The translations under genes and the position numbers were made by a program. Below the pieces are notes generated by a model. The model saw nothing but the letters and a program-made list of their open reading frames with translations, was not told the origin of the DNA and did no database searches. Source: Agrococcus baldri (GTDB taxonomy: Bacteria; Actinomycetota; Actinomycetes; Actinomycetales; Microbacteriaceae). From it: a stretch of DNA of 64,000 nucleotides. Numbering within the stretch: position 1 is the first letter of the stretch; each line of letters starts with the position of its first letter. The DNA is taken from NCBI GenBank assembly GCA_900114805.1, contig FOZN01000003.1, positions 1-64,000 on the forward strand, in the 5' to 3' direction. This document shows, in pieces, positions 1-64,000 of the stretch.

Positions 1-1
1 G

Positions 2-400
2 CTCGTCGCCGGAGGCAAGGCGATCGACGGCCCCGGCTCCTTCTTCGAGCCCACCGTGCTCGACGGCGTCGACGCCGAGATGGCCGTGTCGATCGAGGAG
101 ATCTTCGGCCCGGTCGTCGCCATCCAGCGCTTCAGCAACGAGGAGGACGCCGTCCGCCTCGCCAACGCCACCGAGTACGGCCTGGTCGGCTACGTCTTCA
201 CCGAGGACACCAAGCGCGGCCAGCGCATGATCGAGCTGATCGACACCGGCATGATGGGCCTCAACGTGGGCGTGGTCTCGAACGCGGCCGGCCCCTTCGG
301 CGGCGTGAAGCAGTCGGGCCTGGGCCGCGAGGGCGGCGCCGAGGGCATCCACGAGTACCTCGAGACGAAGTACACGCTGATGCCGAACCCCTTCGCCTGA
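2..400 (+). CDS. gabD: succinate-semialdehyde / aldehyde dehydrogenase, C-terminal part (5' truncated by window)
   Basis: The reading frame is open from base 2 and ends in TGA at 398-400, so this is the last ~132 residues of an NAD(P)-dependent aldehyde dehydrogenase. The sequence EEIFGPVVAI is the classical ALDH Glu-Ile-Phe-Gly-Pro block that contacts the nicotinamide-ribose, and the C-terminal PFGGVKQSGLGREGG run with an EYLETKY tail is typical of GabD-type succinate-semialdehyde dehydrogenases (GABA to succinate). The catalytic Cys lies upstream and outside the window, so substrate choice cannot be confirmed. A twin-hairpin element abuts the stop codon directly. Confidence 0.9.
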   Translation, partial: LVAGGKAIDGPGSFFEPTVLDGVDAEMAVSIEEIFGPVVAIQRFSNEEDAVRLANATEYGLVGYVFTEDTKRGQRMIELIDTGMMGLNVGVVSNAAGPFGGVKQSGLGREGGAEGIHEYLETKYTLMPNPFA

Positions 401-477
401 GCGGTGGAGCTCGAGAGCGACGGCCCTCTCGGGCCGTCGCCGCGACCCCAGCGCAGGGGCCCGTCCCGGGCCCCTGC
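401..477 (-). repeat. twin-hairpin intergenic element, copy 1
   Basis: This copy lies between the convergent gabD and MDR genes. Read on the minus strand it is hairpin A (arms 468-477 and 453-462, 10 bp, loop GGGAC), a linker GCTGGGGTCGCGG, hairpin B (arms 431-439 and 418-426, 9 bp, loop GAGA) and the tail GAGCTCCACCGC, which ends at the gabD stop codon. Two further copies in this window (29089-29162 and 45722-45797) keep loop A, linker and tail but have different, still complementary, stems. It probably terminates transcription from both sides, although neither hairpin is followed by a T-run. Confidence 0.8.
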
Positions 478-505
478 TTCGAGGAGCTCGTAGGCGCAGG
501 GCGTG

Positions 506-1411
506 TCAGGCGAGGTCGATGACGAGCTTGCCCCGCACGTGGCCGTCCATCAGGTGCTCGTAGGCCTCGCGGAACCGCTCGAGCGGGTAGCGCGCCTCGA
601 CCGGCACGAGCAGGTCACCGGATGCGGCCAGTCGCGCGAGCTCGTCGAGGGCGCCGGTGCGCTCCAGGTCGCCGGCGACACCGCGGGCGCCGTGCGCGCC
701 CTTCGCAGCGATCGCGATGCAGCGCTCGATGGGCACGCCGACCTCCAGCGCGGCGGCGATGCCGTCGGCCCCGTGGCAGTCGAAGCACGCGTCGACCGGC
801 AGCATCGCCTCGAGCCGCTCCGCGAGACCGTCGCCGTAGGCCACCGGCTCCGCGCCGAGCGAGCGCAGGAAGTCGGCGTTGCGCTCGCTCGCCGAGCCGA
901 TCACGCGTGCGCCCTTCCGCTCGGCGAGCTGCACGGCGAGCTGGCCGACGCCGCCGGCCGCGCCATTGATGAAGATCGTCTCGCCGCCGCGATCGAGCAG
1001 CTGCTCGACGCCGTCCCAGGCGGTGCGGCCGGCGACGACGAGGCTCGCGGCCACGCCCGCATCGAGGCCGTCAGGGATGCGAGCGAGCCGCTCGCGACCG
1101 GGCGCGACCGTGGTGAAGTCCTGCAGCGCCCGCGTGCGGGCCGAGCCGAACACGCGGTCACCCACGACCCATCCGTCGACCCCGTCGCCGACCTCGTCGA
1201 TCGTGCCCGCGATGTCGTTGCCGACGCCCATGGGCGGCACGAGGCCGCGGCGCTCGGCGCCGGGGCCGGTGAAGATCTTCCAGTCGACGGGGTTGAGCGC
1301 CGCCGACTCGACGCGGATGCGCACCTCGCCCGGGCCGGCGTGGGGCTCCTCCGCCTCGCGCAGCTCGAGCACCTCTGGCCCGCCGAACCGATCCTGCATG
1401 ATGCGCCGCAT
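506..1411 (-). CDS. NADP-dependent MDR-family oxidoreductase (quinone oxidoreductase-like)
   Basis: A 301-residue zinc-independent medium-chain dehydrogenase/reductase. An N-terminal GroES-like fold contains ALNPVDWK (about residues 38-45), the signature of quinone oxidoreductase-type members, followed by the Rossmann nucleotide motif GAAGGVGQLA (about 150-159). The C-terminus ends GHVRGKLVIDLA, typical of this family. No cluster of zinc-ligand cysteines is present. It probably reduces quinones or enones with NADPH; the substrate is unknown. The codon at residue 5 (1397-1399) is an alternative ATG start. It stands alone, convergent with gabD and followed by the twin-hairpin element. Confidence 0.85.
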   Translation of the reverse strand: MRRIMQDRFGGPEVLELREAEEPHAGPGEVRIRVESAALNPVDWKIFTGPGAERRGLVPPMGVGNDIAGTIDEVGDGVDGWVVGDRVFGSARTRALQDFTTVAPGRERLARIPDGLDAGVAASLVVAGRTAWDGVEQLLDRGGETIFINGAAGGVGQLAVQLAERKGARVIGSASERNADFLRSLGAEPVAYGDGLAERLEAMLPVDACFDCHGADGIAAALEVGVPIERCIAIAAKGAHGARGVAGDLERTGALDELARLAASGDLLVPVEARYPLERFREAYEHLMDGHVRGKLVIDLA

Positions 1412-1505
1412 GCGGCCACGCTACCGAGCCGCGGCGGCGCGGCGGCTGCGCCGCCTGCTCGACGGTCGGCGGCCCGGCCGCGTCTCGATGCGTCGGCTGC
1501 GCCGC

Positions 1506-3350
1506 CTACTCGACGACGGTGGGGCGCTCCGGCGCGAGCAGCTGGTGGGCGGCGAGCTCGCGGTAGAGCGGGGACGACTCCAGCAGCTCCTCGTGCGTAC
1601 CGGTCGCGAGCACCTGCCCACCGTCGAGCACCACGATCTGGTCGGCGTCGACGACGGTGGCGAGCCGGTGCGCGATCACGAGCGTCGTACGGCCCTCGCT
1701 CGCCACGTCCAGCGCCGCCTTCAGGGCGGCCTCGTTGCGGGCGTCGAGGTTGGCGGTCGACTCGTCCAGCAGCAGGATCGGCGTCGCCGCGAGCAGCGCA
1801 CGGGCGATCGCCAGCCGCTGCCGCTCGCCGCCTGAGAGCAGCACCCCGCCCTCGCCGACCTCGGCGCCGAGCCCCGTGGAGGAGCGGCTGACGAGCGAGC
1901 CGAGGTTGACCGCGTCGAGCGCGGCCAGCAGCTGCTCGTCGCTCGCCTCTGGGGCACCCAGGCGCAGGTTCTCCCGCAGCGTGCCGGCCAGCACCGGCGC
2001 ATCCTGCTCGACGTAGCCGATGCGCTCGCGCAGGCTGTCGCGGTCGACCTCGCGCACGTCGACGCCACCCACCATCACGCGGCCGCCGGTGACGTCGTAG
2101 AAGCGCTCGACCAGCGCGAAGGTGGTCGACTTGCCGGCGCCGGACGGGCCGACGAGGGCCGTGCGGGAGCCCGCCGGCACCTCGAACGAGATGCCCTCGA
2201 GCACGACGCGCTCGTCGTCGGCGGCGGGGTAGGCGAACGACACGTCCTCGAACGCGACCATGGGCGCGCCCGGCCGCACGGTCAGCGCCGTGACGGCATC
2301 CGCATCCGCTTCGCTCGGCAGTCGCGCGATCTCCTGAATGCGGCCGAGCGCGCCGAGCGCGACGCTGACCGCCGCGAGGGCGCCGGCGAGCTGGCCCAGC
2401 GGCATCACCATCAGGAACAGGAAGAGCAGGAAGCCCACCAGCTGCGAGATCACGATCTCGCCGGTGGCGACGCGCAGGCCGCCGACGCCCAGCACGACCA
2501 GGAACGACACGTTCACTGCGACGCCGAGGATCGGCACGACGAACGCAGAGATGCGCGCGACCCGCACGCCCGCGTGGAAGGCGTCGCCGGCGCGCGCGCC
2601 GATGCCCTCGACCTCGCGCTCGGTGGCGCCCGCGGCGCGCACGGTGCGCACGGCGCTGATCGCGCGCTCGAGCGCGCTGGTGAGGTGGCCGACCTGCTCC
2701 TGCGCCTTGCCGGAGGCGCGGCTGAGCAGCGGCATGACGACCAGCATCGCCGCGATCGCGACCGCCAGCACCAGCACCGTCAGCCCGAGCAGCAGCGGGT
2801 CGATGAGGAGCATCGCGACGATCGCGCCGACGAGCGTGAGGACGCCGCCGATCGACTCCACCAGGCCCTGCGTCAGCACCGCGCGCAGCAGCGTCGTGTC
2901 GCTGCCGACGCGGCTGACGAGGTCGCCGACGCGGCGGGCGTCGAACTCGCTGATGGGCAGCCGCAGCATCCGCGCCACCAGCGTGCGCCGCGTGAGCAGC
3001 ACCACGTGCTCGCCCAGCACCTGCAGCAGGAAGTGCTGGAACCCGTCGCTCAGCGCACCGACGATCACTATCACCACGAGCAGCCACGGCAGCCACTCGA
3101 GCGGCTGCGTGTCCTCGACCCGGGCGATGACCTCCTGCACCAGCACCGGCTGCGCCAGTGCGAAGGCCGCGCCGAGCACCGACAGCACGATCGCCGCCGT
3201 CAGCAGCCCCTTCTTCGGGAAGAGGTAGGGCAGCAGCTCCCGCACACTCGCCCGCGGGCCGTCGTCGCCGCGCCGTCTGCCGAACATCCCTCGTCGCTCG
3301 CTCATCCCGCGCTTCCTCGGCGCATCCGCCGCGTCGTCCGTTGCGTCCAC
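1506..3350 (-). CDS. ABC exporter, fused permease and ATPase domains
   Basis: A 614-residue half-transporter: transmembrane domain at about residues 45-335 (hydrophobic segments near 48-70, 87-105, 165-205 and 268-320), then a nucleotide-binding domain with Walker A GPSGAGKST at about 401-409, signature LSGGERQ at 505-511, Walker B ILLLDE at 525-530 and an intact AHRLAT H-loop. All catalytic residues are present, so it may work as a homodimer. The GTG start lies three bases after the stop of the small HTH gene, so the two are co-transcribed and probably translationally coupled. That arrangement suggests drug or lipid export under local control. Internal ATGs at residues 16 and 22 are alternative starts. 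Confidence 0.9.
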   Translation of the reverse strand: MDATDDAADAPRKRGMSERRGMFGRRRGDDGPRASVRELLPYLFPKKGLLTAAIVLSVLGAAFALAQPVLVQEVIARVEDTQPLEWLPWLLVVIVIVGALSDGFQHFLLQVLGEHVVLLTRRTLVARMLRLPISEFDARRVGDLVSRVGSDTTLLRAVLTQGLVESIGGVLTLVGAIVAMLLIDPLLLGLTVLVLAVAIAAMLVVMPLLSRASGKAQEQVGHLTSALERAISAVRTVRAAGATEREVEGIGARAGDAFHAGVRVARISAFVVPILGVAVNVSFLVVLGVGGLRVATGEIVISQLVGFLLFLFLMVMPLGQLAGALAAVSVALGALGRIQEIARLPSEADADAVTALTVRPGAPMVAFEDVSFAYPAADDERVVLEGISFEVPAGSRTALVGPSGAGKSTTFALVERFYDVTGGRVMVGGVDVREVDRDSLRERIGYVEQDAPVLAGTLRENLRLGAPEASDEQLLAALDAVNLGSLVSRSSTGLGAEVGEGGVLLSGGERQRLAIARALLAATPILLLDESTANLDARNEAALKAALDVASEGRTTLVIAHRLATVVDADQIVVLDGGQVLATGTHEELLESSPLYRELAAHQLLAPERPTVVE

Positions 3351-3353
3351 CGG

Positions 3354-3557
3354 CTATCGCTTGCCGTGCTTCTTGTGGACCGCCTGGCGCGAGACGCCGA
3401 GCGCGTCGGCGATCGCCTGCCAGGCGAACCCCTCCATTCTTGCGCGTCTGACGAGCGCCGATTCCTCCCGCTCGATCTCGCGGCGTGCCTCGGCGGCCAC
3501 CGCCAGCTGTTCGAGGCTGCCGATGGGCCGCTCGCCCGACGCGGTGCGCTTCTCCAT
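3354..3557 (-). CDS. small helix-turn-helix regulator upstream of ABC exporter
   Basis: A 67-residue protein whose C-terminal half, FAWQAIADALGVSRQAVHKK, is a clear helix-turn-helix (first helix, turn at LGVS, recognition helix RQAVHKK). It has no room for a ligand-binding domain. It sits directly upstream of the ABC exporter gene with a 3-bp gap, and its own upstream region carries two similar palindromes with GTCAA/TTGAC arms (3560-3575 and 3588-3603). The simplest reading is an autoregulated regulator-exporter operon. I cannot assign the signal or the exported substrate. Confidence 0.8.
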   Translation of the reverse strand: MEKRTASGERPIGSLEQLAVAAEARREIEREESALVRRARMEGFAWQAIADALGVSRQAVHKKHGKR

Positions 3558-3559
3558 GT

Positions 3560-3603
3560 GTCAATGATGGTTGACAACGACGGATGCGTCAACCGTGGTT
3601 GAC
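3560..3603 (-). promoter_or_regulatory. paired palindromic operator over the HTH-exporter promoter
   Basis: Two 16-bp inverted repeats, GTCAATGATGGTTGAC (3560-3575) and GTCAACCGTGGTTGAC (3588-3603), share the form GTCAA-N6-TTGAC and lie 28 bp apart centre to centre. On the minus strand a TTGACG -35-like hexamer falls in the upstream site. A weak CATCAT -10-like hexamer, 17 bp further on, overlaps the downstream site, just 8-9 bases before the HTH start codon. Placement over both promoter boxes suggests repression. The binding protein is inferred to be the adjacent HTH product. Confidence 0.6.
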
Positions 3604-3616
3604 AGCACAGGGTGCG

Positions 3617-5503
3617 TCAGGAGACGACGACAGCCGGCCCTCTGCTGGTGGCACGGCCGCGATCGGCGACGCGATCGCGCCGGGTGCCGATCGCCCGCAG
3701 CGCCCACAGGATCGCGACGAGGTCGACGACCTCCTGCGAGAGCGCGCCCACGGTCGCGGGGATCACGCCGACCGCTGCCACCAGCATGAGTCCGACACTG
3801 ATGACGATGCCGATCCAGATGCTCTGCAGCGCGATGCGCCTCGTGTCGCGCCCGATGCGCACCGCGCGTGCGGTGCGCGAGATGTCGTCGAGGGTGATGA
3901 CGACGTCGGCCGACTCGCTCGCCGCGGTCGCGCCCTTCGCGCCCATGGCGACGCCGACATCCGCGGATGCGAGCACCGGAGCGTCGTTCACGCCGTCACC
4001 GACCATGATGACGGGTCGTCGCTCGACCGCCCGCACCGCGCGCACCTTGTCGGCGGGCAGGCACTCGGCCTGCACGTGCTCGATGCCGAGCTCGGCAGCG
4101 ACGTGCCGCGCGGTCGGCCAGGCATCGCCGGTGAGCATCATCGTGTCGCCGACGCCGAGCTGCTCGAGCTCAGCGATCGTCTCGGCGGCGTTCTCGCGCA
4201 CGCTGTCGCGCGCCACGATGCTGCCCGCGAAGCTGCCATCGATCGCCAGGTAGATCGCGAGCTCGCCCGCGGCCAGCTCGGTCGGCTCGGCCGAGGGCGC
4301 GCGTGCCCGAACGAACGCGAGCTTGCCGACGATCACCTCGCGCCCGTCGATCTGCGCCACGACGCCGGAGGTGGCGTGCTCGGATGCGGTGCTCGCGTCG
4401 CGCAGCGCCAGGCGGCGCTCGCGCGCGGCGCGCATGATCGATGCGGCGAGCACGTGCGAGGAGTACTGCTCGGCGGAGGCCGCGAGCGCGAGCAGCTCGT
4501 CGGCGTCGAAGCCGCCGGTCGGCCGCACCTGCTCGACGGTCGGGGTACCGGTGGTGAGCGTGCCGGTCTTGTCGAACACGATCGTGCGAGCGGCCGCGAG
4601 CTGCTCGAGCACGCCGCCGCCCTTCACGATGATGCCGCCGCGCGCGGCTCGACTCATGCCGCCCATGAACGCGACGGGCGCGGCGATCAGCAGCGGGCAC
4701 GGGGTCGCGACGACGAGCACCTCGGCGAATCGCACCGGATCGCCCGAGGCCGCCCACGCGATGCCGGCGATGAGCAGCGCGACGACCGTGAAGGGAACCG
4801 CGTAGCGGTCGGCGAGCCGCACGACCGGGGCCTTGCTCTCAGCCGCCTCCGCGACGAGCGCGACGATGCGCTGGTACTGGCTGTCGGCCGCTGTCGCGGT
4901 CGCGCGGATGCGCACGGCCGTCTCGGCGTTCACCGAGCCGCTCAGCAGATCGTCGCCGGCGCGCAGCTCGACCGGCAAGCTCTCGCCGGTGAGGGAGGAC
5001 TGATCGACGACGGCGACCGGGCTCAGCAGCTGAGCGTCGACCGGCACGAGCTCGGCCGGGCGCAGCAGCAGCAGGTCGCCCGCACGCACCTCCGAGACCG
5101 CGATGTCCTCGATCCCTCCGTCGTCGCCCAGGCGATGGGCGAGCTGCGGGGCGCGCTCGAGCAGCGCGGTGAGCTCGCGCCGCGCGCGCCCGGCCGCGTA
5201 GTCCTCCAGCGCCTCGCCGCCGGTGAGCATCAGCACGATGATGATCGTGGCGACGTACTCGCCCACCAGGATCGTGGCGACGATGGCGGTGACAGCGAGG
5301 ATGTCGAGGCCCCAGTGGCCGCGCATGATGTCGCGGATCATGCCGACGGCCTGCATGGCGGCGACGATCACGCCCCAGCCGATGCACAGCCACTGGCTGA
5401 CGGCCGGCGAGCCGGCGAGCCCGGCGGCCGCGGCGATCGCGGCGACGAGCAGCGTGATGGCGACGAGCGGATAGCGCCGGGTGGAGTCGCGTAGCCACTG
5501 CAT
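3617..5503 (-). CDS. heavy-metal P-type ATPase (P1B), TPC-type
   Basis: A 628-residue P1B ATPase with no N-terminal metal-binding domain. Visible motifs are the actuator TGES (about 172-175), membrane metal motif TPCPLL (267-272), phosphorylation site DKTGTLT (311-317) and hinge GDGVNDAP. The ion motif is TPC rather than the CPC of copper/zinc pumps, and the usual SEHPLA block reads SSHVLA. TPC/SPC subgroups are generally linked to Co, Ni or Fe export, so the metal is uncertain. I chose the ATG at 5501-5503 because a GAGGAT ribosome site lies 7-8 bases upstream; an upstream TTG at 5537-5539 would add 12 unconserved residues. It is a single gene, divergent from the ABC operon. Confidence 0.9.
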   Translation of the reverse strand: MQWLRDSTRRYPLVAITLLVAAIAAAAGLAGSPAVSQWLCIGWGVIVAAMQAVGMIRDIMRGHWGLDILAVTAIVATILVGEYVATIIIVLMLTGGEALEDYAAGRARRELTALLERAPQLAHRLGDDGGIEDIAVSEVRAGDLLLLRPAELVPVDAQLLSPVAVVDQSSLTGESLPVELRAGDDLLSGSVNAETAVRIRATATAADSQYQRIVALVAEAAESKAPVVRLADRYAVPFTVVALLIAGIAWAASGDPVRFAEVLVVATPCPLLIAAPVAFMGGMSRAARGGIIVKGGGVLEQLAAARTIVFDKTGTLTTGTPTVEQVRPTGGFDADELLALAASAEQYSSHVLAASIMRAARERRLALRDASTASEHATSGVVAQIDGREVIVGKLAFVRARAPSAEPTELAAGELAIYLAIDGSFAGSIVARDSVRENAAETIAELEQLGVGDTMMLTGDAWPTARHVAAELGIEHVQAECLPADKVRAVRAVERRPVIMVGDGVNDAPVLASADVGVAMGAKGATAASESADVVITLDDISRTARAVRIGRDTRRIALQSIWIGIVISVGLMLVAAVGVIPATVGALSQEVVDLVAILWALRAIGTRRDRVADRGRATSRGPAVVVS

Positions 5504-5594
5504 GCTGTCATCCTCGCCCACGTCGTGCGCGAGCGACAATGACGTGCGTCAGGTATCGGCCGCTTCGGGGTTCGCGCGCGTGGGCGGCACGGTC

Positions 5595-5600
5595 TAGCGT
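5595..5600 (+). promoter_or_regulatory. -10 box of the drrA-like ABC operon (leaderless)
   Basis: TAGCGT lies 8 nt before the GTG start at 5609 and no Shine-Dalgarno sequence is present, which fits a leaderless transcript. Confidence 0.5.
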
Positions 5601-5608
5601 GGTGTCTC

Positions 5609-6535
5609 GTGCCAGCACCTGTCATCGAAGCCACGGGCCTCACCAAGCGCTACGGCGACTTCACCGCCGTCGACGGCATCGACTTCGCGATCCAGCCGGG
5701 CGAGGCGTTCGGCTTCCTGGGTCCCAACGGCGCTGGCAAGTCGACCACCATGCGCATGATCGCAGCGACCTCGACGCGCACCTCCGGCGACCTGTCGGTG
5801 CTCGGCTTCGACCCCGCCGACCATGGGCCCGAGATCCGCGCGCAGCTGGGCATTGTGCCGCAGGCCGACCAGCTCGACGAAGAGCTGCGGGTGATCGACA
5901 ACCTGATCATCTACGGCCGCTACTTCGGCCTGCCGGTGCCCTACGTGAAGCGCCGCGCCGAGGAGCTGCTGGAGTTCGCGCAGCTGACCGAGAAGCGCAG
6001 GTCCCGCGTCGACGGCCTCTCGGGCGGCATGAAGCGACGGCTGACGATCGCGCGCGGGCTCATCAACAGCCCGAAGGCGATGCTGCTCGACGAGCCGACC
6101 ACGGGGCTCGATCCGCAGGCGCGGCACGTGCTGTGGGATCGCCTGTTCCGGCTGAAGGAGGAGGGCACGACGCTCGTGCTCACCACGCACTACATGGATG
6201 AGGCGGAGCAGCTCTGCGACAGGCTCGTGGTGGTCGACAAGGGCACCATCGTCGCCGAGGGCAGCCCCTCCTCGCTCATCAGGCAGTACTCCACCCGCGA
6301 GGTGCTCGAGGTGCGCTTCGGCTCGGCGCACAACGAGGCCGCATCGCAGGCCATCGAGGGCATCGGCTCGCGCGTCGAGGTGCTGCCCGACCGGGTGCTG
6401 GTCTACGCGGACGACGGCGAGGCGGCGATGTCGGCCGTGCACGAGCGGGGGCTGCGCCCCATCACGAGCCTGGTGCGCCGCTCGAGCCTGGAGGACGTGT
6501 TCCTGCGACTGACCGGAAGGTCGCTGATCGAATGA
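5609..6535 (+). CDS. ABC transporter ATP-binding protein, DrrA/CcmA type
   Basis: A 308-residue ATPase with Walker A GPNGAGKST, signature LSGGMKRRL, Walker B MLLDEPTTGLDP and H-loop THYMDEAEQ, followed by the ~80-residue C-terminal extension typical of the daunorubicin-resistance (DrrA) family. It powers the two ABC-2 permeases encoded next; stop and start codons overlap (ATGA at 6532). The GTG start was chosen because a TAGCGT box lies 8 nt upstream. The system should export a hydrophobic compound or a lipid/polysaccharide precursor; the substrate cannot be told from sequence. Confidence 0.93.
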   Translation: MPAPVIEATGLTKRYGDFTAVDGIDFAIQPGEAFGFLGPNGAGKSTTMRMIAATSTRTSGDLSVLGFDPADHGPEIRAQLGIVPQADQLDEELRVIDNLIIYGRYFGLPVPYVKRRAEELLEFAQLTEKRRSRVDGLSGGMKRRLTIARGLINSPKAMLLDEPTTGLDPQARHVLWDRLFRLKEEGTTLVLTTHYMDEAEQLCDRLVVVDKGTIVAEGSPSSLIRQYSTREVLEVRFGSAHNEAASQAIEGIGSRVEVLPDRVLVYADDGEAAMSAVHERGLRPITSLVRRSSLEDVFLRLTGRSLIE

Positions 6536-7383
6536 GCACGCTCGAGCAGCCGGTTGCCGACGTCGGCGGCGTCGATCACGCGCTGATCGCCAGCCGCGCG
6601 CGCGGCTGGGGCTGGTGGTTCGTCGCCGAGCACCGCATCCGCGCGATGCGCTCCTACGTCGCCTCCTGGATCGCGATCAGTGTCGGGTCCCCGTTCCTGT
6701 TCCTGCTCGGGCTCGGGCTGGGCCTCGGCCTGCTGGTGGACGCCAACCAGGGCGCCCAGGGCGTCGACGGTGTGCCCTACCTGGTGTTCATCGCGCCGGC
6801 GCTCTCGATGGCGACCGCGATGCAGACGGCCGCGCAGGAGAACACCTACGGGGTGTTCGGCGGCTTCAAGTGGTTCCCGATGTTCTTCGCCATGAACGGC
6901 ACGCCGATCAGCGCAGCCCACATCGTGGTCGGCTTCCAGGTCTCCGTGCTCGTGCGGGTGCTGCTGCCGCTCGTGGCGTTCTCGCTCGTGATGGTCGTCT
7001 TCGGCATCGGCAGCCCGCTCGGGGCGCTGCTCCTGCTGCCGATCGGGCTGCTGCTCGCCGCCGCCGTCGGCTTCGCCGTGATGGCGTGGGTGTCGACCCA
7101 GACCGAGGACCGCGGGCAGCTCTCGTTCGTCGAGCGCTTCGTGGTCGTGCCGCTGACGCTCTTCTCGGGCACCTACTTCCCGCTCGAGACGCTGCCGGCC
7201 TTCCTCCACTGGATCGGCTGGATCTCGCCGCTGTGGCATGCTGCCGAGCTCGGCAGGGGAGCGCTGTACGGCGCCGAGCTGGCGCCGGTGATGGTGCTCG
7301 TGCACGTCGGCTATCTCGTGCTGCTCGCCGGCCTCACGTGCTGGCTCTCGATCCGCACCTTCCGGCGGAGGCTCGACAAGTGA
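6532..7383 (+). CDS. ABC-2 type permease, first of pair
   Basis: A 283-residue membrane protein with about six hydrophobic segments (for example SWIAISVGSPFLFLLGLGLG near residue 45 and a long pair at about 140-185). Before the last segments the WISPLWHAAELGRG block is the usual conserved end of DrrB-type permeases. The gene overlaps the ATPase gene by 4 bp and the second permease gene by 4 bp, so all three are translated as one unit. Two non-identical permeases imply a heterodimeric channel. Confidence 0.9.
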   Translation: MSTLEQPVADVGGVDHALIASRARGWGWWFVAEHRIRAMRSYVASWIAISVGSPFLFLLGLGLGLGLLVDANQGAQGVDGVPYLVFIAPALSMATAMQTAAQENTYGVFGGFKWFPMFFAMNGTPISAAHIVVGFQVSVLVRVLLPLVAFSLVMVVFGIGSPLGALLLLPIGLLLAAAVGFAVMAWVSTQTEDRGQLSFVERFVVVPLTLFSGTYFPLETLPAFLHWIGWISPLWHAAELGRGALYGAELAPVMVLVHVGYLVLLAGLTCWLSIRTFRRRLDK

Positions 7384-8231
7384 CCGGGCAGCGCGCGACC
7401 CAGCTCCACGCGACCGAGCTGCTCGAGGCGCCCGCACCGACGGTCCGCGGTCCGCTGCGCGGCATCTACGCGGGCAACACCCGCTCGGTGGTGGTGCGCG
7501 GGCTGCAGGTGATGGCGCGCACGAACTGGGTGGTCGTGCTGACGGGCTTCTTCGAGCCGGTCTTCTACCTGCTCTCGATGGGCGCCGGGCTCGGCGCGCT
7601 GATCGGCACCGTCGAGTTCTACGGCGTCGACGTGGAGTACGCCGCCTACATCGCGCCGGCGCTGATGGCGGTCAGCGCCATGAACGGCGCGGTCTACGAC
7701 TCGACGATGAACGTCTTCTTCAAGATGAACTTCGCGAAGCTCTACCAGCAGATGCTCTCGACCTCGCTCGGCCCGCTCGACGTCGCGCTCGGCGAGATCC
7801 TGCTGGCGCTGTTCCGCGGCCTGCTCTACGCCTGCGGCTTCATGGTGGTGACGACCCTGATGGGTCTGAACCTCTCGTGGACGGCCGTGCTGGCGATCCC
7901 GGCCGCGCTGATCGTCGCCTTCGGCTTCGCCTCGTTCGGCATGGCGATCACGAGCTACATGAAGACGTTCCAGCACCTCGACTACGTCTTCTTCCTGATG
8001 ATGCCGATGTTCCTGCTCTCGGCCACCTTCTTCCCCATCGAGGTGTACCCGCAGGGGTTCCAGTGGGTGATCCAGGCGATGCCGCTGTGGCACGGCGTCG
8101 ACATGATCCGGCAGCTCACCACCGGCCTGATCCAGCCCTCGATCCTGATGCATCTGCTGTACTTCGCGGTGATGATCGTGCTCGGCCTGTGGTTCACGAC
8201 CGCGCGCCTGCGCGCCCTGTTCCTGCGCTGA
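7380..8231 (+). CDS. ABC-2 type permease, second of pair
   Basis: A 283-residue permease related to the preceding one: about six membrane segments and a MPLWHGVDMIRQL block near the C-terminus that matches the WHAAELGRG block of its partner. The start is the GTG at 7380, inside the GTGA overlap with the upstream stop; the frame is open further upstream but that part is antisense-like shadow sequence. The last bases of the gene, TTCCTGCGCTGAC, are repeated immediately after the stop codon (8225-8237 and 8240-8252). Confidence 0.9.
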   Translation: MTGQRATQLHATELLEAPAPTVRGPLRGIYAGNTRSVVVRGLQVMARTNWVVVLTGFFEPVFYLLSMGAGLGALIGTVEFYGVDVEYAAYIAPALMAVSAMNGAVYDSTMNVFFKMNFAKLYQQMLSTSLGPLDVALGEILLALFRGLLYACGFMVVTTLMGLNLSWTAVLAIPAALIVAFGFASFGMAITSYMKTFQHLDYVFFLMMPMFLLSATFFPIEVYPQGFQWVIQAMPLWHGVDMIRQLTTGLIQPSILMHLLYFAVMIVLGLWFTTARLRALFLR

Positions 8232-8252
8232 CATTCCTGCGCTGACGCCCAG
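8225..8252 (+). repeat. direct duplication of a gene 3' end including its stop codon
   Basis: The 13-mer TTCCTGCGCTGAC occurs at 8225-8237, where it contains the permease stop codon, and again at 8240-8252, a period of 15 bp. The second copy carries another TGA, in the same frame as the first. Confidence 0.7.
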
Positions 8253-8262
8253 CCGGCGCGCC

Positions 8263-8268
8263 TAGGGT
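8263..8268 (+). promoter_or_regulatory. -10 box of the PfkB kinase-surE operon (leaderless)
   Basis: TAGGGT ends 7 nt before the ATG at 8276; no ribosome site precedes the ATG. Confidence 0.55.
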
Positions 8269-8275
8269 GGGCGCC

Positions 8276-9217
8276 ATGGCGCGCGTCGTGATCTTCACCC
8301 CGGCTCCGATGCTGACCGTGACGGTCGAGGAGCACCGCGGTGAGCCCGACGTGCACTTCCACGTCGGCGGGCAGGGCGTCTGGCAGGCGCGCATGCTGGT
8401 GGCCCTCGGGGCCGAGGTCGTGCTGGTGTGCACGGTGGCGGGCGAAGCGGGGAGCATCACGCAGCACCTGCTGGCCGCTGAGGGCTTCCAGGTGGTCGCC
8501 ATCGAGCGCGACGGCGTCAGCCCGGCCTACATCCATGACCGCCGCGGCGGCGAGCGGGAGGCGATCGTCGAGGCGCGCGGGGAGCCGCTCTCGCGCCACG
8601 CGCTCGACTCCCTGTACTCGGCGACCCTCCGCGAGGCGGCGGAGGCCGAGCTCGTGATCCTCTCCGGCCCGGACGGCGACGAGATGCTCGAGGCGGACGT
8701 CTACCGCAGGCTCGCCAGCGACATGCGCCAGCTCGGCCGGCCCGTGCTGATCGACCTCGCGGGCGATCGCCTGGAGTCCGCCCTCGAGGGCGGCGTGGAC
8801 GTGCTGAAGGTGAGTCACGAGGAGCTGGTCGCCGACGGCCGCGTCAAGGACGGCGACGACGAGCAGCAGCTGCTCGCCGCCGCACGGGAGCTCGCCGAGG
8901 ACATCGCGCTGGTCGCCGTGACGCGCGCCGAGGCGGGATCGATCGTGGTGGGCGAGGAGGGCGCGTGGCGCGTCGTCGCCCCCGAGCTGGAGCCGGTCGA
9001 CACCCACGGCGCCGGGGACTCCTACACGGCCGGCATCGCCGCGGTGCTGGCCGCCGGCGGCAGCCACGCCGAGGCGGTGCGACTGGGTGCGGCAGCCGGC
9101 GCCGTCAACGCCACCAGACGGGGGCTCGGCACCGGTGACGCGGAGGCGATCCGCGCGATCGCCGAGCAGGTACAGCTGCAGCAGCTGGACAGCGACGAGC
9201 AGGGCGAGGACGACTGA
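8276..9217 (+). CDS. PfkB-family carbohydrate kinase (1-phosphofructokinase-like)
   Basis: A 313-residue ribokinase/PfkB-fold sugar kinase. The family's second signature, DTHGAGDSYTAG (about residues 242-253), supplies the catalytic Asp and the anion-hole glycines. An N-terminal GGQGVWQARML block takes the place of the usual GGKG.N.A sugar-binding motif, and TPAPMLTVTV resembles the TPNP start of 1-phosphofructokinases. Likely a sugar or sugar-phosphate kinase; substrate not assignable. The ATG at 8276 is favoured over an in-frame GTG at 8267 because TAGGGT sits 7 nt ahead of it. Its stop overlaps the surE start (TGATG). Confidence 0.85.
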   Translation: MARVVIFTPAPMLTVTVEEHRGEPDVHFHVGGQGVWQARMLVALGAEVVLVCTVAGEAGSITQHLLAAEGFQVVAIERDGVSPAYIHDRRGGEREAIVEARGEPLSRHALDSLYSATLREAAEAELVILSGPDGDEMLEADVYRRLASDMRQLGRPVLIDLAGDRLESALEGGVDVLKVSHEELVADGRVKDGDDEQQLLAAARELAEDIALVAVTRAEAGSIVVGEEGAWRVVAPELEPVDTHGAGDSYTAGIAAVLAAGGSHAEAVRLGAAAGAVNATRRGLGTGDAEAIRAIAEQVQLQQLDSDEQGEDD

Positions 9218-9975
9218 TGCGGGCACTGATCACCAACGACGACGGCATCGACTCCCCGGGGCTGGTGGCGCTGGCGGGCACCGCCGCGGCAGCGGGGCTC
9301 GAGGTGGTGATCGCGGCGCCGGCGCATGAGCACTCCGGCGCGAGTGCATCCATCATCGCCACGCAGGGCACCGCCGTCACCGCGGCCGGCGGCAAGGGCA
9401 CGGTGCGCTCCGAGCGCCGCACGCTGCCCGGCGTCGACGGCGACGCCTACGCGGTGCACGCGGCGCCCGCCCTCATCACGCTGCTGGCCCTGCACGGCTC
9501 GTTCGGCGACGTGCCCGACGTGGTGCTCAGCGGCATCAACCGGGGCGCCAACGTCGGCGGTGCCATCATGCACTCCGGCACCGTCGGCGCCGCGCTCACC
9601 GCCGGGCAGGGCGGCGTGCGGGCGCTCGCCGTCTCGCTCGACGTGGGGCTGGTCGAGCAGGACGAGCAGCACTGGGGGACCGCCGCGACGGTCGCCGGCA
9701 GCGCACTCGCGCGGCTGCTGGGCGCGCCCGCCGGCACCGTGCTGAACCTCAACGTGCCCAACGTCGCGGACGCGGCCGCGCTGGAGCTGGTCGAGACGCG
9801 ACTGGCGCCGTTCGGGATCGTGCAGACCACGCTGACGGAGATGGCCGGCGACGAGGTGCGGCTGTCGATCCGCGAGCACCGGGCCGACGACGCGCCGGGC
9901 AGCGACATGGAGCGGCTGGCAGCCGGGCTCGCGACGATTACGGCGGTGCAGACGATCGCGGAGCGCGGGATCTGA
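9217..9975 (+). CDS. surE: 5'/3'-nucleotidase SurE
   Basis: A 252-residue protein with the SurE metal-binding N-terminus (ITNDDGIDSPGL, DD at residues 8-9), the APAHEHSGASASI block and the SGINRGANVG motif near residue 107 with a conserved Asn. SurE is a divalent-metal-dependent phosphatase of nucleoside monophosphates. The gene starts within the kinase stop codon, so the two are coupled. A large hairpin follows and separates it from the convergent transporter gene. Confidence 0.93.
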   Translation: MRALITNDDGIDSPGLVALAGTAAAAGLEVVIAAPAHEHSGASASIIATQGTAVTAAGGKGTVRSERRTLPGVDGDAYAVHAAPALITLLALHGSFGDVPDVVLSGINRGANVGGAIMHSGTVGAALTAGQGGVRALAVSLDVGLVEQDEQHWGTAATVAGSALARLLGAPAGTVLNLNVPNVADAAALELVETRLAPFGIVQTTLTEMAGDEVRLSIREHRADDAPGSDMERLAAGLATITAVQTIAERGI

Positions 9976-10020
9976 CCCTCACGGGACCACCGGGACCACC
10001 GGGGCCACCGACCTCATCGG

Positions 10021-10075
10021 CCGACGACGCGCGGCCGGCCGCCCTTCTCGGGCGACCGGCCGCATCCGTCGTCGG
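10021..10075. terminator. large hairpin between convergent surE and MFS gene
   Basis: Nested complementary arms: CCGACGAC (10021-10028) with GTCGTCGG (10068-10075), GCGGCCGG (10031-10038) with CCGGCCGC (10056-10063), and a further 5 bp inside, closing a TTCTC loop. The symmetry and convergent flanking genes indicate a two-way terminator; there is no T-run. Confidence 0.75.
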
Positions 10076-10089
10076 TGTGAGCGCTGCGC

Positions 10090-11451
10090 TCAGCGCTCCA
10101 TGTCGACGTCCTTCGTCTCCTTCGAGATGAGCAGCGCGATGAGCGTCAGCGCGCCCGCCGCCGAGAGGTAGACGCCCACCCAGAACGGGCTGCCGCCGCC
10201 GGCCGTCCAGAGTGCCACCGCGATGAACGGAGCGACTGCCGCGCCGATGATCGACGAGACGTTGTAGCTCACGCCCGAGCCGGTGTAGCGCACATTGGTG
10301 GGGAACAGCTCCGGCAGCAGCGCGCCCATCGGGCCGAACGTGAAGCCCATCAGCGACATGCCGATGATCAGCCACATGATGACGCCGAAGAACCCGCCGC
10401 CGGTCAGCGGCACCCAGAGCAGGCCGAAGGCGATGATCGCGAGCGTCACCCAGATGAGCAGCGTCCGGCGGCCGAAGCGGTCGGCGAGCGGGCCGGAGAC
10501 GAGCGTGAAGATGCCGAAGAACACCACGCCCACGATGAGCATCAGCACGAAGGTGTTGTACGAGTAGCCCAGGCCCGGCACCTCGGCGTCCACCGGCGCG
10601 CGGCCGTAGGTGAGCGAGAACGCGGTCATCAGGTAGAAGAGCACGTAGGTCGCGAGCATGAAGAAGGTGCCCAGGACGAGCTCCTTCCAGTGGTCGCGGA
10701 ACACGGTCGCCAGCGGCAGGCGCTGGATGGTGCCGGTGGTCTTCGCCTTCTCGAACGAGGTCGACTCGACGAGCTTCAGGCGCACCCACAGTCCGACGAT
10801 CACCATCACGGCCGAGAACAGGAAGGGGATGCGCCAGCCCCACTCGAGGAACGCCTCGGAGGGCATGGAGGGGTCGTCGCTGGGCAGCGCCGCCGCGATG
10901 ATGAGGAAGAGCCCATTGGCGATGATGAAGCCGATCGGGGCGCCCAGCTGCGGGAAGGTGCCGTACCAGGCACGCTTGCCGGCGGGCGCGTTCTCGGTCG
11001 CGACCAGCGCCGCGCCCGACCACTCGCCGCCGAGGGCGAAGCCCTGCGCGAGGCGCATCAGCACGAGCAGTGCCGCGGCGAACCAGCCGATCTGCCCGTA
11101 GGTCGGCAGCACGCCGATCAGGAAGGTGGCGATGCCCATCGTCAGCAGCGCGCCGACCAGGGTGAGCTTGCGGCCGTGCTTGTCGCCCAGGTGGCCGAAG
11201 ACGACCGAGCCGATAGGGCGGGCGACCATCGCGGCGCCGAACGCGGCGAAGGAGGCCAGCAGCGCCGTGGTGTCGTCGCCGGTGGGGAAGAACAGGTGCG
11301 GGAAGACAAGCACGGCCGCGGTCGCGTAGACGTAGAAGTCGTAGAACTCGATCGTGGTGCCGATGAGGCTGGCGAAGATGACGCGGCCGCGGGAGTTGGC
11401 CGGCTGCTGCTGCGACGACGCGGCGGTCGCCTGAGATGCGGAGATGGACAT
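10090..11451 (-). CDS. MFS transporter, metabolite:H+ symporter (MHS/ProP-ShiA) type
   Basis: A 453-residue, about 12-helix major facilitator. The GTTIEFYDFYVYATAA start of helix 1 and the RPIGSVVFGHLGDKHGRK loop are hallmarks of the MHS subfamily (ProP, ShiA, KgtP, citrate and dicarboxylate symporters), and a second loop GPLADRFGRRT is in the right place. The ATG at 11449-11451 has a GGAAG ribosome site; the open frame upstream is not coding-like. A TACACT box on the minus strand (11575-11580) would give a leader of roughly 115 nt. The substrate is unknown, probably an organic acid or osmolyte. Confidence 0.9.
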   Translation of the reverse strand: MSISASQATAASSQQQPANSRGRVIFASLIGTTIEFYDFYVYATAAVLVFPHLFFPTGDDTTALLASFAAFGAAMVARPIGSVVFGHLGDKHGRKLTLVGALLTMGIATFLIGVLPTYGQIGWFAAALLVLMRLAQGFALGGEWSGAALVATENAPAGKRAWYGTFPQLGAPIGFIIANGLFLIIAAALPSDDPSMPSEAFLEWGWRIPFLFSAVMVIVGLWVRLKLVESTSFEKAKTTGTIQRLPLATVFRDHWKELVLGTFFMLATYVLFYLMTAFSLTYGRAPVDAEVPGLGYSYNTFVLMLIVGVVFFGIFTLVSGPLADRFGRRTLLIWVTLAIIAFGLLWVPLTGGGFFGVIMWLIIGMSLMGFTFGPMGALLPELFPTNVRYTGSGVSYNVSSIIGAAVAPFIAVALWTAGGGSPFWVGVYLSAAGALTLIALLISKETKDVDMER

Positions 11452-11615
11452 GCGTGCTTCCTGAATGCGGTTCGCGCGCGATCGTGTGCGGGTGTGCTGC
11501 GCGCAGGGGAGCGGTCCGCTTGTGGCGGGCCGGCCGCGTCGGAGGCACCTTCGGCTCCGGTGGGACGACACTCCAGTGTAAGGGGTGTAGCACCCGACGG
11601 GCGCGGTCCAGTGCG

Positions 11616-11670
11616 GCCGGCCCGACGCATCCGCCCGCCTGGATCGGACGAGCGGATGCGTCGGGTCGGC
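11616..11670 (-). terminator. terminator of the riboflavin operon
   Basis: A 19-bp stem (11616-11634 with 11652-11670, containing the perfect 14-bp core CCCGACGCATCCGC / GCGGATGCGTCGGG) and a 17-nt loop, starting immediately after the ribH stop codon. No T-run follows. Each arm of the stem carries the over-represented GGATGCG heptamer. Confidence 0.8.
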
Positions 11671-12144
11671 TCAGCCGCGGAGCGAGCGGAGCGCCAGCGC
11701 CGCCTCGACGACCGCCTCGGCGGCCTCGCGCCCCTTGTCCTCCTTGGAGCCGGGGAGCCCTGCACGATCGATGCCCTGCCGCTCGTCGTCGAGCGTGAGC
11801 ACGCCGAAGCCGACCGGCTTGCCCGTGCGCACGGCGACCTCGGTCAGCCCCATCGTCGCCGCCTGGGAGACGTACTCGAAGTGGGGCGTGCCGCCGCGGA
11901 TGATGACGCCGAGCGCCACCGCCCCGTCGAAACCGTGCTCCAGCGCGGCCTGCGCCACCACGGGGAGCTCGAACGAGCCCGGCACCGGCAGCTCGGTCAC
12001 GTCGGCGCCCATCTCGGCGAGCGCGCGCCGCGAGCCCTCGAGCAGGCCCGTGGCGATCTGCTCGTGCCAGCGGCCGTGCACGATCGCGATCCGCAGCCCG
12101 GTCGCATCCAGTCCGGCACCGTCGGGACGTCCTTCTCCAGCCAT
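11671..12144 (-). CDS. ribH: 6,7-dimethyl-8-ribityllumazine synthase
   Basis: A 157-residue lumazine synthase, the usual size. Conserved blocks are RIAIVHGRWHEQI (substrate ribityl site), VPGSFELP, ALGVIIRGGTPHFEYV with the catalytic His in the PHFEYV block, and PVGFGVLT. It condenses the RibB product (dihydroxybutanone phosphate) with the pyrimidine from the RibA-RibD pathway and assembles into an icosahedral shell or pentamer. Last gene of the operon, 3 bp after ribBA. Confidence 0.96.
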   Translation of the reverse strand: MAGEGRPDGAGLDATGLRIAIVHGRWHEQIATGLLEGSRRALAEMGADVTELPVPGSFELPVVAQAALEHGFDGAVALGVIIRGGTPHFEYVSQAATMGLTEVAVRTGKPVGFGVLTLDDERQGIDRAGLPGSKEDKGREAAEAVVEAALALRSLRG

Positions 12145-12147
12145 GGC

Positions 12148-13416
12148 TCAGCCCTCTCCCTGCTCGTCGTTCTGCATGATGACCTCTGGCAGCCGGTGAC
12201 CCATGCGGTCGCGCTTGGCCTCGAGGTAGTGCTCGTTGTGCGCGCCGACGCCCACCAGCAGCGGCACCAGCTCCTGCACCTCGACGCCGTGGTTCTCGAG
12301 CGCCTCGCGCTTGAGCGGGTTGTTCGAGAGCAGTCGCACCGACTGCACGCCCTGCTGCCGGATGATCGCCGCGGCCGCGCCGTACTCCCGCGCATCGGCG
12401 GGCAGGCCGAGGGCCAGGTTGGCGTCGAGCGTGTCGAGGCCCTCCTCCTGCAGCTTGTAGGCGCGCAGCTTGTTGATCAGGCCGATCCCGCGCCCCTCCT
12501 GACCGCGCAGGTAGACGACCATGCCGCCGCCGTTCTGCTGGATCTGCTGCAAGGCGTCGTCGAGCTGCGGCCCGCACTCGCACTTGAGCGAGTGCAGCGC
12601 TTCGCCGGTGAGGCACTCGGAGTGCACGCGCACGAGCGCGCCGTCGCCGAGCTGGTCGCCGGAGATGATCGCCAGGTGGTCGGCGCCCGTCTGCCGGTCG
12701 CGGTAGGCGGCGACGCGGAAGGTGCCGAAGCGGGTCGGTACGTTCGTCTCCACCTCGAAGGAGACGCGCGCCGACTCCTCGTTCGCGCCGCCGCAGGCGG
12801 TGGGGATGCCGCCGGTGTCGAGGTAGTCGATCAGGTCGGCGATCGTGATCACCGGCAGGTCGTGCTCCTCCCCGAACGCGATCAGCGACGGCAGCCGGCG
12901 CATCTCGCCGGCATCCTCCACGAGCTCGCCGATCACGCCCACGGGAGAGAGGCCGGCGAGCTGCATCAGCTCGACCGCCGCCTCGGTGTGGCCGGGCCGC
13001 GAGCGCACGCCGCCCTCGACGGCGCGCAGCGGCACGATGTGGCCGGGGCGGCGCAGGCTCGTCGTATCGGAGTCGGGGTCAGCGAGCACGCGCAGGGTGT
13101 GCGCGCGGTCGTCGGCCGAGATGCCGGTCGACGAGCGGTCGGCGGCGTCGACGGTGATCGTGTACGCGGTCTGCCGCTCGTCCTCGTTCTCGAGCACCAT
13201 CAGCGGCAGCCCCAGCTCGTCGGCGCGCTCGGCCGTGAGCGGCGCGCACAGGTAGCCGGAGGTGTGGCGCACCATGAAGGCGATCCACTCGGCGGTCGCC
13301 AGCTGCGCCGACATGATCAGGTCGCCCTCGTTCTCGCGGCCCTCGTCGTCGACGACGATGACGGGCCTGCGTTCGCGGAGCGCCTTCAGCGCGACGTCGA
13401 TGGTGGTGATGCTCAT
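12148..13416 (-). CDS. ribBA: bifunctional DHBP synthase / GTP cyclohydrolase II
   Basis: A 422-residue fusion. Residues ~1-200 are 3,4-dihydroxy-2-butanone-4-phosphate synthase (DDEGRENEGDL metal/substrate loop, GRP-type RRPGHIVPL, PGHTEAAVEL). Residues ~210-420 are GTP cyclohydrolase II with zinc ligands in the CLTGEALHSLKCECG region and RGQEGRGIGL. The two domains start the two branches of riboflavin synthesis. The ATG at 13414-13416 overlaps the ribE stop (ATGA); the much longer open frame upstream is the shadow of ribE/ribD. Confidence 0.96.
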   Translation of the reverse strand: MSITTIDVALKALRERRPVIVVDDEGRENEGDLIMSAQLATAEWIAFMVRHTSGYLCAPLTAERADELGLPLMVLENEDERQTAYTITVDAADRSSTGISADDRAHTLRVLADPDSDTTSLRRPGHIVPLRAVEGGVRSRPGHTEAAVELMQLAGLSPVGVIGELVEDAGEMRRLPSLIAFGEEHDLPVITIADLIDYLDTGGIPTACGGANEESARVSFEVETNVPTRFGTFRVAAYRDRQTGADHLAIISGDQLGDGALVRVHSECLTGEALHSLKCECGPQLDDALQQIQQNGGGMVVYLRGQEGRGIGLINKLRAYKLQEEGLDTLDANLALGLPADAREYGAAAAIIRQQGVQSVRLLSNNPLKREALENHGVEVQELVPLLVGVGAHNEHYLEAKRDRMGHRLPEVIMQNDEQGEG

Positions 13417-14027
13417 CGGTTGCCCTCCAGCTGCAGCATGCGCTCGACGTGCCGAGCGACGATGTCGGTCTCGATGTTGACGCGCTCGCCCACGGCCCGG
13501 AAGCCGAGCGTGGTCGAGGCGAGCGTCTCGGGGATGAGCGAGACCTCGAACCACTGCTCGACCTCGTGTGCATCGCTGATGCCGGAGACCGTCAGCGAGA
13601 TGCCGTCGACCGCGATCGAGCCCTTGGTGGTCACCAGCCGTGCGTGCTCGCCGTCGAGCGAGAAGCGCACGGTGCGCTGCCCATCGCCCTCGGTGATCGC
13701 GAGCACGGTGGCGGTGCCGTCGATGTGGCCCTGCACGATGTGGCCGCCGAGGCGGTCGCCCACCGCGGCCGCCCGCTCCAGGTTGACGCGGTCGCCGGGC
13801 CTGCGGTCGCCCAGTGTGGACATGTCGACCGAGACCTGCATGACGTCGGCGGTGAACGCATCCGCCGTCTGGTCGACGACCGTGAGGCACAGGCCGTTCA
13901 CCGCGATCGAGTCGCCGTGGGATGCGTCGCTGACGGCCAGCGGGCCGCGCACGGTGAGGCGCCAGGCCGCTCCGTTGGGCTCGAACGAGACGATCTCGCC
14001 GAGCTCCTCGATGATGCCGGTGAACAT
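13413..14027 (-). CDS. ribE: riboflavin synthase alpha chain
   Basis: A 204-residue protein made of two related lumazine-binding domains. The start MFTGIIEELGEI is diagnostic, NGLCLTVVDQ and DGISLTVSGI are the duplicated binding motifs, and GGHIVQGHIDG lies between. It dismutates two lumazines to riboflavin and the pyrimidine. Its start overlaps the ribD stop by one base (TGATG) and its stop overlaps ribBA, so the operon is tightly coupled. Confidence 0.96.
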   Translation of the reverse strand: MFTGIIEELGEIVSFEPNGAAWRLTVRGPLAVSDASHGDSIAVNGLCLTVVDQTADAFTADVMQVSVDMSTLGDRRPGDRVNLERAAAVGDRLGGHIVQGHIDGTATVLAITEGDGQRTVRFSLDGEHARLVTTKGSIAVDGISLTVSGISDAHEVEQWFEVSLIPETLASTTLGFRAVGERVNIETDIVARHVERMLQLEGNR

Positions 14028-15043
14028 CAGTGCTCGCCTTCTGTCGTGGCCTCGACCAGGAGGTCGCGGCCGAGCTGATCGAGCCGCGTGACCGTGAGGC
14101 GGCGCTGCTCGTCGATGGTGTCGACGCCGAGGGCGTCGATGGCGGTGCGCGGGCCCCCGAGGAGGGTCGGCGCGATGTAGACGGTGAGCCGGTCGGCGAG
14201 CCCGGCGCGGATGAAGGCGCTCGCGAGCGTCGGCCCGCCCTCGACGTAGAGGGACTGGATGCCGTCGGCGGCGAGGGCGGTGAGCTCGCGCTCGAGGTCG
14301 TGCCCGGCCGTGCGCAGCTGCCGGGGGTGCCGACGGAGCGCCGCCGCCTCGGGCACGACGCGATCGCCGAACACGACCGGGATCGGCTGCGGGGCGTCGT
14401 CGACGCCCTCGATGCGGGCGGTGAGCTTCGGGTCGTCGGCGAGCACCGTGCCGGTGCCGACGGCGATCGCGTCGTGGGCGCTGCGCTCGCGGTGCACGTG
14501 CGCGCGCGCCTCGGGGCCGGTGATCCACTGGCTGGTGCCGTCGGCGGCTGCGGCGCGGCCATCGAGCGACTGCGCCCACTTGACCGTCACGCGCGGGCGG
14601 CCGGTGTGCTGCACGAACAGCCAGTCGGCGATGAGCGCGTCGGCCTCCGGCACGTCGAGCCGGTCGACCTCGACGCCTGCCTCGCGCAGGCGGGTGGCAC
14701 CGTGGCTCGACTCGTCGCCGGGGTCGGATGCGCCGTAGACGACGCGACCGATGCCGGCGTCGATGAGCGCGAGGGCGCACGGGCCGGTGCGGCCGGTGTG
14801 GTTGCAGGGCTCGAGGGTGACGACCGCCGTCGCACCCGTCGCCTCGCCGGCGGCGAGCCGCGAGAGCGCATCGACCTCGGCGTGCGGGCTGCCGGTGCCC
14901 CGGTGGAAGCCCTCGGCGAGCGTGCGGCCGTCGGTGGCGAGGATGACGGCGCCCACCTGCGGGTTGGTGCTGCGCGGTCCCTGCAGCGCGAGCTCGCGCG
15001 CGCGAGCCATCGCGCGGCGCTCTGCTGCGGTGATCCCCGACAT
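14027..15043 (-). CDS. ribD: bifunctional pyrimidine deaminase/reductase
   Basis: A 338-residue RibD. The N-terminal zinc deaminase has HAEVDAL (His54, Glu56) and PCNHTGRTGPC (Cys80, Cys89). The C-terminal reductase has VTVKWAQSLDGR and the YVEGGPTLASAF NADPH block. It performs steps two and three of the pyrimidine branch. The ATG at 15041-15043 is preceded by a GGAAAGGGA ribosome site, which rules out the 145-codon upstream extension of the frame; that extension runs through the FMN riboswitch. Confidence 0.95.
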   Translation of the reverse strand: MSGITAAERRAMARARELALQGPRSTNPQVGAVILATDGRTLAEGFHRGTGSPHAEVDALSRLAAGEATGATAVVTLEPCNHTGRTGPCALALIDAGIGRVVYGASDPGDESSHGATRLREAGVEVDRLDVPEADALIADWLFVQHTGRPRVTVKWAQSLDGRAAAADGTSQWITGPEARAHVHRERSAHDAIAVGTGTVLADDPKLTARIEGVDDAPQPIPVVFGDRVVPEAAALRRHPRQLRTAGHDLERELTALAADGIQSLYVEGGPTLASAFIRAGLADRLTVYIAPTLLGGPRTAIDALGVDTIDEQRRLTVTRLDQLGRDLLVEATTEGEH

Positions 15044-15094
15044 CCGTCCCTTTCCGAACGAGCACGGGGAACGGAGGGTCGCCGGCGGACCCTG

Positions 15095-15232
15095 CGTGCG
15101 CCTCCCCTCCGGACTCTCACCGTCGGTGCTGGAATTCCACCAGCTCAGCCGATCGCCCTGCTCGTCCTGACGCAGGTCGCTCGGGTCGCGGACTCTCACC
15201 GCCGGTTCAGACTTGCACTGACCCCGGGCACG
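15095..15232 (-). promoter_or_regulatory. FMN riboswitch (RFN element) controlling ribD-ribE-ribBA-ribH
   Basis: Read on the minus strand, this region carries the RFN core. CGTGC (15228-15232) pairs with GCACG near 15095-15099 as P1. Then come GAACCGGCGGTGAGAGTCCG, the variable arm, a GGTGGAATTCC block, CACCGACGGTGAGAGTCCGG and the GAGG junction. The paired ACCGGCGGT and ACCGACGGT segments each followed by AGTCCG are diagnostic. A small hairpin (15075-15080 with 15088-15093) lies between the aptamer and the ribD ribosome site and may be the expression platform. Confidence 0.93.
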
Positions 15233-15242
15233 TTGCACTGCC

Positions 15243-15248
15243 ACCCTA
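15243..15248 (-). promoter_or_regulatory. -10 box of the riboflavin operon
   Basis: On the minus strand TAGGGT lies about 10 nt upstream of the FMN aptamer, so transcription would start almost exactly at the 5' end of the riboswitch. I see no convincing -35. Confidence 0.55.
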
Positions 15249-15288
15249 CAACTCGGATGCGGGCACACCCATTCCCGGCCGGCGTGCG

Positions 15289-15873
15289 TCAGTCGAGCGG
15301 TGGCCAGGGGCGCGCGCCGGCCGGCGTGCCGCTCGCGACGCGCACAGCCCGGTGCTGCAGCACCGGCTCGCCCCGTTGCGTGCCCTCGCGAGTGCCGAGG
15401 TAGGTGAAGCCGGCGGCCTTCGCCACCCGCATCGAGCCGACGTTGCCGTCGTAGCAGCTCCAGTGCACCTCCGGCCACGTCAGGCAGCCCTCGGCGTGCC
15501 CGACCACGGTGCGCAGCGCATCCGCCATCAGGCCCCTGCCCTGCGCGGCCGGGTGCAGCCAGAAGCCCACTTCGCCCTCGAGGGTGCGCAGGCCGACGAC
15601 GCCCGCGAGCGGGCCGCGCAGCGATTCGCGGATCGCCCAGACGCGCTCCTCGTGCTCGCCCCGCCAGCCGGCCGGCGCGAACTCGCGCACGAAGCCCTCG
15701 GCATCGGCGCGCGCATACGGCCAGGGCGTCTCGAGCCAGCGCCGCGCCTGCTCGGTCGTGCAGGCCTCGAGCACGCGGTCGATGTCGTCCTCGCGCAGCG
15801 CGGTGAGCACGACCTTGCCGCCCATCACCGGCAGCATCGGGCCCGCCAGGCGGGAATCAGCCGGCGCGGTCAT
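15289..15873 (-). CDS. GNAT-family N-acetyltransferase (RimJ/RimL-like)
   Basis: A 194-residue acetyltransferase with the GNAT acetyl-CoA motif HPAAQGRGLMADALR (motif A, Q/RxxGxG/A type) at about residues 107-121 and the following CYDGNVGSMRVAKAAGF motif B, typical of RimJ/RimL-type proteins. The acceptor (a ribosomal protein N-terminus, other protein or small amine) cannot be told. The gene overlaps trpS by four bases and is the last member of the xthA-trpS-GNAT run. Confidence 0.85.
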   Translation of the reverse strand: MTAPADSRLAGPMLPVMGGKVVLTALREDDIDRVLEACTTEQARRWLETPWPYARADAEGFVREFAPAGWRGEHEERVWAIRESLRGPLAGVVGLRTLEGEVGFWLHPAAQGRGLMADALRTVVGHAEGCLTWPEVHWSCYDGNVGSMRVAKAAGFTYLGTREGTQRGEPVLQHRAVRVASGTPAGARPWPPLD

Positions 15874-16865
15874 CGCAGCCCCATGGCCTCCAGCGCGCGG
15901 CCGAGGGTCGCGTCGGCCACCTCGGCGGCGCGGTCGGCGTTGACGGCCAGCAGCCGGTCGAGCTCGGCCGGGTCTGCCAGCAGCTCGAGCGTGCGCTCGC
16001 GCACCGGTGCGAGCTCGGCGACCACCGCATCCGCCACCGCCGTCTTGAACACGCCGTAGCCCTGGCCGGAGAACTCCGCCTCGAGCGATGCCACCGGCGC
16101 GCCTGTCATGGCGCTGAGGATGTCGAGCAGGTTCGTCACGCCCGGCTTGGCAGCCTTGTCGGCGCGGATCGAGCCCTCGGTGTCGGTCACCGCCGAGCGG
16201 ATCTTCTTCGCCGTCTTCGCCGGGTCGTCGAGCAGCCAGACGATGCCCTTGTCGTTGTCGGCCGACTTCGACATCTTCGACTCCGGGCTCTGGAGGTCGT
16301 AGATGCGGGCGCCGTCAGCGAGGATCTGCGGCTTCGGCACCGTGAAGGTCGTCCCGAAGCGCTTGTTGAAGCGCTCGGCGAGGTCGCGGGTGAGCTCGAC
16401 GTGCTGCTTCTGGTCGTCGCCCACCGGCACCAGGTCGGCGTCGTAGAGCAGGATGTCGGCCGCCATCAGGATCGGGTAGGTGAACAGTCCCACCGACGCC
16501 GCCTCCTGCCCTCCCCTGGCGGTCTTGTCCTTGAACTGCGTCATCCGGCTGGCCTCGCCGAAGCCGGTGATCGTGCCCAGCAGCCAGGCCAGCTGCGCGT
16601 GCGCGGCGACGTGCGACTGCACGTAGAGGCACGAGCTGTCCGGGTCGATGCCGCCGGCGATGTACTGCGCGGCGAGCGTGCGCACCTGCTCGCGGAGCAC
16701 CGCAGGCGACTGCGGCACCGTGATCGCGTGCAGGTCGACGATCGAGAAGAAGGCGTCGTAGCCCTCCTGCATCTGCCGCCACTGCTGCAGCGCGCCGATG
16801 TAGTTGCCGAGGTGGAGCGAGCCCGAGGAGGGCTGCATCCCCGAGTAGAGACGGGGCTGTGCCAT
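15870..16865 (-). CDS. trpS: tryptophanyl-tRNA synthetase
   Basis: A 331-residue class Ic aminoacyl-tRNA synthetase. The HIGH-equivalent HLGN is at residues 18-21, KMSKS at 197-201, and GDDQKQHVELTRDLAERFN is the conserved Trp/ATP pocket region. Length matches bacterial TrpRS. It charges tRNA-Trp. The gene follows xthA by 7 bp and overlaps the acetyltransferase gene. Confidence 0.97.
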   Translation of the reverse strand: MAQPRLYSGMQPSSGSLHLGNYIGALQQWRQMQEGYDAFFSIVDLHAITVPQSPAVLREQVRTLAAQYIAGGIDPDSSCLYVQSHVAAHAQLAWLLGTITGFGEASRMTQFKDKTARGGQEAASVGLFTYPILMAADILLYDADLVPVGDDQKQHVELTRDLAERFNKRFGTTFTVPKPQILADGARIYDLQSPESKMSKSADNDKGIVWLLDDPAKTAKKIRSAVTDTEGSIRADKAAKPGVTNLLDILSAMTGAPVASLEAEFSGQGYGVFKTAVADAVVAELAPVRERTLELLADPAELDRLLAVNADRAAEVADATLGRALEAMGLR

Positions 16866-16872
16866 GAGGTTC

Positions 16873-17700
16873 CTAGAGGTTGTAGTCGACGACGACGGGG
16901 GCGTGGTCCGACCAGCGGGTGTCGTATGAGGGGTAGCGGTCGACGCGGTACTCGCTCGCGACGGCCGCGAGCGCGGGCGATGCCATCTGGTAGTCGATGC
17001 GCCAGCCGGTGTCGGTGTCGAAGGCCTTGCCGCGCTGCGACCACCAGGTGTAGGGGCCGTCGACCTCCGGATGCGCGGCGCGGCCGACGTCGACCCAGCC
17101 GTGACCGCGACCGCGCACGCCGTCGACGCCGGTCACCATGCCGGTGCCGAAGAAGCGGTCGAAGTAGGAGCGCTCCTGGGGCAGGAAGCCGGCGCTCTTC
17201 TGGTTGCCGCGCCAGTTCTTGATGTCGAGCGGCGTGTGGCCGACGTTGAGGTCGCCCATCACCACGACGTGCTCGCTGTGCGCGCGCAGCTGCGGCAGCC
17301 GCTTGGCCATCGAGTCGAGGAAGCGGTACTTGTCGTCCTGCTTCGGCGTGCCCACCGCGCCCGAGTGCACGTAGGCCGAGACCACCGTCAGCAGCGTCTC
17401 GCCGATCAGGAAGTCGGCCTCGAGCCAGCGGCCCTTGGTGTCGAAGGTCTTCAGGCCGATGTCGGTGCGGTGCGCGATCGAGGGCTCGCGCGAGAGCACC
17501 GCGACGCCGGCACGGCCCTTCGCGGTGGCGGGGTCGTGCAGCATGTGCCAGCCGGGCACGAGCGGCAGCAGATCCTCATCCTGCGCGCGCACCTCCTGCA
17601 GCGCGACGATGTCGAATCCGCCGGACTCGAGCCACTCGCCCATGCCCTTGCGGAACGCGGCGCGGACGCCGTTGACGTTGACGGAGGCGATGCGGACCAT
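16873..17700 (-). CDS. xthA: exodeoxyribonuclease III / AP endonuclease
   Basis: A 275-residue EEP-fold nuclease. The start MVRIASVNVNGVRAA with metal-binding Asn, ALQEVRAQ (catalytic Glu), GDLNVGHTPLDI (Asp/Asn pair) and the C-terminal SDHAPVVVDY (catalytic His) are all in order. It incises DNA at abasic sites and removes 3' blocking groups. The start at 17700 is supported by TAGGCT seven bases upstream and by the conserved N-terminus; the open frame beyond it is not coding-like. Confidence 0.95.
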   Translation of the reverse strand: MVRIASVNVNGVRAAFRKGMGEWLESGGFDIVALQEVRAQDEDLLPLVPGWHMLHDPATAKGRAGVAVLSREPSIAHRTDIGLKTFDTKGRWLEADFLIGETLLTVVSAYVHSGAVGTPKQDDKYRFLDSMAKRLPQLRAHSEHVVVMGDLNVGHTPLDIKNWRGNQKSAGFLPQERSYFDRFFGTGMVTGVDGVRGRGHGWVDVGRAAHPEVDGPYTWWSQRGKAFDTDTGWRIDYQMASPALAAVASEYRVDRYPSYDTRWSDHAPVVVDYNL

Positions 17701-17707
17701 GTCTTCG

Positions 17708-17713
17708 AGCCTA
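17708..17713 (-). promoter_or_regulatory. -10 box of xthA-trpS-GNAT (leaderless)
   Basis: On the minus strand TAGGCT ends 7 nt before the xthA ATG at 17700; no Shine-Dalgarno sequence intervenes. Confidence 0.55.
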
Positions 17714-17792
17714 CCGACCGCGGCCGACACCCTCGCGCGCTGCGGACGGCGACGGATGCGCGTGCCGGGGACGCTGCGCGCTGCCGGTCCCG

Positions 17793-18767
17793 TCAGCGGG
17801 CGCGCTTCGCGAGCCGCTTGTGCATCTTCACGGGATCGTCGCCGTCCTTGCGGCTCTCCTGCAGCTCGTCGAGCAGCTCGCGCGCGCGCTCGGGGGTGAG
17901 CCGGGCATCGATGCCGCCGCTCTGCACGAGCCGCGTGTAGGCGCGGCCGGTCGCCCCGACCGCGACGAAGGCGAGCACGAGCAGGAGGATCTGCATGATG
18001 AAGCCGAGCCAGATGAGGATGATGACGGGAGCGGCGATGCCGGCGAGCAGCGGGTTGTTCTCGACTGCGCCGAACAGCAGCGTGGCGACCAGCTTGAGCC
18101 CGAAGAACGCGACGGCGCAGACGACGGCGGCGGGAACGATCTGCTTGGCAGGCAGCCGCAGGCGCCCGCCGAAGCGGAACAGCAGCAGCACGATCGAGGT
18201 GTCGAGCACGAGCTGGACGGCGATGCCGACGAGCTGTGTCGCCCACCCGAAGCCGAGCGCCTCCACGAGCGCGGTCGCGAGCACCTGCACGCCGGCCGAG
18301 ACGATCACCAGCACGCCGATCCCGACGCCGACGCCGAGGTCGCCGAGCTTCAGCAGCACGAAGTTCGCCGGCGGGTCGTCGAGGTCGAACATGGCGCGGA
18401 ATCCCTCGCGGCTCACGGCGACCCACGCGATCGCTGTGAACAGGATCGACGCGGCCGCGATCGCGCCGGCCCAACCGACGATGCTCGACCCGGTCAGCGC
18501 CTCGACGTCGAGCGCGCCGCCCTCGCCCTCGCCGCCGATCAGGCCGGGGATCGAGCGCGAGATGGACTCGATCACCGCGGTGCGCAGCTCGACGTTGCCG
18601 CCCAGCACCGCCATGAAGATCGCGAACGCGACGAAGAGCGCGGCGAACAGCGACAGGAATGCCTGCAGCGTCATGCCCTGCGCGAGCACCGGCCCGCGCG
18701 TCGCGCTGTATCGCTGCCAGGCGCGCATCGGCCTGGAGTGCATGATCCGCTCGATCAGCTGCTTCAT
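17793..18767 (-). CDS. YihY/virulence factor BrkB family inner-membrane protein
   Basis: A 324-residue membrane protein with about six hydrophobic segments, long segments near residues 32-55, 85-112, 140-185 and 235-270. The layout, ending in LGFIMQILLLVLAFVAVGA and a charged ~55-residue tail, matches the YihY/BrkB family. Despite older names (ribonuclease BN, serum resistance) the function is not established. The ATG has a GGAGGGG ribosome site. A TACGCT box on the minus strand at 18806-18811 overlaps the opposing ptsI -10 box by two bases. Confidence 0.85.
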   Translation of the reverse strand: MKQLIERIMHSRPMRAWQRYSATRGPVLAQGMTLQAFLSLFAALFVAFAIFMAVLGGNVELRTAVIESISRSIPGLIGGEGEGGALDVEALTGSSIVGWAGAIAAASILFTAIAWVAVSREGFRAMFDLDDPPANFVLLKLGDLGVGVGIGVLVIVSAGVQVLATALVEALGFGWATQLVGIAVQLVLDTSIVLLLFRFGGRLRLPAKQIVPAAVVCAVAFFGLKLVATLLFGAVENNPLLAGIAAPVIILIWLGFIMQILLLVLAFVAVGATGRAYTRLVQSGGIDARLTPERARELLDELQESRKDGDDPVKMHKRLAKRAR

Positions 18768-18805
18768 GACGGCCCCTCCGCTTCTTTCGCGATGGTCGGG
18801 TGGCC

Positions 18806-18815
18806 AGCGTAGTGT
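18806..18815. promoter_or_regulatory. overlapping divergent -10 boxes for brkB-like gene and ptsI
   Basis: Minus-strand TACGCT (18806-18811) serves the BrkB-like gene, about 40 nt from its start and with a ribosome site between. Plus-strand TAGTGT (18810-18815) ends 6 nt before the ptsI ATG, with no ribosome site, so ptsI should be leaderless. The two boxes share two bases, so polymerase cannot occupy both at once. Confidence 0.5.
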
Positions 18816-18821
18816 GGCCGC

Positions 18822-20468
18822 ATGAGTGCGCTCTCAGGAGTCGGAGTCGGTCGCGGCATCGCCGTCGCGAAGGTGCTGAGGATGCCCGAGCCGCTGGCTC
18901 CGCCCAGCGACGAGCCGCTGGCGGCGGACGCCGACGGCGAGCACCAGCGGGTGCAGACGGCGCTGGCCGAGGTCGCCGCCGATCTGAGCGCGCGCGCCGC
19001 AGCCGCCGGGGGCGACGCCCAGCAGGTGCTGGAGGCGGCAGCGCTGATGGCGCAGGACCCGGCGATCCTCGACGATGTGCGCGCCCGCCTGGGCGGCGGC
19101 GCGAACGCCGAGAAGGCGACGTGGGATGCGTACGCGGCGTTCCGCGACATGCTCACCGAGATGGGCGGCTACATGGCCGAACGCGCCACCGACCTCGACG
19201 ACGTCGCCCAGCGTGTCGTCGCGCAGCTGCGCGGGGTGCCCGCGCCCGGCGTTCCCGCCTCGGACGAGCCCTTCATCCTCGTCGCGCGCGATCTCGCCCC
19301 GGCCGACACGGCCACGCTCGACCTGGAGAAGACGCTCGCGCTCGTCACGCAGGACGGCGGGCCCACCTCGCACACCGCGATCCTCGCCCGCTCCAAGTCG
19401 CTGCCGGCGGTCGTGGGCGTCGTGGGTGCGCTCGACGCGATGGCCGACGGCCAGCTCGTGATCGTGGACGCGAAGGCCGGCACCGTCGTGCTCGACCCCG
19501 ACGACGCATCCGTCACCGCAGCTCGTGCCGAGCGCGAGACCCGACTGGCGGCCGCCACGGCGCCCATCACCGAGGGCGCGCTGGCCGACGGCACGACGGT
19601 GCCGCTGATGGCGAACGTCGGCTCGGCGAAGGATGCGCCCGGCGCGGTGGCGCTGGGCGCGGAGGGCGTGGGGCTGTTCCGCACCGAGTTCCTCTTCCTG
19701 GGCGCCACCTCCGCCCCGACGGTGGAGGAGCAGACGAAGGCGTACACCGACGTGCTGCAGGCCTTCCCCGGGAAGAAGGTGGTCGTGCGCGTGCTCGACG
19801 CGGGCGCCGACAAGCCGCTGTCCTTCCTGAACGACGCGCACGAGGAGAACCCGGCGCTCGGCCTGCGCGGCATCCGTGCGCTGCGGGCGAGCGAGCAGAT
19901 CCTGCGCGACCAGCTCACGGCCCTCGCCGCGGCGCAGGCGGCGACCGAGGCCGAGCTGTACGTGATGGCGCCGATGATCGCCGACCGCGAGGAGACCGAG
20001 TACTTCGTCTCGCTCGGCAAGGAGCTCGGGCTCGAGCGGGTGGGCGCGATGGCCGAGGTGCCGTCGATCGCGGTGCTCGCCGACCAGGTGCTCGAGGTGG
20101 CCGACTTCGTCTCCATCGGCACGAACGACCTGACCCAGTACACGATGGCTGCCGACCGCCAGCTCGGCAGCGTCTCCGCCATGCAGGACCCCTGGCACCC
20201 GGCGGTGCTGCGGCTGGTGAAGATGCTGGGGGATGCGGGCAGCTCGGCGGGCAAGCCGGTGGGCGTGTGCGGCGAGGCCGCCGCCGACCCCGGCCTGGCG
20301 GTCGTGCTCGTGGGGCTGGGCGTGACCTCGCTGTCGATGAGCGCGTCAGCGATCGCCGACGTGCGGGCGGAGCTGCTGACGGTCACACTGGACGAGGCCA
20401 AGGCGCGGGCGGCACGGGCGCTCGCCGCCACCTCTGCGGCCGCCGCCCGGCAGGCCGCCACGGTCTGA
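18822..20468 (+). CDS. ptsI: PTS enzyme I (phosphoenolpyruvate-protein phosphotransferase)
   Basis: A 548-residue enzyme I. The phosphorylated histidine is in GGPTSHTAIL (His184), the PEP-binding core shows GVGLFRTEFLF and GTNDLTQYTMAADR, and the C-terminal catalytic Cys is in GVCGEAAAD. It autophosphorylates from PEP and passes phosphate to HPr. No ptsH lies next to it; the only other PTS-like gene in the window is the EIIA-like gene at 41647. The stop codon is the first unit of a 17-bp tandem array. Confidence 0.95.
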   Translation: MSALSGVGVGRGIAVAKVLRMPEPLAPPSDEPLAADADGEHQRVQTALAEVAADLSARAAAAGGDAQQVLEAAALMAQDPAILDDVRARLGGGANAEKATWDAYAAFRDMLTEMGGYMAERATDLDDVAQRVVAQLRGVPAPGVPASDEPFILVARDLAPADTATLDLEKTLALVTQDGGPTSHTAILARSKSLPAVVGVVGALDAMADGQLVIVDAKAGTVVLDPDDASVTAARAERETRLAAATAPITEGALADGTTVPLMANVGSAKDAPGAVALGAEGVGLFRTEFLFLGATSAPTVEEQTKAYTDVLQAFPGKKVVVRVLDAGADKPLSFLNDAHEENPALGLRGIRALRASEQILRDQLTALAAAQAATEAELYVMAPMIADREETEYFVSLGKELGLERVGAMAEVPSIAVLADQVLEVADFVSIGTNDLTQYTMAADRQLGSVSAMQDPWHPAVLRLVKMLGDAGSSAGKPVGVCGEAAADPGLAVVLVGLGVTSLSMSASAIADVRAELLTVTLDEAKARAARALAATSAAAARQAATV

Positions 20469-20562
20469 TCCTCGGAGCCGCGTGACCTTCGGCACCACCT
20501 GACGCTCGGCGCCGCGTGACCTCAGCGCCGCCTGACCCTCAGCGCCGCCTGACCCTCAGCGC
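20466..20562 (+). repeat. 17-bp tandem array of stop-codon-bearing units between ptsI and the GTPase gene
   Basis: TGA occurs at 20466, 20483, 20500, 20517, 20533 and 20550, spacings 17, 17, 17, 16 and 17, each followed by a degenerate CCTC(G/A)GCGCCGC unit. The first TGA is the ptsI stop. The last three units also carry TCA (20522, 20539, 20556), and the last of these is the stop of the opposing GTPase gene. The array therefore appears to be built from the shared gene ends themselves. Confidence 0.8.
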
Positions 20563-22175
20563 TTGCGGCCGCTCGCGCGCGCGAGCGCGACCGCGAACTG
20601 GCGCGCCCGCTCGCGCTCGCCCTCGATCGGCAGCACGACGCTCTCGAGCGCGACTGCGCCGACCTGCTTGCGCAGCCGCCGCCGCGCCCGCGCGCGGCGT
20701 GCGGCGCCCACGGCACCGCCGATGGCCGCGCCGATCAAGCCCAGCAGGATGCCCACCAGCACGCCGCCCAGCAGCCCGACGAGCGGGATCGGCCAGCCGT
20801 CGAGCCAGGTCTCCGTCCCCTCGAACTGCGGGATCGCCGGCGCCACCATGCCCCACAGCGGCAGCACGATCGGCAGCAGCAGCCACACACCCCCGATGAC
20901 CGCGACGAGCAGCGCGAGCCACTGGATGGCAGCGAGCAGCGGCCACCACCAGGAGCCGCGCGCGCCGAGGTCGGTGCGGGCGACCGCTCGGTCGAGCTCC
21001 GACGGCAGCGCCTCGAGCGCATCCGCCGCATGCTCGTGGATCGCAGCGGCCCAGCCGTCGCCGAGCCCCGCAGCGGCTGCATCCGCATAGGCGCGCACCG
21101 CGAGCCCCGCCTGCGCGCGCTGCGCGGCGTTCATCGGCGGCATGCCGGTCCGGTGCACCTCGGCGTCTCGGCCACGGTCGCGGCCGAGCGCCAGGTGCAG
21201 CCGGCGCAGCGGATCGGGAGCCAGCCGCAGCAGCCACGCGGTCAGCGGCCAGCCGGTGACCTGCCCGGCGCGCTTGCGGTACGAGTCCGCCACCGCCTGC
21301 GCGACCGCGTCGACGTTCGCGGCGCGCGAGAGGCCGCGCTCGAGCTGCTGCACATCGGCGCCACGCATCTTGCCCGGCACGCCTGCGGCCTCGAGGCGCC
21401 CGGCGATGGACCGCACGTCTGCCGAGAGCCGCTGCGACGCCGCCTTGCGCTCCGCGGCGAAGCGCGCGATCAGTGCGCGCAGCGCGTCGACGCCGGTGCC
21501 CTCGGTCGCCGAGACCGGCAGCACCTGCACCCGCTCGAGCCCGTCGCGCCGCAGCAGTCCGCGCAGCGAGTCGACGACCTGCTCGACCTCGCCGGGCGGC
21601 AGGCGGTCGACCTGGTTGAGCACGGCGGCGGTGACGGATGCGTGCGTGGCCAGCGGCGCGATGAAGTCGCGGTGGATGACGGCGTCGGCGTACTTCTGCG
21701 GGTCGACCACCCAGACCAGCACGTCGACCTGTCCGGCGAGCCGCTCGGCGATCGCCCGGTGATCGAGGGCGACGGAGTCGAAGTCGGGCAGGTCGAGCAG
21801 GATGAGCGAGAGGTCCTGGCCTGCGGCGAACGGCACCTCCATCACGCGCCGGTCGCCGACCTGCAGCCAGTCGAGCAGAGCGGATGCGCCGCGCGGGTTC
21901 CACACGGCCGCGAGCGGCACCGAGGTGGTCGGCCTCCCCACGTGCGTGCGGGCGATCGGCTCGCCCGCCAGCGCGTTCATCAGCGAGGACTTGCCGGAGC
22001 CGGTGGCGCCGAAGAACCCCACCACGGTGTGCTCGCTCGAGAGCGCCCGCCGCTCTCCCGCGCGCTCGGCGATGCGCCGCACCTGCTCGAGCTCGTCGGT
22101 CGGCACGCGGCCGGCGCCCAGCTCCGCAGCCTCGGAGAGCGCCCCGAGCAGCTGGTCGACGCTCGGCTCGCTCAT
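20556..22175 (-). CDS. membrane-associated dynamin/Era-like GTPase, second of pair
   Basis: A 539-residue GTPase. G1 is GATGSGKSS (about residues 56-64), G2-like RPTTSVP follows, G3 is LDLPDFDS and G4 is NQVD. The C-terminal third has two hydrophobic regions (WWWPLLAAIQWLALLVAVIG onward and PLVGLLGGVLVGILLGLIG) followed by an Arg-rich cytoplasmic tail. It overlaps the upstream GTPase gene (ATGA), so the two proteins are made together, as with bacterial dynamin-like pairs such as IniA/IniC or DynA/DynB. Function is unproven; membrane remodelling or surveillance is an inference. Confidence 0.8.
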   Translation of the reverse strand: MSEPSVDQLLGALSEAAELGAGRVPTDELEQVRRIAERAGERRALSSEHTVVGFFGATGSGKSSLMNALAGEPIARTHVGRPTTSVPLAAVWNPRGASALLDWLQVGDRRVMEVPFAAGQDLSLILLDLPDFDSVALDHRAIAERLAGQVDVLVWVVDPQKYADAVIHRDFIAPLATHASVTAAVLNQVDRLPPGEVEQVVDSLRGLLRRDGLERVQVLPVSATEGTGVDALRALIARFAAERKAASQRLSADVRSIAGRLEAAGVPGKMRGADVQQLERGLSRAANVDAVAQAVADSYRKRAGQVTGWPLTAWLLRLAPDPLRRLHLALGRDRGRDAEVHRTGMPPMNAAQRAQAGLAVRAYADAAAAGLGDGWAAAIHEHAADALEALPSELDRAVARTDLGARGSWWWPLLAAIQWLALLVAVIGGVWLLLPIVLPLWGMVAPAIPQFEGTETWLDGWPIPLVGLLGGVLVGILLGLIGAAIGGAVGAARRARARRRLRKQVGAVALESVVLPIEGERERARQFAVALARASGRKR

Positions 22176-24082
22176 CGGTCGGCCTCGCCCGGGCCCAGCT
22201 CGCGGTGCTCCGTCGTCTCGCCCGGCGCCAGCTCGCGGATCTCCGTCGCCTCACCGTCGATGGCCGACTCGCCCTCGTCGTCGAGCGCCTCCGCCTCGAC
22301 CAAGTCGCTCGGCAGCAGCGAGCGCGAGTGCTCGCCGGTGGACGTGCCGACGCCGGCCATCGCGGTCTGCAGCTCGATCGCGGCATCGCGCAGCGCGTCG
22401 CCGTCGGCGCCCGCCTCCACCGGCGCCAGCAGCGCATCCCAGCGGGCCGCCTCCGCATCCATCAGCACGTGCACGCGTGCTTCGAGATCCTGGCGAGCCT
22501 GCGCGGCCAGGCGACGCACCGCATCCTCCCCGAAGATCGTCTCGAGCAGCTTCTGGCCGACGACGGCCGAGCCGCCGGCGATGGCGAGCTCACCGCCGGT
22601 GAGGCCGCCGGTCGAGGCGAACACGACCACCATGAGCGCGACCGTGATGACGTTGAGCCCGAGCGACATCACGCGGGCCTTGGTGCGCTTGCCGGCGGCC
22701 TGCTCGGTGATTAGCTCGATGAGCCCCTGCTGCCACCCGCGCACGAGCCGCGAAGCCCGCTCGGGCAGCTCCGGCGACGGATGCGCGAGGTCGGCGCCGC
22801 TGGTGAGCTGCCTGCCGACCGCGCTCTGCCGCACTCGGCTCCATGCCTCGGACGCCGCGCGCCCGGCCTCGTCGACCATGACGGCGTGGAGCCCCGACTC
22901 GATCTCGTGCTCCACCTCGATCGCCGGTGCCGGCCGGCCCTGGAACCAGGCGGTGACCCTGTCGCGCGTCCGGGAGAACCAGGACTCGAGCGTGCGGAAG
23001 ACGTCGGAGGTGCCGACGAAGTCCTGCCAGCGCGCGAGCACCTCGCCGCGCAGCAGCACGCCGTCGCGGGTCGCGTCGGCGACGCGCTCCGCCGCATCGC
23101 CGTGGACCGTCGAGATGGTCTCGCGCAGGTCGTCCGCGACCACGATCTGCTCGTCCCTCGCCTCGGCGACGGCGCGCGCGGTGACGCAGAGCCGCTCGAC
23201 GGTGCCGGCGAGCGTGCGCCCGGCGATGCGGGCCCGCTCGGCGCGATCGCCGGCGATGGCGGTGAGCCAGCCGCGGATGCCCGCGACGGCCTGCTCGGGC
23301 AGCATGCCGCGGTCGTCGAGCTGTGACTCGGTGACGACGAACACCGGTGCGGTGCCGAGCCCGCGCAGCCCCAGCATCTGGCGGAGGTCGGCCTCGACCT
23401 CGGCCTCGGCTCCCGCCGGCACGCGGTTCAGCACCACCCCGACGGTGATGTCGCGCGCGGCGGCGTCGTCGAGCAGCTTCCATGGCACGGCGTCGGCGTA
23501 GCGGTTGGCGGTGGTGCCGAACAGCCACAGGTCGGCTGCCGCGAGCAGCTGGGCGGCCAACTCGCGGTTCTCGTCTGCGATCGAGTCGACGTCGGGCGCG
23601 TCGAGGATCGCCACGTCCCGCGGCACCCGCTCGTCGGCGACCAGCACCACCGAGCCGATCTGCGCGGCATCGGGCTCCTCGCCCGCCAGGTTCGAGGGCG
23701 CCTCGCGCACTGTGCCGGTCACGCGGGCAAGGCCGGGCAGGATGCGCGTGGAGGCGAACCAGGCGGCGTCGGCGGGGGAGTGCAGCAGGATCGGCTGCCG
23801 GGTGGTCGGGCGGATGACCCCGGTGCGAGTGACGGGGATGCCGACGAGCGCGTTCACGAGGGTCGACTTGCCCGCACCGGTGGAGCCGCCGACCACCGCC
23901 AGCAGCGGCGCCTCGAGGTTGCTCAGCCGCGGCTGGATGTAGTCGTCGATCTGCCGCACCGCGGATCTGCGCGCATCCCGCGCGGCATCGGCGCCCGCGA
24001 CCGACAGCGGCAGCGCGACGCCGTCGAGCGCGCTCCGCAGGGCGTCGAGCCGGTCGAGCGCGGCGATCGTGGTGTCGTTCAC
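22172..24082 (-). CDS. dynamin-like GTPase, first of pair
   Basis: A 636-residue GTPase. G1 GGSTGAGKS (about 65-73) is followed by GVIRPTTRQP, G3 is DAPDVDS, but the G4 position reads NRVP instead of NKxD, so guanine specificity may be relaxed. A hydrophobic region (VMSLGLNVITVALMVVVFAS and a Gly/Ala-rich segment) lies about three quarters through, then a Glu-rich tail. I chose the GTG at 24080-24082 (VNDTTIAALD); the 52 codons further upstream look non-coding. It overlaps the second GTPase gene and the two are likely partners. Confidence 0.8.
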   Translation of the reverse strand: MNDTTIAALDRLDALRSALDGVALPLSVAGADAARDARRSAVRQIDDYIQPRLSNLEAPLLAVVGGSTGAGKSTLVNALVGIPVTRTGVIRPTTRQPILLHSPADAAWFASTRILPGLARVTGTVREAPSNLAGEEPDAAQIGSVVLVADERVPRDVAILDAPDVDSIADENRELAAQLLAAADLWLFGTTANRYADAVPWKLLDDAAARDITVGVVLNRVPAGAEAEVEADLRQMLGLRGLGTAPVFVVTESQLDDRGMLPEQAVAGIRGWLTAIAGDRAERARIAGRTLAGTVERLCVTARAVAEARDEQIVVADDLRETISTVHGDAAERVADATRDGVLLRGEVLARWQDFVGTSDVFRTLESWFSRTRDRVTAWFQGRPAPAIEVEHEIESGLHAVMVDEAGRAASEAWSRVRQSAVGRQLTSGADLAHPSPELPERASRLVRGWQQGLIELITEQAAGKRTKARVMSLGLNVITVALMVVVFASTGGLTGGELAIAGGSAVVGQKLLETIFGEDAVRRLAAQARQDLEARVHVLMDAEAARWDALLAPVEAGADGDALRDAAIELQTAMAGVGTSTGEHSRSLLPSDLVEAEALDDEGESAIDGEATEIRELAPGETTEHRELGPGEADR

Positions 24083-24128
24083 GCGGCTAGTCTGCCGCAC
24101 CGGCCGGAGCGGCCCCTCCGGCGTCGCC

Positions 24129-24614
24129 CTACCGCAGCGCGAGCAGCTCGACGCCGCCGAGCGCCAGCAGACCGAAGGCCACACCCCACACGACGATCGA
24201 GATGCACTGCCAGAGGATGACGGCGTTGCGCGAGGCACCGAAGGAGACCATCGCGCCGGAGGTGATCTGGCTGGGCAGCACCGTCTGGCCCAGCAGGCTC
24301 ACGCCCGGCACGCCGAAGCGATCGAACATGCGCTTGAGGCGCGCGCGCCGGGGCGAGAGCTCGGCCCGCGCTTCGCCGCGCCCATGCAGCACCTTGGCGC
24401 GCGCAGCATCTGCCGCGAAGACGAAGCCGAGCATCGACACGGCATTGCCGGCGATCGCGGCGACGATCGCGACGACGGGGTGCAGGCCGACGAGGACGCC
24501 GATCGCTGCGCCGAAGTAGCTCTCGACGAAGGGGATCGCGCTGATGAGCATGATGCCGATCCACTGTGCCCAGGCGGGTAGGCCGGCGGCGAAGTCGGAG
24601 AGGGCTTCGAGCAT
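24129..24614 (-). CDS. small multidrug-export family membrane protein (COG2426-like)
   Basis: A 161-residue protein with about four hydrophobic segments. The AIPFVESYFGAAIG block resembles the PxxExxGAI re-entrant motif of the small multidrug export (Sm_multidrug_ex) proteins, a distant relative of DedA/SNARE-associated proteins. The ATG at 24612-24614 has a GAAGGAT ribosome site, favouring it over an upstream in-frame start at 24680 that would lie inside the operator region. Transport activity is not demonstrated for most of the family. It is divergent from the XRE gene and may share its operator. Confidence 0.7.
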   Translation of the reverse strand: MLEALSDFAAGLPAWAQWIGIMLISAIPFVESYFGAAIGVLVGLHPVVAIVAAIAGNAVSMLGFVFAADAARAKVLHGRGEARAELSPRRARLKRMFDRFGVPGVSLLGQTVLPSQITSGAMVSFGASRNAVILWQCISIVVWGVAFGLLALGGVELLALR

Positions 24615-24654
24615 GAGGGGATCCTTCGGTCGAGGTGGTGGCGTGCGGCGCGGA

Positions 24655-24694
24655 GATGACAAGTGCGCTTGACATGTCAAGTCTGCTTGTCATC
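24655..24694. promoter_or_regulatory. 40-bp two-fold symmetric operator between the export gene and the XRE gene
   Basis: The halves GATGACAAG-N4-CTTGACA (24655-24674) and TGTCAAG-N4-CTTGTCATC (24675-24694) are reverse complements apart from the N4 spacers. The centre is the perfect 14-mer CTTGACATGTCAAG (24668-24681). A partial third site, TGTCAAGTACGCTT, follows at 24703. Four half-sites suggest cooperative binding of two dimers, and the XRE protein encoded 30 bp away is the natural candidate. Confidence 0.75.
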
Positions 24695-24715
24695 CACGCA
24701 TGTGTCAAGTACGCT
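24687..24715 (+). promoter_or_regulatory. promoter of the XRE regulator gene
   Basis: TTGTCA (24687-24692), a 17-bp spacer and TACGCT (24710-24715), ending 8 nt before the ATG at 24724. The -35 box is inside the palindromic operator and the spacer carries the extra half-site, so repression by occlusion is likely. The short distance implies a leaderless mRNA. This is the best -35/-10 pair in the window. Confidence 0.7.
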
Positions 24716-24723
24716 TTCCACAC

Positions 24724-24918
24724 ATGGAGAGTCGTGTCCGCGCACTGCGGATGGAGCGGGAGCTGTCGCAGCAGGCGCTCGCGACGGCCATGGGCGTCTC
24801 GCGCCAGACGATCAACGCGATCGAGACCGGCCGCTACGACCCCTCACTCACCCTCGCCGTGCATCTGGCGCGGCACTTCGGGACCACCGTGGAGGAGCTG
24901 TTCGATGTCGACGCGTAA
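24724..24918 (+). CDS. XRE-family HTH transcriptional regulator
   Basis: A 64-residue Cro/C1-type regulator that is essentially only the DNA-binding domain: SQQALATAMGVSRQTINAIE is the helix-turn-helix and GRYDPSLTLAVHLA the following helices, ending in TTVEELFDVDA, the usual short-XRE C-terminus. Such proteins commonly pair with a membrane protein gene, as here (the next gene overlaps by 14 bp). It probably binds the 40-bp palindrome upstream and controls itself, the membrane protein and perhaps the divergent export gene. Confidence 0.9.
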   Translation: MESRVRALRMERELSQQALATAMGVSRQTINAIETGRYDPSLTLAVHLARHFGTTVEELFDVDA

Positions 24919-25315
24919 GCGATTCGGGATGTCGTGGTGGAACGTCGTGATGGCGGCCGTGACGCTCATCGCCGGTGTCATCATGGCGGTGCTCGGGCGA
25001 TGGGTCGCCGCCGGCATCTTCCTGGTCGTGGCGCTCGCCATCGCGGGCAGCGCCGTCTACGCGCGATCGGGCCGGGCGAGCGACCTCACGCGGCTCAACG
25101 CGGCGGAGTACGTCGATGAGCGCGACCGCGCTGTCGGCACGCGGGCCCTTGCCATCGTCGGCGTCGTCGCGCTCCTGCTCACGATGACCGTCTTCGTCAT
25201 CGGCATGGTGCTGCTCGAGCCCGGCAGCCCGATGTTCGTGGTGCTCACCGGGCAGGTGCTCGCGCTGGCGGTCGCGTGGGCGATCGCGAATGTCGTCGCT
25301 CTGCGGCGCTCGTAG
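24905..25315 (+). CDS. small membrane protein co-transcribed with XRE regulator
   Basis: A 136-residue protein with four predicted hydrophobic segments in two pairs (about 10-28, 33-50, 77-100 and 108-130) and a central soluble stretch LNAAEYVDERDRAVGTRAL. I do not recognise a characterised family; the resemblance is to the small membrane proteins that accompany short XRE regulators. The start ATG lies inside the XRE gene, 14 bp before its end, so translation is coupled. A bidirectional hairpin terminator follows. Confidence 0.75.
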   Translation: MSTRKRFGMSWWNVVMAAVTLIAGVIMAVLGRWVAAGIFLVVALAIAGSAVYARSGRASDLTRLNAAEYVDERDRAVGTRALAIVGVVALLLTMTVFVIGMVLLEPGSPMFVVLTGQVLALAVAWAIANVVALRRS

Positions 25316-25333
25316 TCGCCGCTGCTGACGAAC

Positions 25334-25362
25334 AAGGCCGGATCCCCGAGAGGTCCGGCCTT
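25334..25362. terminator. bidirectional terminator, XRE operon / sdh operon
   Basis: AAGGCCGGA (25334-25342) pairs with TCCGGCCTT (25354-25362) around an 11-nt loop, between convergent operons. The right side continues CTTC, and the left arm begins with AA, giving short U-tracts in both directions. Confidence 0.8.
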
Positions 25363-25379
25363 CTTCGATGCGGCTCAGC

Positions 25380-26299
25380 TCAGAGCTTCACGCCCGAGAT
25401 CATGGCCTGCTTGACCTCTGCGATGGCCTTGGTGACCTGGATGCCGCGCGGGCATGCATCCGTGCAGTTGAACGTCGTGCGGCAGCGCCACACGCCCTCC
25501 TGGTCGTTCAGGATGTCGAGGCGCACCTGGCTCGCCTCGTCGCGCGAGTCGAAGATGAAGCGGTGCGCGTTCACGATCGCTGCCGGGCCGAAGTACTGGC
25601 CGTCCGTCCAGAACACCGGGCACGAGGTGGTGCAGGCGGCGCAGAGGATGCACTTGGTCGTGTCGTCGAAGCGCTCGCGCTGCGCGATGGTCTGGTGGCG
25701 CTCCTTGTCGGGCTTGCCGGTGGCCTGCAGGAAGGGCTGGATCTCGCGGAAGGAGTCGAAGAACGGCTCCATGTCGACGATCAGGTCCTTCTCGAGCGGC
25801 AGGCCCTTGATCGCCTCGACGTAGATGGGCTTCGAGGTGTCGAAGTCCTTCACGAGCGCCTTGCAGGCGAGCCGGTTCTTGCCGTTGATGCGCATGGCGT
25901 CCGAGCCGCACACGCCGTGGGCGCACGAGCGGCGGAAGGCGAGCGAGGGGTCCTGCTCCCACTTGATGCGGTGCAGGGCGTCGAGGATGCGCTCGGTCGC
26001 GAACATCTGCACGTCGTAGTCGACCCAGCGCGGCTCCTCGTCGACCTCGGGGTCGTAGCGGCGCACGATGATCGTGACGGGGAAGCTCTGCGGCTCCTCG
26101 ACCGGCTCGGGCTCGACCTGGCGCGCGGTGCCCTCGGCGGCGGAGTCGGCGGGGCTCGGGGTCGTACCGCCTGCGCTCACGGCCTGCGCGTCGGCAGTCG
26201 TCGCGTCGACCGCTGCCTCAGCCTGTGCACTCGGGTCGCCGGCCTCCGATGCGCCCTCGCTGCCGAGGCTGTGCTCGTTCTTCTGCTCGCTCTGGCTCA

Positions 26300-26300
<1 letters not shown>
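25380..26300 (-). CDS. sdhB: succinate dehydrogenase iron-sulfur subunit, with long acidic N-terminal extension
   Basis: A 306-residue SdhB. The [2Fe-2S] ligands are in SCAHGVCGSDA (third ligand Asp, as in E. coli) with a fourth Cys in NRLACKAL; the [4Fe-4S] motif is CILCAACTTSCP and the [3Fe-4S] motif is CTDACPRG. The conserved fold starts only near residue 73 (FPVTIIVRRYDPE), so the first ~70 residues, rich in Ala, Glu, Ser and Thr, are an unusual low-complexity extension. The one-base overlap of the ATG with the sdhA stop supports this start. It passes electrons from SdhA to quinone. Confidence 0.95.
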
Positions 26301-28087
<1,787 letters not shown>

Positions 28088-28111
28088 GTACTGGGGATCT
28101 CCGAATCGTGC

Positions 28112-28570
28112 TTAGAGCTCTGCGCAGAACGACGGCAGCAGCGAGAGGTCCGCGCCCTCGGGGCACGGGTTGAACGTGAACGTGATGAGCGTGCCGAGGA
28201 TGATGAGGACCGCGGCCGCGATGCCGATCGCCCACAGGGCGACGGTGCGGATCGTGGGCTTGTGCACGTAGTCGTTGACGATGGTGCGCATGCCGTTCGA
28301 GCCGTGCAGGATCGCCAGCCACAGCATCAGCACATCCCACCACTGCCAGAACGGCTGGGCGAGCTTGCCGCCCACGAAGCCGAAGTCGACGGCGTGGATG
28401 CCGCCGGGGGTCCAGAGCAGGTTGAACGCCAGGTGGCCGAAGATCAGCACGACCAGCACGACGCCGGAGGCGCGCATGAAGATCCAGCCGGCCTTCTCGA
28501 GGTTCGGGCCGCGGCGGCCGGCGGAGCGGGCCGGGTAGGCGTAGTTCGGGTTCTCGATCGTCGCGGTCAT
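28112..28570 (-). CDS. sdhD: succinate dehydrogenase membrane anchor subunit
   Basis: A 152-residue, three-helix membrane protein (helices about residues 33-52, 80-100 and 110-135). The heme/quinone region shows GHLAFNLLW with His in the first helix and AILHGSNGMRTIVNDYV with His in the second. It anchors SdhAB in the membrane with SdhC. Its start overlaps the sdhC stop by one base. Confidence 0.92.
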   Translation of the reverse strand: MTATIENPNYAYPARSAGRRGPNLEKAGWIFMRASGVVLVVLIFGHLAFNLLWTPGGIHAVDFGFVGGKLAQPFWQWWDVLMLWLAILHGSNGMRTIVNDYVHKPTIRTVALWAIGIAAAVLIILGTLITFTFNPCPEGADLSLLPSFCAEL

Positions 28571-29007
28571 CAGTGGCCCCCGTCCATCGGCGAGAACACG
28601 TTGATGAGGTGCGTCGGCGTGAAGTACAGCATCAGCACGGCGACGAGGCCCATCACGATCCAGAACAGCAGGCGCTGGTGCTTGGTCGCCCACGGCCACG
28701 CGTCGACCAGGATGATGCGCAGGCCGTTCATGGCGTGCAGCACGACGGCCCCGACCAGCACGACCTCGCCGAGGCCCATGATCGGGTTCTTGTACGTCGC
28801 CATCACCGCGTTGTACGCCTCTGGACTCACGCGGATCAGCGCGGTGTCGAGCACGTGCACAAGCAGGAAGAAGTAGATCGCCACACCGGTGATGCGGTGG
28901 AGCACCCACGACCACATGCCCTCATTGCCGCGATACAGCGTGCCGCTGAACGTGGTCCTCCGAGGACTGGGGTCGGGGAGGGTGAGGCTGCTCGATGTCT
29001 CAGACAC
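28570..29007 (-). CDS. sdhC: succinate dehydrogenase cytochrome b subunit
   Basis: A 145-residue, three-helix protein. The GMWSWVLHRITGVAIYFFLL block (His in HRITG) and a second conserved His in VVLHAMNGLRII are SdhC signatures. I chose the GTG at 29005-29007 because GGAGGG lies 6-11 bases upstream; the ATG ten codons earlier has no ribosome site. First gene of the operon; a TAGGAT box on the minus strand at 29047-29052 gives a leader of about 33 nt. Confidence 0.92.
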   Translation of the reverse strand: MSETSSSLTLPDPSPRRTTFSGTLYRGNEGMWSWVLHRITGVAIYFFLLVHVLDTALIRVSPEAYNAVMATYKNPIMGLGEVVLVGAVVLHAMNGLRIILVDAWPWATKHQRLLFWIVMGLVAVLMLYFTPTHLINVFSPMDGGH

Positions 29008-29046
29008 GCGCGTTCCCTCCGTTGTTGGACCGGGCAAGGTCCCTCC

Positions 29047-29052
29047 ATCCTA
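29047..29052 (-). promoter_or_regulatory. -10 box of the sdhCDAB operon
   Basis: Minus-strand TAGGAT about 40 nt upstream of the sdhC start, followed by the GGAGGG ribosome site. No clear -35 is visible. The twin-hairpin copy 3 lies immediately upstream. Confidence 0.45.
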
Positions 29053-29088
29053 TGCCCGCCGCGAACGCGGCCGGAGACCGCCGGTGAC

Positions 29089-29162
29089 CCCGGCCCGGGA
29101 CGGGCCGGGCAGCTGGTGCCGCGGCGGAGACCCGAGAGCGTCTCCGCTCCGAGCTCCAGCGC
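29089..29162 (+). repeat. twin-hairpin intergenic element, copy 3
   Basis: Hairpin A (29089-29096 with 29102-29109, loop GGGAC), linker GCTGGTGCCGCGG (11 of 13 identical to the other copies), hairpin B (29124-29131 with 29140-29147, 8-nt loop) and tail GAGCTCCAGCGC, which ends exactly at the stop codon of the minus-strand glycosyltransferase gene. It separates that gene from the sdh promoter. The stem sequences are unlike those of copies 1 and 2, but complementarity is kept. Confidence 0.75.
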
Positions 29163-30314
29163 TCAGGCGCCGACGAGGCCGTCCGCGCCGCGGAGCGAGC
29201 GCCGCGCCGCAGCCTCGTAGTGGCCGAGCAGCTGGTCGATCACCGCTGGCCACGACCGGCCGAGCACGCGGCGGCGGCCGGCCTCACCCATCCGCGACCG
29301 CATGCCTGCATCGGCGACCAGACGCCCGACGGCGGTGCGCAGCGCGGATGCGTCGTCGGGCTCGAAGAGGAACCCGGTCGTGCCGTGGTCCACGAGGTCG
29401 ATGGGGCCGCCGGCGCGGGGCGCGACGACCGGGAGGCCGCCGGCCGCCGCCTCCTGCAGCGTCTGGCCGAAGGTCTCCTCGGCGCCGGTGTGCACGAACA
29501 GATCCATCGCGGCGTAGGCGGCGCGCAGCGCGGTGCCCGAGAGCTGCCCGAGGAACACCGGTGCGAGCGGCGCCAGCTGCCGTCGCGTGTCGTGCATGCC
29601 GGGGCCGTCGCCGACGATCGCGAGCCGGATGCCGGGCAGGCCCGCGAGCGCGTGCAGCCGGTCGAGCCCCTTCTCGGGAGCGATCCTGCCGACGTAGCCG
29701 ACGATCGTCTCCCCGCCTGGAGCGATCCGGCGGCGCAGGTTCGCCGCTGCTGGCCCTCTGCGGTTGTCGGGGTGGAAGCCGTCGAGGTCGACCCCGCGCG
29801 CCCAGCGGTGCACGCGCTTCACGCCCGCTGCTGCGAGATCGTCGAGTGCGGCGCTCGATGGGGCGAGCGTGCGGTCGGCGCTGTTGTGGATCAGCCGGAT
29901 GATCTGCCAGGCGAAGGCTGCGCCGGCGCCGAGCCGGTTGCGGCGGGCGAAGCCGGCGACATCGGTCTGGTAGATCGCGACGCTCGGCAGCCCGATGCGC
30001 GCCGCTTCGGCGATGGCCTGGCCGCCGAGCATGAACGGGCTCGCGGCGTGCAGGATGTCGGGCTGGAACCGCGCCAGCAGGGCTGCGACCTGCGGGCTCG
30101 GCAGGCCGACGGGGAAGCGCCGGTAGGCGAAGGAGGGGACCTCGTGCACGGGCACGCCGCGGTAGTGCACCGGGGCACCGCAGCGGGGCGTGATGACGAC
30201 GGCCTCGCGACCGGTGTCGACCAGATGGTCGAGCACGCGGCAGACGGAGGTGGTCACGCCGTTGACGGTCGGGAGGAAGCTCTCGGTCACGATCGCGACT
30301 CGCTCGATGCTCAC
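29163..30314 (-). CDS. GT4-family glycosyltransferase, probable GDP-mannose-dependent mannosyltransferase
   Basis: A 383-residue GT-B enzyme. The N-terminus IVTESFLPTVNGVTTSV is that of actinobacterial alpha-mannosyltransferases of the MgtA/PimB-like group; the C-terminal donor site shows GRIAPEKGLDRL and HTGAEETFGQTLQEA, an EX7E motif. The divergently transcribed neighbour makes GDP-mannose, supporting a role in mannolipid or mannosylated envelope glycan synthesis. The exact acceptor is unknown. Confidence 0.85.
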   Translation of the reverse strand: MSIERVAIVTESFLPTVNGVTTSVCRVLDHLVDTGREAVVITPRCGAPVHYRGVPVHEVPSFAYRRFPVGLPSPQVAALLARFQPDILHAASPFMLGGQAIAEAARIGLPSVAIYQTDVAGFARRNRLGAGAAFAWQIIRLIHNSADRTLAPSSAALDDLAAAGVKRVHRWARGVDLDGFHPDNRRGPAAANLRRRIAPGGETIVGYVGRIAPEKGLDRLHALAGLPGIRLAIVGDGPGMHDTRRQLAPLAPVFLGQLSGTALRAAYAAMDLFVHTGAEETFGQTLQEAAAGGLPVVAPRAGGPIDLVDHGTTGFLFEPDDASALRTAVGRLVADAGMRSRMGEAGRRRVLGRSWPAVIDQLLGHYEAAARRSLRGADGLVGA

Positions 30315-30397
30315 GGACCCACGGTAGGACTGCCGCGTGGACGCAGCCGGGAGCAGCCGGTGAACGGCCGGTGAACGGGCGGTGAGGATCGGCTGGC

Positions 30398-30403
30398 TAG
30401 GCT
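30398..30403 (+). promoter_or_regulatory. -10 box of manC (leaderless)
   Basis: TAGGCT ends 6 nt before the GTG start at 30410, with no ribosome site. Two direct copies of CCGGTGAACGG lie just upstream (about 30357-30377) and could be regulatory. Confidence 0.5.
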
Positions 30404-30409
30404 CGCACC

Positions 30410-31522
30410 GTGGCGACCCTCGACGACTTCTACAGCATCATCCCTGCGGGTGGCACCGGCTCGCGACTCTGGCCGCTGTCGCGCGCGGACGCACCGAAGT
30501 TCCTGCACGACCTCACCGGCAGCGGCAAGACGCTGCTGCGGGCGACCTACGACCGGCTGACCCCGCTGTCGGGCACTGGCCGCACGATGGTGGTCACCGG
30601 GCGCGCGCATCGGGCGGCCGTCGAGGCGCAGATCCCCGAGCTCGAGGATGCCAACATCGTGCTCGAGGCCGATCCGCGCGACTCGACCGTGGCGGTGGCG
30701 CTCGCGGCAGCGATCCTGCGCCGGCGCGAGCCGGACGTGATCGTCGGCTCGTTCGCCGCCGACCACGTGATCGCCGACGAGCGCGCGTTCCGCCGGGTGA
30801 CGGCCGAGGCCGTGGCCGCCGCGCGCGCGGGCTACATCGCCACGATCGGCATCACGCCGACCGAGCCGGCCATCGGCTTCGGCTACATCCGTGCCGGGGA
30901 CAGCGTCGGCGTCGCGGACGCGCCGCGCGCGGCGATCGTGCGGGAGTTCGTCGAGAAGCCCTCGGCCCAGGTCGCGCAGCGGTATCTCGACGAGGGCGAC
31001 TACCTCTGGAACGCGGGCATGTTCATCGCCCGTGCCGATGTGCTGCTCGCCGAGCTCGCGGCGGAGGAGCCGGAGCTCGCCGCGCAGATCGAGGAGCTGG
31101 CCGAGGCCTGGGACGAGCCGGCACGACGCGGTCCGGCGGTCGACCGCATCTGGCCGCAGCTGCAGAAGATCGCGATCGACTACTCGGTGGCCGAGCCCGC
31201 GGCCGCCCGCGGCCGCATGGTGGTCGTGCCGGGCGACTTCGACTGGGACGACGTGGGCGACTTCTCGGCCGTCGCGAAGCTGCACAACAACGGCCGCCGC
31301 GGGCGGCTCGCGATCCTCGGCAGCGAGGGCACGGTGCTGGCCGACTCGGCGAGCGGCATCGTGGTCTCGCAGTCGAAGCGCATCGTCTCGGTGGTGGGCA
31401 TCCACGACGTGGTGGTGGTGGACACCCCGGATGCGCTGCTGGTCACCACGACCGACAATGCGCAGCGGGTGAAGCAGGTCGTCGACGCGGTGCGCCGCTC
31501 GGGCAACACCGACGCGCTCTGA
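30410..31522 (+). CDS. manC: mannose-1-phosphate guanylyltransferase
   Basis: A 370-residue nucleotidyltransferase with the GTP-binding start IIPAGGTGSRLWPLSR, the FVEKPSAQ block and DYLWNAGMFIARAD, followed by GDFDWDDVGDF; all are standard for GDP-mannose pyrophosphorylases. It lacks the extra isomerase domain of ManC/AlgA fusions. It makes GDP-mannose from mannose-1-phosphate and GTP, and the divergent GT4 gene is a likely consumer. The GTG start is set by the TAGGCT box. Confidence 0.93.
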   Translation: MATLDDFYSIIPAGGTGSRLWPLSRADAPKFLHDLTGSGKTLLRATYDRLTPLSGTGRTMVVTGRAHRAAVEAQIPELEDANIVLEADPRDSTVAVALAAAILRRREPDVIVGSFAADHVIADERAFRRVTAEAVAAARAGYIATIGITPTEPAIGFGYIRAGDSVGVADAPRAAIVREFVEKPSAQVAQRYLDEGDYLWNAGMFIARADVLLAELAAEEPELAAQIEELAEAWDEPARRGPAVDRIWPQLQKIAIDYSVAEPAAARGRMVVVPGDFDWDDVGDFSAVAKLHNNGRRGRLAILGSEGTVLADSASGIVVSQSKRIVSVVGIHDVVVVDTPDALLVTTTDNAQRVKQVVDAVRRSGNTDAL

Positions 31523-31549
31523 CGACCGCAGCGCACCGCCGCAGGGGCC

Positions 31550-31566
31550 GTGCGCCACGCGCGCAC
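31550..31566 (+). terminator. short hairpin after manC
   Basis: GTGCGC (31550-31555) and GCGCAC (31561-31566) flank a 5-nt loop between manC and the first lipoprotein gene. Short and without a T-run, so a weak candidate. Confidence 0.4.
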
Positions 31567-31577
31567 CCAGGGCCGGT

Positions 31578-31583
31578 TACGAT
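31578..31583 (+). promoter_or_regulatory. -10 box of the first BMP lipoprotein gene
   Basis: TACGAT lies 26 nt upstream of the TTG start, with a ribosome site AAGGAG between, so this transcript has a short normal leader. Confidence 0.45.
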
Positions 31584-31609
31584 TGCGCCACCGCACGAAG
31601 GAGTCGCCC

Positions 31610-32680
31610 TTGTCCCGCACGCTCGCTGTCCCCGCGCTCGCCGCCCTCGTCCTGCTCGCCGGCTGCGCCGCGCCTCCGCCCGCCGAATCCGGCGCTCCCG
31701 GCGATCCCGGTGCCGAGCAGTCGCTCGAGTGCGCGCAGATGGTCACGAACTCGGGCGGCCTGAACGACCGCTCGTTCAACGAGACCAGCTGGGCGGGCAT
31801 GGAGCGCGCGCAGGAGGAGCTCGGCGTCGAGGTCAACGCGCTCGTCTCGACCACCGAGAGCGACCTCGCCCCGAACGTGGCAGCGGCAGTCGGCACCGGC
31901 TGCGGCTTCGTGCTGACCGTCGGCTACGAGCTTGTCGCCGCGACCGAGGAGCAGGCGGCAGCGAATCCCGACGTGCAGTTCGCGATCGTCGACGAGATCG
32001 TCGAGGCGCCGAACGTGCGCTCCATCGTCTTCGACACCGCGCAGGCGGCCTACCTCGCCGGCTACACCGCCGCATCCGTCACCGAGACCGGCATCGTCGC
32101 CACGTTCGGCGGCGGCAACCAGCCGCCGGTGACGCTGTTCATGGATGGCTTCGCCGCCGGCATCGACGCCTACAACGAGGCGAAGGGCACCCAGGTCGAG
32201 CTGCTCGGCTGGGACCCGGAGTCGCAGGACGGCACCTTCACCGGCGACTTCGAGAACGTCAGCCTCGGCCAGTCGCAGACGCAGGCGTTCATCTCGCAGG
32301 GCGCCGACGTGATCCTGCCGGTCGCGGGGCAGGTCGGCGAGGGCGCCTTCCGCGCCTCGCTCGACGCCGGCGGCGAGGCGCTCGTGATCTGGGTCGACAA
32401 CGACGGCTATGACACGCTGCCGGCCGAGTTCCACCCGCTGCTGCTGACCAGCATCCTGAAGAACACGGAGGACGCCGTGGTCGGCGCCGTCGAGGACGCC
32501 GTCGACGGCACGATCTCGAACGAGCCCATCATCGGCACCCTCGACAACGGCGGTGTCGACATCGCGCCGTTCCACGACCTCGACTCGCGCGTCAGCGACG
32601 AGACGAAGGCCGAGCTGGATGCGCTGCGGCAGCAGATCATCGCCGGCGAGATCACGGTGGAGTCGCCCTCGAGCCCCTGA
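31610..32680 (+). CDS. BMP-family nucleoside-binding lipoprotein 1
   Basis: A 356-residue extracytoplasmic solute-binding protein. The signal peptide ends in the lipobox LLAGCA; after it come TNSGGLNDRSFNETSWAGM and later FDTAQAAYLAGYTAASVT and MDGFAAGIDAYN, typical of the Bmp/PnrA-type nucleoside receptors. The TTG start was chosen from the AAGGAG ribosome site and signal peptide. It is paralogous to the next gene and lies just upstream of the cognate ABC genes, so it should deliver nucleosides to them. Confidence 0.92.
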   Translation: MSRTLAVPALAALVLLAGCAAPPPAESGAPGDPGAEQSLECAQMVTNSGGLNDRSFNETSWAGMERAQEELGVEVNALVSTTESDLAPNVAAAVGTGCGFVLTVGYELVAATEEQAAANPDVQFAIVDEIVEAPNVRSIVFDTAQAAYLAGYTAASVTETGIVATFGGGNQPPVTLFMDGFAAGIDAYNEAKGTQVELLGWDPESQDGTFTGDFENVSLGQSQTQAFISQGADVILPVAGQVGEGAFRASLDAGGEALVIWVDNDGYDTLPAEFHPLLLTSILKNTEDAVVGAVEDAVDGTISNEPIIGTLDNGGVDIAPFHDLDSRVSDETKAELDALRQQIIAGEITVESPSSP

Positions 32681-32695
32681 GCGGGACTCAGCAAT

Positions 32696-32708
32696 TGCAA
32701 CGATTGCA
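32696..32708 (+). promoter_or_regulatory. palindrome between the two BMP lipoprotein genes
   Basis: TGCAA-CGA-TTGCA is a perfect 5-bp-arm inverted repeat in a locally AT-rich patch, reminiscent of LacI/GntR-type operators. A TATGCT box follows at 32752-32757 upstream of the second lipoprotein gene. It could control that gene separately; the binding protein is unknown. Confidence 0.4.
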
Positions 32709-32815
32709 TTGCGGTGTAACCGGCACGGCGCCCACGGGGCGGATGCGGCTCTATGCTCGACCCAACATGCGCTACGCCGCGCCGCGGCGAGCATCCTTTG
32801 CACTGGAGGAATCCC

Positions 32816-33922
32816 TTGAGGAAGACCACTCGATCCGCCCTCCGCGGCGGCGCGATCGCGCTCGGCGCGTCGCTGCTGCTCGCCGGTTGTGCCGCTGCGC
32901 CGGAGGCGCCCGCTGAGTCCGAGCCGACCGGCTCGGAGCCCGCGGCCACGGCCGACATCACGCCCTGCATCGTCTCCGACTCGGGCGGCTTCGACGACCG
33001 CTCGTTCAACCAGCTCGGCCTCGAGGGCCTCACCGCCGCGGCAGAGTCGCTCGGCGTCGAGCCCATCTCGGTCGAGTCGCAGTCCGCTGCCGACTACGCG
33101 CCCAACCTCTCGAGCGTCATCGACCAGGGCTGCAACATGATCGTCTCGGTCGGCTTCTCGCTCGCCGAGGCGACCGCAGCGTCGGCTGAGGCCAACCCCG
33201 ACCTCAACTACGCGATCATCGACGACAGCTCGATCGATCTGCCCAACGTGCAGCCCATCGTGTACGACACCGCGCAGGCGGCCTTCCTGGCCGGCTACGC
33301 AGCCGCCTCCTACACCGAGACGGGCATCATCGCCACCTGGGGCGGCCTGCCGATCCCGCCGGTGACGATCTTCATGGATGGCTTCTACGAGGGCGCCATG
33401 TACTTCAACGAGCAGAACGGCACGGACGTGCAGGTGCTCGGCTGGGACCCCGAGGCGCAGGACGGCTCGTTCACGGGCGGCTTCGAGGCCGGCGTCGAGG
33501 CGAAGTCGATGGCTCAGACCTTCATCGGCCAGAACGCTGACGTGCTGCTGCCCGTCGGCGGCCCGATCTTCCTGTCGGCCGCAGAGGCGATCCGCGACCA
33601 GGGCGACGACTCGGGCATCGCGCTGGTGGGCGTCGACGCCGACCTGTACGAGACGTCGACCGAGAACGCCGACCTCTTCCTGACCTCGATCCTCAAGGGC
33701 ATGGCGACCGGTGTGGAGACGGTCGTGAACCAGGCCGCTGCCGGCGAGTTCTCGAGCGAGCCGTACGTCGGAACGCTCGAGAACGAGGGCGTCGCGCTTG
33801 CGCCGTTCCACGACTTCGAAGACGTTGTCGACCCGGAGCTGCAGGCTCAGCTCGACGAGATCACGGCCGGCATCATCGCCGGTGACATCGTGGTCGAGTC
33901 TCCGTCCAGCCCGCAGCAGTAA
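32816..33922 (+). CDS. BMP-family nucleoside-binding lipoprotein 2
   Basis: A 368-residue paralogue of the preceding lipoprotein, with a signal peptide and lipobox LLAGCA, SDSGGFDDRSFNQLGLEG, YDTAQAAFLAGYAAASYTE and MDGFYEGAMYFNE. The TTG start follows a GGAGGAA ribosome site with good spacing. Many positions differ from copy 1, especially in the ligand-facing loops, so the two may bind different nucleosides. It has its own upstream region and is followed by a strong hairpin terminator, so it can be expressed apart from the transporter genes. Confidence 0.92.
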   Translation: MRKTTRSALRGGAIALGASLLLAGCAAAPEAPAESEPTGSEPAATADITPCIVSDSGGFDDRSFNQLGLEGLTAAAESLGVEPISVESQSAADYAPNLSSVIDQGCNMIVSVGFSLAEATAASAEANPDLNYAIIDDSSIDLPNVQPIVYDTAQAAFLAGYAAASYTETGIIATWGGLPIPPVTIFMDGFYEGAMYFNEQNGTDVQVLGWDPEAQDGSFTGGFEAGVEAKSMAQTFIGQNADVLLPVGGPIFLSAAEAIRDQGDDSGIALVGVDADLYETSTENADLFLTSILKGMATGVETVVNQAAAGEFSSEPYVGTLENEGVALAPFHDFEDVVDPELQAQLDEITAGIIAGDIVVESPSSPQQ

Positions 33923-33932
33923 GCACACATCG

Positions 33933-33968
33933 CGCGTGGGGGTCGGCGCCTGCCGGCCCCCACACGCG
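33933..33968 (+). terminator. terminator after the second BMP lipoprotein gene
   Basis: GGGGGTCGGC (33938-33947) pairs with GCCGGCCCCC (33952-33961) with one G-T wobble and a 4-nt loop, extended by CGCGT/ACGCG outside a small bulge. Placement just after the receptor gene suggests partial termination, giving more receptor than transporter mRNA. Confidence 0.75.
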
Positions 33969-34047
33969 TGAGCGGCACCGGAGCGCGCGCTCGCGCGCAT
34001 ACCCACTAGATTCACTTGCGTCGTCACCGTCGTCGAAGGAAGGGCAC

Positions 34048-35579
34048 ATGACCCTCGAGCTCAAGGGCATCACGAAGCGCTTCGGCGCCCTCACCGCCAA
34101 CGATCACATCGACCTCGAGGTGAACGCGGGCGAGATCCACTGCCTGCTGGGTGAGAACGGCGCCGGCAAGTCGACCCTCATGAACGTGCTCTACGGGCTC
34201 TATCAGGCCGATGAGGGCCAGATCCTGCTCGATGGCGAGGTGCAGCACTTCTCCGGTCCCGGGGACGCCATGCGCGCCGGCATCGGCATGGTGCACCAGC
34301 ACTTCATGCTGATCCCGGTCTTCACCGTCGCCGAGAACGTGCTGCTCGGGCACGAGAAGGCGCTCGGCGGGCTCTCCGGCGCCAAGCAGAAGGTGCGCGA
34401 GATCTCCGACCGCTTCGGCTTCCACATCGATCCGGACGCGAAGATCGAGGACCTGCCCGTCGGTGTGCAGCAGCGGGTCGAGATCATCAAGGCGCTGTCG
34501 CAGGATGCGAAGGTGCTCGTGTTCGACGAGCCCACCGCCGTGCTGACGCCGCGGGAGACCGACGAGCTGATGGCGATCATGCAGCAGCTCCGCGACGAGG
34601 GCACTGCCATCGTCTTCATCACCCACAAGCTGCGCGAGGTGCGCGCGATCGCCGACCGCATCACGGTCATCCGCCTGGGCAAGGTGGTCGGCGAGGCGAG
34701 CCGCGAGGACTCCAGCAACGAGCTCGCCTCGATGATGGTCGGCCGTGCGGTCGAGCTGACCGTGCAGAAGAGCCCGCCGGTGCTCACGGACAACATCGTC
34801 GAGATCCGTGGGCTCACCGTGCTGGACGCCATCGGCCAGAAGGTCGTCAACGACGTCTCCTTCGATGTCCGCGGCGGCGAGGTGCTGTGCATCGCCGGTG
34901 TGCAGGGCAACGGTCAGACCGAGCTGACCGAGGCGATCATCGGCATGCAGCCGCGCACGACGGGTTCCATCAAGCTCAACGGTCTCGAGCTGCAGGGGAA
35001 GTCGGTGCGCGAGGTGCTCGATTCGGGCGTCGGCTTCGTGCCGGAGGACAGGACGGTCGACGGCCTCGTCGGCGACTTCACGATCGCCGAGAACCTCATG
35101 CTCGACCGCTACCGGGGCGAGCCCTTCGTCAGGGTCGGATCGATCGACCGAGCCGTGCGCGATGAGTTCGCGACGGAGAAGCTGGATGCCTTCGACATCC
35201 GAGCCCAGGGCATCGACACGCATGTCGGCACCCTCTCCGGCGGCAACCAGCAGAAGGTGGTGCTCGCCCGCGAGCTCGGCCGCCCGCTGTCACTGTTCGT
35301 CGCCTCGCAGCCCACCCGCGGTCTGGATGTCGGCTCGATCGAGTTCGTGCACAGCCAGGTCATCGCGAGCCGCGACGCGGGCATCCCCGTCATCGTCGTC
35401 TCGACAGAGCTCGACGAGGTGGTCGGTCTGGCCGACCGCATCGCGGTGATGTACCGCGGCGGCGTGGTGGGCGTCGTGCCGGCCGACACCAGCCGTGACA
35501 CGCTCGGCCTGATGATGGCCGGCGAGCCTCCCGCGGCTGCACCCGCAGATCCGACCGACCCGAGCGAAGGAGCGGCAGC

Positions 35580-35583
<4 letters not shown>
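34048..35583 (+). CDS. nucleoside ABC transporter ATP-binding protein (two NBDs)
   Basis: A 511-residue tandem ATPase of the sugar/nucleoside importer class. The first domain has GENGAGKST and FDEPTAVLTP but a weak signature (VGVQQRVEII). The second has a degenerate P-loop (GVQGNGQTELTE) but an intact LSGGNQQKVVLAREL signature and QPTRGLDVGS Walker B region. This asymmetry is normal for RbsA/YufO-type proteins. The ATG has a GAAGGAAG ribosome site; a TAGATT box lies around 34007-34012. It energises the two permeases that follow, overlapping the first by a GTGA. Confidence 0.93.
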
Positions 35584-36985
<1,402 letters not shown>

Positions 36986-36989
<4 letters not shown>

Positions 36990-38278
36990 CCACGCAGCAG
37001 CCCGCAGAGGTGCAGCCGGCGGCCGACGAGCGCATCGAGCTCGAGCGCGCCGTCGTCAAGCACTGGAAGGCGCCGATCTCCTACGCCGTGCTGACGGCCG
37101 TCTCGTTCATCCTGATGGTCCTGCTCGCCCGTGATGGCCTGGCGCGGCTGCGGCTGGCCTCCGGCGGCGACTTCTTCCAGATCCCGGATGCGCTGCTGCC
37201 GGTGCGCGCCACCGGCGTCGTCGTCGTCGTGCTGCTGGCGCTGCTGACGGCGTTCTCCTTCTGGGCGGCCGCGACGGTGCGGAAGGTCGGCGCCTGGCTG
37301 CCGGTCGTCTTCGGCATCGTGTTCGTGGTGGGCTTCCTCGTCTGGGCCGGCGCCGGCGCGATGATCCCGATCCCGGGGCTGCTGTTCGCCACCGTCGGGC
37401 TCTCCGTGCCGCTGATCTTCGGCGCCATGGGCGGCGTGATCTCCGAGCGCGCCGGTGTCGTGAACATCGCCATCGAGGCGCAGCTGCTCGGCGGCGCCTT
37501 CACCGGCGCCGTGGTCGCCTCGGCGACCGGCTCCACGATCGTCGGCGTGTTCGCGGCCATGGTCGCGTCGGTGCTCGTGTCGATGGTGCTGGCCGTGTTC
37601 GCGATCCGCTACTTCGTCGAGCAGATCATCGTGGGCGTGGTGCTCAACGTGCTGATCGCCGGTCTGACCAACTTCTTCTACTCCTCGGTGCTCACCGACA
37701 ATCCCGCGCTCAACTCGCCCGATCGGCTGCCGCGGCTCAACATCCCGCTGCTCGAGAACATCCCGCTGATCGGTCCGGCGCTGTTCAACCAGACGGCGAT
37801 CGTCTACGCGATGTACCTCATCGTGCCGCTCATCGCCTGGGGCCTGTTCAAGACCACGTGGGGCCTGCGGCTGCGCGCGATCGGCGAGCACCCGCTGGCG
37901 GCGGACACGGTCGGCATCAACGTGCCGCGGCTGCGGTTCTGGAACGTGTCGCTGGCCGGCGCTGTCGCCGGCCTCGGCGGCGCCTACTTCACGCTCGACT
38001 CGAACGGCGCCTTCACGCGAGAGATGACGGCGGGTCTGGGCTACATCGCCCTCGCGGCGGTCATCTTCGGGCAGTGGCACCCGATCAAGGCGACCGCGGC
38101 AGCGCTGCTGTTCGGCTTCGCCTCCGCGCTGCAGCAGACGCTCGGCGCGATCGGCTCGCCGGTCCCGAGCGAGTTCATGCTGATGCTCCCGTACGTGATC
38201 ACCATCCTCGCGGTGGCCGGCTTCATCGGGCAGTCGAGGCCGCCCGCGGCGAGCGGCAAGCCGTACAGGAAGCAATGA
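36986..38278 (+). CDS. nucleoside ABC transporter permease 2
   Basis: A 430-residue permease homologous to permease 1. The EAQLLGGAFTGAVVAS and RLRAIGEHPLAADTVGINV blocks are characteristic of this family, and about ten hydrophobic segments are visible. With the two-domain ATPase it forms the BMP-type nucleoside importer. The GTG start is inside the upstream stop; its own stop overlaps cdd (ATGA). Confidence 0.92.
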
Positions 38279-38700
38279 CGACGATCGACTGGGAGTCGCT
38301 GCACGCCCGCGCGGTGGAGGCGAGCGCGAAGGCCTACGTGCCCTACTCGCGCTTCCCCGTCGGGGCGGCCGCGCTCGTCGACGACGGTCGCGTCGTTGCC
38401 GGCGCGAACATCGAGAACGCCGCCTACGGCGTCACCCTGTGCGCGGAGTGCTCGCTCGTGAGCGAGATGGTGATGGGCGGCGGCGGCAAGCTCGTCGCCT
38501 TCGCGTGCGTGAACGGCTCCGGTGAGCGGCTGATGCCGTGCGGCCGCTGCCGGCAGCTGCTCTTCGAGCACGCGGCGCCGGGCATGCTGCTCGACACCGT
38601 CAGCGGCATCCGCACGATCGACGAGGTGCTGCCGGATGCCTTCGGTCCCCGGCAGCTGGACGAGTACGCAGAGCAGAGGGAGGCCGAGCACCGTGGCTGA
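38275..38700 (+). CDS. cdd: cytidine deaminase
   Basis: A 141-residue homotetrameric-type cytidine deaminase. YVPYSRFPVGAAAL is the substrate loop, GANIENAAYGVTLCAE holds the catalytic Glu next to the first zinc Cys, and MPCGRCRQ gives the other two. It converts imported cytidine/deoxycytidine to uridine/deoxyuridine, feeding the thymidine phosphorylase encoded next. Overlaps the permease gene by 4 bp and deoA by 8 bp. Confidence 0.96.
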   Translation: MTTIDWESLHARAVEASAKAYVPYSRFPVGAAALVDDGRVVAGANIENAAYGVTLCAECSLVSEMVMGGGGKLVAFACVNGSGERLMPCGRCRQLLFEHAAPGMLLDTVSGIRTIDEVLPDAFGPRQLDEYAEQREAEHRG

Positions 38701-39982
38701 GGCATTCGACGCGGTCGACATCATCCGCACGAAGCGCGACAGGGGCACGCTCTCGACCGAGCAGATCGACTGGCTCGTCGATGCCTACACGCGCAACTAC
38801 GTCGACGACCCGCAGATGGCGGCGCTGGCGATGGCGATCCTGCTCAACGGCATGGACCGCCGCGAGATCCACGACCTGACGATGGCGATGATCGCCTCCG
38901 GCGAGCGGATGGACTTCTCCTCGCTCGAGGCGCCGACGGTCGACAAGCACTCCACCGGCGGCGTCGGTGACAAGATCACGCTGCCGCTCATGCCCCTGGT
39001 GGCGGCATTCGGCGCCGCCGTGCCGCAGCTCTCGGGCCGCGGCCTCGGCCACACCGGCGGCACGCTCGACAAGCTCGAGTCGATCCCCGGCTGGCGCGCC
39101 GAGCTCACGAACGACGAGATGCTCGAGCAGCTGCGCACCGTCGGCGGCGTGGTCTGCGCCGCGGGCGCGGGCCTGGCGCCGGCCGACAAGCGGCTCTACG
39201 CGCTGCGCGACATCACCGGCACCGTCGAGGCCATCCCACTCATCGCATCCTCGATCATGTCGAAGAAGATCGCCGAGGGCACCGGCGCGCTCGTGCTCGA
39301 TGTGAAGTTCGGCTCCGGCGCCTTCATGCAGGAGTTCGAGCGGGCGCGCGAGCTGGCCATGACGATGGTCGAGCTGGGCCGCGACGCCGGCGTCGAGACC
39401 CGCGCGCTGCTGACCACCATGGACACGCCGCTCGGCCTCGCGATCGGCAACGCCAACGAGGTGCGCGAGTCGGTCGAGGTGCTCGCCGGCGGCGGCCCCG
39501 CCGACGTGGTGGAGCTGACCGTCGCCCTGGCGCGGGAGATGCTGGATGCGGTGGGCCAGCCCGACGCGGACGTCGAGGCGGCGCTCGCCGATGGCCGGGC
39601 GATGGACGTGTGGCGGAAGTTCGTCATCGCGCAGGACGGCGACCCCGATGCGGCGCTGCCGCAGCCGAACGAGACGCACACCGTGGTGGCGGAGGCCGAC
39701 GGCGTGCTTGCCCGGCAGGACGCCCTGCCGTTCGGCATCGCCGCGTGGCGCCTCGGCGCCGGCCGCGCGCGGGCGAGCGACCCGGTCGTGCACGCGGCGG
39801 GCATCGACCTGCACGTGAAGCCCGGCGACGCCGTGCGCAAGGGCGACCCGCTGTGGACGATCGCTGCCGACGACGCCACGCGCATCCCGCGTGCGCTGGA
39901 GGCGCTCGAGGGTGCCTGGGAGCTCGCCGCGCCAGGCTCCTCGGTGGAGGTGCCGCCGATCGTCCGCGAGCGCATCGCCTGA
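38693..39982 (+). CDS. deoA: thymidine/pyrimidine-nucleoside phosphorylase
   Basis: A 429-residue phosphorylase. KHSTGGVGDK (residues 85-94) is the phosphate-binding signature, with LSGRGLGHTGGTLDKLE following and a C-terminal PYNP-like domain (LPFGIAAWRLGAGRA). The GTG at 38693 lies inside the end of cdd; the upstream in-frame ATG at 38636 is in cdd sequence and unlikely. It splits thymidine, deoxyuridine or uridine into base and (deoxy)ribose-1-phosphate. Confidence 0.95.
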   Translation: MAEAFDAVDIIRTKRDRGTLSTEQIDWLVDAYTRNYVDDPQMAALAMAILLNGMDRREIHDLTMAMIASGERMDFSSLEAPTVDKHSTGGVGDKITLPLMPLVAAFGAAVPQLSGRGLGHTGGTLDKLESIPGWRAELTNDEMLEQLRTVGGVVCAAGAGLAPADKRLYALRDITGTVEAIPLIASSIMSKKIAEGTGALVLDVKFGSGAFMQEFERARELAMTMVELGRDAGVETRALLTTMDTPLGLAIGNANEVRESVEVLAGGGPADVVELTVALAREMLDAVGQPDADVEAALADGRAMDVWRKFVIAQDGDPDAALPQPNETHTVVAEADGVLARQDALPFGIAAWRLGAGRARASDPVVHAAGIDLHVKPGDAVRKGDPLWTIAADDATRIPRALEALEGAWELAAPGSSVEVPPIVRERIA

Positions 39983-40065
39983 GCCCCTGGGCGCACGATG
40001 AGGATTCGCCCAACCACGGCGAGCGCGCAGGTGGTTCGATGGTGCCATCGATGGAGGAGCAGGTC

Positions 40066-40407
40066 ATGAGCGAGCACCAGTCGTACACGCCGCAGCCGAG
40101 CGAGCCCGCGCGATCCGTGCCGGCGGGCGCAGCCGGGAGCGGCGACGGCAGCGCGGAGCCGAAGACGCTGTCGATCGTGAGCCTCGTGCTGGGCCTCGCG
40201 TCGATCTTCCTCGGCATCTCGATCCTCGTGCCGATCGCCGGCATCGTCGTCGGCGTGATGGCGCGCAAGCGCGAGCCCGCCGGCCGGACGATGGCGCTGT
40301 GGGGCATCGGGCTCTCGATCGCCACGCTCGTCATCGGTGCGCTGCTGTGGATCATCGCGGGCGGCTTCATCATCGCCGCGCTCGGCCTGGCGGCCTCCGG
40401 CGCCTGA
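40066..40407 (+). CDS. small DUF4190-like membrane protein
   Basis: A 113-residue protein: a polar Pro/Ser/Gly-rich first 35 residues, then two hydrophobic hairpins (SIVSLVLGLASIFLGISILV...GIVVGVMARKR and MALWGIGLSIATLVIGALLW onward). The G-IVVGVMARKRE link between the two is the usual DUF4190 layout. The ATG at 40066 is chosen because of the GGAGGAG ribosome site. Function unknown; its place between deoA and add may be incidental. Confidence 0.75.
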   Translation: MSEHQSYTPQPSEPARSVPAGAAGSGDGSAEPKTLSIVSLVLGLASIFLGISILVPIAGIVVGVMARKREPAGRTMALWGIGLSIATLVIGALLWIIAGGFIIAALGLAASGA

Positions 40408-40503
40408 GCCGCGCCCGACGCCGCCGCTGCGGCATCCCGCCGTCCTCCGCGCGGCCACTCGTGCGCGGCAGCGGACCCGACACGCCTGCAGGTCGTCCGA
40501 CCG

Positions 40504-40509
40504 ATACGA
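40504..40509 (+). promoter_or_regulatory. -10 box of add
   Basis: TACGAT, 34 nt upstream of the add start, with a GGAGG ribosome site between; indicates that add-EIIA has its own promoter. Confidence 0.45.
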
Positions 40510-40543
40510 TCGAATCCCAAGGCATCCCGACGACGGAGGCGAG

Positions 40544-41650
40544 ATGAGCCGGTACGAGGTCGACGGCGTCGACATCCAGACGCTGCCCAAGGTCAGCCTC
40601 CACGACCATCTCGACGGCGGGCTGCGTCCCCAGACCATCCTCGAGCTCGGCGAGGAGATCGGGCTGGAGCTGCCCGCCGACGACGCCGAGTCGCTGCGCG
40701 CGTGGTTCGCCGCGCAGTCGGACTCGGGCTCGTTGCCCGAGTACCTGAAGACCTTCGACCTCACGACGGCCGTCATGCAGACCGAGCACGGCCTGCGCCG
40801 GGTCGCGAAGGAGTTCGTGCTCGACCTCGCAGAGGACGGCGTCGTCTACGGCGAGATCCGCTGGGCGCCCGAGCAGCACCTGCAGCGCGGGCTCACGCTC
40901 GACCAGGCGGTCGAGGCCGTGCAGGCGGGGATCGAGGAGGCCATCGGCCTGGTCGCCAGCCACGGCGGGCGCATCCGCGTGGGCCAGCTCGTCAGCGCCA
41001 TGCGGCACCTCGACCGCGCCGACGAGATCGCGCAGCTCGCCCTGCGCCACCGCCATGCGGGTGCGGTCGGCTTCGACATCGCCGGGCCGGAGGACGGCTT
41101 CCCGGCGTCGCGGCTGCAGTCCGCCTTCGACACGCTCGCCAAGGCGCATTTCCCAGCCACCGTGCACGCCGGCGAAGGGGCCGGCATCGACTCGATCGCC
41201 GACGCGCTCTTCAGCGGCCGCGCGCTGCGGCTCGGCCACGGCACGCGCATCGCCGAGGACATCGTGGTCGAGGAGGAGACCGACGACGCCATCGTCGTGC
41301 GGCTGGGCGAGATCGCCGAATGGGTGAAGGATCGCCAGATCGCGCTCGAGGTGAGCCCCTCCTCCAACCTGCAGACCGGCACGATCGCGCAGTGGGGCTC
41401 GGCGCTGACCGACCACCCGATCGACCTTCTGCACCAGCTGGGCTTCTGCGTCACCGTCAATCCCGACAACCGGCTGCAGTCGGGGACGACGCTCACGCGC
41501 GAGCTGGGCCTGCTGGTGGATGCGTTCGACTGGAGCCTCGACGACCTCGAGCAGGTGACGCAGAATGCCGCGGCCAGCGCCTTCTGCAGCTTCGAGGACT
41601 ACGAGCAGCTCGCCGACGAGATCGCCGACGGGTACGACGCAGCACGATGA
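40544..41650 (+). CDS. add: adenosine deaminase
   Basis: A 368-residue amidohydrolase. Zinc ligands are in SLHDHLDGG (His20, His22); HAGEGAG holds the next His and the catalytic Glu region; LGHGTRIAED and SPSSNLQTG with NPDNRLQSGTTL complete the site. It deaminates adenosine/deoxyadenosine to inosine, which the punA product on the opposite strand can phosphorolyse. The ATG follows GGAGG; the longer open frame upstream is not supported. Confidence 0.96.
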   Translation: MSRYEVDGVDIQTLPKVSLHDHLDGGLRPQTILELGEEIGLELPADDAESLRAWFAAQSDSGSLPEYLKTFDLTTAVMQTEHGLRRVAKEFVLDLAEDGVVYGEIRWAPEQHLQRGLTLDQAVEAVQAGIEEAIGLVASHGGRIRVGQLVSAMRHLDRADEIAQLALRHRHAGAVGFDIAGPEDGFPASRLQSAFDTLAKAHFPATVHAGEGAGIDSIADALFSGRALRLGHGTRIAEDIVVEEETDDAIVVRLGEIAEWVKDRQIALEVSPSSNLQTGTIAQWGSALTDHPIDLLHQLGFCVTVNPDNRLQSGTTLTRELGLLVDAFDWSLDDLEQVTQNAAASAFCSFEDYEQLADEIADGYDAAR

Positions 41651-42084
41651 CGCTTCCGCTCGATCAGGCGACCTTCTCGTCTGGGGTCCACGCCGCCGAC
41701 TGGCGTGCCGCCGTGCGCGCCGCGGGGGTTGATCTGGTGACCGCCGGCGCGGTCGGCCGCGCGTACGTGGACGAGCTCGTGCAGCAAATCGAGCAGGCCG
41801 GCCCCTACTGCGTGGTCGCGCCGGGCGTCGCGGTGCCGCACGCGAAGGCCAGCGCCGTGGTGCGCCGCGATGCGCTCGCGGTGGTCGTGCTCGACGAGCC
41901 GGTCGCCTTCGGGCACACGCATCACGACCCCGTGCGCGTCGTCATCGGCCTCGCGGCCACGAGCTCCAAGCGCCACCTGCAGATCCTGTCCGAGCTCGCC
42001 AACGCCCTGGACGCATCCGGGGTCATCGACCGCCTCGCGGCGGCGGCCACCCGGGACGAGGCGATCGCCGCGCTGCGCGCCTGA
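41647..42084 (+). CDS. PTS EIIA domain protein (fructose/mannitol-ascorbate family)
   Basis: A 145-residue free-standing EIIA of the PTS_EIIA_2 fold, with the phosphorylatable His in APGVAVPHAKAS (His65) and the ILSELANALDASGVIDRL helix near the end. No EIIB or EIIC gene is adjacent, and it overlaps add by four bases. It may therefore be a regulatory EIIA that links PTS phosphorylation state to nucleoside salvage rather than part of a sugar permease. That role is inference. Confidence 0.85.
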   Translation: MTLPLDQATFSSGVHAADWRAAVRAAGVDLVTAGAVGRAYVDELVQQIEQAGPYCVVAPGVAVPHAKASAVVRRDALAVVVLDEPVAFGHTHHDPVRVVIGLAATSSKRHLQILSELANALDASGVIDRLAAAATRDEAIAALRA

Positions 42085-42108
42085 CGGCGTCGGGCCGCGC
42101 GCGCCTGA
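42075..42108 (+). repeat. repeated gene-end sequence GCGCGCCTGA
   Basis: The last ten bases of the EIIA gene, including its stop, recur 24 bp downstream (42075-42084 and 42099-42108). Short and GC-rich, so chance is possible. Confidence 0.4.
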
Positions 42109-42125
42109 TGAAGCGGGATGCGCCC

Positions 42126-42145
42126 CTCGGCGAGCCTGGGCCGAG
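42126..42145. terminator. weak hairpin between convergent EIIA and panD genes
   Basis: CTCGGC (42126-42131) pairs with GCCGAG (42140-42145) around an 8-nt loop, placed between two convergent genes. Confidence 0.4.
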
Positions 42146-42148
42146 CGC

Positions 42149-42568
42149 TCAGCCGGCCAGCGGCCGGGCAGCGGTGCGCAGCGCGCTGCCCTCCGGCGCG
42201 CTGCCCGGGTCGTGCCCCGTCTCGACCACGCGGTTGGCGTCGTCGACGAACACCACCGAGGGCGTGAAGGCGCGCGCCTCGGACGTCTCGAGCTGCGCGT
42301 AGGCGATCACGATCACCGTGTCGCCGACGTGCACCAGGCGCGCGGCCGCGCCGTTGATGCACAGGGTGCCGCTGCCGCGCTCGCCGGCCAGCGCGTACGT
42401 CGTCAGCCGTGCGCCGTTGTCGACGTCGACCACGTCGACCTGCTGGCCGGGGAGGATGTCGGCGGCCTCCAGCAGCTCCTCGTCGATGGTGATCGAGCCG
42501 ACGTAGTGCAGCTCGGCCTGGGTGACCCGCGCCCGGTGGATCTTGCCCTGCAGCATCGTGCGCAGCAT
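42149..42568 (-). CDS. panD: aspartate 1-decarboxylase
   Basis: A 139-residue proenzyme. With the ATG at 42566-42568 the self-cleavage site YVGSITID falls at Gly24-Ser25, exactly the canonical position. That and a GGAGGG ribosome site at a proper distance favour this start over the ATG two codons upstream. Cleavage creates the pyruvoyl group that decarboxylates aspartate to beta-alanine for pantothenate. The motif [14 protein letters not shown] is also conserved. No other pantothenate gene is nearby. Confidence 0.95.
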
Positions 42569-42639
42569 CCGCATCCCTCCTCGCGCCGGCGGCGCTCCGC
42601 CGACCAGTCTGTCGCACGCGGCGGCCGCCGCTGCACGGG

Positions 42640-44301
42640 CTACGCGAGCAGCGGTCGCATCGCCTCGGACAGCGCCTCGACGCGCTCACGGGCCGAGCGG
42701 ATGCGCTGCGCGGGAGGGCCGTCGGCGCTCGTCGCGTCGATGTAGACCTTCACCTTCGGCTCGGTGCCACTGGGCCGCACCATCACGCGCGAACCGTCGT
42801 CGAGCGTGAAGCGCAGGATGTCGCCGATCTCGCCGTGCTCGGGCAGGGCGAGGTCGTCGGCGGCGGTCACCCGGGCACCGGCGAGCTCGGTCGGCGGCTG
42901 CGCGCGCAGCGCCGCCATGATCGCCGGGATGCGCGCGAGGTCGGTCACGCGCACGCTCACCTGACCGGACTCGAAGGCGCCGAACTCGCCGGCGAGCGCC
43001 AGCAGCTCCTCCGAGAGCGACGAGCCGCGCTCGTGCAGCTCGCTCGCGAGCGTCAGCAGGCGCACGAGCGCCGAGATGCCGTCCTTGTCGCGCACCGTGC
43101 CGGGGTTGACGAGGTAGCCGAGCGCCTCCTCGTAGCCGTAGGTCAGGCCAGGCACGCGCGAGACCCACTTGAAGCCGGTGAGCGTCTGCACGAACTCGAG
43201 CCCGTGCGCGTCGGCGATCACCCCCAGGCCGGGGGACGAGACGATGGAGGCTGCGAGCACGCCCTGCCCGCGCGCGGAGCGCGCGGCGTCCCAGCCCAGC
43301 AGCAGCCCGACCTCGTTGCCGGTGAGCATGCGCCAGCCGGTCGCGCCGTCGTCGGGCACCGCCACCGCGAGCCGGTCGGCGTCGGGGTCGTTGGCGACGA
43401 TGAGCTCCGCCTGCTCTGCGGTGGCGAGCGCCATCGCGAGGTCGAGCGCGCCGGGCTCCTCCGGATTGGGGAAGTCGACCGTGGGGAAGGCGCCGTCCGG
43501 CCGCGCCTGCTCGGGCACCGGGATGACCGGCGGGAAGCCGGCCTCTGCGAGCACCGCCTCGACCGTCTCGAGACCCACGCCGTGCATCGGCGTGTAGACC
43601 ACCCTGGGCCCGGTGGCCCCCTGCATGCCCTGATCCGCCTGGCCGACAGCGGCCGTGGCCTCGACGTAGGCCCGCCAGACGCCGTCGCCCGCCACCTCCG
43701 CCTCGCCGCGCGGGTAGTCGGCCACGGGCGTCGCGGCGGCCTGCTCGATCCGGGCGGCGATCTCGCCGTCCACCGGCGGCACGATCTGGCTGCCCTCGTC
43801 ATCGCCGCCCAGGTAGACCTTGTAGCCGTTGTCGGCGGGCGGGTTGTGGCTCGCGGTCACCATCACGCCCGCGCTGGCACCCAGGTGCCGCACCGCGAAC
43901 GCGGCGACCGGGGTCGGCAGCAGCCGCGGCAGCAGGATCGCCCGCACCCCGCGGCCGGCGAACACCTCGGCGGCGTCGCGCGCGAACGCCTGCGAGCCGA
44001 GCCGGCCGTCCCAGCCGATGACGACGGACGGATGCGGCTCCCGGTCCACGAGGAAGTCGGCGAGGCCCGCGGAGGCCTGCTGCACGACGACGCGGTTCAT
44101 GCGATTCGGCCCCGGGCCCATCCGGCCCCGCAGCCCGGCCGTGCCGAACTGCAGTCGCCCGCTGAACGCATCCGCCACCTCGGCCCGGGCGGCCTGGTCG
44201 CCCGCCTCGGCGGCCGCGATGGTCGCCTCCAGCGCCGCGCGGGTCTCGCCGTCGGGGTCGCCTGCCGCCCAGGCGCGGGCCTGCTCGAGCGCGCTGCTCA
44301 T
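42640..44301 (-). CDS. phosphohexomutase family protein (phosphomannomutase / phosphopentomutase-like)
   Basis: A 553-residue alpha-D-phosphohexomutase. The phosphoserine loop is [15 protein letters not shown], the metal loop is ANDPDADR, the sugar-specificity region includes GYEEALGY, and the phosphate-binding end is [14 protein letters not shown]. The large size and GYEEALGY loop match PGM/PMM-type group II proteins that can also act on ribose-1-phosphate. It overlaps punA by four bases, which suggests it isomerises (deoxy)ribose-1-phosphate to the 5-phosphate, but phosphogluco- or phosphomannomutase activity is equally possible. Confidence 0.88.
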
Positions 44302-45128
44302 GCCTCGTCGCCGATCGCCGCGACCACGTCGGCCAGCAGCCGGCCCAGGCGCCCCTCTGCCTCGCGGCCCGCCTCGATGACCTCCTGGTGCGACAGCGGC
44401 GTCGTCTGGATGCCGGCGGCGAGGTTGGTGATCAGGCTCAGTCCCAGCACCTCCATGCCGGCCTCGCGGGCGGCGATCGCCTCGAGCGCGGTCGACATGC
44501 CGCAGATGTGGCCGCCGATCGCCTTCGCCATCTGCACCTCGGCGGGCGTCTCGTAGTGGGGGCCGCGGAACTGCACGTACACGCCCTCGTCGAGCGACGC
44601 ATCCACCGTGCGCGCCACGTCGCGCAGCCGCGGCGAGTAGAGGTCGGTGAGGTCGACGAAGGTGGCGCCCTCGAGCGGGGAGTCGGCGGTGAGGTTGAGG
44701 TGATCGCTGATGAGCACCGGCTGGCCGGGCTTCCAGTGCGGCTTGATGCCCCCGGCGCCGTTCGTGAGCACCATGACGGATGCGCCTGCCGCGGCCGCGG
44801 TGCGCACCGAGTGCACCACGCGGCGCACCCCGTGGCCCTCGTAGTAGTGGGTGCGGGCGCCGATCACGAGCGCGCGCCGGCCGTCGTCGGTGAGCACCGA
44901 CCGGATGGTGCCGACGTGACCCTCGAGGGCGGGCTTCGAGAAGCCCGTCACCTCGGTGGCGGGGATCGTGTGCGTGGTCTCGCCGATCAGGTCGGCGGCC
45001 TTCGCCCAGCCCGAGCCCAAGGTGAGGGCGATGTCGTGCTGGTCGACGCCGGTGATGCGGCGGATGTCGGCGGCGGCCTGCTGGGCCACCTCGCGCGGGT
45101 CTGCTGGCGGGTCGAGCGGGTGCGTCAT
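44298..45128 (-). CDS. punA: purine nucleoside phosphorylase
   Basis: A 276-residue trimeric-type PNP. LTLGSGWAK is the phosphate-binding loop, RTHYYEGHG and LTNGAGGIKP the conserved middle blocks, and FRGPHYETPAE with GMSTALEAIAARE the purine site. It cleaves inosine/guanosine and deoxy forms. The ATG at 45126-45128 is fixed by TAGAGT seven bases upstream. It starts a punA-phosphohexomutase operon that complements the plus-strand salvage genes. Confidence 0.95.
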   Translation of the reverse strand: MTHPLDPPADPREVAQQAAADIRRITGVDQHDIALTLGSGWAKAADLIGETTHTIPATEVTGFSKPALEGHVGTIRSVLTDDGRRALVIGARTHYYEGHGVRRVVHSVRTAAAAGASVMVLTNGAGGIKPHWKPGQPVLISDHLNLTADSPLEGATFVDLTDLYSPRLRDVARTVDASLDEGVYVQFRGPHYETPAEVQMAKAIGGHICGMSTALEAIAAREAGMEVLGLSLITNLAAGIQTTPLSHQEVIEAGREAEGRLGRLLADVVAAIGDEA

Positions 45129-45135
45129 GGCGCCC

Positions 45136-45154
45136 ACTCTAGGGCGCTTACGCT
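45136..45154. promoter_or_regulatory. divergent leaderless promoters of punA and yaeQ
   Basis: Minus-strand TAGAGT (45136-45141) ends 7 nt before the punA ATG; plus-strand TACGCT (45149-45154) ends 7 nt before the yaeQ-like ATG at 45162. The two start codons are only 33 bp apart and neither gene has a ribosome site. Confidence 0.6.
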
Positions 45155-45161
45155 GAGGGGC

Positions 45162-45701
45162 ATGGCTATGGGCGCGACCATCCACACCTTCGACGTGCAG
45201 CTCTCGGACGTCGATCGCGGCGTGTACGAGCAGCTGTCGCTGCGGGTCGCGCAGCACCCGTCGGAGACGACGGCCTTCATGGCCACGCGCCTGCTCGCGC
45301 TGTGCCTCGAGCACGAGGAGGGCATCGCGTTCGGCGAGGGCATCTCCGGTGCGGATGAGCCGGCGGTGCTGGCGCGCGACCTCACCGGCGCGCTGACCGC
45401 GTGGATCGAGGTGGGCGCGCCGGAGGCCGAGCGCGTGCATCGCGGCAGCATGGCCGCCGAGCGCACCGCCGTCTACACGCACCGCGACCCCGAGAAGGTC
45501 GCCGCCCGCTGGTCGGGCAAGCGCATCCACCAGGCCGAGGAGGTGCGGCTGGTCTGGTTCGACGAGGGGTTCATCGACGCCGTCGCCGGCGCGATCGCGC
45601 GGCGGACGACCATGTCGGTCTCGGTGATGGAGCGCGAGCTGTACCTCGAGGTGAACGGCACGAGCCTGTCGTCGACCGTCCACGAGCGGCGCGCCGGCTG
45701 A
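45162..45701 (+). CDS. YaeQ family protein
   Basis: A 179-residue YaeQ-like protein: ATIHTFDVQLSDVDRGVYE, HPSETTAFMATRLLALCLEHE and the FGEGISGADEPAVLARDLTG block are family hallmarks. The fold is related to PD-(D/E)XK nucleases, with candidate acidic residues in GADEP and WIEVGAPEAERVHR. The biochemical role is not established (a link to RfaH suppression was reported for the E. coli protein). The start ATG is chosen from the TACGCT box; twin-hairpin copy 2 follows the gene. Confidence 0.9.
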   Translation: MAMGATIHTFDVQLSDVDRGVYEQLSLRVAQHPSETTAFMATRLLALCLEHEEGIAFGEGISGADEPAVLARDLTGALTAWIEVGAPEAERVHRGSMAAERTAVYTHRDPEKVAARWSGKRIHQAEEVRLVWFDEGFIDAVAGAIARRTTMSVSVMERELYLEVNGTSLSSTVHERRAG

Positions 45702-45721
45702 CGAGGAACGCCTGCTGAATA

Positions 45722-45797
45722 CCGGGACCCGGGACGGGTCCCGGCGCTGGGGTCGCGGCGGAGGGCCGAAAGGCCCTCCGCCTTGGAGCTCCACCGC
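45722..45797 (+). repeat. twin-hairpin intergenic element, copy 2
   Basis: Hairpin A (45722-45730 with 45736-45744, 9 bp, loop GGGAC), linker GCTGGGGTCGCGG identical to copy 1, hairpin B (45757-45767 with 45772-45782, 11 bp, GAAA tetraloop) and tail GAGCTCCACCGC identical to copy 1. It lies between two co-directional genes, about 20 bp after yaeQ and 25 bp before the lpdA-like start. GAAA on a long GC stem is a very stable RNA loop. Confidence 0.8.
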
Positions 45798-45822
45798 GCG
45801 CGGATGCGGGATGATGGAGCGC

Positions 45823-47256
45823 GTGAGTGCATTCGAGCGCAAGCAGCGCGTAGTGATCATCGGCGGCGGACCCGGCGGCTATGAGGCGGCCCTGGCGGGC
45901 GCGCAGCTGGGGGCGCAGGTGACGCTCATCGAGCGCACCGGCGTGGGCGGCAGCGCCATCCTCACCGACGTGGTGCCCTCCAAGTCGCTCATCGCTACCG
46001 CGGAGTCGGCCGCGGCGATCCGCGACGCCAGCCAGCTGGGCGTGCAGTTCTCGGTGCGCGGCGACGCCGGCAGGCCGCAGAAGCCGGAGGTGGTCGTCAA
46101 CCTGCGGGCCGTGAACCGCCGGCTGCTCTCGCTCGCCGCGAAGCAGTCGCTCGACATGAAGGCCGATCTCGAGAAGGCCGGCGTCACCATCGTGCAGGGC
46201 GAGGGGCGCCTGGACGGCCCCGGTCGCGTGGTCGTCTCGACCGGCAGGCAGGGCGACGACTTCGACGAGTTCGAGGCCGACACGATCGTCGTCTCGGTCG
46301 GCGCGACGCCGCGCCAGCTGCCCTCGGCGATGCCCGACGGCGAGCGCATCCTCACCTGGACGCAGCTGTACTCGCTCGAGGAGGTGCCCGAGCACCTGAT
46401 CGTCGTCGGCTCCGGCGTCACCGGTGCCGAGTTCGCGAGCGCCTACAGCCACATCGGCGCAGAGGTCTCGCTGGTCTCCAGCCGCGACCAGGTGCTGCCC
46501 GGCGAGGACGCCGACGCGGCGCAGGTCATCGAGGACGTCTTCCGCCGGCAGGGCATGCGGGTGCTGTCGAAGTCGCGCGCCGAGAAGGTCGAGCGCACGG
46601 AGACGGGCGTCGTGGTGACGCTCACCGACGGCCGCACGGTGGAGGGCTCGCACTGCCTGATGGCGGTCGGCTCGGTGCCGAACACCGCCGGCATCGGCCT
46701 CGAGGAGGCCGGCCTGGAGATGGCAGAGTCCGGCCACATCCTGGTGAACCGGGTCGCCCGCACGAACCTGCCGAACGTCTACGCCGTCGGCGACTGCGCC
46801 GATGCCATGCCGCTGGCCTCGGTGGCCTCGATGCAGGGCCGCACCGCGATGTTCCACGCGCTCGGCGACGCCGTCACCCCGATCTCGATGCGCACGGTCG
46901 CGTCGAACATCTTCACGCAGCCCGAGATCGCCACCGTCGGCTGGACGCAGAAGCAGATCGAGGACGGCGTCGCGCAGGGCGAGGTCTACCGCATCGACCT
47001 CTCGACCAACGCGCGCGCCAAGATGATGGGCGTCGAGGACGGCTTCGTGAAGCTCTTCGCCCGCACCGGCTCCGGCACGGTCATCGGCGGCGTCATCGTG
47101 GCGCCGAAGGCCTCGGAGCTGATCTTCCCGGTCACGATGGCGATGGAGCACCGCCTGACCGTCGACCAGCTCGCACGGGTCTTCCCGGTGTTCCCGTCGC
47201 TGGCGGGCTCGATCAGCGACGCCGCGCGGGCGATGCACCGCTTCGACGCGGACTGA
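45823..47256 (+). CDS. lpdA: NAD(P)H-quinone dehydrogenase, LpdA-type flavoprotein lacking the redox cysteines
   Basis: A 477-residue member of the disulfide-reductase family: FAD motif IIGGGPGGYEAA, NAD motif IVVGSGVTGAEFAS, and YAVGDCADAMPLASVA. Where lipoamide dehydrogenases have the CxxxxC pair before PSK, this protein has GGSAILTDVVPSK (Ala45 and Val50), and the C-terminal His-Pro catalytic pair is also missing. This matches the actinobacterial LpdA/Rv3303c group that reduces quinones rather than disulfides. The GTG at 45823 is preferred; ATGs at 45811 and 45814 are alternatives. Confidence 0.88.
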   Translation: MSAFERKQRVVIIGGGPGGYEAALAGAQLGAQVTLIERTGVGGSAILTDVVPSKSLIATAESAAAIRDASQLGVQFSVRGDAGRPQKPEVVVNLRAVNRRLLSLAAKQSLDMKADLEKAGVTIVQGEGRLDGPGRVVVSTGRQGDDFDEFEADTIVVSVGATPRQLPSAMPDGERILTWTQLYSLEEVPEHLIVVGSGVTGAEFASAYSHIGAEVSLVSSRDQVLPGEDADAAQVIEDVFRRQGMRVLSKSRAEKVERTETGVVVTLTDGRTVEGSHCLMAVGSVPNTAGIGLEEAGLEMAESGHILVNRVARTNLPNVYAVGDCADAMPLASVASMQGRTAMFHALGDAVTPISMRTVASNIFTQPEIATVGWTQKQIEDGVAQGEVYRIDLSTNARAKMMGVEDGFVKLFARTGSGTVIGGVIVAPKASELIFPVTMAMEHRLTVDQLARVFPVFPSLAGSISDAARAMHRFDAD

Positions 47257-47287
47257 CAGCAGCGCGCTGCGCCGCCCGCCGTCGGCA

Positions 47288-47309
47288 CTCGGCGCGGGGG
47301 TGCGCCGAG
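47288..47309. terminator. hairpin between convergent lpdA-like and carboxylase genes
   Basis: CTCGGCGC (47288-47295) pairs perfectly with GCGCCGAG (47302-47309) around a 6-nt GGGGGT loop; a two-way terminator by position. Confidence 0.65.
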
Positions 47310-47322
47310 CCCGCGCGCCGGC

Positions 47323-49086
47323 CTACGCGTCGGGCGCGATCGTCACCAGGTGGTGGCCGGAGGGCACCGTCTTGCCGACCGGTGCATCGATGGCAGCGAC
47401 GGTGCCGTCGATGGGGGAGGACAGCGGCTGCTCCATCTTCATCGCCTCGAGCACGACGAGCAGGTCGCCGGCGACCACCCGGTCGCCCACCTGCACGGGA
47501 GCCTTGACGACTGTCGCCTGCATCGGCGAGACGATCGAGCCGGAGCCCGCTCCGCCGTCGAGGGCGCGGCGGGTGCGGCGCGGCGCCGGGCCCTTCGCGT
47601 CCTTCGTGTCGGAGAAGAGCCGCTTCGGCATCGACACGGCGATGCGCTTGCCGTCGCTCTCGACCACCACGGTGCGGCGCGCTTCCGGGCCGCCCAGCTC
47701 GCCCGGCTCGCCGCCCCACGCGGGGATGTCGTTGTCGAACTCGGTCTCGATCCACGACGTGTAGATCGAGAAGGGCGTGTTTCCCTCGGGGGCGAAGGCG
47801 GGGTCGTCGACGATCGCCCGGTGGAACGGCAGCACGGTCGGCAGCCCCTCCACCTCGAACTCCGCCAGCGCCCGGCGCGAGCGCTCGAGCGCCTCGGCGC
47901 GGTCGCGCCCGGTGACGATGAGCTTCGCGAGCATGGAGTCGAAGTTGCCGCCGATCACATCGCCGGCGACGACGCCGGTGTCGACGCGCACGCCGGGGCC
48001 GGTGGGCGCGCGGAAGATGCGCACCGGGCCGGGCTGCGGCATGAAGCCGGCGCCGGCGTCCTCGCCGTTGATGCGGAACTCGATCGAGTGGCCGCGCACC
48101 TCGGGGTCGTCGTAGCCGAGCTCCTCGCCCTCGGCGATGCGGAACTGCTCGCGCACCAGGTCGATGCCGGAGACCTCCTCGGTCACCGGGTGCTCGACCT
48201 GCAGGCGGGTGTTCACCTCGAGGAATGAGATGGTGCCGTCGGCGCCGATCAGGAACTCGCAGGTGCCGGCACCGACGTACTTCGCGGCGCGCAGGATCTC
48301 CTTCGACGCCCGGCGCAGCTCGGCGTCCTGCTCGGCGGTGATGAAGGGCGCGGGCGCCTCCTCGACGAGCTTCTGGTGGCGCCGCTGCAACGAGCAGTCG
48401 CGGGTGGAGACGACGACCACGTTGCCGTGCGCGTCGGCGAGGCACTGCGTCTCGACGTGGCGCGGCTTGTCGAGGTACTTCTCGACGAAGCACTCACCGC
48501 GACCGAAGGCGGCGACCGCCTCGCGGGTGGCGGAATCGAACTGCTGCGCGACCTCGTCGCGCGTGAAGGCCACCTTGAGGCCGCGCCCGCCGCCACCGAA
48601 GGCCGCCTTGATGGCCACCGGCAGGCCGAACTCGTCGACGAACTCGAGCACCTCCGCGGCGCCGGAGACCGGCTCGATGGTGCCCGGCGCGAGCGGTGCG
48701 CCGACCGACTCGGCGATGTGTCGCGCCGAGACCTTGTCGCCCAGTTGCTCGATCGCCTCGGGGCTCGGCCCGATCCAGATCAGGCCCGCCTCGATCACCG
48801 CGCGCGCGAACTCCGCGTTCTCTGCCAGGAACCCGTAGCCGGGGTGCACCGCATCCGCCCCCGAGCGCCGTGCGACGGAGAGGATCTTGTCGATCACGAG
48901 GTAGCTCTCGGCGCTGGTGGAGCCGTTGAGCGCGTAGGCCTCGTCGGCCAGCTGCGCGTGCTGGGCGTCGCGATCGGGGTCGGCGTAGACGGCGACCGAC
49001 CCGAGGCCGGCGTCGCGCGCGGCTCGGATGATGCGGACAGCGATCTCACCGCGGTTGGCGATCAGGACCTTCGTGATGCGGGGCAT
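47323..49086 (-). CDS. acyl-CoA carboxylase alpha chain (biotin carboxylase + BCCP)
   Basis: A 587-residue AccA3-type subunit. The N-terminal biotin carboxylase starts [18 protein letters not shown], with [10 protein letters not shown] as the ATP-grasp glycine loop and [19 protein letters not shown] as the catalytic region. A linker leads to the C-terminal biotinyl domain with EAMKMEQPL, where Lys is biotinylated. It carboxylates biotin for transfer by beta chains such as that at 63403. TAGGCT (minus strand, 49095-49100) ends 8 nt before the ATG, suggesting leaderless translation. Confidence 0.95.
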
Positions 49087-49094
49087 GGTTCCTC

Positions 49095-49100
49095 AGCCTA
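49095..49100 (-). promoter_or_regulatory. -10 box of the acyl-CoA carboxylase alpha gene (leaderless)
   Basis: Minus-strand TAGGCT, 8 nt before the ATG at 49086. The GAGGAA between them is too close to the ATG to act as a normal ribosome site. Confidence 0.45.
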
Positions 49101-49223
49101 GGCGTCCAAGCATGACGGATGCGTGCGGTCGGCACACAGAAGTCGCGGGTTCCGTTGCCGAATCCCACAGTCGCGCGGCATCGGGGGCGCATGCCGGCCT
49201 GGCCGGTCGCGGCGCGTGCGCTC

Positions 49224-49229
49224 TAGCAT
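49224..49229 (+). promoter_or_regulatory. -10 box of the coiled-coil protein gene (leaderless)
   Basis: TAGCAT, ending 6 nt before the GTG at 49236; no ribosome site. Confidence 0.5.
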
Positions 49230-49235
49230 GAGCGG

Positions 49236-50045
49236 GTGGACGCGATGCTGGTGCTGCTCGCGGACTGGTGGTGGGTCGCCCCTGCCGGGGCTGGCGCGGG
49301 CGGTCTCGGCTGGGCCGTGCAGCGCGTGCGGGAGCCCGCCGGGCGTCGACTGGCGGTCGATGCGGCGCGCCATGATCTCCGTCAGGCGCAGCGCGCCGTC
49401 GTCCGCACGCGCGCGCAGGTGAAGGTGGCGAGCGCGGAGGTGCTGCGCACCCAGGCCGACCGCGAGAGCGGCCACGGCGGTGCCGGGGCGGTGCCGGAGG
49501 CGAAGCGGCGCCTGCAGCAGGCCCAGCGGCAGGGCAAGGCGGCGGTCGCCGAGCTGCGCGCGCGCCGCGCGTCGCTGGCGGCCGCCCGGGCGACGATCCC
49601 CGCCAGCTCGGCGCCGCTGGAGGCCATGCCGCTCGCGCGGCTGCGGGCGGAGCACGACGCGCTGACGCAGCGCTGGATCGCGTACGAGACCGACCCCGCG
49701 CAGGCGATCGAGTACCCGGCGATGAGCGATCCGTCGTCGCCCGTGCTGCGGGAGTTCCTGCGCCTGCAGCGGCAGGCGATCGAGCTGCGGCCCGCGACCA
49801 CCCGCGTGCGCATGGCGCCGGCCGAGTTCGCGGCGTATCGCGACGCCGTGCGCGCGGCGGCGCGTGCGTTCGAGACCGCCGAGCGCAGCGCGCGCTCCGC
49901 GCAGAGCGGTACGGCCTTTCGCCGGGACGGCACCGACTGGAGCGCGCTCGTGCAGGATCTGCTCGAGACCGCGCAGGACGTGATCGAGCGCTCCGTCGAC
50001 GGCTGGCAGCACGGCGGCCGTCGTCGTCGCCATCCCGACGCCTGA
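49236..50045 (+). CDS. hypothetical N-terminally anchored coiled-coil protein
   Basis: A 269-residue protein I do not recognise. Residues ~5-28 (LADWWWVAPAGAGAGGLGW) form one possible membrane anchor. Residues ~40-125 are Ala/Arg/Gln-rich with heptad-like spacing (QAQRAVVRTRAQVKVASAEV and following), consistent with a coiled coil, and the C-terminal half is helical with a basic end (GGRRRRHPDA). The GTG start is fixed by the TAGCAT box. After the stop codon the sequence CCCTCACGGGA is shared with the surE 3' end. Confidence 0.7.
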   Translation: MDAMLVLLADWWWVAPAGAGAGGLGWAVQRVREPAGRRLAVDAARHDLRQAQRAVVRTRAQVKVASAEVLRTQADRESGHGGAGAVPEAKRRLQQAQRQGKAAVAELRARRASLAAARATIPASSAPLEAMPLARLRAEHDALTQRWIAYETDPAQAIEYPAMSDPSSPVLREFLRLQRQAIELRPATTRVRMAPAEFAAYRDAVRAAARAFETAERSARSAQSGTAFRRDGTDWSALVQDLLETAQDVIERSVDGWQHGGRRRRHPDA

Positions 50046-50113
50046 CCCTCACGGGAATGCCCGCGGCGGCTCGACATCGCGATACCGCGGCGCAGCATGC
50101 CGTCCCCAGTTGG

Positions 50114-50131
50114 TGAGTGAGCGCTCACTCA
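50114..50131 (+). promoter_or_regulatory. operator of the TetR-ABC exporter operon
   Basis: TGAGTGAGCGCTCACTCA is a perfect 18-bp palindrome ending 2 bp before the TATAGT box (50134-50139), and would occupy the -35/-10 spacer. This is a textbook TetR-family operator position; the TetR gene begins 15 bp downstream. Confidence 0.8.
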
Positions 50132-50133
50132 TC

Positions 50134-50139
50134 TATAGT
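50134..50139 (+). promoter_or_regulatory. -10 box of the TetR-ABC exporter operon (leaderless)
   Basis: TATAGT ends 7 nt before the GTG at 50147. A TGGTGA-like -35 lies 17 bp upstream, partly in the palindrome. Confidence 0.6.
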
Positions 50140-50146
50140 CATCGAC

Positions 50147-50779
50147 GTGAATCCCATCCCTCGGCTGAGCGCCGACGACCGGCGCGCCCAGATCATCGAG
50201 GCGGTGACGCCCGCCGTGCTCGAGCACGGGGCGGCGATCACGACCCGTCAGCTCTCCGACGCAGCAGGGGTCGCCGAGGGCACCCTGTTCAAGGCGTTCG
50301 GCGACAAGGAGTCGCTGCTGCTGGCGCTCGCGGAGTTCCACCTCTCGGTGCGCGAGACCGGCGAGTCCGGTCTGCCCGCGCTCGACTCGCTCGAGGAGGT
50401 GGTCGAGTGGACGCTGCGGGTGCTCGTCGACCGCATGCAGTTCGTCTTCCGGCTCGTGATGGCGCTCGGCCCGATCGGGCAGCGCGCCGCCGCCGGCGCC
50501 AAGGGCGAGTTCGAGGCGTCCAAGCATCGCCTGGCCGAGCGCTTCGTGCCCTTCCGCGACGAACTTCGGGTGCCGCCGGTGGTGGCGGCGGAGGTCGTGC
50601 GCACGCTGGCGTGGGCGGCCGCCTCCAACTGGGGTGAGCAGACCCCCGTGTCATCGGTCGATGACATCCTGCAGGTGCTCCTGCACGGCATCGTCCGCAC
50701 CCAGACCGCGCCGAGCGCGGCCGCAGATCCGCTCCCCGCCGGCACCCCGGCATCCGCTCTCGAGGACCAGAAGGCCTGA
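50147..50779 (+). CDS. TetR-family repressor of the adjacent ABC exporter
   Basis: A 210-residue TetR protein: RRAQIIEAVTPAVLEHGAAI helix 1, TTRQLSDAAGVAEGTLFKAF helix-turn-helix (about residues 32-51), then an all-helical ligand domain. The GTG at 50147 is chosen over an upstream in-frame GTG at 50117, which would lie inside the operator. The palindrome at 50114-50131 and the 3-bp gap to the ABC genes make an autoregulated drug-responsive operon the likely picture. The inducer is unknown. Confidence 0.9.
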   Translation: MNPIPRLSADDRRAQIIEAVTPAVLEHGAAITTRQLSDAAGVAEGTLFKAFGDKESLLLALAEFHLSVRETGESGLPALDSLEEVVEWTLRVLVDRMQFVFRLVMALGPIGQRAAAGAKGEFEASKHRLAERFVPFRDELRVPPVVAAEVVRTLAWAAASNWGEQTPVSSVDDILQVLLHGIVRTQTAPSAAADPLPAGTPASALEDQKA

Positions 50780-50782
50780 CCC

Positions 50783-52507
50783 ATGCTCTGGAAGCTCATC
50801 GTCCGCTACGTGAAGCCATCCTGGCTTCCCCTCATCCTCGTCGTCGTGTTCCAGTTCGCGCAGTCGGTGCTGTCGCTCATGCTGCCGACGATCAACGCCG
50901 ATATCATCAACGACGGCGTGCTCAAGGGCGACACCGACACCATCTGGCGCCTGGGCTTCCTGATGCTCGGCCTCAGCTTCGGCCAGGTCGCCGCCAACAT
51001 CCTCGCCATCCTGTTCGGCTCGCGCCTCGCGATGCGCGCGGGCCGCGACCTGCGCTCGGACATCTTCCGCTCGGTGGGCGACTACAGCGAGCAGGATGTG
51101 CAGCGGTTCGGCGCGGCGAGCCTCATCACCCGCAACACGAACGACGTGCAGCAGGTGCAGATGCTCATCCTGATGAGCTGCACGATGCTGCTCTCGGCGC
51201 CGATGCTCGCGATCGGCGGCGTCATCATGGCGGTGCGCGCCGACGCGACGCTGGCGTGGCTGATCGCCGTCGCGGTGCCGCTGATGGTGATCGTGCTGGT
51301 CGTCCTGGTCACGCGGCTGGTGCCGATCTTCCGTCAGCTGCAGGAGCGCATCGACGCCATCAACAAGGTGCTGCGCGAGCAGCTCACCGGCATCCGGGTC
51401 ATCCGCGCGTTCGTGCAGGAGCGGCGCGAGAAGCAGCGCTTCGCGGTCGCCAACGACGGCGTCACCGACGCGATGCTGCGCACCGGCAACATCTTCGTGC
51501 TGATGTTCCCGATCATCATGCTGATCGTCGAGTTCTCGTCGGTCTCGGTGCTCTGGTTCGGCGCCGGGCTGGTCGACTCGGGCGAGCTTGAGATCGGCAC
51601 CATGATGGCCTTCCTGCAGTACCTCATGCAGATCCTGATGGGCGTCATGATGGCCACCTTCATGACGATCATGATCCCGCGCGCGGCGGTGTCCGCGAAG
51701 CGCATCGGCGAGGTGCTCGAGACCGAGTCGAGCATCGTCCGGGTCGCGCACGGCGAGGCGATGCCGACCCCCGGCACCGTCGAGCTGCGCGACGTGGTCT
51801 TCGAGTACCCGGGCGCTGACACGCCGGTGCTCGACGGCGTCTCGCTCAGCGCCGCACCCGGCGAGACGGTCGCGATCATCGGGTCCACCGGCTCCGGCAA
51901 GAGCACGCTGGTGAACCTGATACCTCGGCTGTTCGACGCCACCGGCGGCCAGGTGCTGGTGGGCGGCGCCGACGTGAAGGCGCTCGACGCCGAGACGCTG
52001 TGGCGCGGCATCGCGATCGTGCCGCAGCGGCCCTACCTGTTCGGCGGCACGGTCGCTTCGAACCTGCGCTACGGCAACGAGCAGGCCACCGACGAGCAGC
52101 TCTGGCGCGCGCTCGAGATCGCCCAGGCGGCGGGCTTCGTGCAGCAGATGGACGGCCAGCTCGGCGCCCGCATCGCGCAGGGCGGCACCAACGTCTCCGG
52201 CGGCCAACGGCAGCGGCTCTCGATCGCGAGGGCGCTCGTGGCCGAGCCCGACGTGCTGGTGTTCGACGACTCGTTCTCCGCCCTCGACCTCACGACGGAT
52301 GCGCGCCTGCGGGCGGCGCTGACCGAGTCGGTCGGGCAGATCACCCAGATCGTCGTCGCCCAGCGCGTCTCGACGATCGTCGACGCCGACCGCATCGTCG
52401 TGCTCGAGGCCGGCAGGGTCGTCGCCACCGGCACCCATGACGAGCTGCTCTCGAGCAGCGAGACGTATCGCGAGATCGTCGACTCCCAGATGGCTGTGGA
52501 GGCCTGA
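50783..52507 (+). CDS. heterodimeric ABC exporter, subunit with degenerate catalytic site
   Basis: A 574-residue half-transporter with six membrane segments (about residues 15-35, 55-75, 130-180, 240-310) and a nucleotide-binding domain with Walker A GSTGSGKST and signature VSGGQRQ. Walker B reads VLVFDDS, with Asp in place of the catalytic Glu, and the H-loop reads VAQRVST, with Gln in place of His. Both changes are the ones known in the TM287-type half of heterodimeric exporters, so this subunit binds but barely hydrolyses ATP. Its partner is encoded 1 bp downstream. Confidence 0.93.
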   Translation: MLWKLIVRYVKPSWLPLILVVVFQFAQSVLSLMLPTINADIINDGVLKGDTDTIWRLGFLMLGLSFGQVAANILAILFGSRLAMRAGRDLRSDIFRSVGDYSEQDVQRFGAASLITRNTNDVQQVQMLILMSCTMLLSAPMLAIGGVIMAVRADATLAWLIAVAVPLMVIVLVVLVTRLVPIFRQLQERIDAINKVLREQLTGIRVIRAFVQERREKQRFAVANDGVTDAMLRTGNIFVLMFPIIMLIVEFSSVSVLWFGAGLVDSGELEIGTMMAFLQYLMQILMGVMMATFMTIMIPRAAVSAKRIGEVLETESSIVRVAHGEAMPTPGTVELRDVVFEYPGADTPVLDGVSLSAAPGETVAIIGSTGSGKSTLVNLIPRLFDATGGQVLVGGADVKALDAETLWRGIAIVPQRPYLFGGTVASNLRYGNEQATDEQLWRALEIAQAAGFVQQMDGQLGARIAQGGTNVSGGQRQRLSIARALVAEPDVLVFDDSFSALDLTTDARLRAALTESVGQITQIVVAQRVSTIVDADRIVVLEAGRVVATGTHDELLSSSETYREIVDSQMAVEA

Positions 52508-52508
52508 G

Positions 52509-54647
52509 ATGGCACGCGAGCAGCGGGACGACGCCGGCACGGACAGGGCTGAGAGGGATGGCGCAGTGAAGCAGAAGCTGACGCGCGAGGAGAAGATCGC
52601 GGCACGCAGGGCGCGGTTCGCGAAGCCGGAGCCGGAGCTCACCGAGGAGGAGCGCCTCGAGGAGGAGCTCGCCGAGGCCGCCCGCCGCGGCGCCGACGAC
52701 TGGGGCCCGCCCCCGGGCAAGGCCAAGTCGTTCTGGTCCTCGGGCAGGCGGCTGCTCGGCCTCCTGCACCCCTACCGGTGGTGGCTGGCGCTGGTGTTCG
52801 CGCTGGGCTCGATCGGGGTCTTCCTGGTGGTGCTGGGGCCGAAGATCCTCGGCGAGGCGACGAACATCATCGTGCAGGGCTTCATCCAGCGGCAGATGCC
52901 CGCCGGCGCCACCCAGGCGCAGATCGTCGAGGGCCTGCGGCAGCAGGGCCAGGACGACTTCGCCAACATGATCGAGCGCATGCCCGATCTGCAGCCCGGC
53001 CAGGGCATCGACTTCGAAGCGCTCGGCGGCATCCTGCTGATCGTGCTCGGCATCTACCTGGTGGGCAGCCTCTTCCAGTGGCTGCAGGGCTACGTCATCA
53101 ACCGCATCGTGCAGCGCACCGTGCAGGGCCTGCGGCGCGACGTGGAGCACAAGATCCACCGCCTGCCGCTGTCGTACTACGACCGCATGCAGCGCGGCGA
53201 CCTGCTCTCGCGCGTCACGAACGACCTCGACAACGTCTCGCAGTCGATGTCGCAGTCGATGTCGCAGGTCGTCACCGGGCTCCTGACGGTGGTCGGCGTG
53301 CTCGTGATGATGCTCTCGATCAACGTCTGGCTCGCGCTCATCGCGCTCATCGCCGTGCCGCTGACCGGCATCATCCTGGGCGTCGTCATGGGTCCGGCGC
53401 AGGGGCTGTTCAAGGAGCAGTGGAAGCGCACCGGCAAGCTGAACGCGATCGTCGAGGAGGCGTTCGCCGGCCACGCGCTCGTCAAGGTGTTCGGCCGCGA
53501 GCAGGCCGTGCGCGCCCGCTTCGCCGAGCAGAACGACGCGGTCTTCGACGCCTCCTTCAAGGCGCAGTTCATCTCCGGGCTGGTGTTCCCGCTGATGACC
53601 TTCGTCGGCAACATCGGCTACGTGCTGGTCGCCGTCGCCGGCGGGCTGTTCGTCGCGGCCGGCCAGATCCTGGTCGGGGACGTGCAGGCCTTCATCCAGT
53701 ACTCGCAGCAGTTCTCGCAGAACCTGGGCCAGATCGGCCAGACCATCACCATGGTGCAGTCGGGCGTGGCGAGCGCCGAGCGGGTGTTCGAGCTGCTCGA
53801 CGCCGATGACGAGGCGTCGGATGCGGGCGGTGCCGTGCCCGAGGAGGGCTCGGGTCGCGTGACCTTCGAGCACGTGCGCTTCTCGTACTCGCCCGACAGG
53901 CCGCTCATCGAGGATCTCTCGCTCGAGGTCGAGCCGGGTCAGACGGTCGCGATCGTCGGGCCCACCGGTGCCGGCAAGACGACGCTGGTGAACCTGCTGA
54001 TGCGCTTCTACGAGCTGGATGGCGGGCGCATCACGCTCGACGGCGTCGACACGGCGACGATGACGAGGGATGCGCTGCGCGCGCAGACCGGCATGGTGCT
54101 GCAGGACACGTGGCTGTTCGGGGGCACGATCCGCGAGAACATCGCCTACGCCCGGCCCGACGCGACCGAGGAGGAGATCCGCGCGGCCGCCGAGGCGACT
54201 TACGTCGACCGGTTCGTGCACTCGCTGCCCGACGGCTACGACACCGTCATCGACGAGGAGGCCTCCAACCTCTCCGCGGGCGAGAAGCAGCTCGTCACGA
54301 TCGCCCGCGCCTTCCTGGCGCGGCCGAGCGTGCTCATCCTCGACGAGGCCACCTCGTCGGTCGACACCCGCACCGAGCTGCTGCTGCAGCACGCGATGGC
54401 GGCGCTGCGCACCGACCGCACCTCCTTCGTGATCGCGCACCGGCTCTCGACCATCCGCGACGCCGACCTCATCCTGGTGATGGAGGCCGGCCGCATCGTC
54501 GAGCAGGGCGACCACGACTCGCTCGTCGCTGCGCAGGGCGCCTACTGGCGACTGCTGAACGCGCAGTTCGAGCAGGCCGCCACCGACCTCGATCTGGAGG
54601 AGGAGCTCGCCGAGACCGGCGCGGTCCCGACGCAGCAGACCACCTGA
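52509..54647 (+). CDS. heterodimeric ABC exporter, catalytically competent subunit
   Basis: A 712-residue half-transporter. A charged ~75-residue N-terminal region (Glu/Arg-rich, coiled-coil-like) precedes six membrane segments, and an unusual ~60-residue insert (about 125-180, Gln/Met-rich) lies between the first two. The nucleotide-binding domain has GPTGAGKTT, LSAGEKQ, LILDEATSSVD and AHRLST, all intact. It pairs with the degenerate upstream subunit. The ATG at 52509 has GGAGG nearby; a GTG at 52567 is an alternative. A perfect 22-bp hairpin overlaps the stop codon. Confidence 0.93.
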   Translation: MAREQRDDAGTDRAERDGAVKQKLTREEKIAARRARFAKPEPELTEEERLEEELAEAARRGADDWGPPPGKAKSFWSSGRRLLGLLHPYRWWLALVFALGSIGVFLVVLGPKILGEATNIIVQGFIQRQMPAGATQAQIVEGLRQQGQDDFANMIERMPDLQPGQGIDFEALGGILLIVLGIYLVGSLFQWLQGYVINRIVQRTVQGLRRDVEHKIHRLPLSYYDRMQRGDLLSRVTNDLDNVSQSMSQSMSQVVTGLLTVVGVLVMMLSINVWLALIALIAVPLTGIILGVVMGPAQGLFKEQWKRTGKLNAIVEEAFAGHALVKVFGREQAVRARFAEQNDAVFDASFKAQFISGLVFPLMTFVGNIGYVLVAVAGGLFVAAGQILVGDVQAFIQYSQQFSQNLGQIGQTITMVQSGVASAERVFELLDADDEASDAGGAVPEEGSGRVTFEHVRFSYSPDRPLIEDLSLEVEPGQTVAIVGPTGAGKTTLVNLLMRFYELDGGRITLDGVDTATMTRDALRAQTGMVLQDTWLFGGTIRENIAYARPDATEEEIRAAAEATYVDRFVHSLPDGYDTVIDEEASNLSAGEKQLVTIARAFLARPSVLILDEATSSVDTRTELLLQHAMAALRTDRTSFVIAHRLSTIRDADLILVMEAGRIVEQGDHDSLVAAQGAYWRLLNAQFEQAATDLDLEEELAETGAVPTQQTT

Positions 54648-54699
54648 GTTGAGGTTCTGCGTCCGAGTTGAGGCTCGCTCGGACGCAGAACCTCAACTC
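54646..54699 (+). terminator. 22-bp perfect hairpin overlapping the exporter stop codon
   Basis: Arms 54646-54667 and 54678-54699 are perfectly complementary over 22 bp, with a 10-nt loop; the left arm begins inside the TGA stop. GAGTTGAGG occurs twice on the left side (54646-54654 and 54665-54673). The arms contain TTGAGGTTCTGCGTCC and its complement, less GC-rich than the surrounding DNA. It lies between convergent genes and should stop transcription both ways. Confidence 0.75.
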
Positions 54700-54714
54700 G
54701 CCGTCGGTGCGGGT

Positions 54715-55455
54715 CTACGCCGGCAGACGCATCCACGCGGCGAAGTCGTGCACGGCGACCCCCGCGAACGTCTCGCCGCGGTCGAGCGCGTCGACCGCGG
54801 CGGCGAGCTCCCGCTCGAGCACGGCGCGGCCGTCGTCGGCGAACGTCACGTGCGAGGGCAGCCCCGCCGTGGTCTCCACGCCGAGTCGCCACCGCGTGCC
54901 CTGCTCGGCCAGCAGCGCGCGCGCAGCAGCGCTGAGCGCCAGGATCGCCGGCGCCCGGTCGCGGTAGGCCATCAGCGTCACGCCGTCGGCCGCGCGGGCG
55001 ATCGCCGCGAACGCGCTCGGGTGCTCAGCGGCGATCCAGGGCGCCATGTCGACCTCGACCGGCATTCTGGTCGCGATGGTCACGTCGCGCACGGCGCGCG
55101 CGAGTCCCGACAGCAGTCGCTCCTCACCGCCGACCCAGTCGTCGCGATCCCACGGCTCGATGTCCAGGTGCACGGCATCGAACATGCCATCGGCGGTGGC
55201 GCGGCGCATCCAGCCGACGGCATCGTCGCCGGGCCGAGCAGGCGGCTCGGCCCACGACGGGTCGCCGCCGAGCGCGGCAACGCGCACCCCGTGCTCTCGC
55301 AGCGCCGCCGCGCACGCGCGGGTCACGGGGTCCGGACCGGCCAACGGCACGCTCACGAACGCCTCGGTGACGCGCTCGCGCGCCGCGAACGCGCCGAGCG
55401 CGCCGGGGTCTGGGGGAGCATCCGCATGCACCCACACCCACATGGCGCGCGTCAT
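54715..55455 (-). CDS. hypothetical TIM-barrel-like protein (GH18-like hydrolase fold suspected)
   Basis: A 246-residue protein without a signal peptide. Alternating beta/alpha pattern and the block DAVHLDIEPWDRDDW (about residues 94-108) resemble the DxxDxDxE-type strand-4 motif of glycoside hydrolase family 18 and related barrels; GVTLMAYRDRA is like their strand-6 MxYD segment. This suggests a TIM barrel with an acidic active site, but enzymatic function is not assignable. The gene overlaps maf (ATGA) and is convergent with the ABC exporter. Confidence 0.65.
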   Translation of the reverse strand: MTRAMWVWVHADAPPDPGALGAFAARERVTEAFVSVPLAGPDPVTRACAAALREHGVRVAALGGDPSWAEPPARPGDDAVGWMRRATADGMFDAVHLDIEPWDRDDWVGGEERLLSGLARAVRDVTIATRMPVEVDMAPWIAAEHPSAFAAIARAADGVTLMAYRDRAPAILALSAAARALLAEQGTRWRLGVETTAGLPSHVTFADDGRAVLERELAAAVDALDRGETFAGVAVHDFAAWMRLPA

Positions 55456-56084
55456 CGCGTGAGCGCGGGCCAGGGGACGCCGAGCTCGCGAGCGAGCCGG
55501 CGCACAGCGGGGATGCTCATCCCGACCACCGTCGACGGGTCGCCCTGGATGCGATCGATGAAGGCGGCGCCGCGGCCGTCGATCGTGAAGGCGCCGGCGA
55601 CCTCCAGCGGCTCGCCGGTGGCGATGTAGGCGTCGATCTCGGCATCGTCGATGTCGGGGGAGAAGTCGAGGTGCGTCGCGGTGGTGGTGCCCGCGGAATC
55701 CTGGATCCGCCCACCGTGCACCCGCAGCATCCAGTGCCCGGAGTGCAGCGTCGCCGAGCGGCCGCGCTGCGCCAGCCAGCGCTCGCGGGCGCGCTCGGGC
55801 GTGTGCGGCTTGCCGAGCATCGCGCCGCCGAGCTCGAGCGATGAGTCGCCGCCGAGCACCAGGCCGTCGAAGCCGGTGAGCGGGTCCTGGTCGAGCAGCG
55901 CCTCCGCCTTCGCGCGGGCGAGCAGCAGCACGTAGTCAGCGGGGGAGAGCGGTCCGTGCTCAGCCTCATGCGAGGCGATCAGGAAGTCCTCGTCGAGGTC
56001 GGTGGGGGTGACGATCGGCTCGATGCCCGCCTGGCGCAGGAGCGCGAGTCGGGCGGGCGAGGCGGAGGCGAGGATGAGCTGCAC
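55452..56084 (-). CDS. Maf-family nucleotide pyrophosphatase
   Basis: A 210-residue Maf/YhdE-like protein. The start LILASASPARLALLRQAGI is diagnostic; LGGDSSLELGGAMLGKPHTPE is the catalytic Asp and GKP loop; TGEPLEVAGAFTIDGRGAAF and GDPSTVVGMSIP are conserved. Maf proteins hydrolyse dTTP/UTP or modified nucleotides and have been linked to septum arrest. The open frame is uninterrupted and full length. Confidence 0.93.
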   Translation of the reverse strand: MQLILASASPARLALLRQAGIEPIVTPTDLDEDFLIASHEAEHGPLSPADYVLLLARAKAEALLDQDPLTGFDGLVLGGDSSLELGGAMLGKPHTPERARERWLAQRGRSATLHSGHWMLRVHGGRIQDSAGTTTATHLDFSPDIDDAEIDAYIATGEPLEVAGAFTIDGRGAAFIDRIQGDPSTVVGMSIPAVRRLARELGVPWPALTR

Positions 56085-56125
56085 TCGACGATCCTCGCAT
56101 CCGTCGGGTCAGCCCTGTGTCCCGA

Positions 56126-56194
56126 GATCTCAACGTGCGAGGTGTCCGTTCGCTGCACACCGTGCGCCGAGCACGCACCTCGCACGTCGAGATC
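56126..56194 (-). terminator. long hairpin between a tetR gene and maf
   Basis: Arms 56126-56144 and 56176-56194 are complementary over 19 bp with one mismatch, enclosing 31 nt. It begins 3 bases after the tetR stop codon and lies upstream of maf, so it probably terminates the tetR transcript. Confidence 0.6.
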
Positions 56195-56197
56195 GGC

Positions 56198-56752
56198 TCA
56201 GCGCTCGGCGACCACCTGCGGCACGTGCGGCGCGAGGTCGGCCAGCATCGTCAGCACCGCCTCGAGATCGGCGCGCGTCGCCACGGTCGACGCGCTCGCG
56301 CCGATGACCGCCAGCAGCGGCACGAGCGCCGCGGTGCGCGCATGCGCGCCCGGCACGGCCCGCCGCCACAGCGCCTGGAGCATCGCCAGCCGGGCAGCAT
56401 CGACGCGCTGCTGCACGGCGCTCGCGGCATCGTCGTTCGCGGCCCACGCCCGCACGGCCCGCTCGAGTCCGTCCTCCGGCACCTGCGCGATGAGCGCGCC
56501 GAGCCGCGCGATCGCGGCGGATGCGTCCAGGCCGTCGACCCCGGCCGTGACAGCGTCGACGAGCTCGAGCTGGGCGCGCTCGTGCGCCTCCAGCACGGCC
56601 AGCCGCAGGTCGCCCGCGCCGCGGAAGTGGTGGTGGAAGGAGCCCTTCGTCACGCCGAGACCCGTGGCGAGCGGGTCGATGCGCACCGCTCGCTCGCCGC
56701 CGCTCGCCAGCGCAGCCAATCCCGCGCTGATCCAGTCGTCCCTGCTGGGCAT
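56198..56752 (-). CDS. TetR-family regulator divergent from a DoxX-like gene
   Basis: A 184-residue TetR protein: DDWISAGLAALASGG, then the helix-turn-helix IDPLATGLGVTKGSFHHHF (about residues 25-43), followed by an Ala-rich helical domain. The ATG at 56750-56752 has a GGGAG ribosome site. It is divergent from a small membrane-protein gene whose promoter carries a perfect 8+8 bp palindrome (56827-56846), most likely its operator. Confidence 0.9.
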   Translation of the reverse strand: MPSRDDWISAGLAALASGGERAVRIDPLATGLGVTKGSFHHHFRGAGDLRLAVLEAHERAQLELVDAVTAGVDGLDASAAIARLGALIAQVPEDGLERAVRAWAANDDAASAVQQRVDAARLAMLQALWRRAVPGAHARTAALVPLLAVIGASASTVATRADLEAVLTMLADLAPHVPQVVAER

Positions 56753-56826
56753 GCCGACTCCCTTCCCCGAGGTGCGTGACCGGTAGCCACGCCCGCCGGC
56801 CGCGTCTCTCTGCACCCTCTTGCCAT

Positions 56827-56846
56827 ACCGTACCGTATGGTACGGT
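56827..56846 (+). promoter_or_regulatory. operator/promoter of the DoxX-like gene
   Basis: ACCGTACC-GTAT-GGTACGGT is a perfect inverted repeat with 8-bp arms. Its right arm includes TACGGT (56841-56846), a -10-like box ending 6 nt before the ATG at 56853. The flanking CCATACC adds partial half-sites. Occupation would block the promoter; the divergent TetR is the natural ligand-responsive repressor. Confidence 0.7.
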
Positions 56847-56852
56847 CGCGCC

Positions 56853-57212
56853 ATGTCGTTGCTCCCCGATCCCATCTGGCCGGTCGTCGTGCTGGCGGCG
56901 ATCAGTCTGTTCGACGCCGCGATCAGCTGGAGGCCCGTCGCGTTCATCGCCCGGTGCTGGGAGGACGTGCGCTTCCCGAAGCGCTGGTGGCGCTTGCTCG
57001 CCTGGCTGAAGGTCGCCGCCGGCGCCGGTCTGATCGCGGGCATCTGGGTGCCGTACCTGGGTCTGCTGACCGCCGCCTGCCTGGTCGCGTACTTCATCGT
57101 CGCGATCGCCGTCCACATCCGTGCGCGCGACTTCGGCCGCAACCTGTTCGTCAACGCCACCGGCATGCTGCTCATCTGCGTGGCCGTGCTGCTCTGGTCG
57201 TTCCTGCTCTGA
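56853..57212 (+). CDS. DoxX-like small membrane protein
   Basis: A 119-residue protein with four hydrophobic segments (about 8-28, 46-66, 68-90 and 98-118) and the RFPKRWWRLLAWLKVAAGAGLIAGI core seen in DoxX/DoxX-like proteins. The start is set by the TACGGT box and the operator. Role unknown; some relatives contribute to redox or thiol stress systems. TetR control suggests response to a small molecule. Confidence 0.75.
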   Translation: MSLLPDPIWPVVVLAAISLFDAAISWRPVAFIARCWEDVRFPKRWWRLLAWLKVAAGAGLIAGIWVPYLGLLTAACLVAYFIVAIAVHIRARDFGRNLFVNATGMLLICVAVLLWSFLL

Positions 57213-57241
57213 GCGAGCGGCGGATGCGGGAGGATGGGCGC

Positions 57242-58519
57242 ATGCCTGCACACCCCGCCTCCCTCGAGAACGGCCAGATCGTCGAGCTCACCATCGACAA
57301 CGTCGCCCACGGAGGCCGCTTCGTCGGCCGCCACGGCGCCGTCGACGGCGAGCGCGGGCGCGTCGTGTTCGTGCCCGACACCATGCCGGGCGAGACCGTC
57401 AGGGCGCAGATCGTGGAGGTGAAGAAGTCGTTCGCCGTCGCCGTCGCGCTCGAGGTGGTCGACGCATCCGCCGACCGCGTCGAGCACGTCTGGCCCGAGG
57501 CCGCCATCGATCGCTCGCCCGCCGAGCGCGCCGGCGGTGCCGAGTTCGGCCACATCCGGCTCGCCCGCCAGCGCGAGCTCAAGCAGCGCGTGATCGAGGA
57601 CGCGCTGCAGCGCACCGGCGGTATCACTCGCGACGTGACGGTGAAGGCCGCCCCCGGCGACGTCGAGCGCGGCGGGCTCGGCTGGCGCACGCGCGTGCGC
57701 CTGCACGTCGACGACCGCGGGCGCCAGGGCCCCTTCGCACCCCGCAGCCACGAGGTCGTGCCCGTCACGAGCCTGCCGCTGGCGACCGAGGGCATCCAGC
57801 TCTCCGCCCAGCTCGACCAGCGCCTCGGCGGCGTCACCGCGGTCGACTACGTCGAGTGGAGCGACGGCGAGGTCGACGTGATCGCGATGGAGGGCGCGCC
57901 CGAGCGCGGTCGCACCGACACGATCGTCGAGACGGTCGGCGAGCGCGAGTTCCAGCTCGACCGCTCGGGCTTCTGGCAGGTGCACCGCAAGGCGCCGCAG
58001 GTGCTGACGGATGCGCTGCGGCGCGTCATCGACGTCGACCGCGTCGACCCGGCGGGCTGGTCGCTCGACCTGTACGGCGGCGTCGGCCTGTTCGCCGCCA
58101 CCATGGCTGAGACGCTCGGCGAGCGCACCCGCGTGACGAGCGTCGAGGGCGACGAGGTCGCGACCGACCACGCCAGCGAGAACCTCGCCGAGTGGCTGGG
58201 CGCGACCGCCGAGACCGGCCGCGTCGACCGCTGGCTGCGCGAGCTCGCGAAGCGCGCGAGCAGCGCGGAGCGCGAGCGCCTCGCGAACGGCCTGATCGTG
58301 CTCGACCCGCCGCGCGCCGGCGCCGGCCTCGATGTGATCGGGCAGATCGCCGACCTCGAGCCGGCGCAGATCGTCTACGTCGCCTGCGACCCGGTGGCGC
58401 TCGCGCGCGACGCGAAGCTGCTCGGCGAGCGCGGCTGGGAGATCGCCTCGCTGGAGGCGTTCGATCTGTTCCCGCACACCCATCACGTCGAAGCGGTGGC
58501 GGCCTTCCGCCGCAGCTGA
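57242..58519 (+). CDS. TRAM-domain class I SAM-dependent methyltransferase (TrmA/RlmD-like)
   Basis: A 425-residue RNA m5U methyltransferase-like protein. An N-terminal TRAM domain (ENGQIVELTIDNVAHGGRF) is followed by the central domain, then the Rossmann methyltransferase with LDLYGGVGLFAATM (SAM site), VLDPPRAGAG, and catalytic VYVACDPVALARD with Cys. A cysteine cluster for an Fe-S site is absent, as in many actinobacterial members. The ATG follows GGGAGGATG. The last 23 bp of the gene are duplicated after the stop. Confidence 0.9.
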   Translation: MPAHPASLENGQIVELTIDNVAHGGRFVGRHGAVDGERGRVVFVPDTMPGETVRAQIVEVKKSFAVAVALEVVDASADRVEHVWPEAAIDRSPAERAGGAEFGHIRLARQRELKQRVIEDALQRTGGITRDVTVKAAPGDVERGGLGWRTRVRLHVDDRGRQGPFAPRSHEVVPVTSLPLATEGIQLSAQLDQRLGGVTAVDYVEWSDGEVDVIAMEGAPERGRTDTIVETVGEREFQLDRSGFWQVHRKAPQVLTDALRRVIDVDRVDPAGWSLDLYGGVGLFAATMAETLGERTRVTSVEGDEVATDHASENLAEWLGATAETGRVDRWLRELAKRASSAERERLANGLIVLDPPRAGAGLDVIGQIADLEPAQIVYVACDPVALARDAKLLGERGWEIASLEAFDLFPHTHHVEAVAAFRRS

Positions 58520-58546
58520 TCCCGGCGGCCCTCCGCCGCAGCTGAT
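58498..58546 (+). repeat. tandem duplication of the methyltransferase gene 3' end
   Basis: The 23 bases at 58498-58520, which include the stop codon, recur at 58524-58546 with one mismatch (period 26 bp). Both copies contain TCCGCCGCAGCTGAT. Confidence 0.8.
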
Positions 58547-58555
58547 GTGACATCC

Positions 58556-58574
58556 GTCCTGTCGGAGACAGGAC
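58556..58574 (+). promoter_or_regulatory. palindrome upstream of the DUF6069-like / two-component operon
   Basis: GTCCTGTC-GGA-GACAGGAC is a perfect inverted repeat with 8-bp arms and a 3-bp centre. It lies about 30 bp upstream of a TAGCGT box near 58607 and 77 bp before the DUF6069-like ATG. It could be the binding site of the response regulator encoded downstream, or a short terminator for the methyltransferase gene. Confidence 0.5.
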
Positions 58575-58650
58575 AGCTCACCCTGGGGCGCCGCCCGCGC
58601 CGTTCCTAGCGTCGAAGTCGACCCAATGGAACAGCCCAGGGAGGCACCGG

Positions 58651-59103
58651 ATGACCATCGACATCGACACCACCGCAGAGACCGCACCGGGCGTGTTCGC
58701 CTCACGGGAGGCCCGCCGCCGCCGCCGGCTCCGGCGTCTCGGCACCATCGTGCTGGCAGCACTGCTCGCCACGGCGATCTGGGCAGTCGCCGTGCCGATC
58801 GCGGGCGTCACGCTCGTCGTCGGCTCCGGGCAGAGCGCCCAGCACGTCGGCCCGGCCAGCGTCGCGATCGTGTCGTTCGCCCTGGGCCTCGTCGCGTGGG
58901 CGCTGCTTGCACTGCTCGAGCGACTCGGGCCCGCCGGTCGGCGGACCTGGCAGGTCGCGGGCCTGCTCGTGCTCATCGTCTCGCTCGCCGGCCCGCTCGC
59001 CATGGGCGGCGCGCTGCCGGTGCTGCTGACGCTCGAGGCGATGCACCTCGTGGTCGGGGTCACCGTGATCCTCGGCCTCGCGCACCGCCCGGCCGATGCG
59101 TAG
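58651..59103 (+). CDS. DUF6069-like four-helix membrane protein
   Basis: A 150-residue protein with an Arg-rich cytoplasmic start (REARRRRRLRRLG) and four hydrophobic segments (about 31-55, 68-90, 102-120 and 125-143). The pattern matches the DUF6069 family of actinobacterial membrane proteins with no known activity. The ATG follows a GGGAGG ribosome site. It precedes a histidine kinase and response regulator and may be their target or sensor partner. Confidence 0.65.
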   Translation: MTIDIDTTAETAPGVFASREARRRRRLRRLGTIVLAALLATAIWAVAVPIAGVTLVVGSGQSAQHVGPASVAIVSFALGLVAWALLALLERLGPAGRRTWQVAGLLVLIVSLAGPLAMGGALPVLLTLEAMHLVVGVTVILGLAHRPADA

Positions 59104-59125
59104 CGTGGGCGCGACGGAGGTGCCC

Positions 59126-60304
59126 ATGCAGCACGACGCGACCCGCGTCCTGCCCCATCAGCAGCGCGTCCCTGGCCTCGAGCGCATCGCTCGCTGGCCG
59201 GGGGCGTGGTTCCCGACGCTCTGGCTGCCGATCCTGCTCGCGGGGCCCGTGATCCAGGCAGCGATCGACCTCGACTGGCCGCGGGCCCTCGCGCTGCTCG
59301 GCTTCGGGGCCGCCTACGCCGTGACGGTGCAGCTGCCGTTCCGGGACCGGTGGCGCTGGCATGCGGAGCTCGCCTTCGCGGGACTGATCGTGCTGTTCAT
59401 CGCCTACTTCGCGATCTGGCAGCGCGACAGCGCCTTCCTCCACCCGCTGCTGGCGATCGGTGCGGCCGTCGCCATGCGGCCCCGGGTGGCGCTCGGGGTG
59501 GTCGTCGGCCTCACCGTCAGCGGTGCATCCGCGCTCGGCATCGAGCGGGGCTCGCTCGAGGACGGCATGCTGCTCGGCTTCGCCACGCTGATGGCGGGCG
59601 TGACGAGCTTCCTGGTGCGGCAGCTGATCGAGCTCGCCCGCCGGCTGCGCGGGCTGCAGCAGCGGCTGGCGGACTCCGCGGTCGCGCGGGAGCGCCTGCG
59701 CTTCTCGCGCGATCTGCACGACCTGCTCGGCCACACCCTCTCGGTCATCGTGGTCAAGGCGGAGGCGGTGCGCCGCCTGGCGCAGCGCGACCCGCGCGCA
59801 GCCGCCGGGCATGCCGCCGAGATCGAGACCGTCGGGCGCCACGCCCTCGCCGAGGTGCGGCAGGTGGTCGCCGGCTACCGGGCCGCCGGGCTCGCAGACG
59901 CCGTCGACACCGCGCGCTCCGCCCTCGCCACCCGCGGCATCGCGCTGCGGGCCGAGCTGCCGCAGACCCGGTTGGAGGACGAGGTGGATGCGCTGCTCGG
60001 CTGGATCGTGCGGGAGGGCACGACGAACGTCCTCCGGCATGCCCGCGGCGCGGGCAGCTGCCGGATCGAGGTGACCGCGCAGGGCGAGGTCGTGCGCATC
60101 GAGATCCGGGACGACGGCGAGGCCGCCGGCAGCACCGGCCGCGGGGACGGCAGCGGCCTCGACGGCCTGCGCGAGCGGGTCGACCGGTTCGGCGGCGTGC
60201 TCACGGCAGGCCCGACGCCGGATGGATTCCGCCTTGCCGTGACGGTGCCCGGCCGACCGGGGCCGAGCGATGCCGGCCCGACGCATCCGGAGCGTGCGTC
60301 GTGA
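59126..60304 (+). CDS. NarL/DesK-type sensor histidine kinase
   Basis: A 392-residue kinase. Five or six hydrophobic segments (about 28-155) without a sizeable extracellular loop suggest sensing within the membrane. The HisKA_3 dimerisation helix RLRFSRDLHDLLGHTL carries the phosphorylated His198, and the ATPase domain has EGTTNVLRHARG (N box), EIRDDGE (G1) and GSGLDGLRERV (G2). The ATG at 59126 has GGAGG; an earlier ATG at 59096 overlaps the upstream gene. Its stop overlaps the response regulator start (GTGA). Confidence 0.92.
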   Translation: MQHDATRVLPHQQRVPGLERIARWPGAWFPTLWLPILLAGPVIQAAIDLDWPRALALLGFGAAYAVTVQLPFRDRWRWHAELAFAGLIVLFIAYFAIWQRDSAFLHPLLAIGAAVAMRPRVALGVVVGLTVSGASALGIERGSLEDGMLLGFATLMAGVTSFLVRQLIELARRLRGLQQRLADSAVARERLRFSRDLHDLLGHTLSVIVVKAEAVRRLAQRDPRAAAGHAAEIETVGRHALAEVRQVVAGYRAAGLADAVDTARSALATRGIALRAELPQTRLEDEVDALLGWIVREGTTNVLRHARGAGSCRIEVTAQGEVVRIEIRDDGEAAGSTGRGDGSGLDGLRERVDRFGGVLTAGPTPDGFRLAVTVPGRPGPSDAGPTHPERAS

Positions 60305-60915
60305 CCGCGCGGATCTCCATCCTGATCGCCGAGGACCAGGGGATGATGCGCTCGGCGCTCGCGAGCCTGCTCGAGCTCGAGGACGACCTGCGGGTGGTGG
60401 CGCAGGTCGCACGCGGCGACGGGGTGATCGCCGCCGCGCAGCGGGTGCGGCCCGACGTCGTGCTGCTCGACATCGAGCTGCCCGGCCGCAGCGGCCTCGA
60501 CGTGATCGATGAGCTGCTGCGGGCGGTGCCCGGCGTGCGGGTGGTGATGGTCACCACCTTCGGCCGCCCCGGCTACCTGCGGCGCGCGATGGCGGCGGGA
60601 GCCAGCGGCTTCCTCGTCAAGGACGACCCGGTCGAGCAGCTCGCCGCCGCGATCCGGGAGGTGATGCGCGGCGGCATCGTCGTCGATCCGGCGCTGTCGG
60701 CGCAGGCGCTCGCGGCGGGGCCGGACCCGCTCAGCGAGCGTGAGCGGCAGGTGCTGGTGCGCGGTGCCGACGGTGCGACGATCGCCGACATCGCCGTCGG
60801 GCTGCACCTGTCAGAGAGCACCGTGCGCAACTACCTCTCGGCCGCGATCGGCAAGCTCGGCGCCCGCAACCGCAGCGAGGCGCTCGGCATCGCCCGCCGC
60901 AGCGGCTGGGTGTAG
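60301..60915 (+). CDS. LuxR/NarL-family response regulator
   Basis: A 204-residue DesR-like regulator: receiver domain with acidic pocket AEDQ (Glu11, Asp12), phosphoacceptor Asp57 in LLDIELPG, and KDD (Lys) near the end of the domain. A C-terminal LuxR helix-turn-helix runs LSERERQVLVRGADGATI through SESTVRNYLSAAIGKLGARN. It is the partner of the overlapping kinase gene. The likely target is the palindrome at 58556-58574, but that is inference. Confidence 0.94.
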   Translation: MTARISILIAEDQGMMRSALASLLELEDDLRVVAQVARGDGVIAAAQRVRPDVVLLDIELPGRSGLDVIDELLRAVPGVRVVMVTTFGRPGYLRRAMAAGASGFLVKDDPVEQLAAAIREVMRGGIVVDPALSAQALAAGPDPLSERERQVLVRGADGATIADIAVGLHLSESTVRNYLSAAIGKLGARNRSEALGIARRSGWV

Positions 60916-60959
60916 CCACGGTCGGCGCGGGCGGCGCGGGCGGCGAGGGCCGCGCAGGG

Positions 60960-62099
60960 TCAGCGCGCCTTCGTGACGCCGCCGGCGGCCTTCGCGACCA
61001 GCTGCGCCACGCCCGGCATCGCCGCCGCCTTCCAGATCGCTCGCTGCGCCTCGAGCTCGAGCCGCGTGTGCGGGGCGAACGTCGCCTGCGCTCGCCGCCC
61101 GCGCGCCTGCTCGCGCTCGACGATCGGCCGCCAGTCGCGCTCGAAGGCTGCCAGGCCCGCGGTGACGTCGCTCGGGTGCCTGGCGAACGCGAGCTCCTCC
61201 GCGAGCCGCTCGGCTCCGGCGATCGCGAGCGACGCGCCCTGGCCGGCCAGCAGCGACACCGCCGCGCACGCGTCGCCCAGCAGCACCGTGCGTCCTCGCA
61301 CCCACGGCGCGACCACCGTCTGCGCCACCTCGTCGATGTACGGGTCGCGCACGGCGCGCACCGCGCGCCGGCCCAGCACGCCGAGCTCGGCGACCGCACG
61401 CCGGGCGTCCGCCGCGCCAACGCCCCGCAGCACCGCGAAGCCGGTCACGCCCTCCTCGCCGAGCGGCGCCACCACCAGCTGCCGATCGAGTTCGAGCTGC
61501 ATCGCCACCTTGCCCTCGAGGTCGGCGTTCAGGGCTGCGTCGTCACCGATCCACGCCACCGCGAGCAGGTCGCCGACCGGCCGCACGAAGCCGCCCGCGG
61601 TGCCCCACACCAGCTGCCGCACGCGCGAACCCACCCCGTCGGCGCCCACCAGCAGATCGGCCTCCACGCGATCGCCGTCCGAGAGCAGCACCTGCACGTG
61701 CGCGCCGTCGTCGTGCACCGCCTCGACCTGCGTGCCCCAGCGCATCCGCACCCCGTCCGGCACGGCCTCGGCGAGCGCGGCGACGATCTGCGGCCGCAGG
61801 ATGGTCATGTACCTGCCGGCGACCGCCTGCTCGACGAGCGCGATGGGCAGCCGCCCGCGCACGCGCCCCGACGCATCCACGCTCCGCAGCTCGTCGAAGT
61901 GCTCGGCGCGCGAGCGCAGCCGCGGCAGCAGCCCCAGCCGCTCGGCCGCGTCGTAGCCGGGCCCGAAGAAGTCGATGAGGTACCCGGATGCGCGGGGGCC
62001 GGGAGCGCGCTCGACGATCTCGACGGTCCAGCCGTCGAGCGCCAGCCGGCCGGCGAGCGCGAGGCCGGCGACCCCGGCTCCGGAGACGATCGCGTGCAT
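60960..62099 (-). CDS. FAD-dependent monooxygenase (PHBH/TetX-like class A)
   Basis: A 379-residue flavoprotein: GAGVAGLALAGRLA FAD motif at the N-terminus, the ADLLVGADGVGSRVR (DG) motif in the middle and LLGDACAAVSLLAGQGASLA (GD motif) near residue 285. This order defines class A aromatic hydroxylases. Relatives hydroxylate aromatic acids or inactivate tetracyclines and rifamycins; the substrate here is unknown. It stands alone, convergent with the response regulator gene. Confidence 0.9.
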   Translation of the reverse strand: MHAIVSGAGVAGLALAGRLALDGWTVEIVERAPGPRASGYLIDFFGPGYDAAERLGLLPRLRSRAEHFDELRSVDASGRVRGRLPIALVEQAVAGRYMTILRPQIVAALAEAVPDGVRMRWGTQVEAVHDDGAHVQVLLSDGDRVEADLLVGADGVGSRVRQLVWGTAGGFVRPVGDLLAVAWIGDDAALNADLEGKVAMQLELDRQLVVAPLGEEGVTGFAVLRGVGAADARRAVAELGVLGRRAVRAVRDPYIDEVAQTVVAPWVRGRTVLLGDACAAVSLLAGQGASLAIAGAERLAEELAFARHPSDVTAGLAAFERDWRPIVEREQARGRRAQATFAPHTRLELEAQRAIWKAAAMPGVAQLVAKAAGGVTKAR

Positions 62100-62133
62100 C
62101 CGCCGACCGTACTCCTTTCGCCCTGGGCGCCGC

Positions 62134-63096
62134 TCAGCGCAGCAGGTCGAGCAGCGCCCGCTCGCGCGAGCCCCGCAGGCCGATGGTGGCGCCGGCCTCG
62201 AAGCGCTCGAAGACTTCCGGGTCGATGTAGCTCGAGCGGGCGACGGCGGGCGTGTTGCCGAGCGTCTCGGCGACCTCGTCGACGGCCGCCTTCACCGCGC
62301 GCCGCCGCGCCGCCTGCGTGCCGACGTCGCGCGCGCGGGCGAGCGCGACCGCGGCGACGATCGTGCCGTGCAGCGTGCGGAAGTCCTTCGCGGTGAACTC
62401 GCCGCCGGTCGCGTTCCGCACCGCCTGGTTGAGGTCGACGTCGCGCAGTGGGTGCGAGCCGCGCTCGTCGCGCCACGCCAGCAGCCGCGAGCGCCCAGAG
62501 CGCCCGGCCCGCAGCGCCTCGATGCAGCGCGCGAGCTCGCCGTCCTCGATCGTGACGTCGAAGCGCTGCCCCGACTTCGCGGGAAACCGCAGGCGCACCG
62601 CGTCGTCCGCGACGCGCGCGTGCCTGCACAGCAGGGTCATGAGCCCGTGCGAGCCGTTCTGCTCGGCGTAGGCGTCGCCGCCGGCGCGGATCGCGACCGC
62701 ATCGAGCAGTCGCAGCGCCGCGGCCAGCACCCGCTCGCGCGGGAGCCCGTCGAGCGCGAGCTCTCGCGTGACGCGCCGCCGCATCGCGGGCAGCGCCTCG
62801 GCCAGGTCGAGCGCGCGCTCATGCTTCGCGCGGTCGCGGCGCTCGCGCCACTGCGGGTGGTAGAGATACTGCGTGCGCCCCGCGTCGTCGACGCCGATCG
62901 CCTGGATGTGCGCGAGCGGGTCGGCGGCGATCCACACGTCCTTCCAGGCAGGCGGCACCACGAGCGACTCGGCCCGCTCCCGGTCGGCAGCCGAGACGCG
63001 GCGCCCGCTGTCGTGCCGGTAGGCCCAGCCGCGCCCCGATCTGCGGCGCCGGATGCCCGCATCCGACCCCGGTTGCGCCCTCCGCAGCCTCGCCAT
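62134..63096 (-). CDS. DNA topoisomerase IB (poxvirus-like)
   Basis: A 320-residue type IB topoisomerase of the bacterial/poxvirus class. The N-terminal domain contains PPAWKDVWIAADPLAHIQA and YHPQWRERRDRAKHERAL; the catalytic domain has KDFRTLHGTIVA (catalytic Arg/His region) and the nucleophile Tyr290 in RSSYIDPEVF. It relaxes supercoils through a 3'-phosphotyrosine intermediate. Common in Actinobacteria but dispensable. A TAGCAT box 6 nt upstream indicates leaderless expression. Confidence 0.94.
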   Translation of the reverse strand: MARLRRAQPGSDAGIRRRRSGRGWAYRHDSGRRVSAADRERAESLVVPPAWKDVWIAADPLAHIQAIGVDDAGRTQYLYHPQWRERRDRAKHERALDLAEALPAMRRRVTRELALDGLPRERVLAAALRLLDAVAIRAGGDAYAEQNGSHGLMTLLCRHARVADDAVRLRFPAKSGQRFDVTIEDGELARCIEALRAGRSGRSRLLAWRDERGSHPLRDVDLNQAVRNATGGEFTAKDFRTLHGTIVAAVALARARDVGTQAARRRAVKAAVDEVAETLGNTPAVARSSYIDPEVFERFEAGATIGLRGSRERALLDLLR

Positions 63097-63102
63097 GGCG
63101 CG

Positions 63103-63108
63103 ATGCTA
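63103..63108 (-). promoter_or_regulatory. -10 box of the topoisomerase IB gene (leaderless)
   Basis: Minus-strand TAGCAT ends 6 nt before the ATG at 63096; no ribosome site. Confidence 0.5.
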
Positions 63109-63161
63109 TGCCGGTCGTCTGGATCCGAGCGGTGAGCCGGTGGCGAGGACGGCGGGGTGCC

Positions 63162-63374
63162 TCAGTCGCGCTTCCAGCGCACGCCGGTCTCGGTGCGCGA
63201 CTTCGCCTGCCACTCGCTCTCGACGTCGAGCACGCGCCGGTGCTTGGTCTCTGCCCACTCCTCGGCCATGCCCGTCAGCACCGCCTCGACCGCGGCCGCC
63301 TCCTCCGCGGTCGGCGAGCCGCTGACGACGCGCATCATGGGCTCGTCGGATGCGTCGGCGTGCGTCGCGCTCAT
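63162..63374 (-). CDS. acyl-CoA carboxylase epsilon subunit
   Basis: A 70-residue protein of the actinobacterial ACC epsilon family: RVVSGSPTAEEAAAVEAVL is the conserved N-terminal helix, and the C-terminus ends SRTETGVRWKRD, close to the usual W-x-x-S-R...W end. Epsilon subunits bridge and stimulate the alpha-beta carboxylase complexes. It lies 28 bp downstream of the beta subunit gene on the same strand. Confidence 0.9.
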   Translation of the reverse strand: MSATHADASDEPMMRVVSGSPTAEEAAAVEAVLTGMAEEWAETKHRRVLDVESEWQAKSRTETGVRWKRD

Positions 63375-63402
63375 CGCGTCGTCCCGTTCGTGTCCACGGT
63401 CA

Positions 63403-64000
63403 TCACATCGGGATGTTGCCGTGCTTGCGCTCGGGGCGCTGCACGCGCTTCGTGCGCAGGGCGCGGAAGGCGCGCGTGATCATCACGCGCGTCTCGGCGG
63501 GCTCGATGATGCCGTCGAGCTCGCCGCGCTCGGCGGCCAGGAACGGCGAGGCGACGTTGTAGGTGTACTCGCTCGCGAGTCGCTGGCGCACCTCGGCGAC
63601 GTCGTGGCCGTCGGCCTCCGCCTGCTTGATCTCGTTGCGGTAGAGGATGTTCACCGCGCCCTGGCCGCCCATCACCGCGATCTCCGCGCTCGGCCAGGCG
63701 ATGTTGATGTCGGCGCCGAGCTGCTTCGAGCCCATCACGATGTAGGCGCCGCCGTAGGCCTTGCGCGTGATGACCGTCACCATCGGCACGGTCGCCTCGG
63801 CGTAGGCGTAGAGCAGCTTGGCGCCGCGGCGGATGACGCCCGACCACTCCTGATCAGTGCCGGGCAGGTAGCCGGGCACGTCGACGACCGTGAGGATCGG
63901 GATGGAGAACGCGTCGCAGAAGCGCACGAAGCGCGCGGCCTTCTCGCCCGCCTCGATGTTGAGCGTGCCGGCCATGGCGTTGGGCTGGTTGGCGATCACG
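63403..64000 (-). CDS. acyl-CoA carboxylase beta chain (carboxyltransferase), C-terminal part, truncated by window edge
   Basis: The visible ~199 residues are the C-terminal half of a propionyl/acetyl-CoA carboxyltransferase: [20 protein letters not shown] is the crotonase-like core, [14 protein letters not shown] and [20 protein letters not shown] are the acyl-CoA and biotin pocket, and the end [15 protein letters not shown] is the invariant family C-terminus. The frame is open to the window end; the true start lies outside. It works with the alpha chain at 47323 and the epsilon subunit. Confidence 0.95.

Follow-up and report, generated by a model that had tools for sequence, protein, structure and literature searches.

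A patchily spread twin-hairpin repeat of Microbacteriaceae that looks like a REP/MITE-type mobile DNA element

Three twin-hairpin elements in a 64-kb window

The window, i.e., the whole 64,000-nucleotide stretch of Agrococcus baldri DNA that was analyzed, starts at a contig end within an aldehyde dehydrogenase gene (window positions 1-400). This segment has a 99% identical counterpart close to the end of contig 7, and the first 45 bases recur on contig 6 (at its end) and on contig 2; therefore, the assembly break probably falls in a repeated gene.

Three elements built on one plan lie in the window, as a preliminary description had claimed. With boundaries refined to run from the start of hairpin A to the end of the tail, they occupy 399-475 (minus strand, copy 1), 29089-29164 (plus strand, copy 2), and 45723-45799 (plus strand, copy 3). 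In an unfiltered scan with R1, a covariance model made from five copies, they scored 98.3 bits (match 397-482), 83.5 bits (29082-29166), and 100.4 bits (45716-45801), respectively. Such high scores are expected, since all three copies were built into R1; the next best match in the window reached 18.6 bits, on the reverse strand of copy 1.

Copy 1 consists of hairpin A with its GGGAC loop region (455-475, columns 8-28 of alignment A4), the linker GCGCTGGGGTCGC (442-454), whose bases 1-4 and 7-8 pair with the tail in R2, a covariance model made from 93 sequences, hairpin B with a GAGA tetraloop (417-440, columns 43-70 of A4), and the tail (399-411), all on the minus strand. The last bases of the tail overlap the TGA (398-400) of the plus-strand aldehyde dehydrogenase gene. 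An 80-nt fold of this copy has a predicted energy of -60.8 kcal/mol (z = -5.2). The copy is shared with genomes G018 and G020, with compensating changes there: in both orthologues, A30 faces a T87 imposed by the stop codon, and A. baldri itself retains C30.

For the two plus-strand copies, the hairpins were assigned from the A4 columns and the fold. Copy 2 comprises hairpin A (29089-29109), hairpin B (29124-29147), and a tail (29152-29164) overlapping the stop codon TCA (29163-29165) of a minus-strand glycosyltransferase gene; it carries A30/T87 and a T36·G83 wobble. Copy 3 comprises hairpin A (45723-45743), hairpin B with a GAAA tetraloop (45758-45781), and the tail AGCTCCACCGCGC (45787-45799, assigned from the tail motif and A4). 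It lies between a plus-strand reading frame ending at 45701 and a plus-strand pyridine-nucleotide oxidoreductase gene, and its tail ends 11 nt upstream of the ATG (45811) of the latter. The earlier statement that, in copies 1 and 3, the tail lies against the stop codon of the adjacent gene thus holds for copy 1 but not for copy 3; the second case, again with an opposing gene, is copy 2.

The repeat is family-wide and patchily spread

On the 2.9-Mb genome, R1 gave 34 matches at E ≤ 1 and 30 at E ≤ 0.002, on four contigs; the E-values of our models are rough, owing to a short calibration. Besides the three window copies, 27 matches lie at E ≤ 0.002, of which 25 had no part in model building. Therefore, chance resemblance, which the preliminary description had named among the ways in which its proposal would fail, is excluded, and the dozens of matches that it expected are found. 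The 30 copies at E ≤ 0.002 were aligned as A4. Of the individual motifs, only the tail is in excess (53 matches versus 28 expected); the linker, allowing up to three mismatches, gave 141 matches versus 134 expected, and the loop 44 versus 84. Single motifs alone would therefore not reveal the family.

Among 60 related genomes (74 candidates scored per genome), 23 had matches at E ≤ 0.01, namely 20 of the 24 Agrococcus genomes and three other genomes of the family, with 29, 2, and 1 copies; the 23 genomes belonging to other families gave no match. At the same threshold, no copy was found in the Agrococcus genomes G009, G021, and G023, nor in G010, which is 65% complete; other species reach 32 copies. 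Scanned with R2, 123 of 398 Microbacteriaceae genomes from 39 of 85 genera had matches, as did 4 of 396 genomes across the order, all four in Microbacteriaceae. Since few candidates were scored (about 11 per genome in the family and order scans) under strict filters, the numbers of copies are minimum values, and the lack of a match says little.

An exact, core-only pattern scan of named genomes returned at least 118 stretches. The 80 matches listed by name include Agrococcus, Leifsonia, Frigoribacterium, Salinibacterium, Leucobacter, Herbiconiux, Microcella, and other genera, along with many metagenome bins, one of which, with two stretches, is labeled Acidobacteria bacterium. Viral contigs gave no match to the exact core pattern, and phages and plasmids none to copy 3 as query. 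A loose anchor search returned 429 candidates, more than half of them at 4-5 mismatches, and was left out of all counts. Across lineages, the hairpin letters and loops vary, and the linker and tail stay constant. Two tandem arrays were seen. One, in G004, has three copies at about 79-nt spacing (L063 2087-2330); the other, in G022, consists of an identical pair 102 nt apart (L064 1788-1974).

Altogether, this is a family-wide, patchily spread repeat of about 78 bp. The literature and libraries searched, comprising listings and parts of three papers, yielded no description or name for it. A survey of DNA-structure features reportedly names Clavibacter (PMC4060949).

Paired changes extend from the hairpins to a predicted linker-tail stem

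The plan is asymmetric and fixed in order: hairpin A, linker, hairpin B, a short variable stretch, and tail. In the 30 A. baldri copies, the loop of hairpin A is mostly G[GA]GAC within CCCG/CGGG, the linker consensus is G[CA]GCTGG[GC]GTCGCGG, and the loop of hairpin B is mostly GAAA. The tail consensus is AGCTCCA[GC]CGC[GT]C, from which weaker copies deviate.

In an alignment of 93 copies, which was fitted to R1 and thereby favors hairpins A and B, 97.7% of cells are paired, double changes occur at 22 of the 25 pairs, and covariation scores 0.518, compared with at most 0.084 for slid partners. The compensatory change proposed from three copies is therefore strong. That the stems "differ completely" between those three copies was an overstatement, given that the inner CCCG/CGGG of hairpin A is common to all of them.

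The linker, described earlier as conserved and single-stranded, is indeed conserved, but some of its bases pair with the tail. Although models guided the fitting of alignments A4-A9, R1 contains neither 36:83 nor 30:87; hence, these two pairs were not imposed. Bases 36 and 83 are complementary in 92 of 92 copies (C-G 63, G-C 28, U-G 1) and in 116 of 118 stretches of the exact-pattern set, which leaves both bases free and overlaps the 92-copy set at some loci. The pair 30:87 is C-G in 81 copies, A-T in 7, and unpaired in 4. In its simplest nested fit, the predicted linker-tail stem has 4 bp (29-32/85-88), a 2-nt bulge, and 2 bp (35-36/83-84), enclosing a conserved internal loop and then hairpin B. 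Double changes occur in just 3 of its 6 pairs. R1 had instead placed a helix at 33-35/80-82 plus 36:79. Because 36:79 can pair, as G-U, in no more than 27 of 92 copies, R2 adopts 35:84 and 36:83; the pairs 33-35:80-82 show no double change for or against.

At one locus beside uvrB (L054 1501-1585, in G001), linker and tail form a perfect 12-bp repeat that departs from the family consensus; the tail arm coincides with the C-terminal codons of uvrB.

Elements lie preferentially at the 3' ends of genes

Of 154 elements, 19 fall within called genes, 20 lack one neighbor, and 115 have both. The latter comprise 40 at convergent junctions, 37 tandem on the same strand as the genes, 22 tandem on the opposite strand, and 16 at divergent junctions; these counts rest on a home-made codon-usage gene caller, and, being pooled, they may include orthologous copies of a single insertion. 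The excess of convergent over divergent junctions (binomial p = 0.002) agrees with the 3' bias anticipated earlier. It is also seen against the 8-kb loci around the elements (88:98, element junctions included; p = 0.002) and is not significant against the junctions of the window (8 convergent, 7 divergent; Fisher p = 0.22). On the tail side, 35 of 63 opposing genes have their stop within 60 nt. Fourteen of these stops lie at offsets -1/-2, such that the tail ends on the stop codon, and 8 at -15/-16, with tail-side genes admitted only down to offset -16. On the other side, in 25 of 91 cases, a same-strand stop lies 0-9 nt ahead of hairpin A. In some convergent pairs (L018, L022, L023, and L025), the element takes up nearly the whole space between the genes: hairpin A starts 3-13 nt past one stop codon, and the tail reaches 1-2 nt into the other. 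Where a TCA stop imposes T87, A30 is present in 4 of 5 A. baldri copies.

Such an arrangement is what one would look for in a functional RNA at mRNA 3' ends, in one or both directions, i.e., a bidirectional terminator or a protein-binding stability or processing element under selection on the transcript. The intergenic fit, the short distance from stop to hairpin A, and the pairing kept where the stop codon dictates T87 all speak for it. The tests specific to termination speak against it. None of the 30 A. baldri copies has a four-T run after hairpin A or B, as a T-run-type intrinsic terminator would. In addition, hairpins are no scarcer beside elements than at empty orthologous sites (mean z = -0.46, n = 30, versus -0.72, n = 35; p = 0.58, from simple shuffles that do not keep dinucleotides). 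Replacement of native terminators by elements was suggestive at L021, L023, and L031 and negative overall by this test. The tandem terminator put forward in the preliminary description thus finds no backing here, and a terminator role of the repeat is possible.

Base pairing fits DNA and shows no wobble bias

RNA transcribed from the given strand would be expected to favor G·U over A·C, and RNA from the opposite strand the reverse. In the hairpins of 154 distinct copies, 2,728 of 2,849 cells are Watson-Crick, 31 are G·U, 30 are A·C, and 60 are other. With G·U and A·C equal, the element would act as RNA from neither strand, or from both. Therefore, since G·U is no commoner than A·C, the RNA reading has no support of its own from wobble pairs; the predominance of Watson-Crick cells, with both mismatches equally rare, fits pairing in DNA. 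The same equality is also expected if a functional RNA is made from both strands. At Rfam 15 gathering scores, the window yields an FMN riboswitch alone (RF00050, 15093-15234, minus strand, 77.3 bits), and 10 element loci gave no Rfam 15 match at E ≤ 1.

Orthologous copies show the paired changes directly. Over 12 loci, 18 comparisons, and 447 pairs, 23 pairs changed doubly to another Watson-Crick pair, 33 changed singly, 3 changed otherwise, and 388 were unchanged (three matches were left out: L286, identical, and L295 and L318, partial). The pair 36:83 itself switched between orthologues at L005 (versus G011) and L027 (versus G004).

Copies are gained and lost at orthologous sites

All 30 A. 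baldri sites were located in the close relative G018, where 7 hold the whole element, 1 holds part of it, and 22 are without it. Of the 30 copies, 14 (L008, L010, L013, L015, L018, L021, L023, and L028-L034) have, as judged by eye, no counterpart of the same orientation among the 1-4 orthologues available in G018, G004, G011, and G006. Empty sites are readable at L009, L018, and L033, and the same junction holds an element in the opposite orientation for L011 (in G006) and L013 (in G004). Being multi-copy and present or absent at orthologous sites, the repeat shows a trait that characterizes non-autonomous mobile elements. The earlier preference for a selected RNA structure over a DNA repeat is not supported, given these gains and losses, the many changes that affect both arms even in orthologous copies, and the balance of 31 G·U to 30 A·C among the 2,849 cells.

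At L014, element-free orthologous genes end in ...PYR plus 1-3 residues (translated by eye), and those with the element (G000, G018, and G004) read into the tail, ending in AVQR*, AVER*, and AVEL*. In G006, a tail remnant alone is present, and the gene also ends in AVEL*. A tail that pre-existed as the target had been suggested by L020, L024, and L014; for L014, it is rejected, since the endings of the element-free orthologues indicate that the tail arrived with the element.

In G323, five copies interrupt another repeat, of which intact copies lie nearby; the site GGGCTTCGCC-GCG-GCTACTCAACC becomes GGGCTTCGCC-element-GCTACTCAACC. The overlap at these insertion ends is ambiguous because they are GC-rich, and no target-site duplication was clearly recognized. 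The three genes scanned between paired G323 copies encode a sigma factor, an anti-sigma factor, and an antiporter, so a composite enclosing a transposase was not found among them. Recombination of the host repeat may account for the spread of the G323 copies.

Copy 3 is an old insertion, orthologous in five Agrococcus genomes (G000, G006, G011, G014, and G016). It leaves a tail remnant in G022 and is missing from the 220 nt inspected in the other 18 of 24 Agrococcus genomes. Five further tail-bearing remnants are known (L020 and L024 in G018, L014 in G006, and L012 and L009 in G004), and L025 has lost hairpin B in G018; therefore, loss by deletion also occurs.

Two other repeats occur at related places. 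A second palindromic repeat, approximately GGT[TC]TCGATA...hairpin...TACTC[AG]ACC, is present at several Microbacteriaceae loci, including L432-L439, L086, L172, and L448; in G323, L086, and L172, this repeat encloses the twin-hairpin element. A further Agrococcus repeat, approximately GTCTCGTGACGCG...CTCCTCGACCTACG, lies at sites orthologous to L007, L010, L019, L021, and L024 (in G004, G006, G007, and G018), filling junctions that hold the element in A. baldri, as if the two shared insertion spots.

DISCUSSION

A probable mobile repeat, proposed to be recognized as a folded single strand

Our results point, with moderate confidence, to a non-autonomous, REP/MITE-like mobile DNA repeat of Microbacteriaceae that would be recognized as a folded single strand. 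The repeat looks to work like a REP/MITE and is undescribed in the sources searched. A putative enzyme supplied in trans would recognize the folded strand, e.g., on the lagging-strand template, and would cut and join where the linker-tail stem makes up the base. New insertions would lie beside stop codons or existing hairpins, where insertion would be tolerated or preferred, and template switching between arms during replication may speed the pairwise changes. We propose that such recognition is why the linker and tail are kept nearly exact whereas the hairpin sequences change in complementary pairs. Several observations weaken the mobile reading. None of the seven lowest-scoring A. baldri copies (L028-L034) is shared with G018, G004, G011, or G006, an unexpected pattern if they are recent insertions; deletion could account for some of the empty sites, as the six tail remnants indicate; and copy 3 is old, with transposition deduced from sites and no candidate enzyme found among the Y1 class.

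A functional RNA at mRNA 3' ends appears unlikely to us, although it would account for the convergent excess (subject to the Fisher comparison with the window) and for the fit of elements between stop codons. Against it stand the parity of G·U and A·C, the missing T-runs, flanks no poorer in hairpins than empty sites, the lack of Rfam matches at 10 element loci, and the three Agrococcus genomes in which no copy was found.

Alternatively, the repeat could be a relic that spread long ago or through recombination of host repeats, its arms kept perfect mainly by template switching, with no recognition or function. Template switching is described as making and keeping hairpins in the available part of the source (PMC8794818). 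Both arms often change together in orthologues (23 double versus 33 single changes), tandem and partial copies exist, and the perfect linker-tail repeat with an arm of uvrB codons at L054 is of the kind that such a process could leave. We find this reading distinctly unlikely. Template switching should also perfect the linker-tail stem, whose bulge and internal loop stay conserved while 36:83 switches within it, and many sites differ between close species.

A more speculative reading, which we regard as quite improbable, is that the linker acts as a guide pairing with the tail at the insertion end, each copy being fitted to its site and the target pairing being rewritten at insertion, without a REP-type transposase. 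Linker bases 30, 31, and 36 follow tail bases 87, 86, and 83, including changes forced by a stop codon, and the 12-nt linker at L054 is the exact reverse complement of the last codons of the host uvrB. If this reading were true, a miniature element would rewrite its target pairing by target copying or by selection.

A classical REP/BIME or REPIN moved by a RAYT (Y1 HUH transposase) is very improbable: hairpins, extragenic sites downstream of genes, and insertion in another palindromic repeat would suit it, but the Y1 family PF01797 was found in 0 of 24 Agrococcus genomes and, above cut-off, in 0 of 17 high-copy genomes (one sub-threshold match, E = 0.75), and no consistent GT[AG]G tag (GTAG or GTGG) was seen by eye at either hairpin foot in the 30 A. 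baldri copies.

Under the preferred reading of a mobile DNA repeat, Microbacteriaceae would gain a mobile palindromic repeat that is nameless in the libraries searched, and the putative enzyme that recognizes its folded strand would be a findable target. In addition, strong compensatory change occurs here without a G·U signature; therefore, in repeat families, covariation alone is no proof of a functional RNA.

Comparison with known repeats

MIRU, ERIC, and BOX are short intergenic repeats of other lineages with other anatomy, and MIRUs overlap neighboring stop codons. The twin-hairpin repeat is likewise short and intergenic but differs in lineage and anatomy.

The preliminary description had also suggested a REP- or BIME-like repeat. 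The behavior is REP-like, but a REP-type (Y1) transposase was not found; among the 40 genomes searched with PF01797, the one positive belongs to another family. As far as the available parts of the sources go, GTAG REPs, BIMEs, and REPINs are miniature, extragenic, and hairpin-forming as single strands, and compensatory changes on both sides are reported to be common in REPINs (PMC3116915, PMC6006769). The twin-hairpin repeat shares all of these traits and differs in being an asymmetric twin rather than an inverted doublet, and in that no RAYT was found. IS200/IS605 elements are described, in the part of the source available, as having two end hairpins and base interactions between guide and cleavage tetranucleotides (PMC6006769). 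Miniature elements derived from them resemble ours in their two hairpins, and guide pairing is a useful mechanical model for the linker-tail contact; our hairpins, however, are adjacent with no interior, and no IS200/IS605 Y1 gene was found.

The CGTC REPs, according to the available parts of their description (Di Nocera et al. 2013, PMC3733652), are palindromes lying mostly downstream of genes, between convergent or unidirectional ORFs, and within other palindromes in some species, with no associated transposase. The unit of 20-40 bp, or a head-to-head dimer of it, has a CGTC tag at one end and a CCA tail: an unpaired CGTC (or TGTC or CCTC) at one hairpin end, a stem of 8-9 bp whose first two positions are AT, and CCA directly after it. 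In those parts, the five phyla given for CGTC repeats exclude Actinobacteria, and untagged REP-like sequences are mentioned in Mycobacterium tuberculosis (PMC3733652). The twin-hairpin repeat is also palindromic, located 3' of genes and inside other palindromes, with no Y1 gene found; CGTC stands 5' of hairpin B in about two-thirds of copies, and the tail contains CTCCA. It differs in its length of about 78 bp, its two unlike hairpins, and its single fixed order. Neither of two CGTC REP sequence features is present. Base 36 is not a fixed, unpaired C: among 92 copies, 63 have C and 28 have G at this position, which switches with base 83 (C-G, G-C, or one U-G), being complementary to it in all 92. 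Hairpin B has a stem of about 10 bp with a GC/CG base, and CCA follows about 10 nt further on. Therefore, we do not file the repeat with the CGTC REPs. Beside them, it would be a further case of palindromic repeats without a visible transposase, and, in behavior, the CGTC REPs are the closest published kind.
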